Origin: Ghiorsea sp. | GTDB lineage: Bacteria; Pseudomonadota; Zetaproteobacteria; Mariprofundales; Mariprofundaceae | Direction: 5' to 3' | DNA length: 33,586 nucleotides | Assembly (NCBI GenBank): GCA_026982535.1 | Contig: JALSGX010000005.1 | Location: 1-33,586, forward strand | Shown: positions 1 to 33,586 of the stretch, in pieces | Numbering within the stretch: position 1 is the first letter of the stretch | Layout: every line of letters starts with the position of its first letter | Made by a program: the position numbers and the translations under genes | Notes under the pieces: generated by a model | What the model was told of the DNA's origin: nothing | The model's input: only the letters and a program-made list of their open reading frames with translations | The model's database searches: none

Positions 1-2040
1 CCAGAGAAAACCAATGTTTATTTAATGGATAATCGTGGCCGCCTGTTGGCACAGCGAGTGGAAAAAACTATACACCCAGAAGGCTCGCTGCTAACAGAAC
101 ACACAATCGTCCGCCACTTATTAACAGGAAAAAACTGGAGCAGCACCCTTAAGCTTCAAGGTTTGTCCGGGCAACAAGTGTTTGCCATTGGCTCACATAT
201 CCCTCATCTCAACTGGTCACTGATATCAGAAATTCCTGCATCAAAAATCAATAAACCTATTCAACAATTCATTCTGACCTTTATCGCCATATCGTTTCTT
301 ATACTCATTGTCTTTGGCATTGGTGGTGTTGTTTTGGTGCGTAAAATGTTAAAGCCTGTATCCGATCTCACCCAAGCTACACAAAAGGTACAAACAGGCA
401 GCTATGATGTATCCTTAAGACCTTCGCCCTACACCGAACTCCAAAGCTTAAACGATAGTTTTCAGCATATGCTAGAAGCCATTGCCGCGCGTGAAGAAAA
501 GCTGCAACAATTGATGCTGGCCATTGAACATTTAGATGAGTCAATCATGTTGGTTGATCAATATGGCGTGATTTCTTATGTCAATCCCGCCTTTGAACAT
601 ATCACACAATACAAGCGTGAAGAAGTAGAGGGTAAACATATTGAAAGCCTGCTCAACTCTGAGCACAGCAATACCTCTTGCCATAAGCTTAGCTATTGCC
701 TTGAAACACAGCAGGGATGGGAAGGCAGACTAACAGGCTATACCAAAAATGGTGCAGCTACCCCCCTTTGGCTACATATATCCCCTGTATATCACAACCA
801 TCAAATCACCCACTTTATTGCTATTGCCCGAGATATGTCCGAGCAAGAAAAATTAGAAGCGAATCTACGCCAATCACAAAAAATGGAAAGCATAGGCACA
901 CTTGTCGGCGGCATTGCTCACGACTTCAACAATAGTCTTGCTGCAATACTGGGTAATGCCTACTTAGCGATGCGCTTGATGGACACAGACCAACCAGACC
1001 TTGCCAAAGAGAAGGTCAAACGCATTGAAGAGATAGTGAGCCAATCATCCAAAATTGTTGCGCAACTGCTTGCCTATGCGCGTAAAGCTATTGTTCAAAA
1101 GGAAACGATTGAGCTTACCGCACTCATTCAGGAAACACTAACCTTAGCACATGTGACCATTCCAGAGAATATACACCTTAAAGTATCGATCCCTGATGAG
1201 CCCGTGTATATCTTTGCGGATCAAACACAAATACAGCAAGTCTTACTCAACTTGCTCAACAATGCCAGAGATGCCGTGGTACAGGCAACCCACCCCAGCA
1301 TAGAACTAAGCTTGCGTACAATACTTGCTGACCAAACCTTTCAACAACGACACCCTGACTGCTCATGCCAGCAATATGTATGTATCAGCGTATCCGATAA
1401 TGGACATGGGATAAACCAAGATCAATTAGAGCGGATATTTGACCCTTTCTTCACCACAAAAGAGGTTGGCAAGGGCACTGGGCTTGGATTATCCATGGTA
1501 CATGGCATGATAAAGAGCCATCAAGGGTGCATTGAGGTGGAAAGCCAAGTCAGCCACGGTACCTGCTTCAACATTTACTTGCCGATTGTTCAAGCTGACG
1601 AATCCCAAGAAACAGCACCCCAAGCCTTAGCCAAAGACAACTTGCAGCAACCAAGTAGTGCAACCATCCTAGTGATCGACGACGACGATGATGTGCGTGA
1701 TACACTGGCAGAAGTGATTTCATCACTGGGCTATACCGTACTTCAAGCATGTGATGGTATTGCGGGCTTGCAACTGTTTGAGCAGCACCCTGAGATAGAC
1801 CTGATACTGGTTGATGTGGTCATGCCACGCATGGGCGGTGTGGAATTTGCCCAGCATATCCGAGAAGCATCCAATATTGGCATTGTTTTTCTCACAGGCT
1901 ATGACGCAGAAACACTGCAACATTATGAAATCAGCAACCACAGCACTTTTTGCAAACCTATCAAGCATAAGACCTTACAACATGTGATACAGCATATGCT
2001 CAAGGCTAAGCATCACAATCATAAACCCGAGAACCATTGA
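1..2040 (+). CDS. Hybrid sensor histidine kinase (HAMP, PAS, HisKA/HATPase, C-terminal receiver), 5' truncated by window edge
   Basis: Frame is open to base 1 (PEKTNVYL before M25). H-box GGIAHDFNNSLAAILGN, N-box LLNNARDAV, G-boxes DNGHGI and GKGTGLGLSMV, receiver VIDDDDDVRDTL...LILVDVVMPRMGG...CKP. Confidence 0.93.
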   Translation, partial: PEKTNVYLMDNRGRLLAQRVEKTIHPEGSLLTEHTIVRHLLTGKNWSSTLKLQGLSGQQVFAIGSHIPHLNWSLISEIPASKINKPIQQFILTFIAISFLILIVFGIGGVVLVRKMLKPVSDLTQATQKVQTGSYDVSLRPSPYTELQSLNDSFQHMLEAIAAREEKLQQLMLAIEHLDESIMLVDQYGVISYVNPAFEHITQYKREEVEGKHIESLLNSEHSNTSCHKLSYCLETQQGWEGRLTGYTKNGAATPLWLHISPVYHNHQITHFIAIARDMSEQEKLEANLRQSQKMESIGTLVGGIAHDFNNSLAAILGNAYLAMRLMDTDQPDLAKEKVKRIEEIVSQSSKIVAQLLAYARKAIVQKETIELTALIQETLTLAHVTIPENIHLKVSIPDEPVYIFADQTQIQQVLLNLLNNARDAVVQATHPSIELSLRTILADQTFQQRHPDCSCQQYVCISVSDNGHGINQDQLERIFDPFFTTKEVGKGTGLGLSMVHGMIKSHQGCIEVESQVSHGTCFNIYLPIVQADESQETAPQALAKDNLQQPSSATILVIDDDDDVRDTLAEVISSLGYTVLQACDGIAGLQLFEQHPEIDLILVDVVMPRMGGVEFAQHIREASNIGIVFLTGYDAETLQHYEISNHSTFCKPIKHKTLQHVIQHMLKAKHHNHKPENH

Positions 2041-2107
2041 CAATACACTTCCCTACCCTACCCTCGGCTAAATTACCAATATACATACACATCTTGGAGG
2101 TCAGGAA

Positions 2108-3130
2108 ATGTTGATTGGCATTGATATTGGGTTTGGGTTTACCAAAGCAACCGATGGTAAAGACTTTCTTGTCTTCAAATCTGTATATGGTGAGTCGGTT
2201 GACCTTCAATTTCGTGAAAATCTCCTCCAGACCGAAAAAAATGATGAGCATATTCAAATTGAAATTGATGATACGCCATACTTTGTGGGCGAACTTGCAG
2301 AGCGCCAAAGTTCTAGTCGGTCTTTCACTCTGGATCAGCATCAGTTTGTTTCATCATCAAGTAAGATTTTAGCGCTTGCCGCCTTGAGCAAGCTTGTTCA
2401 TGAACCCAAGCAAAGCATCAAGCTTGTCGTAGGCCTGCCTATTGGTCACTATCGCCAATACAAAAAGGAATTGAAAGAAACACTTCAAACTACACATAAC
2501 TTCACATCGGTTGATGCCAATGGTGTGCGTACTGAAATGCAAATTGCAGTGTCTGATGTTCGCGTACTCCCGCAACCCATTGGTACAGTCATGGATAGGC
2601 TGTTAGGGGCAACAGGCATACCCAAGAATCAGCGCTTTGCCTCCGATAAAATTGGCATTATTGATGTTGGCTTCCGCACCACAGACTACACCATTTCAGA
2701 TAAAGGGCGATATTCTGAACGAGGTAGTTTAACCACGCGAAATGGCATTTCTCGCGCATTTACAAAAATCGGCGCCAAGCTAAAAGAAGCATGTAATATT
2801 GATATTGAGATTTACCGCTTATTTGAAGCCATAGATTCAGGAAGTATCAAAATCAGGGGAAAGTCCTACGACTTGAAACCCATCACTGAAAGGTCATTCC
2901 AGCAGCTTGCTACAGCTATCGCAACGGATGCCAATACACTTTGGGCAGATGATTGGGATATGGATGCCATTATGATCACTGGCGGCGGTGGGGCTGTGCT
3001 TGCGCCTTATATCGAAAAACAGCTTGAAGGTGTGGTTATTCCTATCAAACAAGATCTGGATTACCGGCTACACAATGTTCGGGGTTATTACAAGTTTGGC
3101 TTGTACACATGGCGTACAAAAGAGCAATGA
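2108..3130 (+). CDS. ParM/StbA-like actin-family ATPase
   Basis: Actin-fold phosphate 1 motif MLIGIDIGFGFTKA, phosphate 2-like IGIIDVGFRTTDY, adenosine-type motif AIMITGGGGAVLAPYI. RBS ggaggtcagga just upstream. Confidence 0.8.
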   Translation: MLIGIDIGFGFTKATDGKDFLVFKSVYGESVDLQFRENLLQTEKNDEHIQIEIDDTPYFVGELAERQSSSRSFTLDQHQFVSSSSKILALAALSKLVHEPKQSIKLVVGLPIGHYRQYKKELKETLQTTHNFTSVDANGVRTEMQIAVSDVRVLPQPIGTVMDRLLGATGIPKNQRFASDKIGIIDVGFRTTDYTISDKGRYSERGSLTTRNGISRAFTKIGAKLKEACNIDIEIYRLFEAIDSGSIKIRGKSYDLKPITERSFQQLATAIATDANTLWADDWDMDAIMITGGGGAVLAPYIEKQLEGVVIPIKQDLDYRLHNVRGYYKFGLYTWRTKEQ

Positions 3131-3132
3131 AG

Positions 3133-3498
3133 CTATTGAAGCAAGCGTGGTACAGCCAAGGTAAACATGGGAATATCGGCTTCAAAGAAGCTGCCATCAT
3201 CAGCTTGCATTTGATATGAACCTTGCATACAGCCTACAGGTGTTCGCAATACGGTAAAGCTGCTATATCGATGCTCGCTTTGCGGTGCTATCACAGGCTG
3301 TTCACCAATCACACCATCACCTTGCACTTCCGTCACATTGCCATCAGCATCAGTAATCAACCATTTTCGTGATAATAATTGGGCTGCCTGCTCGCCCTTA
3401 TTCGCAATACAAATATGATAAACAAAGACATATTCACCTTGGCGTGATTGCTCGGCTTGGTATTCGGTCTCAACGGTGACTTCAATATGATGTTTCAT
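3133..3498 (-). CDS. apaG: ApaG-family protein
   Basis: EYVFVYHICIANKGEQAAQLLSRKWLITDADGNVTEVQGDGVIGEQPVIAPQSEHRYSSFTVLRTPVGCMQGSY matches the ApaG core. Confidence 0.93.
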   Translation of the reverse strand: MKHHIEVTVETEYQAEQSRQGEYVFVYHICIANKGEQAAQLLSRKWLITDADGNVTEVQGDGVIGEQPVIAPQSEHRYSSFTVLRTPVGCMQGSYQMQADDGSFFEADIPMFTLAVPRLLQ

Positions 3499-3531
3499 GG
3501 TTTGACCTCATGCACCTTCTCACAATGCAGC

Positions 3532-3891
3532 TTATAGCAATATAAATGGCAATAAAGCAAACATAGCCACAATCAATACTGCCAGCAACACCAAAAAGAC
3601 TTGCACAGGATGTTGTTTTATCTTTTTCCATACCGTTGGCTGCTCACCTTGCGCACAAAGCTCTGCATATTGGGCTTGTGCATCCTTATAGCGTTGCACC
3701 TGATAGGTTTGAATCAAAGCTTTGCCTTGTTCGAGTTGTGTTTCATCATGCAGCCAAATAGCTGCAAAGCCTAAGCCCCATCTACCATTCGTGGTCTCAT
3801 AAAAATCAATATGATTCGCTTCCAACAAAGCACGAATATCATCGGCTTCATCTTCTTCCACACCGCGAAGCTTAAATAGCATTACAGACAT
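3532..3891 (-). CDS. DUF6164-like small membrane protein
   Basis: N-terminal LFKLRGVEEDEADDIRALLEANHIDFYET and C-terminal TM segment VQVFLVLLAVLIVAMFALLPFIL; overlaps the upstream mscS-like gene. Confidence 0.65.
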   Translation of the reverse strand: MSVMLFKLRGVEEDEADDIRALLEANHIDFYETTNGRWGLGFAAIWLHDETQLEQGKALIQTYQVQRYKDAQAQYAELCAQGEQPTVWKKIKQHPVQVFLVLLAVLIVAMFALLPFILL

Positions 3892-4973
3892 GGTTTATCC
3901 TGCTGCTCGATATACAAAGTACGGCTTGGGAAAGCAAACGCCAAGTCCAGCGACTCCAACAACTGCATAATCTGCATATTCACCTCTTGCCGCACTTGCA
4001 AATACACTGCCCACTCTTTGCTCTTGCTGAAATAATAAAGAAAAATAGACAACGCCGAATCTTCAAAATTATCAAACTTTACCAATGAAAACTCTTGGTC
4101 CACCCCGGGATGCTCTGCCAATATTTTTTCAATCCCTGCAATAGCCTGCTGCATTTTTTCCGTGGATGTGTCATAAGTGATACCAATACGCATTTTAATC
4201 CGCCGCTTGGAGCGGGCATCAATATTATCAATCACCATATTGGCAAGCATAGAATTGGGCACATTCACCAAAGTTTGAGAAAAAGTACGGATACGGGTGG
4301 AACGAAAACCAATTTCTTCAACCACACCTTCAAACTCAGATGTTTTAATCCAGTCGCCCACCACAAATGGACGGTCAACCAACAACATAATGGAGCCAAA
4401 CAAGTTGGCAATCGTATCCTTGGCAGCCATCGCCACTGCAATACCGCCAATACCGAGAGAAGCAATCAAACCAGAAATGGAATAGCCCATATTTTGAGCC
4501 ACCACCAAAACACCTGTCACCACAAGGAAAAGCTTTAGGGTTTTGGATATAAAAGGAACAAGCTGATCATCCAGTGATGAGTCCGTCGTTTTTGCCCGTG
4601 ATAAAGCATATGCCGACAAACCATCAATCAACCGCCACAAAAACCAACCAATAAGTACAATACTTGCCATGCGCCCTACGCGTTCCACAATATCAAGAAT
4701 AGGCAACACCTCAGAAGATGGCTTTAATACCAACACAGCAGCCCACATACCCATCAACAAAATCAACCAAGACAATGGCTTTTGGGCTGCTGCAAGCAGA
4801 GCGTCATCCAGCGTAGTTTCCGTGCGTTGGGTTAGCTTTTGTGTGACCTGATGAAGCCATTGTAGCAAGTAGCGATGAACCACAACCGTCATAAACAAAA
4901 CTGCTATGGCAAAGCCCCAGCGGGAGTAGTCGCTATCACCCAAAGCTATCAGTATTTGTTCGATATTTTCCAA
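3882..4973 (-). CDS. MscS-family mechanosensitive ion channel
   Basis: Multiple TM helices, then GIGGIAVAMAAKDTIANLFGSIMLLVDRPFVVGDWIKTSEFEGVVEEIGFRSTRIRTF, the classic MscS TM3/beta domain. Confidence 0.95.
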   Translation of the reverse strand: MENIEQILIALGDSDYSRWGFAIAVLFMTVVVHRYLLQWLHQVTQKLTQRTETTLDDALLAAAQKPLSWLILLMGMWAAVLVLKPSSEVLPILDIVERVGRMASIVLIGWFLWRLIDGLSAYALSRAKTTDSSLDDQLVPFISKTLKLFLVVTGVLVVAQNMGYSISGLIASLGIGGIAVAMAAKDTIANLFGSIMLLVDRPFVVGDWIKTSEFEGVVEEIGFRSTRIRTFSQTLVNVPNSMLANMVIDNIDARSKRRIKMRIGITYDTSTEKMQQAIAGIEKILAEHPGVDQEFSLVKFDNFEDSALSIFLYYFSKSKEWAVYLQVRQEVNMQIMQLLESLDLAFAFPSRTLYIEQQDKPCL

Positions 4974-5057
4974 TACTTCCCTCTCTTATTCCAAAGCATT
5001 GACGCATTCTATCATGTTTCCTAGACTAGCCATAGTCAAGATGGGGAGAGCATATAG

Positions 5058-5342
5058 ATGAGCCAAGCACAATTACAAGCACTTTTTTCAACACCAGAAG
5101 CCTTGTATGCCTTGGTTGGGCGCAAAGTTCGCTACCTTGGTGATGACTATTTCATTTGTGATTTATTGCCTGAAGAAGACATGATGATTCTTGCCTCACA
5201 TTATGACAAAGCTGTGCAGGACGACTCTTTTGGGCGTGCTACGCGTATGGTTCCTAAGCAACACAACCTGCGCTTTCGTGATGCGGAGGGTAAACCTACC
5301 GCTATATGGGATGAAATCATTTTCTTAGACGGAGCACTATAA
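5058..5342 (+). CDS. Hypothetical protein (94 aa)
   Basis: ORF with RBS (ggggag), stop adjoining the next ORF's ATG. Confidence 0.7.
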   Translation: MSQAQLQALFSTPEALYALVGRKVRYLGDDYFICDLLPEEDMMILASHYDKAVQDDSFGRATRMVPKQHNLRFRDAEGKPTAIWDEIIFLDGAL

Positions 5343-5656
5343 TGGCAGAATGGATTGAAGTTGCACCTGAAGAGGCTTGCCCTCAAGGTCAAAAGATTGT
5401 CGTGGATACAGATGCGGGAAAAATTGCCATTTTTCACTTGAAGCAAGGTTTATATGCGATCGAAGACAGATGCTCTCATGATGGGGGTGAGCTTGCCAGC
5501 GGCGTGTGTGATGGTGATGAAATCATTTGCCCAAGGCATGGCGCTCGTTTTTGTATCCTCAATGGTAAAGCCTTAACCCCACCTGCCTATGAAGATATTG
5601 AAGCGTTCAGGGTTCGTGTGGTCGATGGCATGATTCAAGTCGATATTGACACTTAA
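5342..5656 (+). CDS. Rieske-type [2Fe-2S] ferredoxin
   Basis: CSHDGGELASG...CPRHGARFCILNG Rieske motifs (CxH...CxxH). Confidence 0.92.
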   Translation: MAEWIEVAPEEACPQGQKIVVDTDAGKIAIFHLKQGLYAIEDRCSHDGGELASGVCDGDEIICPRHGARFCILNGKALTPPAYEDIEAFRVRVVDGMIQVDIDT

Positions 5657-5659
5657 ACC

Positions 5660-5848
5660 ATGAAGAAAACAGTGGTACAATGCCATCAGTGTCAATTCTA
5701 CTATATTACATGGGACAACATATTCCCTTTTGGCTGTAAAGCCTTTAACTTTAAGTCAGCCAAGCTACCTGCTTTGGATGTATTGCAATCATCGGGTCGC
5801 CCATGCTTAAAGTTTGAACCCAAAACAGGAGCAAGAAACCATGATTAA
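5660..5848 (+). CDS. Small cysteine-containing protein (62 aa)
   Basis: MKKTVVQCHQCQFYYITWDNIFPFGCKAFNFKS...GRPCLKFEPK; four cysteines; in an operon string with overlap into the next gene. Confidence 0.65.
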   Translation: MKKTVVQCHQCQFYYITWDNIFPFGCKAFNFKSAKLPALDVLQSSGRPCLKFEPKTGARNHD

Positions 5849-6122
5849 ACATATCGTTATGTGGACACTACACGACAAACAAGATGCCCTGCTTATCAAG
5901 CAAACACTTGAAGCCCTTAAAAACAAGATACCAAGCATTATTGATATTGAAGTGGGGATTGACTACAGCCAGACTGAAGCATCCGCTGATGTTGTTTTGT
6001 ATTCCACCTTTGCCAACCGCGATGCTTTGGCTGCCTATGTACAGCACCCTGAGCATCAAGCAGTTATCCCCATGATGCAAAAGCTCACAACATCACGCAA
6101 GGTGGTTGATTATGAAACATAG
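5841..6122 (+). CDS. Dabb-family (stress-responsive A/B barrel) protein
   Basis: MIKHIVMWTLHD... and DVVLYSTFANRDALAAYVQHPEHQAVIPMM typical of Dabb; start chosen at ATG 5841 rather than the longer track ORF. Confidence 0.85.
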   Translation: MIKHIVMWTLHDKQDALLIKQTLEALKNKIPSIIDIEVGIDYSQTEASADVVLYSTFANRDALAAYVQHPEHQAVIPMMQKLTTSRKVVDYET

Positions 6123-6429
6123 CGCGATCATGTTACCTTTCATCGTTTTAGCAAACGCCGCACTTGCTGAAGATATTGATTTACATCAAGAACTTTCTCC
6201 CCACATTGAGCAAGAGCAAGTGGAAGTACGCACCTACAAACACGAAGAGGATGGTGCAGAAATCACAGAGTACCGTTCAGCAGGTAAGGTATGGATGATT
6301 AAGGTGCAGCCTGCAGGAGGCTTCCCTCCCTACTATTTATACGATGATGAAGGCGATGGTAATTTTGAACGCCGCATCGCAGGCAACAAAATACCTTCTC
6401 CTCCCATGTGGGTCATCAAACAGTGGTGA
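6106..6429 (+). CDS. DUF2782-like exported protein
   Basis: Signal-like N-terminus, then VRTYKHEEDGAEITEYRSAGKVWMIKVQPAGGFPPYYLYDDEGDGNFERR. Confidence 0.75.
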   Translation: MIMKHSAIMLPFIVLANAALAEDIDLHQELSPHIEQEQVEVRTYKHEEDGAEITEYRSAGKVWMIKVQPAGGFPPYYLYDDEGDGNFERRIAGNKIPSPPMWVIKQW

Positions 6430-7034
6430 TAGCACCACCCATACAATTGCTGCTACTCACCGACAGCAAGCGCTTTGATACACAACAAGCCATGCTTCAC
6501 TGCATCGAACAAGCCATACAAGGTGGTGTCGACACAATCGTCTTGCGTGAAAAAGGTATGGACTCCGCCAAGCTGTTAGCACTTGCCTCCAAGCTTCGCA
6601 TCTTAACAAATACCCATCATGTCAGGCTGGTGGTTCACAGTCATGCCGATATTGCCAAGGCTGTCGATGCAGATGGTGTGCATGTGGATGCCAAATCCAT
6701 CCCTGAAGTTGCATCAATGAAGCAGTGGTTGGGTGATGGCTACCTTATCTCGGCTTCATGTCATCATGAGGGTGAATTAAAACTCGCTGAAAGCCAAGGG
6801 GCAGACTTTTGCTTTTTATCACCTGTGTTTCCCACACCATCACACCCAGATACACCATCCTTGGGCGCAAAAACATTTCTCAAGCTCGCCGCTCTCGTGG
6901 ATATACCTGTTCTTGCCTTAGGTGGTATTGAACGCGATGTGCTCCACTTATTGCAAGGGCATGGTGTTGCGACCATGGGTACAATTCTAAACGCAAAAGA
7001 CCCTAAGGCAGCAGCGCAAAGCCTATTACTTTAA
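6426..7034 (+). CDS. Thiamine-phosphate synthase / TenI-like protein
   Basis: LLLLTDSKRF...VDTIVLREKGMD...DADGVHVDAKSIP...GADFCFLSPVFPTPSHP...PVLALGGI. Start uncertain (GTG at 6426, overlapping the DUF2782 stop; track start 6408). Confidence 0.85.
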   Translation: MIAPPIQLLLLTDSKRFDTQQAMLHCIEQAIQGGVDTIVLREKGMDSAKLLALASKLRILTNTHHVRLVVHSHADIAKAVDADGVHVDAKSIPEVASMKQWLGDGYLISASCHHEGELKLAESQGADFCFLSPVFPTPSHPDTPSLGAKTFLKLAALVDIPVLALGGIERDVLHLLQGHGVATMGTILNAKDPKAAAQSLLL

Positions 7035-7040
7035 CGCCTA

Positions 7041-7760
7041 CTATGATGACTCTGCATTATGGTACACTTTTTGCACATCATCACAAAAGTTCAAGGCATC
7101 AATCAAGTTCCGCAAATCTTGCGCATCATCACCAGAAATAGCACATAAGCTTTGTGGCTCATAAGAAATATCGTCCACCACAAACGATATGCCTGGAAAT
7201 GCTGCCATGAGTGCGTCTTTTGCTTTGCCATATTCCGTATGTGGTGTGAGTACAGTTATCATACCATCTTCAAGCTCAATATCCTGCACATCCACATCTG
7301 CCATCATCAGCGCTTCAAGCACAGCATCTTCATCATGACCTTTGAACACGAACAGCGCAACATGATCAAACATGTGTGCCACAGCACCGGGGCTCCCCAG
7401 CTTGGCATTGTTTTTGGTAAAGCATTTGCGAACATCCGCAAAGGTACGGTTAGGATTATCCGTTAGACAATCCACAATCACCATACAGCCTCCAGGACCA
7501 AAGCCCTCGTAACGGGCAGGTTGAAAATCCTCACCAGCTCCACCTTCCGCTTTATCCAAAGCATTTTTAATCACATGCGCTGGTACTTGGTCTTTTTTTG
7601 CATTATCAATCAACCGGCGTAACGCTAAATTAGCATCTGGATCAATGCCACCACTCTTGGCGCACACATAAATCTCTCGCCCATACTTGGAATAGACTTT
7701 TGCCTTCATGTCTGAAGTCTTTGCCATCGATTCCTTACGGTTTTGGTATGCTCTTCCCAT
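7041..7760 (-). CDS. YebC/PmpR (YeeN-type) transcriptional regulator family protein
   Basis: [18 protein letters not shown]...[16 protein letters not shown]...[24 protein letters not shown]. Confidence 0.93.
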
Positions 7761-7800
7761 CTTTTCTCACCTTATTCAGCTAATCTATCGCCAACCTTAG

Positions 7801-10395
7801 TCAGTTTAGCTTTTTCTTCAATTGATCCAAAAAGTTTAAGGCATCAATCGGGCGCAGGGCATTGATGTCTGCTTCTTCAAGCATATTCTCAATCATGGAA
7901 AGCTTTTCAAGACATTGTTCTTGCTTCCGTCTTTCCGCTTCAGCAAACAAGCCCAACTGCACCTTACCTGACTCAGCTTGCAGCTGTGAATCATACTCGA
8001 GCCTGTATAAATGCTCCCTTGCCCGCTTTATCACATCAGGTGGCAGCCCTGCCAATTGTGCCACAGCTATGCCGTATGACCTGTCTGCGGCATTTTCAAC
8101 CACTTGATGCATAAAAATCACCTCGCCCTTCCATTCACGCACCGTCACTGAGGCATTAAAAGCCGTAGGGTGGCTATCAGGTAAATCAGTTAATTCATGA
8201 TAGTGGGTTGCAAACAAGGTCAACACATCTTTAGCTGAAATCAAGCGTTCCGCCACAGCCCACGCAATCGCCAGACCATCCCAAGTGCTCGTGCCACGCC
8301 CTATTTCATCCACAATTACCAAAGAACGCGGCTCAAGTTGGTGAAGAATGGCTGCCGTTTCCATCATTTCCACCATAAAGGTTGATCGCCCTGATGCCAG
8401 CTCATCACCTGCACCCACCCGAGTAAACAAGCGTTTGGTCAGCGGTATCCTTGCTGCTTCAGCAGGCACAAAGCAGCCCACATGTGCCAACCAAACCATC
8501 CATGCCACTTGCCGCATGTATGTGGACTTACCACCCATATTAGGGCCTGTTAAAAGCATAAACTGCCGTTTTTTCATATCCATGTGTGTGTCGTTGGCAA
8601 CAAAAGGGGCGTCATCCAAACATTGCTCCACCACAGGGTGGCGCCCCCCTTCAATCTTCAAGGTCTTACCTTGGTGAACTTCAGGGCAAACATATTGATA
8701 CTCCACCGCCAACTCAGCAAAACATAATAGCACATCAAGGCTTGCGACAGCCATAGCTGCTGATTGAATGGAAGCTATTTTGCCAGTGATGTCCTGCTGA
8801 AGCTGCGCAACCAAAGCTTCTTCACGCTGCATAGCGGCATCCTTGGCTCCCAATATTTCGGATTCAAACTGATGTAACTCATCGGTGATAAACCGCTCTG
8901 CATTGACCAATGTTTGCTTGCGTACATATTCTGGCGGGGCAGCGGCGGCTTGAGCTTTGGATATTTCAATAAAATAACCAAACACTTTATTGTATTTGAC
9001 GCGAAGGTTAGCAAGGCCTGTGCGCTCCTTCTCCCTAGCTTCATAAGCTTGCAGCCAGGCATCTGCGTCATTTGCCAAACCACGCAATCGATCCAACTCC
9101 ATGTCAAAGCCTTGGCGAATCACCCCGCCATCACGGAACAGTGCAGGCGGAAGCTCAACCAGCGCTGAGTCAAGCTTCTCACCCAAAGCTTCTAACCCCT
9201 GCATCGCATCTCGTATTTCAGCAAACAAACCACTTCGCCCATGCAGCGCTTGAATCAAATTGGGAAGCGCTAAAAGGCTATCTGTTAAGCCTCTAAAGTC
9301 GCGTGGTGCAGCGCGATTGAGAGCTATGCGCGTCAACATACGCTCCATATCACGAATAGGTTGAAGTGCAAGTTGAATGTTTTCACGCGTATTCATGTCA
9401 TCCACAAGGCTTTGTACAGCCTGCTGTCGGGAAGTAATGGTCTCAATATCCATTAAAGGATGGTCAATCCAATCTCGAAGCAAGCGCGCCCCCATTGGCG
9501 TACGCGTTTTATCCAATACTGAAATCAAACTGCCCTTGCGCTCACCTGCCATGGTGTAATGCACTTCTAGGTTGCGCCGTGTTCGCATATCAATACGCAT
9601 ACCTTGTTGCTGATCATGAAATACAGGTAATGATAAATGTGCCATACTACACTTCTGCGTTTGCTCCACATAAACCAATACCGCAGCAATGGCTTTGGCA
9701 GTTACATCATGCCCTTCAAGGTTTAAGGCACTCCAATCGCCAAGTCCAAAAAATTGGTTTAGCTTTTCCTTGCAAACTTCAATGGAAAAGCTCCAGTCAC
9801 CAATCTCCCATGTTTTGATACTTTCCAAGCCACCGGGTAAGGTTATGTCATGTTGAACCAACAACTCTGCAGGACCAAGCACACTTAAATACTCTTCCAG
9901 GTCATTATCAGCAATCAAGCCTTCAGTCAACTTCCATTGCCCAGATGCAATATCCAGTGCCGCTACAGCCCAGCGCTCTTGTTGCATATACAATGCAGCA
10001 AGTGGTGCGATACTGGTTTGTTCCAACAGGGAGGACTCTGTAATGGTCCCTGGTGTAATCACCCGCACCACTTCACGCCGCACAGGCCCTTTACTGGCAT
10101 TTGGAGCTTCCATTTGATCACAAATCGCAACCCTGCAACCTGCTTCAACTAGCTTTGCAAGATAGCTTTCTGCTTGATGCCAAGGCACGCCTGCCATGGG
10201 AATATCTTCACCATTTGCCTTACCGCGCTTGGTCAGCGTAATATTCAGAATCTTGGCGGCTTCAATCGCATCCTCGAAAAACATTTCATAAAAATCACCC
10301 ATGCGATAAAACAATATGCAGTCCGCATATTCAGCCTTAATTTTAAGGTATTGCTGCATCATGGGTGTATGTTCTGATTTGGGTTGACTTGCCAT
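7801..10395 (-). CDS. mutS: DNA mismatch repair protein MutS
   Basis: [24 protein letters not shown]; Walker [47 protein letters not shown]. Confidence 0.98.
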
Positions 10396-10482
10396 GGCGT
10401 AAATGTAGCAGAATTATTTCAAGAGACACCCGCTAGAATATGCGTAAAGTTGGCGATATCAATATCATAACGAGGTACACAC

Positions 10483-10830
10483 ATGACAAACCACAATGCG
10501 CGTCAAGTCAGTTGGTTGTATAAGCATAGCTATATGCTACTACCAATCCCTATTGTCGCAAGCGGCATGTTTGCCGCTTATGTCGTTTATACTGGAGACG
10601 ACAAAATTGATGCTTATTGCACCATTGCCAAACATGAGGCTGCCTATGGGCAACAACAACTCAAGGATTATGATTTTGAATATCGCGCAAAGGAAACGCT
10701 GGCCATGTGCAAAGCCAAAGATAAAGATCTGGATCAAGCTGATGGCCGCAATCATGGTCGTGTTCGCTGGTTCACATGCAAAGGTACCACTTGTGGACCT
10801 GGCTGGGAAAACTTTCTAGCTGAAAAATAA
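10483..10830 (+). CDS. Hypothetical membrane-anchored protein (115 aa)
   Basis: Single N-terminal TM segment (YMLLPIPIVASGMFAAYVVY), then a Cys-containing soluble part. Confidence 0.6.
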   Translation: MTNHNARQVSWLYKHSYMLLPIPIVASGMFAAYVVYTGDDKIDAYCTIAKHEAAYGQQQLKDYDFEYRAKETLAMCKAKDKDLDQADGRNHGRVRWFTCKGTTCGPGWENFLAEK

Positions 10831-10831
10831 C

Positions 10832-11023
10832 CTACTTTTTCTTTTTATCGCCACCAAATATCAACCAATATAGACCCAAAAGTACTGTCGGTGTCCAAAC
10901 AAATATGCGCTCAACCGTATAACTTGGCCATGAAACACCAAACATCATATCCAGCGAAAACACCAATACCCAAACAAAAAATAAGCCAACCAACAGTGTC
11001 TTTAGGTTATCTTTAGTCAACAC
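10832..11023 (-). CDS. Small two-TM membrane protein (63 aa)
   Basis: LLVGLFFVWVLVFSLDMMFG and ERIFVWTPTVLLGLYWLIFGG, Lys-rich tail; RBS ggagttgt upstream on minus strand. Confidence 0.6.
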   Translation of the reverse strand: MLTKDNLKTLLVGLFFVWVLVFSLDMMFGVSWPSYTVERIFVWTPTVLLGLYWLIFGGDKKKK

Positions 11024-11061
11024 ACAACTCCTTCAACCAACACAATCTTGAACATAATAAA

Positions 11062-11086
11062 AAAGGCGACCCTAAAGGTCGCCTTT
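11062..11086 (-). terminator. Rho-independent terminator of the ccoNOQP operon
   Basis: Perfect 10-bp stem aaaggcgacc / ggtcgccttt with a 5-nt loop. The minus-strand transcript runs into a T-rich tract (gccttttttattatg) just downstream of ccoP. Confidence 0.85.
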
Positions 11087-11106
11087 CTACAGCTTCTACT
11101 CAAGCT

Positions 11107-12195
11107 TTATTCTACTTCAGGCTCGGCTGCCATACCGCCGCCCATCTCATGCACACGCACGGTTAAGATTTTGATAGAAACCTCATCCAAGCGATCAGCA
11201 AATGATGGCATCATAGCCGTACGACCATGAGCAATGGTATCTCGAATGGTCGCCATATCGCCACCAAAGCGATAAATACCATCGGTCAGGTTTACCGCAC
11301 CCGTATCAAAGTCGCCATTGAGCATAGAACCTTTAGCATTTGCGCCGTGGCAACCTGCACAATTTTCTTGGAACAATTCATTTGCCGCGGCAAATGAACC
11401 TTTGACCAACTCACCATCATCATTCAACTCTGCTTCACCAGAAGCCAATGCCATAACAAATGTCGTGAGTGTATCCACATCAGCATCCGTTAACTCATCA
11501 TTACCACCTTTAGGCGGCATGGATGCCTCACGACCATCTGTGATGGTTTCTTGAATTTTAGCCGCCCAACCACCAAAGAGCCAGTCATCATCTGTTAAGT
11601 TTGGAAACGAAAGCTCAGGGTGAGCATCGTTCAAGTTACCTTGACCACCAGAGCCATGGCATGCTGCACAGTTGTCACCAAACAGTACAATGGAACGACC
11701 CAAAGCAAATTGGCGCATATCATCATCAGCAAGAATTTCATCGACCGACATAGAAGCAAGCTTAGCCATGGATGCTTCACGCACTGCTTCAATCTCAGCA
11801 ACATCATCACGCATTTCGTTGATTGCAGTCCAACCACTTTGATATTTCATATCACCAGCTTTAATGGTTAGATCAGTATGCCCTTTTGCTTTTAAGGCAT
11901 CAATCTCAGCCTGCGTCCATGTCTCACCTTGGTAGTATGGGTTGGAGTTGATCAATGCCATAATCCCTTTGGTATGTCCATCAACCAAGACTTCCATACC
12001 TGTAATACCATTCACCACTTCCTGAATTTTATTATTCAAGGGTGTTGATGGGTAAATAATGTAGTAGCCTGTTACAAAAATCAAACCTATGTAAAAGCCC
12101 CACGCCCACCATGTTGGTGGTGGATTTTTCAGTTCTCGAATACCGTCCCACTCGTGGCCAGTACTGTTATCATTTTGATCATGATGATCACTCAT
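11107..12195 (-). CDS. ccoP: cbb3-type cytochrome c oxidase subunit III (diheme)
   Basis: Two CxxCH heme sites (CAACH, CAGCH), N-terminal TM segment, WDGIRELKNPPPTWWAWGFY motif. Confidence 0.97.
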   Translation of the reverse strand: MSDHHDQNDNSTGHEWDGIRELKNPPPTWWAWGFYIGLIFVTGYYIIYPSTPLNNKIQEVVNGITGMEVLVDGHTKGIMALINSNPYYQGETWTQAEIDALKAKGHTDLTIKAGDMKYQSGWTAINEMRDDVAEIEAVREASMAKLASMSVDEILADDDMRQFALGRSIVLFGDNCAACHGSGGQGNLNDAHPELSFPNLTDDDWLFGGWAAKIQETITDGREASMPPKGGNDELTDADVDTLTTFVMALASGEAELNDDGELVKGSFAAANELFQENCAGCHGANAKGSMLNGDFDTGAVNLTDGIYRFGGDMATIRDTIAHGRTAMMPSFADRLDEVSIKILTVRVHEMGGGMAAEPEVE

Positions 12196-12197
12196 GT

Positions 12198-12359
12198 TTA
12201 ACCCTCCTCGGATTTCTTTTTAGGTTGTTGTTTGATGTCTTCTTCATCAAACACAATGTTCTTTTGTTCAACATAATCATCGTCTTTTGCGCGAAAGAAC
12301 CATAGATAAAGTGCAACCGTCAAAACAACGATGATTATTGTAAGTGTACCAAAGCTCAT
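12198..12359 (-). CDS. ccoQ: CcoQ-like cbb3 oxidase subunit (53 aa)
   Basis: Read from the minus strand: MSFGTLTIIIVVLTVALYLWFFRAKDDDYVEQKNIVFDEEDIKQQPKKKSEEG; lies between ccoO and ccoP; RBS gaggagggt for ccoP lies at its 3' end. Not in the supplied ORF track. Confidence 0.85.
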   Translation of the reverse strand: MSFGTLTIIIVVLTVALYLWFFRAKDDDYVEQKNIVFDEEDIKQQPKKKSEEG

Positions 12360-12362
12360 AGA

Positions 12363-13208
12363 TTACTTACGGTAAGGTTGACCGAATTTATCATGATAAT
12401 AATCGACACCTTCCTCGAAGTGAACATGAGTACCTAGTTGTTGCAAGTAAGCAATCAAAGCATCCAGCTCGGTTATATCTGAAGCATCACCATCAAATGC
12501 ACGCACATTAATGGGCGTAGGCTCAAAAGAGTCTGTCCAGGTCACAACTTCACCATCATGCTTCCATACCTTGCTCTCATAGCGTTTGCGAAGCCCTTCT
12601 TCTCCAGCACCATCGTCAACACCTGCTTGCGCTTTGAGATCTGCTTCCCAGTTTGCAATATGCTCATCACTATAGGGAACATTCATCATGGCAAGCACTT
12701 CCATGCGTGCTTTTGTAATGCTTGTATCAAGGGGCGTTTCTTCCAACCATGGGTAGTTTGGCATGACCGATTCAGGAACCACAGAACGCGGTGCCCGCAT
12801 ATGTTGAATATGCCAAGCATCGGTGTATTTACCACCCAAACGAGCCAGATCAGGACCAGTACGCTTGGAGCCCCATTGGTAGTTGTGGTCAAATTGTGAC
12901 TCAGCAGCCAATGAGAAGTGACCATATCGTTCTTTTTCATCACGGAAAGGGCGAATCATTTGCGAATGGCAAAGGAAACAGCCTTCACGACGATAAATCG
13001 CGTAGCCTTCAAGCTCCAGTGGTGTCAAAGGACGAACGCCTTCCACCGCTGGTTCAGCATCATCAAGATAGTATGTAGGTACAATCTCAACAATACCGCC
13101 AACTGCCACCAAAATCACAATAAATGTTGCAAGAATGGGCAGGCTTGACTCAACTGTATCGTGCGGGATACCACGAATCATGCCACCACCTTTTTTGTAT
13201 TCTGACAT
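12363..13208 (-). CDS. ccoO: cbb3-type cytochrome c oxidase subunit II (monoheme)
   Basis: YAIYRREGCFLCHSQMIRPFRDEKERYGHFSLAAES...WGSKRTGPDLARLGGKY. Confidence 0.97.
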   Translation of the reverse strand: MSEYKKGGGMIRGIPHDTVESSLPILATFIVILVAVGGIVEIVPTYYLDDAEPAVEGVRPLTPLELEGYAIYRREGCFLCHSQMIRPFRDEKERYGHFSLAAESQFDHNYQWGSKRTGPDLARLGGKYTDAWHIQHMRAPRSVVPESVMPNYPWLEETPLDTSITKARMEVLAMMNVPYSDEHIANWEADLKAQAGVDDGAGEEGLRKRYESKVWKHDGEVVTWTDSFEPTPINVRAFDGDASDITELDALIAYLQQLGTHVHFEEGVDYYHDKFGQPYRK

Positions 13209-13218
13209 CGTTATCTCC

Positions 13219-14649
13219 TTATGCTTTTGCTTCAGCGGTTAGAGTTATATTGGTACCCGCTTTAACAGCGCTGATTGTTTTGATTGTATTAAATAGCATA
13301 ATGCTCAACCCTGTGAATACAAGGAATCCACCCGTCGCACGAATAACATAGAAAGGGTGCATGGCAGCAACTGAGTCTGCAAAAGTATAAATAAGATTGC
13401 CATACTCATCGAATGCGCGCCACATCAAACCTTGCAATACACCAGAACCCCACATCGCAGTGATGTACAGAATAGCACCTGTTAAGTGAATCCAGAAATG
13501 TGCATTAACCAGCTTGGTGGACCACATTTCAGTGTTCCACATACGCGTAATCATGTGATAAAGCGCACCGATTGCAATCATTGCATTCCAGCCCAAAGCA
13601 CCTGAATGCACATGACCAACTGTCCAGTCCGTGTAGTGCGACAATGCGTTCACAGATTTAATTGCCATCATTGGACCTTCAAAAGTTGACATACCATAAA
13701 ACGCAAGCGACACAACCATAAAGCGCATCACTGGGTCAGTCCGCAACTTATCCCAAGCCCCAGACATGGTCATCATACCATTAATCATACCTCCCCATGA
13801 TGGGAAGATAAGCGCAATCGACATACCCGCACCCAAAGACTGTGTCCAGTCAGGAATTGCTGTATAGTGAAGATGGTGCGCACCAACCCATACATACAAG
13901 AATGTTAGCGACCAAAAGTGCAGAATCGATAGCCGGTAAGAGTAAATAGGGCGGTTTGCATGCTTGGGTACAAAATAATACATAATGCCAATAAAGCCTG
14001 CTGTTAAGAAGAAGCCAACCGCATTATGACCCCACCACCACTGTATCATGGCATCATGCACACCTGCGTATGCAGAATATGAGAATGTCATATCAACTGG
14101 AATAGCTAAACCATTAAAGACAAAAATATAGGTTACCATGAATAGCATGGCCATATAGAACCATAAACCAACATAAATATGTGACATTTTACGCGCTGCA
14201 ATGGTTGCCAGCGTTGTGATTGTCAAACATACCCAGCCAAGCGCAAGAATAATATCAATCCACCACTCTGCTTCATGATACTCTTTACCTTGCGTTAACC
14301 CCAAAGGCAATGTTGCAACAACAAGCAAACAGCCAATCAACCAAAACGCAACTGCTGCCCAAGCAAATCCCTCAAGGCGCAGGCGCGCATGGGTTGTATG
14401 CTGAACCATATAAAAACCGCCACCCAAAAGCAGGAAGCCACCAAATCCAAAAATAACCACATTAGTGTGTACAGGACGAAGTCTCCCAAAGGTTATTTCT
14501 GCAATATCAAAGCTAAGCGCAGGCACCGCCAGTTGAGACGCCACCCATGTTCCAATAAAGGTGCCAAGTACACCCAAAACAATACCTAGTATAACACAAA
14601 CCTTAACAATGTCGTAATTATACTGTTCTTTTTCAGCTACCGAACTCAC
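13219..14649 (-). CDS. ccoN: cbb3-type cytochrome c oxidase subunit I
   Basis: Heme-copper oxidase subunit I with WWWGHNAVGFFLTAGF, HLHYTAIPDW, GHVHSGALGWNAM. GTG start overlaps the upstream small ORF (GTGA). Confidence 0.97.
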   Translation of the reverse strand: MSSVAEKEQYNYDIVKVCVILGIVLGVLGTFIGTWVASQLAVPALSFDIAEITFGRLRPVHTNVVIFGFGGFLLLGGGFYMVQHTTHARLRLEGFAWAAVAFWLIGCLLVVATLPLGLTQGKEYHEAEWWIDIILALGWVCLTITTLATIAARKMSHIYVGLWFYMAMLFMVTYIFVFNGLAIPVDMTFSYSAYAGVHDAMIQWWWGHNAVGFFLTAGFIGIMYYFVPKHANRPIYSYRLSILHFWSLTFLYVWVGAHHLHYTAIPDWTQSLGAGMSIALIFPSWGGMINGMMTMSGAWDKLRTDPVMRFMVVSLAFYGMSTFEGPMMAIKSVNALSHYTDWTVGHVHSGALGWNAMIAIGALYHMITRMWNTEMWSTKLVNAHFWIHLTGAILYITAMWGSGVLQGLMWRAFDEYGNLIYTFADSVAAMHPFYVIRATGGFLVFTGLSIMLFNTIKTISAVKAGTNITLTAEAKA

Positions 14650-14837
14650 GAGTTACTTCCTCCCTTCTTTTCTTTTTCCAACCTTTCTTGTTCAGCCAGT
14701 TGCATAGCCTTTCGAATAGCGGTAACAACCACCAAAACAGAAACGGTTACCGTAACGACTGACAAAACAACAGTCCAGTCGGGTGTCCATGCGTCAGCGT
14801 TGAACATCACATGACCAGCTTTTTCAACTTCCTTCAT
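14646..14837 (-). CDS. Small single-TM membrane protein upstream of ccoN (63 aa)
   Basis: DWTVVLSVVTVTVSVLVVVTAIRKAMQLAEQERLEKEKKGG; RBS aaggagtg before the ATG; stop overlaps the ccoN GTG start. Confidence 0.75.
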   Translation of the reverse strand: MKEVEKAGHVMFNADAWTPDWTVVLSVVTVTVSVLVVVTAIRKAMQLAEQERLEKEKKGGSNS

Positions 14838-14872
14838 GATCGCACTCCTTTTAATAATTTAATTCATCAAGC

Positions 14873-14953
14873 TTAGTTTCCTGTGATTAATGTTATAATA
14901 CTTACAATTGCCACAAATGTGAAATAATAAACAAAACCTAAGATAAATGGCAT
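14873..14953 (-). CDS. Predicted 26-aa membrane microprotein, first ORF of the cco operon
   Basis: ATG preceded on the minus strand by caggagggataat (strong SD, good spacing); encodes MPFILGFVYYFTFVAIVSIITLITGN, one TM helix. Confidence 0.6.
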   Translation of the reverse strand: MPFILGFVYYFTFVAIVSIITLITGN

Positions 14954-15179
14954 ATTATCCCTCCTGTTTCTCAAACGAGAGTTTTCTATTGTGCAGAACT
15001 TTAAGACCATTAAAAAATTTTAACAAGAATTATTTTCCCTAGGGCAAAAATGGTTTTATCTTTGGACATGCTTGCTTGTGGTCGGTATCCTTTCGCAAGC
15101 TTTAACTAATATGAACAACTGGCAAACAACTAAATGTTGGCTAGCTGGTATCCAATTACGCTAACGAGGTCTTCCCACT

Positions 15180-16595
15180 ATGTCTTCTGAAAAAAAGTCT
15201 GATTACATTATTGAACATGATGACTATACCCATTGGGACATCAACCTGGGCGACAAAAAAGTCCACGCGCGCAGAATACCTGGGCGATTCAGAAATATTC
15301 GCTGGGCGGTTATGGCAAGCTTGCTTTTGCCTTTTTTTCTTGCGCCTTATTTAACATGGGGAGATAGACAAGCCATTCTTTTTGACATACCAGGGCGCAA
15401 GTTTTATTTATTTGATATTACCATTTGGCCCCAAGATCTGATTATTTTAGCACTCCTCATGCTGTTTGCCTTTGTTCTTTTGTTTGCCATGACTGCCATC
15501 GCAGGGCGCATTTTTTGCGGCAATATGTGCCCGCAAACCATGTGGACAGATCTCATGACGCTGATAGAGCGATGGGCTGAAGGCTCCGCGCGCCAACGCA
15601 TCAAGCTTGATGCCATGCCATGGAATGCTGAAAAAATACGCAAGCGTGCACTCAAACATTTGATGTGGATCATACTATGCACCACAACATCTGTGACCTT
15701 CCTTGGCTATTTCTCTGGCATTTACGATGCCTGGTATGGTCTATTCACCTTACAGTATAATGTGTATGAATGGGTTTCCTTTATCCTTGTTTTTGTTCTC
15801 TTTTATGTCAGCACTGGCTATGTACGAGAGCAAGTTTGCAACTGGATTTGCCCTTATGCACGCATTCAAGCAGTGATGACCGATAAAGACACGATTACCA
15901 CCACTTATGATTACCACAGAGGGGAACCTCGAGGTCGCCGCAAAAAGGGGCAAGACAATGATAGCTTGGGCGACTGCGTGGACTGCAACTTATGCGTATC
16001 TGTTTGCCCTACTGGCGTTGATATTCGCAATGGCAACCAAATTGGCTGCATCAACTGCGGTGTTTGCATTGATGCCTGCGACGACATCATGGAAAAGGTC
16101 GGGAAAGAAAAAGGGCTAATTCGCTTTATGTCATACCATGAGCTTGAAAATCAAAGCACCACCCACAGACGCTTCTTGCGCCCTCGCCCGCTGTTTTACA
16201 TCGCCATCACCACCGCCACCTTTTTAGGCATTATGTATGGTCTATTCTTCAAATCCGATATTGACATCAATGTGCGCCATGAACGCAGTCCGTTGTACAC
16301 ACTGATGTCAGATCGTAGTATTCAGAATGTTTTTCATACCATTATCCTGAACAAAACCGAGCATGCTGCCAAGTTCACTTTAGAAGCATCTGGCATTGAT
16401 GGCCTAATCAGTAACCTCGATGGTAAAATCTTAGAGCTCAAAACTGGTGAAGCCAAGAAAGTGACACTCCGCGTCAAGGTGCCACAAAAAAACTTAACGC
16501 AAGAAAGACAACCCATTACACTGACCTTGCGCTCAATTGACAACCCTGAAATATTCAAAGTGTATGAGTCTATGTTTTTTGGACCCAAGAGGTAA
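15180..16595 (+). CDS. ccoG: cbb3 oxidase accessory protein CcoG/FixG (polyferredoxin-type)
   Basis: GRIFCGNMCPQTMWTDL, CNWICPYARIQAVM, two 4Fe-4S motifs (CVDCNLCVSVCP, CINCGVCIDACD), FixG C-terminal region. Confidence 0.96.
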   Translation: MSSEKKSDYIIEHDDYTHWDINLGDKKVHARRIPGRFRNIRWAVMASLLLPFFLAPYLTWGDRQAILFDIPGRKFYLFDITIWPQDLIILALLMLFAFVLLFAMTAIAGRIFCGNMCPQTMWTDLMTLIERWAEGSARQRIKLDAMPWNAEKIRKRALKHLMWIILCTTTSVTFLGYFSGIYDAWYGLFTLQYNVYEWVSFILVFVLFYVSTGYVREQVCNWICPYARIQAVMTDKDTITTTYDYHRGEPRGRRKKGQDNDSLGDCVDCNLCVSVCPTGVDIRNGNQIGCINCGVCIDACDDIMEKVGKEKGLIRFMSYHELENQSTTHRRFLRPRPLFYIAITTATFLGIMYGLFFKSDIDINVRHERSPLYTLMSDRSIQNVFHTIILNKTEHAAKFTLEASGIDGLISNLDGKILELKTGEAKKVTLRVKVPQKNLTQERQPITLTLRSIDNPEIFKVYESMFFGPKR

Positions 16596-16601
16596 TCTAA
16601 A

Positions 16602-17168
16602 ATGGCTGAACCATACAAGGCACGATCAAAATCTGGCTTAAGAAGTCCATGGCTTTGGGCAATTTTTGCCCTGTTTGCCGTGATGTTCACCGTAAACTTT
16701 CTCTTCTTTACCGTTGGCAAAAACACAGCACCAGGCTTGGTCAATGAAGAATACTACAAATACGGCTTGCAACAAAACAAAATTGACAAACAGTATCGCA
16801 AACAAGCGGCGCGTGGCTGGCGCGTTGATTTGTCCACACCGCAACCTTGGCGCATTCATGAGCCCAAAGATATCTTGCTCACCGTTACCGACAAAACAGG
16901 CAAACCACTCTCTGGAGGACTTGCCGAGGTCACAGCATATCGCCCCAGCAATGCCAAATACGATATTATCCAGCAACTTAAAGAAACCGAACAACCTGGT
17001 GTGTATAAAACAAGCCTAAAACTGCCACTTCAAGGTATTTGGGATATCAACATTCTCTTTACACTAGGCGAAGACAAACACATGTTGAACAAACGCATTC
17101 ATATTATTGGCGATGGTGAAGCAGAACCAAGCTTATTGGAAAACATTGTTCGATTCATCACCAAGTAA
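16602..17168 (+). CDS. ccoH: FixH/CcoH family protein
   Basis: Single TM, then GLVNEEYYKYGLQQNK; position between ccoG and ccoI. Confidence 0.9.
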   Translation: MAEPYKARSKSGLRSPWLWAIFALFAVMFTVNFLFFTVGKNTAPGLVNEEYYKYGLQQNKIDKQYRKQAARGWRVDLSTPQPWRIHEPKDILLTVTDKTGKPLSGGLAEVTAYRPSNAKYDIIQQLKETEQPGVYKTSLKLPLQGIWDINILFTLGEDKHMLNKRIHIIGDGEAEPSLLENIVRFITK

Positions 17169-17177
17169 AGTAACTCC

Positions 17178-19646
17178 ATGAATTCGCCAACACAGGATAC
17201 CTGCTTTCATTGTGGCTTGGAACTTCCTTCTCAAGGTACTATTCATGCAGATATCCGAGGAAAAACACAAGCCTTTTGCTGCAATGGTTGTGCGCAAGTA
17301 TGCACTATCATTCATGACTCTGGCTTAGATTCCTTCTACAAATTTGCCCCAGAATCAAGAAGCTGGAGCACCCCCCAACAGGCCCCAGAAGATGCCAAGC
17401 TCTTTGATTTACCTGAGGTTCAGGCTGACTTTGTCCGTCAATATCCTGATGGTACCTATCAGGCAGATTTGCTTATTGAAGGTATTCATTGCCCCGCTTG
17501 TGTTTGGCTCATTGAGCAAGCACTGCGACAAAATAGCGCAATTGCCTCAGCAGAGGTGAGTCTAACTCGCCGCAGGCTCCGCCTTCGCTGGCAACCTGAT
17601 CAAATGAAGCTGTCGGAAGCCATTATCACCATAGGACATCTTGGCTACCAAGCCATTCCTTATGAGGAAGATCTGGAACAAAAAGCCAATAAAGCACGCA
17701 GGCAAGACCTGCTCTTTCGCATGGCATTTGCTGGTTTTGTCTTCGCCAATGTCATGACGGCTGCCGTATGTTTGTATGGGGGCGACTTTTTTGGTATTGA
17801 GCCTAAATGGCGGGCTCTATTTCAATGGTACTCCATGGTTCTTACCCTTGCAGGCATTGCCTACTCTGGACGCAGTTTTTTTATCTCTGCATGGAAAGCC
17901 ATCAAAACACGCAAACCTAATATGGACTTGCCCATCAGTATAGGTATCACTGCCAGTTTTTTATGGTCATCTTATGTTACCATTCTCCCAAACCCCAACA
18001 CTGAAGGTCATGTTTATTTTGATTCTGTATCCATGTTTGTATTCCTTATTCTTATTGGTCGATTCTTAGAATCATCGGCACGGGAAACTGCTGGCTCTGC
18101 GACACGCCACCTTTTAGCTCTGCTTCCTCGATCAGCACGCATGGTATTGGATCGTGGGCATGAGGAGATGATACCACTACGCTCCATTCGTCGGGGTAAT
18201 GTGCTTCGCATCAAACCTGGCGACCGTATTCCCGTTGATGGCGAGGTCGTTGAAGGTTACTCAGAGGTTGATGAGTCCATCATTTCAGGAGAATCCCGCC
18301 CAGTCACCAAGCAAACAGGCAGCCAGGTTATCGGCGGAACCCTTAACATTTCAGGGCAATTGTTGGTTAAAGCAACTCACCTCGGTCATGAATCTGTCTT
18401 AGCGCAAATCATTGAGCTGGTCGAACAAGCGCAAGACTCCAAAGTTCGCATTCAAGGTATCGCAGACCGTATTGTTCCTTGGTTTGTCTCCATTATCTTG
18501 GGTCTGGCCGCCATAACTTTTATCTACTGGTATATCAGTGCTGGCTTTGCTGTAGCAATCATGACAGCAGTGACTGTGCTTATCATTACCTGCCCCTGTG
18601 CATTGGGGCTGGCGACGCCTATGGCTATTTCCATTGGGGCAGGTCTGGGTGGCAAACTGGGTATTTTAATTAAACAAGGTTGCGCTTTAGAGCAGATGCT
18701 TAGTTTGGATCATATCGTATTTGATAAAACAGGCACATTAACCCGAGGGCAGCTTCAGGTTCAAAGCAGAATGTGCTTCACGCAAGATGAAGCAAAGCTA
18801 TGGCAACAAGTGCATACCCTTGAACGAGCATCAGAACACCCCCTCGCCACAGCCATTACCGAAGACTTACAAGATTACCCTGCCACAGCACAGCTGACGC
18901 AATTCAAAAGCATCCAAGGGCGTGGTGTTGAAGGCTATTTCGATAAACGCATCTTGCGCGTTGGTTCTCTAAGCTGGATGTTATCACAACATATTCCCCT
19001 ACCAGAACATATCCAAACACAACTCATACGCGAAGAAGAGCGGGGGCATACGCTGGTAGTCGTCTTTGATGATCACCAACTCCTAGCATGGCTTGCCCTT
19101 GGCGATAAACTGCGTCCTGAAGCATCAGATGTCATCACAACACTTCAAAAACAAGGCATAGGCATTAGCCTGATTACAGGTGACAGAAAAGGATCTGCCG
19201 AAGCTATTGTTGCACAAATCCATACATTAAAACCTATACAAGTGATTGCCGAAGTATTGCCCCATGAAAAAGCAGAAAAAATTAGAGCCTTGCAAAACCA
19301 AGGCTTAACTGTTGGCATGATTGGTGATGGTGTAAACGATGCGCCAGCGCTCACCCAAGCCAATGTAGGTATTGCCATGGGACAAGCCACAGATATTTCA
19401 GCTCATGCCGCGGATATTGTGCTACTTGGTGGTTTGGATAAGCTGCCTATTGCATTCGCTTTATCCAAGCAAACCATTCGTACCATCAAACAAAACCTTG
19501 CCATCTCACTCAGTTATAATATTATCGTTATTCCACTTGCTATGGCAGGCTTTGTTCATCCGCTGTTTGCAGCAATCGCAATGCCAATATCCTCGCTTTT
19601 GGTTATTGGCAACGCACTACTCATTCACAAGCGTGTAAAAGGATAG
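17178..19646 (+). CDS. ccoI: CcoI/FixI-type copper P1B-ATPase
   Basis: CFHCGLELP, CCNGCAQVC, GIHCPACVWLIEQAL; TCPCALGLATP; DKTGTLT; MIGDGVNDAPAL. Confidence 0.96.
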   Translation: MNSPTQDTCFHCGLELPSQGTIHADIRGKTQAFCCNGCAQVCTIIHDSGLDSFYKFAPESRSWSTPQQAPEDAKLFDLPEVQADFVRQYPDGTYQADLLIEGIHCPACVWLIEQALRQNSAIASAEVSLTRRRLRLRWQPDQMKLSEAIITIGHLGYQAIPYEEDLEQKANKARRQDLLFRMAFAGFVFANVMTAAVCLYGGDFFGIEPKWRALFQWYSMVLTLAGIAYSGRSFFISAWKAIKTRKPNMDLPISIGITASFLWSSYVTILPNPNTEGHVYFDSVSMFVFLILIGRFLESSARETAGSATRHLLALLPRSARMVLDRGHEEMIPLRSIRRGNVLRIKPGDRIPVDGEVVEGYSEVDESIISGESRPVTKQTGSQVIGGTLNISGQLLVKATHLGHESVLAQIIELVEQAQDSKVRIQGIADRIVPWFVSIILGLAAITFIYWYISAGFAVAIMTAVTVLIITCPCALGLATPMAISIGAGLGGKLGILIKQGCALEQMLSLDHIVFDKTGTLTRGQLQVQSRMCFTQDEAKLWQQVHTLERASEHPLATAITEDLQDYPATAQLTQFKSIQGRGVEGYFDKRILRVGSLSWMLSQHIPLPEHIQTQLIREEERGHTLVVVFDDHQLLAWLALGDKLRPEASDVITTLQKQGIGISLITGDRKGSAEAIVAQIHTLKPIQVIAEVLPHEKAEKIRALQNQGLTVGMIGDGVNDAPALTQANVGIAMGQATDISAHAADIVLLGGLDKLPIAFALSKQTIRTIKQNLAISLSYNIIVIPLAMAGFVHPLFAAIAMPISSLLVIGNALLIHKRVKG

Positions 19647-19651
19647 TAGAA

Positions 19652-19855
19652 ATGGATATTATTTTAATGCTTATACCTGCTGCACTGGTGTTTAGTGTGG
19701 TTGCACTTTTGGTTTTCCGTTGGTCAGTCAACTCTGAACAATATGATGATATGGAAGGAGAGGCGCATCGGATTCTTATGGATAATGAAGATATGATTCC
19801 AACACCCAAACGCACAAAAAACAATCTTCCTGAAAACAAAAAAGAAGACACCTGA
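19652..19855 (+). CDS. ccoS: cbb3 oxidase maturation protein CcoS
   Basis: Short TM protein MDIILMLIPAALVFSVVALLVFRWSVNSEQYDDMEGEAHRIL directly after ccoI. Confidence 0.93.
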   Translation: MDIILMLIPAALVFSVVALLVFRWSVNSEQYDDMEGEAHRILMDNEDMIPTPKRTKNNLPENKKEDT

Positions 19856-19857
19856 AT

Positions 19858-20484
19858 ATGGGCAAGTTTGCCTTGTTCTTTGCTGCTGTGGTGGCGTTGT
19901 CAACTTATTACATTACCAGTTCAGTGTATCAACTATCCCCCACTTCCAAGCCACAACGAACATGGGTGGACAATACAGGGAAGCTTCATGTCATGGGCAT
20001 CGTTTTGGGTGAAAGTACGGTTCGTGATGCGGAGCTTGCGTTCCGTAGCAGAGCGGATGCAGCCATATTTTTATACCCTCTGCCTCCCACGCAAAGTGGC
20101 AACAAGCAATTTAGAGGTGAAATTGAGGCTTATTTCCCATCCATCGCGGACCACAGTAAAGTCATTTTAGAACTTGAAGTCTCAGCCACTCAAATTGAAG
20201 CCATGCGACAGCGAAGTACCATGCCAAGAGTTTACCCCAATGGTGTTATTCGCATGAACCTTGGTGATAAAGATGTTCTTGGCGTACAAAACATGGTCAT
20301 TCGCAAGCTTACCCTGATACCCAGTATTACCATCACCGAAGATATTCTTCATGCACAATTTGGCAATCATACAAGTAAATCTTCACCGACCAACACGCTA
20401 ACCATATACCACTACCCCGATATTGGTCTAACTGCAGAGATCAACCATGAAGGCAAAGATAAATTGATGTTTGTGAACCCTTAA
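19858..20484 (+). CDS. Uncharacterised membrane-anchored protein, paralog A
   Basis: N-terminal TM; shares motifs with ORF 20971..21654 (EAYF, PR.YP.GV.R.N, TLIPSITI vs TIIPGHAI). Starts 3 nt after the ccoS stop. Confidence 0.8.
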   Translation: MGKFALFFAAVVALSTYYITSSVYQLSPTSKPQRTWVDNTGKLHVMGIVLGESTVRDAELAFRSRADAAIFLYPLPPTQSGNKQFRGEIEAYFPSIADHSKVILELEVSATQIEAMRQRSTMPRVYPNGVIRMNLGDKDVLGVQNMVIRKLTLIPSITITEDILHAQFGNHTSKSSPTNTLTIYHYPDIGLTAEINHEGKDKLMFVNP

Positions 20485-20495
20485 TCGCCATAAAA

Positions 20496-20515
20496 AAGGC
20501 AGTCTAGGCTGCCTT
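20496..20515 (-). terminator. Hairpin terminator between convergent genes (best T-tract on minus strand; possibly bidirectional)
   Basis: aaggcag-tctagg-ctgcctt hairpin; minus transcript continues tttttta, plus transcript continues ctttc. Confidence 0.75.
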
Positions 20516-20541
20516 CTTTCAAAGTGTGGGATCACACGCGT

Positions 20542-20757
20542 TTAATGTCCGCGCGGATCAGGTTTTTCACAAGTGTCTTTATCCAAAAGCGAATAAATTG
20601 GGCAACTGCTAACCAAACCAGTGACCAACAATACCAAGCCAACAACAATAAGCACAATACCCATGGCACCCTCAGGACCAAGCCAGCCAGCTAAAGCTAA
20701 AGCTGTGCCAATGATAACGCGCAGTGTACGATCAACTGTTCCAACATTTTCCTTCAT
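20542..20757 (-). CDS. DUF2892 (YgaP-like TM) membrane protein
   Basis: MKENVGTVDRTLRVIIGTALALAGWLGP...GLVLLVTGLVSSCPIYSLL. Confidence 0.9.
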   Translation of the reverse strand: MKENVGTVDRTLRVIIGTALALAGWLGPEGAMGIVLIVVGLVLLVTGLVSSCPIYSLLDKDTCEKPDPRGH

Positions 20758-20970
20758 AGTAACTCCTCCTCACTGTAGTTTCAAAAGTACCCAAGCTAAT
20801 GATACCAATATAAATAATGCGGGCATGTTATCGGATAAACACACCCGTGCCAACCCTTACTTAAATTTTCTTTAATCTTGTATGATGTCAATTGACTTGA
20901 TGCCCCTCATAACAATGGCAGCATCCGACCATTGAAACTAAAACACAGGCTTGACAACATAGGAGCTACG

Positions 20971-21654
20971 ATGAATTCAACATGGGTTATACGCATTATC
21001 GCAGGGCTTTTGCTTTCTTACCTGATTTATATTTTCTACCCAACCTCCAGCCCTAACCCACGACCTTTCTTCTGGGAGATACAAAACAGCGATCAAGGCG
21101 TTCATATATTAGGCATACGCATCAACACCCACAACTTGCAAGATGCGATGCTTCGACTTCAAGGCATTCCAACTACAGCTCTGTTTACCAAGCGTAAAGC
21201 GCCAGGTGAGCCTGAACCTGACATGCACCTTGAAGCATATTTTGAAGATATTTACGATGAAGGCGACCGTTTTATCTTTGGGCTAAATGCTGATGAAAAG
21301 CTTCTGCAACATATCAAAAAGCAAGGTATAGAGCCAAGGCTTTATCCTGACGGTGTACTGCGCATCAACATTCATCCCGATCTTGCAACCATCATACAAG
21401 AGCTACCTATCCACAGTATCACCATTATCCCGGGTCATGCTATAGATTTCGAAGAGTTTCAAGAGCATATGGGCAAACCTGATAACCTGATCAATGATGG
21501 CGTAGGCAACGCACACTTTTTATACCCCAAACTCGGCCTAGATTTTATCCAGCCCGCAGGTGGAACACAGGTGCTACAGTTTGTCGCACCTGAAGACTTT
21601 GAAGAAAAACTGGCAAAACCATTAATACAATCACTACCTCAAGGAGCTATTTAA
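20971..21654 (+). CDS. Uncharacterised membrane-anchored protein, paralog B
   Basis: ATG 20971 preceded by aggagctacg; N-terminal TM STWVIRIIAGLLLSYLIYIF; VHILGIRI...LEAYFEDIY...PRLYPDGVLRINI...SITIIPG. Confidence 0.8.
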   Translation: MNSTWVIRIIAGLLLSYLIYIFYPTSSPNPRPFFWEIQNSDQGVHILGIRINTHNLQDAMLRLQGIPTTALFTKRKAPGEPEPDMHLEAYFEDIYDEGDRFIFGLNADEKLLQHIKKQGIEPRLYPDGVLRINIHPDLATIIQELPIHSITIIPGHAIDFEEFQEHMGKPDNLINDGVGNAHFLYPKLGLDFIQPAGGTQVLQFVAPEDFEEKLAKPLIQSLPQGAI

Positions 21655-21655
21655 T

Positions 21656-22501
21656 ATGGAACTTATAATCGCAGCGTTTCTTATCGGTTTTTTAGGCAGT
21701 ATGCACTGTGTTGGTATGTGTGGCGGCTTGGTGACAACACTAACCATGTCTCGTTCAAGTATTTGGTGGTCAGGGTTAGCCAGCTATCAAGTTGGACGCA
21801 TACTTACCTATACACTTTTCGGGCTTATCGCGGGCATGATTGGCATGGCAATCACTCAAGTGGATTGGTTTGCGGATATGCAACGGGGGCTAACCCTATT
21901 TGCAGGCACCTTAATGATTATCTTTGGTCTCAACCTTGCGGGCTGGTTGCCAGACCCTTTTGTCAACATCATAACCAGATTTACGACATGGATTGGGTTA
22001 ACCAAATGGATTCATGCCGCAACCACAAGCCGTATGCCCATGAGCTGGTTGATGGTCGGCCTGTTTAATGGCTTATTACCTTGTGGCCTTGTCTATGCAG
22101 CATTGGCTTTAAGCTTAACATCAGGAAATATGGTATTGTCAGCCAGCATGATGTTTGCTTTTGGCTTAGGTACAATTCCTGCCATGATGGTTGTACCCGT
22201 TGTGCTGAAGTCTGCCTCTCCTAAGGCACGAGGCTGGGTACTCAAAGTTGCTGCCATATTATTGGTCGGCATTGGCTTATTTACCATGATTCGTGGTAGT
22301 ACATTCATGCACAGTATGCACGACATGCAGCACTCAGAACACACCATGCCAGCCAAACACGGCACACATCAGCATCACATGGACAGCCCTCCAATGAATA
22401 GCGAACCGCAACAGGACATGAATCAACAGGACATGGATATGCACGATATGAATATGGACAACACGGATCAGTCCAGCCCTGTTCCTCATATGAACCATTA
22501 A
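21656..22501 (+). CDS. Sulfite exporter TauE/SafE-type (DsbD-TM-like) transporter with Met/His-rich C-terminal tail
   Basis: FLIGFLGSMHCVGMCGGLVTTL and LFNGLLPCGLVYAALALSLTSG motifs; tail MHSMHDMQHSEHTMPAKHGTHQHHMD...MHDMNMDN. Confidence 0.88.
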   Translation: MELIIAAFLIGFLGSMHCVGMCGGLVTTLTMSRSSIWWSGLASYQVGRILTYTLFGLIAGMIGMAITQVDWFADMQRGLTLFAGTLMIIFGLNLAGWLPDPFVNIITRFTTWIGLTKWIHAATTSRMPMSWLMVGLFNGLLPCGLVYAALALSLTSGNMVLSASMMFAFGLGTIPAMMVVPVVLKSASPKARGWVLKVAAILLVGIGLFTMIRGSTFMHSMHDMQHSEHTMPAKHGTHQHHMDSPPMNSEPQQDMNQQDMDMHDMNMDNTDQSSPVPHMNH

Positions 22502-22608
22502 TGTGGTGGTTCGCCTTCATAGAGCTGGGCTTGTTTTTTGTACTCATGGGTATTATCGCATGGGTATTTTTCAAGCCACGCAAGCAAAATAAAAACAAAA
22601 AGCCTTGA
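22501..22608 (+). CDS. Predicted 35-aa single-TM microprotein
   Basis: ATG overlaps the previous stop (TAATG); MWWFAFIELGLFFVLMGIIAWVFFKPRKQNKNKKP. Below the ORF track length cutoff. Confidence 0.6.
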   Translation: MWWFAFIELGLFFVLMGIIAWVFFKPRKQNKNKKP

Positions 22609-22611
22609 GCA

Positions 22612-22640
22612 TTCATATTTTTCTACAAACAGACTAGACT
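22612..22640 (+). promoter_or_regulatory. Candidate sigma70 promoter for rnpB
   Basis: TTCATA, 17-nt spacer, TAGACT; predicted start about 7 nt downstream coincides with the 5' strand of the rnpB terminal helix. Only 4/6 matches per box. Confidence 0.35.
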
Positions 22641-22646
22641 TGCCAC

Positions 22647-23018
22647 GCGAAGTGGCTCAGATGGTCGCGCTGTGTTGCAACACAGGGAGGAAAGTCCGGG
22701 CTGCACAGAGTAGGATGCTGGATAACATCCAGTGGGGGTGATCCCAGGAAAGTGCCACAGAGACCAGACCGCCTTGCATTTGTGCAAGGTAAGGGTGAAA
22801 AGGTGCGGTAAGAGCGCACCGCTTGCTTTGGTGACAAGGCAAGGCTTAGGTAAACCCCATCCGCAGCAAGACCAAATAGGAAGCCATATGGTGTGACTCG
22901 CGCTTGGCTTCGGGTAGGTTGCTTGAGGCAGTTGGTAACAACTTGTCCAGATGAATGACCATCGCTTTTGTTTGCCAACAAACAAAAGAACAGAACCCGG
23001 CTTACCGAGCCACTTCGC
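22647..23018 (+). ncRNA. rnpB: RNase P RNA, bacterial class A
   Basis: Conserved GAGGAAAGTCCGGGCT, CCACAGAGACCAGACCGCC, AAGGGTGAAAAGGTGCGGTAAGAGCGCACCGC, GGTAAACCCC, GACCAAATAGG, AGATGAATGACCATC, ACAGAACCCGGCTTA. Ends defined by pairing gcgaagtggctc / gagccacttcgc. Confidence 0.97.
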
Positions 23019-23042
23019 AAATGTTTTGATGCCGAGGTTAAT

Positions 23043-25376
23043 ATGCTGAGATTCTTAAAAATAAGCTTTGGTTTGGTTGCCTTGCTACTTATTGTGCTGA
23101 TAAGCATTCCTTTCTTCGTCAATATCAATGACTTTAAGCCTGAAATCAAACAAGCTGTATTTGATGCCACTGGTCGCAACCTGGAAATCGAGAATATCAA
23201 GCTTAGCCTTTTTCCATGGGTTGGTATCACACTGTCTGGTGTTCAACTTGAAAATGCGCAGGGGTTTGCGCCGCAGCATATGCTTGAAGTTGATTCCATT
23301 GATGTTCAAGTTGCCCTTCTCCCTCTGTTTGATCAACAAATTGAAGTTAAACGCTTTGAGCTTAACTCACCTAAAATATGGCTAACTCAAAACCATGATG
23401 GTACAAGCAACTGGTCTGACCTTAACCAAGAACAAGCTTCACCAACTACAACAACACAAAGCCAAGCACCCGCAACAAGTCAACAACATACCCTGCCTAT
23501 AGCCTTTGAAGCCAAGCTGTTGCAACTCAGTCAAGGGCAACTTGTTTGGCATGAACAAGGCAAAGGTGAAGTCGTAATTGATGATATTCAACTCAATATT
23601 ACTGATTTACAACTCAAACAACCCATAAGTGTAGATGTATCCGCCAATATAGGCGGCAACCCGCTATCCATCAAAGGTCAAATCGGACCTATCGTGGATC
23701 TTAACAAGCTACAAATCCATACCTTACCTGTGAGCATCCGTGTACAAGCCTATGATTTCAATCTGCAACCCTTTGCTGGTTGGCTACCTGAACTTCATCA
23801 AGAACAAGAACAGTACATGGGTAAACTCGCGGATCTAAAAGTTTCACTGGATGTATTTGCCGAGCAACATCAAGATAAAACCCTGCTCAGTTCAGGAACA
23901 CTCACCGTGGCTGGTAAACATACCCTGAAAACAGCGTGGAAACTTCATCTTCAAGCCATGAAAACACTCAACATTGAGTCCTTAAACCTTGCTATCAATA
24001 ACACTGATGTGGCATCGTTGACTGCCAAAATACGCAACCTGCACAAGGAAAAACCTAAATTTGAAGCCAAAGTCACGACCAACACGCTACAGCGCATTTG
24101 GCTAAACCGCTTTATCCCTGCGCTACAAGACATATACAAAGTTCACCCTAAACCTTGGGAGAGTATTAAAATCAAGGCTTTCTTGGCTGGTAACCCTGAC
24201 ATCGTTGAAATTCACAACATGCAACTCACCTTAAACCAAGAGCCTGTTCAGGTTTCAGGTGACATGATGCTTGGTGGTGCGCCCGATATTCAACTTCGCG
24301 TCACCGCAAATGAACTACACCTGGACCCATGGATTCCTCAAAGCAAAAAAGAAGCTGTGCAGCCAAGCTCCTCCAATACTGCGCCTAACCCCTCACCAGC
24401 CCAGGAACCAAACCTTACCTTTCTTAAGCCTTGGTATCTATCTGTACAGCTCCAAGCCAAAGCCATCCATGTGATGAACTTAAGCCTGGAAAACCTGCGG
24501 ATGACTTTAAGTAGTGAACAAGGGGTGGTTCGCCTCAACCCGCTAAGCTTTGATATCAATGGTGGTCATATCCATAAACGCTTGACCCTTTATGCCAACC
24601 GCTACCCCGCAGCATGGACATCATCCATCAAAATGAAAAGCGTTTCCATTCAACCTATTCTCCAAGCTTTGGTTGATTTTAGGCAACTCTCAGGCATTGC
24701 CACACTTAACGCAGACTTATCTGGCAAGGGATTATTGCCTGACAATATCATCAAAAACACGAGTGGTCGGGGTAACTTTCTCTTTGAAAACGGGCAATTT
24801 GAGGGTGTTGATATCGCCAAAGCAGTTCGCAAGCTCAAACAAGGCGATACATCATCCAAACAAAGTGACTTCGCACAAATGCAAGGAAGCTTCTTCATCA
24901 AGCAAGCAACCATCACCAACAATGACCTGTATATGGCATCACCACTGTTGCGCCTAACAGGTAAGGGCAAGGTATTCCTTGACCCGCCAAGCATAGACTA
25001 TCATGTACGCCCACGCTTAATTAAAAGTTTAGAAGGGCAAGGTGGCAGCATCAATCAAAAAGGTGTGGTTGTTCCCTTGCACATTCACGGCACATTTGAG
25101 GATATTCAAGTGGATATTAAAATGGACAAAGATGCGCTGCTCGATAGTGCTGGTGCGCTCAACAACGCGGCTGGAAAACCGATCGGTGGTGTAGGCGGTA
25201 AAGTGTTGGAACAAGGCTTTGTCAAAACGCGTGATGAGCAGATTGCCAAAGCAAAAGCAAAAGCCAAAGCAAAAGCCAAAAGAAAAGCCGATGCAGAAAA
25301 AGCGCGACTAGAAGCAGAAGCCAAAAGAAAAGCTGAAGAAAAACTCAAAAATATGTTCAAAGGATTTAATTTCTGA
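23043..25376 (+). CDS. AsmA family protein
   Basis: N-terminal TM and FVNINDFKPEIKQAVFDATGRNLEIENIKLSLFPWVGITLSGVQLEN (AsmA N-domain). Start set to ATG 23043 because the track start (22968) lies inside rnpB. Confidence 0.92.
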   Translation: MLRFLKISFGLVALLLIVLISIPFFVNINDFKPEIKQAVFDATGRNLEIENIKLSLFPWVGITLSGVQLENAQGFAPQHMLEVDSIDVQVALLPLFDQQIEVKRFELNSPKIWLTQNHDGTSNWSDLNQEQASPTTTTQSQAPATSQQHTLPIAFEAKLLQLSQGQLVWHEQGKGEVVIDDIQLNITDLQLKQPISVDVSANIGGNPLSIKGQIGPIVDLNKLQIHTLPVSIRVQAYDFNLQPFAGWLPELHQEQEQYMGKLADLKVSLDVFAEQHQDKTLLSSGTLTVAGKHTLKTAWKLHLQAMKTLNIESLNLAINNTDVASLTAKIRNLHKEKPKFEAKVTTNTLQRIWLNRFIPALQDIYKVHPKPWESIKIKAFLAGNPDIVEIHNMQLTLNQEPVQVSGDMMLGGAPDIQLRVTANELHLDPWIPQSKKEAVQPSSSNTAPNPSPAQEPNLTFLKPWYLSVQLQAKAIHVMNLSLENLRMTLSSEQGVVRLNPLSFDINGGHIHKRLTLYANRYPAAWTSSIKMKSVSIQPILQALVDFRQLSGIATLNADLSGKGLLPDNIIKNTSGRGNFLFENGQFEGVDIAKAVRKLKQGDTSSKQSDFAQMQGSFFIKQATITNNDLYMASPLLRLTGKGKVFLDPPSIDYHVRPRLIKSLEGQGGSINQKGVVVPLHIHGTFEDIQVDIKMDKDALLDSAGALNNAAGKPIGGVGGKVLEQGFVKTRDEQIAKAKAKAKAKAKRKADAEKARLEAEAKRKAEEKLKNMFKGFNF
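25245..25289 (+). repeat. In-frame hexanucleotide-like repeat (GCMAAA)n in the AsmA gene
   Basis: gccaaa gcaaaa gcaaaa gccaaa gcaaaa gccaaa agaaaa gcc, encoding (AK)n. Confidence 0.85.
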
Positions 25377-25377
25377 C

Positions 25378-25995
25378 ATGCGCATATTTGAACGCTTGCG
25401 TTTACATCCTGAACGCCCCCAAATCCGACAAATCAAACGGGCAGCCCAACGACTGCATGACGGTTGCTTCGCCGTTGTGCCCACTGAGACCACTTATGCT
25501 ATCATGGTGCTACCCTCCGCGATTGAAGCCCAAGCATCTATCCGTCAACTCCGGAGTCTGGATGACAAGCATTTGTGGTCGCTGGTCGTCTCTGACTTAT
25601 CGCAAGCTGCCCAGTTTGTAAGTATCGACAACCCTGCTTATCGTATCCTCAAGCATTACCTTCCAGGGCCTTATACCTTTATTCTTCCTGCGAACTCCAA
25701 GCTTCCCAAACGCATTTTTGGCAAACGCAAAGATGTGGGTATTCGCATGCCCGACCATGCGGTGTGTCAAATGTTAATTCAAGAAGTCGGCGAGCCACTT
25801 CTGGCAACATCCATGCAATTTCCCGATGAGGATTTTATCGCCACTGACCCCGATGCGATTGAACCCCGCATCAAACATCTTCAGGCCGTGCTTCTTGACA
25901 CAGGTTGGGGCGACATGACTCCCACCACTGTTGTTGATTTATGCGATGATGTGCCCCAAGTACTTAGACAAGGCTTGGGAGAATGGGCGGCATAA
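25378..25995 (+). CDS. YciO/YrdC/Sua5-family protein
   Basis: AVVPTETTYAIMVLPSAIEA, DDKHLWSLVVSDLSQAAQF, LPGPYTFILPANSKLPK, DVGIRMPDHAVCQMLI, LLATSMQFPDEDF. Confidence 0.9.
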   Translation: MRIFERLRLHPERPQIRQIKRAAQRLHDGCFAVVPTETTYAIMVLPSAIEAQASIRQLRSLDDKHLWSLVVSDLSQAAQFVSIDNPAYRILKHYLPGPYTFILPANSKLPKRIFGKRKDVGIRMPDHAVCQMLIQEVGEPLLATSMQFPDEDFIATDPDAIEPRIKHLQAVLLDTGWGDMTPTTVVDLCDDVPQVLRQGLGEWAA

Positions 25996-26076
25996 ATCAC
26001 CAGCACCCATCAAACCATTGCAGATCAGGCTTTATTCCTCTACGCTGCTGATAAAAAAGATTCTGAGGAAAACTTT

Positions 26077-26691
26077 ATGTCCAGTACGCAACATAGCAAT
26101 GTATTAAAGTGGGGAGAAAAAGCATACCGCTTTCGCTCTATCACACCTATACCGTTACTTTTTTTAGGGATATGGCTATCAGAACCTTCGGCGGCAACCA
26201 TCATAATGGGGGCTATTCTAGCATTTACTGGTGAAATCATACGCATGCTTGCCATGTTTGAAACCCATGACAAAACATCCACTCGTGGTAAAGTTGCAAG
26301 TTCCAGTGCATTGGTAACCACAGGGATTTATAGCTATACGCGCAACCCCCTATACTTAGGCGCCCTATTCACGGGTCTGGGCTATATGGTCATTACAGCC
26401 AGCCCCCTCATGATAATGATTTTCCTCACCCTTTTTACAATACAATACTACTTAATCATTCAATATGAAGAAGACTATTTGCGTTCAAAGTTTCCCGACC
26501 ACTTTAATGCCTTTACCCGTTCAAGCCCCTGTTTCTTTCCTTGCCTCAAAAGAACCGGCTCAACTATCACACTACCCAACACTTCATTGCTGCGAGGGGC
26601 GTTATATCGTGAACGATCAACCATACTGGGGCTTCTTGTTGTCATTAGCCTGTTAGCATACGCACCACATATTCGCGCTATCTTAAGTTAG
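26077..26691 (+). CDS. Isoprenylcysteine/phospholipid methyltransferase-like membrane protein
   Basis: ALVTTGIYSYTRNPLYLGALFTGLGY...IQYEEDYLRSKFPDHFNAF (ICMT/PEMT motif). Confidence 0.85.
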   Translation: MSSTQHSNVLKWGEKAYRFRSITPIPLLFLGIWLSEPSAATIIMGAILAFTGEIIRMLAMFETHDKTSTRGKVASSSALVTTGIYSYTRNPLYLGALFTGLGYMVITASPLMIMIFLTLFTIQYYLIIQYEEDYLRSKFPDHFNAFTRSSPCFFPCLKRTGSTITLPNTSLLRGALYRERSTILGLLVVISLLAYAPHIRAILS

Positions 26692-26774
26692 GCGAAAAGC
26701 AAAGCTTAAGAGATCGCCCCAGAACAAAACACATTACCTATAAAATTAAAAACAAGCTATCTACAGTTTCGCCT

Positions 26775-27716
26775 ATGCAAAGATTAAACACATATCACCC
26801 TGAATCTGGCGTAGCTTTAATAATGGTCTTGGGCATCGTAGCTATCATTGCAGTATGGGCAAGCACGGCTGCTTATGAAGATATGATTTCAGTTCAGCGC
26901 ATCAAAAACATCCAAGATGAAACACGCGCCACTATGGCAAGTGAATCTGCACTGCCTCTGGTTCGTATTGTTTTGAAGGAAGAATATCTTATTTCCAATA
27001 GCCCCCCCATTGACGCTTTGGATGAAGAATGGGCGCAAGATTTACCCCCCTTCCCTATTGACGATGGTTTGATTGCTGTGCAACTCGAAGACTTGAATCG
27101 CTATTACAACTTGAATGACCTGGTCAATAACCAAGGCGTTGTACAACAAGACAAAGTTAAGGAAGTGAAGCGACTGTTCAGCTTGCTTGATTTGGATGAA
27201 ACACTGGTTGATGCCTTGGTAGACTGGATGGACAACAATGATATACCTTATGGTGTAGGCGGCGCGGAGGACAGCAGCTATTATGCTAAAGATTACAAAA
27301 TCAAGAATGCGCGCCTAGACAGCTGGAGTGAACTTAAGCTTGTCCAGGGGTTTGATGCTGATACGCTTCAGTTACTTAAGAAGGTTGCAACTGTACGCCC
27401 ATCCTCAGGAAATACGGCAATCAATATCAATACGGCAGCACCTTTGGTGTTGCGTGCCATTTTTCCTGACATGACAAGCATGGATGAAGAAGCTTTTTTT
27501 GAAAACCGCCCATACGACACACTGACCATTGCCTTGAACCAGCAACCATGGCGACAAGGCGGCAACCCCTCTCGCTTGCAGGTCGCCAGCGATGCCTTTA
27601 TGCTGCGCACTCATGCCATATTTGGTCGAGCAAATGTGCGCGAGGAGTATGTATTGTCCCGAAATGGTCCAACTGTGACATTGTTATCGCGTGAACGCCT
27701 TGGCTGGCAGTTTTGA
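26775..27716 (+). CDS. gspK: Type II secretion minor pseudopilin GspK
   Basis: SGVALIMVLGIVAIIAVWASTAAYEDM prepilin-like N-terminus; LEDLNRYYNLNDLV, LVDWMDNNDIPYGVGGAEDSYY-like segment; NINTAAPLVLRAIFP. Confidence 0.92.
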   Translation: MQRLNTYHPESGVALIMVLGIVAIIAVWASTAAYEDMISVQRIKNIQDETRATMASESALPLVRIVLKEEYLISNSPPIDALDEEWAQDLPPFPIDDGLIAVQLEDLNRYYNLNDLVNNQGVVQQDKVKEVKRLFSLLDLDETLVDALVDWMDNNDIPYGVGGAEDSSYYAKDYKIKNARLDSWSELKLVQGFDADTLQLLKKVATVRPSSGNTAININTAAPLVLRAIFPDMTSMDEEAFFENRPYDTLTIALNQQPWRQGGNPSRLQVASDAFMLRTHAIFGRANVREEYVLSRNGPTVTLLSRERLGWQF

Positions 27717-28987
27717 TGGTCAACTCAACAACCCCCGCGGCAACAACCATTGCCTGGTGTCCGCAAGGCATTGCCCTGCATGATGGGAAAGATATTGCCC
27801 TACACCCCATTGAAAAAGATGAAGAAAGTCTACTTCCACAACTACCCGACAACACAACACCACCGCAATGTATCTACCTGCCCATGGAAGTACTGTTGCT
27901 CAGGTCGTTTACTTTCCCCTTAAAACACCCCAAACTCCTGGACAAGGATATTTTGCTGGAAGAGCTTGCCGATACTGCAGGCATCAAACCCGATGATTGG
28001 TGGTTAACCTGGAGAGCTTCCTGCGTCAATGATGGCATTGCAGGTTTGGTGTTTGGTTTACACAATACACTTAAAGCTGAACTGGCAAGTCATGCGCCTT
28101 GGCAAGACGCACCTTTATTATTGGTTGATGGTTGGCAGCGCCTAAACTTTTACCTAACCCATGAAACAAATGATGCCGCTGTGGTTGATATGGACGCAGA
28201 CGGTGTTTTCCTTGGTGTATTCAGGCAAGGTGCTTGGCAAGGTATGCGCCGCTTGAACGCAGACATGTGCAATGCAAAGCCTCGCCAGGAAGCCGCACAA
28301 CAAGTGTTATGGTCGCTGCAATCCATGGGCTTTGATGCCAACACTATGCCTGTATTGGGTTGCGTGACCCATGATTTTATATCTTCTCTTGCGCCCACTG
28401 AAAGCAGCCAGCAGGCAAAAATGGTGGATGAGCTTCACCCCAGACATCTTGCAACACTCAATCTACCACTACCCAGCCATAACGAAGCACTCAACTTGCG
28501 CCATGGCTCATGGGCAAGCCGCCAAGCATCAGCAAACATGCAGCTTTGGTATCGCCCTGCGGCTATCGCGGCTACTGTATTATGTTTGTGGCTTGGTATA
28601 ACAGTGGTGGACAACTATCAGCTAGAAGCCCAGGTTGCAGATTTCGATAGCCGTATTGTACAAGCTTTTCATCGTGGCTTGCCAAATCAATCTGTCATCA
28701 TTGATGCCTTAGCACAACTTCGCCAAGCAGCGGAAGAAAAAAGTAACATCTCCCAAAGTAATATAAGCCAACAACTTTATATCATTAGCCAAGCATTTAA
28801 GACAACGCCTTGGCAAATGCAATCTCTTACCTTTGATCAGTCTGGCGCATCCATGACTGGTCAGGTGCATAGCCTTGATGCCCTCAATATAATCAAAGAA
28901 AAGCTCACGCAACTCAGTGGCAGAGAAGTGCGTATTACCGACACCAACCTCAAGGGTAATGAAGTCGTATTTAAGGTGCGCTGGTGA
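27713..28987 (+). CDS. gspL: Type II secretion protein GspL
   Basis: Position between gspK and gspM; cytoplasmic actin-like domain, TM (AIAATVLCLWLGITVV), periplasmic ferredoxin-like domain. Confidence 0.82.
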   Translation: MMVNSTTPAATTIAWCPQGIALHDGKDIALHPIEKDEESLLPQLPDNTTPPQCIYLPMEVLLLRSFTFPLKHPKLLDKDILLEELADTAGIKPDDWWLTWRASCVNDGIAGLVFGLHNTLKAELASHAPWQDAPLLLVDGWQRLNFYLTHETNDAAVVDMDADGVFLGVFRQGAWQGMRRLNADMCNAKPRQEAAQQVLWSLQSMGFDANTMPVLGCVTHDFISSLAPTESSQQAKMVDELHPRHLATLNLPLPSHNEALNLRHGSWASRQASANMQLWYRPAAIAATVLCLWLGITVVDNYQLEAQVADFDSRIVQAFHRGLPNQSVIIDALAQLRQAAEEKSNISQSNISQQLYIISQAFKTTPWQMQSLTFDQSGASMTGQVHSLDALNIIKEKLTQLSGREVRITDTNLKGNEVVFKVRW

Positions 28988-29517
28988 TGAACCAACTTGT
29001 GCATACGCTCAAACGCAATATAGACCAAATTTGGCAACAAACATTTGCCAAAAAATATGAGGCTTTAAGTGATGCCGAGCAGCGAACAGTGCGCATGGCA
29101 GCACTGGTGATTCCATTAATGTTGTTTGTCTTTGGTATTGTTCTGCCGGTGATGGATAAAAATGCTGCTTTACAGCAAGAAGTACAAAGCCTTGCCCAAA
29201 AAGCGCAAGAAGCAAAAATGCTGGCTGATACACTGATTGCGCAGTCCAAACATAAAGTATCAGCAAACACCAGTATCCTCAGCCAAGTCGATAGCATCGC
29301 ACGCCAAACATATGTTCGCCAATTTATGACTCGCTTACGCCCACAACCTTTAGCCAACGGCAAACAGCAATTGCAAACCCAAATCAAAGATGCGCCCTAC
29401 AAAGATATTGCCAGTTTTATTGTAGCCCTCGAACAAGCGGGGTTGTCATTGCGTCAAGTGAAGATTCAACGCAAAAAGCCTGGTGTCGTACTGATGCAGG
29501 CTGTGATTGGACAATAA
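28984..29517 (+). CDS. gspM: Type II secretion protein GspM
   Basis: KKYEALSDAEQRTVRMAALVIPLMLFVFGIVLPVMD; overlaps gspL (ATGA); ferredoxin-like C-terminus. Confidence 0.85.
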   Translation: MMNQLVHTLKRNIDQIWQQTFAKKYEALSDAEQRTVRMAALVIPLMLFVFGIVLPVMDKNAALQQEVQSLAQKAQEAKMLADTLIAQSKHKVSANTSILSQVDSIARQTYVRQFMTRLRPQPLANGKQQLQTQIKDAPYKDIASFIVALEQAGLSLRQVKIQRKKPGVVLMQAVIGQ

Positions 29518-29518
29518 G

Positions 29519-30349
29519 ATGAACAAAACAACAAAACCTTTGTCCATACGCTTTCTTATCACCTTATTCCTTGTCTTGCTTGCTGTTTTCACCTTCATAC
29601 GCTGGGATAGTTCAGCCTGGCTAAACACACAAATCCAGCAAGCCGCGTCCAACGCAGGCTATCAGCTTTCATACAGCGACTTCAATATCACAGGTTTAAC
29701 CGTACGCTTACAGCATGTGCATATTCAACAACAGCAAAACAGCCTAAACCTTGATACACTTACAATCAGCCCATCATTGTCCTCTCTTGCTTCAGGTCAT
29801 TTGGGCGTCGATATTCATGTATCCTGGCTAGGTAACCCTGCCAGCCTTTCAGTCTCGACAAGCAACAATCTACTAAATCTCTCCAATATCGATGCTATGA
29901 TTGATATCAGTCGTATTCAAAACCTCAACATACCTGCTCAACTCTCAGGCTTGGTACGCTTGCAAGGTGATTTGGTATTGCAACAAAACACTGGTGTGCC
30001 ACAGTCTGGCAAGCTTCAACTCACTTGGAGCCAAGCCAAAGCAGGTTTGGCAACACCTGAATTCACCTTGGGAGACTATATGTTGAACCTCAACAGCACG
30101 GATACCCCAAACCAGCCTTGGCAGTGGCGCGTTTCTGGTGGAAGCGGTGTTACACTCAATGGTTCGGGCACACTTACACCCACTACACCTGATCCCAAGC
30201 AGTGGTTAGTGCATGGTTTGGTGGATGCAGCCATGGATAATACCAACCCTTCATTATCCATGATGATGCAAAGCATGATGAGCAGCAACAAAGCCAAGCT
30301 GCGCGTGTCAGGCTCGCTTGGCAAGCCAAGTGTGGAGGTTGTGCGCTGA
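29519..30349 (+). CDS. gspN: Type II secretion protein GspN-like
   Basis: ATG at 29519 after the gspM stop; single TM then AsmA/GspN-like beta repeats; GSLGKPSVEVV end. Confidence 0.78.
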   Translation: MNKTTKPLSIRFLITLFLVLLAVFTFIRWDSSAWLNTQIQQAASNAGYQLSYSDFNITGLTVRLQHVHIQQQQNSLNLDTLTISPSLSSLASGHLGVDIHVSWLGNPASLSVSTSNNLLNLSNIDAMIDISRIQNLNIPAQLSGLVRLQGDLVLQQNTGVPQSGKLQLTWSQAKAGLATPEFTLGDYMLNLNSTDTPNQPWQWRVSGGSGVTLNGSGTLTPTTPDPKQWLVHGLVDAAMDNTNPSLSMMMQSMMSSNKAKLRVSGSLGKPSVEVVR

Positions 30350-31989
30350 TGTCATATCTGGTTTTAGCTCGAAAATGGCGTCCTCAACGCTTTGCTGATC
30401 TAGTCGGGCAAGATGTGGTGGTGCGCACGCTTAAAAATGCGCTAACCAGCCATCATATAGCTCATGCTTATTTGATGACAGGGATTCGTGGCGTGGGTAA
30501 AACCACCATTTCTCGCCTGATGGCCATGGCAGTCAATTGCAGGCAAACTGAAGATGGTGAACCTTGTGGTGCTTGCGAATCATGCGCATCCATTGCCAAA
30601 GGAAGCAGCCTTGATGTGCAAGAAATGGACGCAGCAAGCCATACTGGCGTAGATGATATTCGTGAAATATTAGATAGTGTGCGCTATCCACCTGTGCAAC
30701 TTAACACCAAGGTTTATATTATTGACGAAGCACACATGCTTTCTAAATCTGCTTTTAACGCGCTACTCAAAACTTTGGAAGAGCCTCCTGAAAATGTGAT
30801 GTTTATTTTGGCAACCACGGAATCCGATAAGCTACCGATCACAGTTCGTTCCCGCTGCCAACGCTTTGATTTGCGCCGCTTGAATATGGATGAAATTGCT
30901 GATTATTTGGCATATGTGCTTCAAGAAGAAGGCATTCAAGCAAGCCCAGATGCCTTGCAAGCCATCGCCAAGGCATCTGATGGTAGCGTGCGAGACGCAT
31001 TGTCGCTAACTGAGCGCGTTTTAGCCTTTTCCAATCAAAATATTTCACTTCAAGATGTACAGCAATCCCTAGGACTGATTGGACCCGAGCAACCCCTGAA
31101 GCTTGCCGATGCTATACTGCATGGTGATGCCAAACTTGCCGTCAATGTATTGCGCCAAAGCCGTGAAATGGGTATTGCGCCTGCACACTTGTTGCTTGAA
31201 TTATCCGAACGACTACACGAAATGATGTGCTGCAAACTTGATGACAGCCTTGTGCCGCAAGGTGTCAACACGCAAACAGCCGACTGGTTAATTGCACAGG
31301 CACAATGCTGGAGCAATCAGGCTTTGGATATGCGTTATCAAGTCTTGGTGCATGGCCTGCGCGACTTGGCACTGATGGATGAGCAGCGCGGTGCTGAAAT
31401 GATTGTCATGCGTTTGGCACACCTCAACAGTATCGCGCCCCCTGAAAAAGAGTTGCCTGCTTGGGATAACACACAAAAAAAAACACTTCAAAAAGTGATA
31501 GCCACGAAAAAGCATACACTTACACCACAAGCAAAGCCCACGGAAATCATTACAGAAGAAACAAGCCTGCAAGCATCTGAACCACCAACCTCTTGGGCAG
31601 ATGCCATAGCGCAGTATCATGCCATCAAGCCAAGTGTCGCAGCACATTTGGAGCATGTGATTTGTGAATCTTTTTCTGATACAGTACGGCTATTGTTGAA
31701 CACGCATCAGCAGCAAGTCTTAAACGATCAAGATAGGCAAGCCTTTGCAGCTTGGTTGGGCAAGCGGGTGATTTGGGCAGCGCATCAAGGTCAAGCAGGT
31801 GAAAGCCTGTTGACTCAGCAACAGCGTGAACAGCAAGAAGCCGAACGCAAGCTTTGGCAATCCGCTGCGGCCAACCCTGCTGTGCGGCTACTCAAAGAAA
31901 AACTTGGCTGCCGCTTGGTTCATGTGCGTCCTGCAACCATGAACACCAATACCGAAGAAACAAGCATGGAAAACAACAATGACATATAA
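30349..31989 (+). CDS. dnaX: DNA polymerase III subunit gamma/tau
   Basis: MSYLVLARKWRPQRFADLVGQDVVVRTLKNAL, GIRGVGKTTISRLMA, Zn-binding CRQTEDGEPCGACESC, IIDEAHMLS, TTESDKLPITVRSRCQRF. Confidence 0.97.
   Translation: MSYLVLARKWRPQRFADLVGQDVVVRTLKNALTSHHIAHAYLMTGIRGVGKTTISRLMAMAVNCRQTEDGEPCGACESCASIAKGSSLDVQEMDAASHTGVDDIREILDSVRYPPVQLNTKVYIIDEAHMLSKSAFNALLKTLEEPPENVMFILATTESDKLPITVRSRCQRFDLRRLNMDEIADYLAYVLQEEGIQASPDALQAIAKASDGSVRDALSLTERVLAFSNQNISLQDVQQSLGLIGPEQPLKLADAILHGDAKLAVNVLRQSREMGIAPAHLLLELSERLHEMMCCKLDDSLVPQGVNTQTADWLIAQAQCWSNQALDMRYQVLVHGLRDLALMDEQRGAEMIVMRLAHLNSIAPPEKELPAWDNTQKKTLQKVIATKKHTLTPQAKPTEIITEETSLQASEPPTSWADAIAQYHAIKPSVAAHLEHVICESFSDTVRLLLNTHQQQVLNDQDRQAFAAWLGKRVIWAAHQGQAGESLLTQQQREQQEAERKLWQSAAANPAVRLLKEKLGCRLVHVRPATMNTNTEETSMENNNDI
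31475..31498 (+). promoter_or_regulatory. Candidate dnaX slippage/frameshift signal (A9 run plus small hairpin)
   Basis: CAAAAAAAAAC followed directly by CACTT-CAAA-AAGTG; a +1 reading frame meets TGA within 5 codons. Confidence 0.5.
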
Positions 31990-32947
31990 AATAACATTCA
32001 AAGGAAAAACATTTAGCTGTGATGGCAGCAAGCCCATTTTGGACTGTGCCCTATCACAAAAGGTTTTTATGCCTTATTCATGCAAAGCTGGCGAATGTCA
32101 GGCATGTATGGTCAAAGCCATAAGCGGCATGGTCAGTCAAGATGCACAAACAGGCTTGAGCAAAGCACAGGTTCAACAAAACCTTTTTTTATCCTGCCAG
32201 TGCATTCCACAAAGTGATATGGTTATTGAGCCTGCCAACTACACGCCACCCTATTCCGCAAGCATTCTGGAAAAAACATGGCTCAATAGTCATGTACTGC
32301 GCTTGCGCTTGCAACATCCTGATGACTTTCAGTATCAAGCAGGGCAATATATCCATATTCAGCACCCCAAAAGCAAGCTTTTGCGTAGCTACTCACTCGC
32401 TTCATTACCCTCAGACGGTGTGTTGGAGCTGCATATCAAACGATTCCCACAAGGGCAAATGAGCACCTGGCTTTGCGATGAAGCCAATGTTGGTCAGAGC
32501 ATTGCCTTCTCACAAAGCTTGGGAAGCTGCACCTACCAACAAAACGCGCCAAAGCAGACAATCATCCTTGCAGGTGTCGGCACTGGGCTTGCGCCACTGT
32601 TTGGCATTCTGCGCGATGCTATTGCCCATCAACATCAAGGCAGCATCCACCTTTTTCATGCCAGCCTTCACGCTGATGGTTTGTATTACCAACAAGAAAT
32701 CCAGGAGTTATGCGAGCAACACCATCAATTATCATATACTCCTTGTGTGCTTCAAGGTGATGCCCCGCAAGGTGGTAAGCAAGGCAGCATTGAACAAATC
32801 ATCGTGGATACTTTAGATGATTTTGCCGATAAACGGGCATATGTATGTGGTGATGATGCAGTGGTTCAACGCATGAAAGACAAGCTTGTTGCGCATGGTT
32901 TGCCAGCATCACAAATCCTTGCCGATGCCTTTGTAGCCAGCAGCTAA
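31979..32947 (+). CDS. 2Fe-2S ferredoxin / FAD-NAD(P)H oxidoreductase fusion (copy 1)
   Basis: Plant-type ferredoxin motif CKAGECQACMV...CQC; flavin-binding RSYSLAS; NAD-binding ILAGVGTGLAPLFGILRDA. Overlaps the dnaX stop. Confidence 0.92.
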   Translation: MTYKITFKGKTFSCDGSKPILDCALSQKVFMPYSCKAGECQACMVKAISGMVSQDAQTGLSKAQVQQNLFLSCQCIPQSDMVIEPANYTPPYSASILEKTWLNSHVLRLRLQHPDDFQYQAGQYIHIQHPKSKLLRSYSLASLPSDGVLELHIKRFPQGQMSTWLCDEANVGQSIAFSQSLGSCTYQQNAPKQTIILAGVGTGLAPLFGILRDAIAHQHQGSIHLFHASLHADGLYYQQEIQELCEQHHQLSYTPCVLQGDAPQGGKQGSIEQIIVDTLDDFADKRAYVCGDDAVVQRMKDKLVAHGLPASQILADAFVASS

Positions 32948-32948
32948 C

Positions 32949-33586
32949 ATGGATACGGTTCAAGTTCAATTCAATGGCAAGACATACACTTGCGATAAAA
33001 ACCGCCCGCTATTGTTTACCCTACAAGAGCAAGGTGCCTTTATTCCATCAAGCTGTCAGAATGGTTTTTGTCAGGCATGTTTAAGCAAAGTGACCCAAGG
33101 CAGTGTGCCTGAAGCATCTCAGCAAGGCTTAAGCACCTTGCTTATTGAACAAGACTGCTTTTTGCCTTGCATTTGCAAGCCGCAAACCGACTTCAGCTTT
33201 GAGCTGGCAACCAAAAGCAATACCACATTTCGAGCAGATGAGATTTCCCCTTTTGCTCGCTACAGCACCATGGTGCTGGACAAAACATGGCTGAACCATG
33301 ATGTGTTACGACTAGGCTTGATGCGCCCTGAAGGCTTCATGTATAAGGCTGGGCAATGGATCAACCTTATCCATGCCGAGCAAAACATCAGCCGTAGCTA
33401 CTCTTTGGCATCCATGCCCTGTGAAAACTTTTTAGAGCTACATATCAAGCGCATTCCTCAAGGAAAAATGAGCAACTGGCTTTGTGATACAGTGCAAAAA
33501 GGTGACTTTCTTACCATGGAAGGTCCAGCAGGCGATTGCTACTATCAGCAAGCCCAACAATCCAAACAACCACTGATTTTGGCAGG
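32949..33586 (+). CDS. 2Fe-2S ferredoxin / FAD-NAD(P)H oxidoreductase fusion (copy 2), truncated by window end
   Basis: Read directly: MDTVQVQFNGKTYTCDKNRPLLFTLQEQGAFIPSSCQNGFCQACLSKVTQG...SRSYSLASMPCENFLELHIKRIPQGKMSNWLCD...PLILAG; open to window end and absent from the track. Confidence 0.9.
   Translation, partial: MDTVQVQFNGKTYTCDKNRPLLFTLQEQGAFIPSSCQNGFCQACLSKVTQGSVPEASQQGLSTLLIEQDCFLPCICKPQTDFSFELATKSNTTFRADEISPFARYSTMVLDKTWLNHDVLRLGLMRPEGFMYKAGQWINLIHAEQNISRSYSLASMPCENFLELHIKRIPQGKMSNWLCDTVQKGDFLTMEGPAGDCYYQQAQQSKQPLILA

Follow-up and report, generated by a model that had tools for sequence, protein, structure and literature searches.

The window analysed here, a stretch of 33,586 nucleotides whose closest locus relatives, in Ghiorsea and Mariprofundus, point to a Ghiorsea-like zetaproteobacterium, encodes two proteins, A and B, that are members of one unnamed proteobacterial family absent from Pfam and NCBIfam. 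Based on genome distribution, gene neighbourhood and predicted topology, we propose, with a probability of roughly 0.6, that this family is an unrecognised, periplasm-facing accessory family of the canonical cbb3 oxidase, most likely with a role in its assembly or stability. The cbb3 oxidases sustain life at very low oxygen, in iron oxidisers and a number of pathogens among others, and how they are assembled is understood only in part.

The genes ccoN, ccoO and ccoP lie upstream of ccoGHIS-A and are divergently oriented (Table 1). The start codon of protein A lies 2 bp past the ccoS stop codon, and 1 bp separates the protein B stop codon from the ATG of the DsbD_2 gene. A program-made ORF list puts the start of protein B at TTG 20932; ATG 20971 was preferred, which has AGGAG upstream and agrees with the start of relatives. 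Both ORFs drawn in the first-pass annotation are intact, have good starts and are homologous. That annotation had set them after ccoGHIS and before a TauE/SafE-type gene; these neighbours were confirmed, the TauE/SafE-type gene being assigned here to Pfam DsbD_2 (E=5e-47). Because the YgaP-like gene between A and B lies on the minus strand, the two do not form one operon and are separate transcription units; Ghiorsea relatives keep this gene at the same place. FNR boxes close to A or B were limited to sites with two mismatches, and promoter matches across 19500-22700 showed no excess over shuffles. Elsewhere in the window, a perfect FNR-type palindrome, TTGATTTACATCAA, occurs at 6176-6189 (+), upstream of a thiamine-phosphate synthase-like gene, and a 115-aa ORF at 10483-10830 (+), between mutS and ccoP, is 38-47% conserved in relatives and has no match in Pfam or NCBIfam.

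Table 1 Features of the cco locus in the window, and members of a second family found in related loci.
Feature	Position	Strand	Evidence and remarks
ccoP	11107..12195	-	FixP_N + Cytochrome_CBB3
ccoO	12363..13208	-	TIGR00781
ccoN, cbb3 catalytic subunit	13219..14649	-	TIGR00780 ccoN over cut-off
Small ORF at ccoQ position	14646..14837	-	Position, conserved in relatives; no NCBIfam match
ccoG	15180..16595	+	TIGR02745
ccoH	16602..17168	+	FixH 2e-27
ccoI, copper P1B-type ATPase	17178..19646	+	TIGR01511 over cut-off; cco position
ccoS (67 aa)	19652..19855	+	FixS 2e-19, TIGR00847 ccoS 6e-16; cbb3 maturation
Protein A (208 aa)	19858..20484	+	N-terminal TM helix (~residues 2-25), soluble alpha/beta domain; closes ccoGHIS-A
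YgaP-like TM protein	20542..20757	-	PF11127 1.5e-21; convergent to A, divergent from B
Protein B (227 aa)	20971..21654	+	A paralogue, C-terminal helical extension; opens B-dsbD_2
DsbD_2-family membrane protein	21656..22501	+	PF13386 4.7e-47
4-TM family examples	L151:10362-10880, L212:10318-10818, L065:18236-18739, others		Alignment A9

Pairwise comparison bears out the paralogy of A and B proposed in the first-pass annotation. BLASTP aligned the two proteins with 60.5 bits (E=5e-16, 27% over 198 aa), and their Smith-Waterman score of 154 lies far above that of 500 shuffles (mean 31, sd 5, maximum 62); it was 143, still far above the shuffles, when the TM segments were left out. As described earlier, each protein has one N-terminal TM segment, the only hydrophobic segment found, followed by a soluble domain, and the shared motifs run in the same order, falling into the same alignment columns in 29 relatives. 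CxxC and CxxCH motifs, already noted as missing, are indeed absent from A and B, since neither sequence contains any Cys.

Searches of A and B against Pfam and NCBIfam returned no model at E<=10, and 34 diverse members of the family gave scattered chance matches only. A profile search of PDB sequences with the family likewise found no match (best hmmsearch E 0.96). The AF2 models are confident (pLDDT 93.7 for A and 94.0 for B) and show an alpha/beta domain behind a single N-terminal helix; Foldseek comparison of both models with the PDB, the check on predicted structures suggested at the outset, gave no match at E<=1e-3. The earlier statement that the family is not recognisable as a known one therefore holds at the level of Pfam, NCBIfam and the PDB, even across 34 members, and the strong match to an established family that it had named as grounds for refutation did not turn up. 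We discounted the likeness of the best Foldseek matches to TATA-binding protein, since E exceeded 1e-3, TM was ~0.2 and the rmsd was more than 10 A. A BamE-like tandem repeat had also been suspected from the motif pattern, the motif order 'G..LG.STL.DA...FG.P' being alike by eye to that of BamE/SmpA-OmlA (PF04355); it was dropped because hhalign gave nothing when the two halves were compared with one another or with BamE, the probability being below 1% for each half against a small BamE set of six sequences, and the 34 members had no Pfam match. A and B do not match the CcoG, CcoH, CcoI or CcoS family profiles either, and CcoG, H, I and S are encoded by separate genes at the same locus. A search of a library made up mainly of open-access papers gave no description of the family.

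The family occurs in 39 of the 78 genomes of the zetaproteobacterial order. Both copies are present in 14 of these 39 (12 in the window's genus and two in a sister genus) and a single copy in the other 25. In a second class, that of G272 and probably the Gammaproteobacteria as GTDB defines them, an expanded profile picked up 95 positives, nearly all single-copy, among 369 genomes. A scan of genome contigs with protein A alone found no match, and a plasmid search gave no relative. What seemed to be a third copy in L211 was a different gene that BLAST had matched by chance. The A proteins make up a single clade of the tree; B sits not beside A but with two second-class proteins from cco clusters (98/79), so that either the A-B split is old or B was acquired. 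Judged from this tree, the A/B pair is no recent local duplication: the ancient duplication put forward in the first-pass annotation is one of the two readings, acquisition of B the other. The same annotation had envisaged A and B as a possible heterodimer. Since most genomes carry a single copy, A and B are separate transcription units and the nearest relatives of B are not A, this idea is weak, and an obligate pair is at odds with the 25 of 39 genomes that have one copy. A-type genes were also found in two Nitrosomonadales MAGs (L127 and L135), nested inside the Mariprofundus clade of the tree, one beside cco genes and the other beside a NiFe hydrogenase large subunit gene; this placement suggests horizontal transfer or MAG contamination.

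Co-occurrence with cbb3 supports our proposal. Within the zetaproteobacterial order, the family is present in every one of the 36 genomes that match CcoS (FixS) strongly, and the three other positives are fragmented MAGs that have a canonical CcoN at 60% identity. Family-free zetaproteobacterial genomes were probed with CcoN to exclude an overlooked cbb3: none of the 19 probed has a canonical CcoN, 13 having only a ~30% CcoN relative and six no CcoN. The closed family-negative genomes of the genus Mariprofundus, G023 and G078, have no CcoN, which is consistent with the aa3-only M. aestuarium and M. ferrinatatus, a species identity that we infer; these two species are reported to have an aa3 but not a cbb3 oxidase (PMC5513912; PMC6443915). 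In the second class, CcoS is found in 92 of the 95 positives, compared with 205 of 369 genomes overall (Fisher 6e-25, and 2e-18 at genus level, shared ancestry being ignored in both). CcoS and/or a canonical CcoN is present in 94 of the 95, two of the three CcoS-less exceptions having a canonical CcoN; G978 is the sole positive in which these searches found neither. Most seeds of the profile had been taken from cco loci, but the genome searches themselves were position-blind. The co-occurrence survey advised earlier thus shows, in two classes, a family almost confined to genomes that bear CcoS or CcoN. As it has no database entry and is confined almost wholly to cbb3 genomes, the family probably has a so far overlooked part in building or stabilising cbb3. 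Every zetaproteobacterium sampled that has a canonical cbb3 carries it, as do about half of the cbb3-bearing second-class genomes; because 113 of the 205 CcoS-positive genomes of that class lack it (E<=1e-3), cbb3 in general can do without it.

The zetaproteobacterial genomes G018, G024, G025, G028, G030, G033, G038-G040, G114, G127, G145 and G177 lack the A/B family, and the only CcoN-like protein they carry is a divergent one (~30% to that of the window). In some of them, the contig with the CcoN-like gene also gives a weak FixS-like match. These zetaproteobacteria may possess a second cbb3-like type, and the A/B family sets the canonical cbb3 clusters of zetaproteobacteria apart from the divergent CcoN-like type.

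The patchy distribution, restricted to canonical cbb3, would also fit a lineage-specific accessory subunit, present in the mature oxidase of some lineages like CcoM or CcoH, rather than a transient assembly factor. A single TM helix with a periplasmic domain agrees with this, as CcoH and CcoM are reported as extra single-TM subunits (PMC8267372). However, the family is often encoded away from ccoNOP, and the window copy follows ccoS and precedes dsbD_2 instead of standing among the structural genes; we regard a subunit as possible but doubtful.

Gene position was read locus by locus. In nearly all zetaproteobacterial loci that were read, the gene lies in or beside ccoNOP-GHIS, with varying orientation and place. 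It also lies in cco clusters of one neighbouring-order family (L151, L184, L186, L188, L190, L193 and L194) and, again in differing orientation and place, of varied gammaproteobacterial-type genomes (L211-L217, L227 and L230). Most second-class copies are not near cco: of 70 comparable copies, 16 lie within 10 kb of ccoS and 54 lie farther away or on another contig. Physical linkage hence does not explain the co-occurrence. The first-pass annotation had held that homologues found mostly away from cbb3 genes would speak against a cbb3 role; in the second class their positions (54/70) are of this kind, but the genome-level co-occurrence contradicts that objection. The neighbours of these distant copies are mixed (nuoN, coq7, ndk-rlmN, prfC and hemF, several named by eye). 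In G214 the gene stands beside nuoN and ccoS is elsewhere in the genome. At L225:8809-9726, L195:10646-11275 and L198:8260-9042, copies away from cco have hemF-like or coq7-like neighbours, identified by eye.

The copies beside nuoN (L150, L185 and L153) and those beside a coq7-like gene (L195 and L198, named by eye) could be taken to mean that the family serves electron supply, linking cbb3 to its cytochrome donor, bc1 or complex I in supercomplexes, as in the supercomplex-type electron-supply role proposed for Campylobacter CcoZ, an example of a cbb3-linked gene that can serve in this way (PMC8267372). Such neighbours are nonetheless a minority that may be due to chance within mixed non-cco neighbourhoods, and the family has no cytochrome motif, which makes this reading unlikely. 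The scattered positions in many genomes, together with G978, positive without a detectable cbb3, could instead mean that the family is part of a general programme for low oxygen or envelope stress, which would accompany cbb3 but leave the oxidase itself untouched; repeated independent placement in cco clusters of differing layout and absence from the closed Mariprofundus-genus genomes without CcoN argue against it, and we consider it quite unlikely.

The conserved residues favour protein contacts over direct metal or haem binding. Invariant columns among 29 aligned members hold Ala, Glu, Pro, Arg, Gly and Leu. Across about 100 sequences from the two classes, the Glu of LEAYF is conserved in 99%, the Phe and Gly of RFG in 95% and 99%, and a Gly-Leu near the C-terminus in 97% and 93%. 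Glu, Gly, Phe, Leu and Pro rank as the best-conserved residues; none of these alignments has an invariant Cys, His or Met. The earlier suggestion of unrecognised assembly or metal/haem-handling factors is retained for an unnamed, cbb3-linked family and finds no support in the residues for metal or haem. A copper or haem chaperone for CcoN, which the position beside ccoS, ccoI and the DsbD_2 gene might call to mind, is very improbable given the lack of Cys in A and B, of invariant His or Met in the family and the nature of its top residues.

We therefore return to an accessory factor for assembly or stability, for which the sequences allow an outline. The N-terminus of family members is short and charged and is followed by one TM helix, or by a lipobox-like start in its place (LAGC or LTGC, in L230 and L221); either start would put the soluble domain in the periplasm, the side on which CcoO and CcoP are found and to which CcoN turns its outer face. 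The protein would be anchored in the inner membrane by its single helix (in a few members by a lipobox), with the alpha/beta domain in the periplasm, where it may bind CcoN, CcoO or CcoP on a periplasmic face, or else bind an intermediate. We infer both this contact with the oxidase and a role in assembly or stability rather than in catalysis. The family would then be an optional factor whose role, though not its sequence, resembles that of CcoH, which stabilises cbb3 subcomplexes.

A second unnamed family may be involved. Its members, of ~170 aa with four TM helices and invariant Ala15, His19, Arg88 and Pro131 (alignment A9), are encoded beside an A/B-type gene or between ccoI and ccoS. This 4-TM family was found in 12 of 30 genomes that have the A/B family and CcoS, against 1 of 28 with CcoS only (Fisher 8e-4), and in none of 20 second-class genomes without CcoS. 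It has no significant match in Pfam or NCBIfam and is absent from the window's genome. That the A/B family is a dedicated cbb3 assembly or stability factor, often working with the 4-TM family encoded alongside, appears to us about an even bet.

Several known cbb3 proteins invite comparison. CcoH/FixH (PF05751) resembles A and B in its single N-terminal TM helix, periplasmic domain, place in the cco cluster and plausible stability-type role, but is encoded by a separate gene in the same loci, and A and B have no PF05751 match. CcoS/FixS (PF03597) co-occurs with the A/B family and often adjoins it, yet is a small maturation protein (67 aa here) unrelated in sequence. CcoM of Pseudomonas, a single-TM stability subunit of cbb3 (PMC8267372), is similarly a lineage-restricted single-TM protein, whereas A and B have a ~180-aa soluble domain. 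In Campylobacter jejuni, CcoX, CcoY and CcoZ are cbb3-linked proteins encoded beside cco genes and required for full activity (PMC8267372); as cbb3-linked proteins that had gone unrecognised they resemble A and B, and they differ in gene location, a comparison made by description only. If our proposal is true, a widespread unnamed family that tracks cbb3 across two classes would represent a missing part of the assembly pathway, and its role is open to simple deletions in cultivable cbb3-bearing species.
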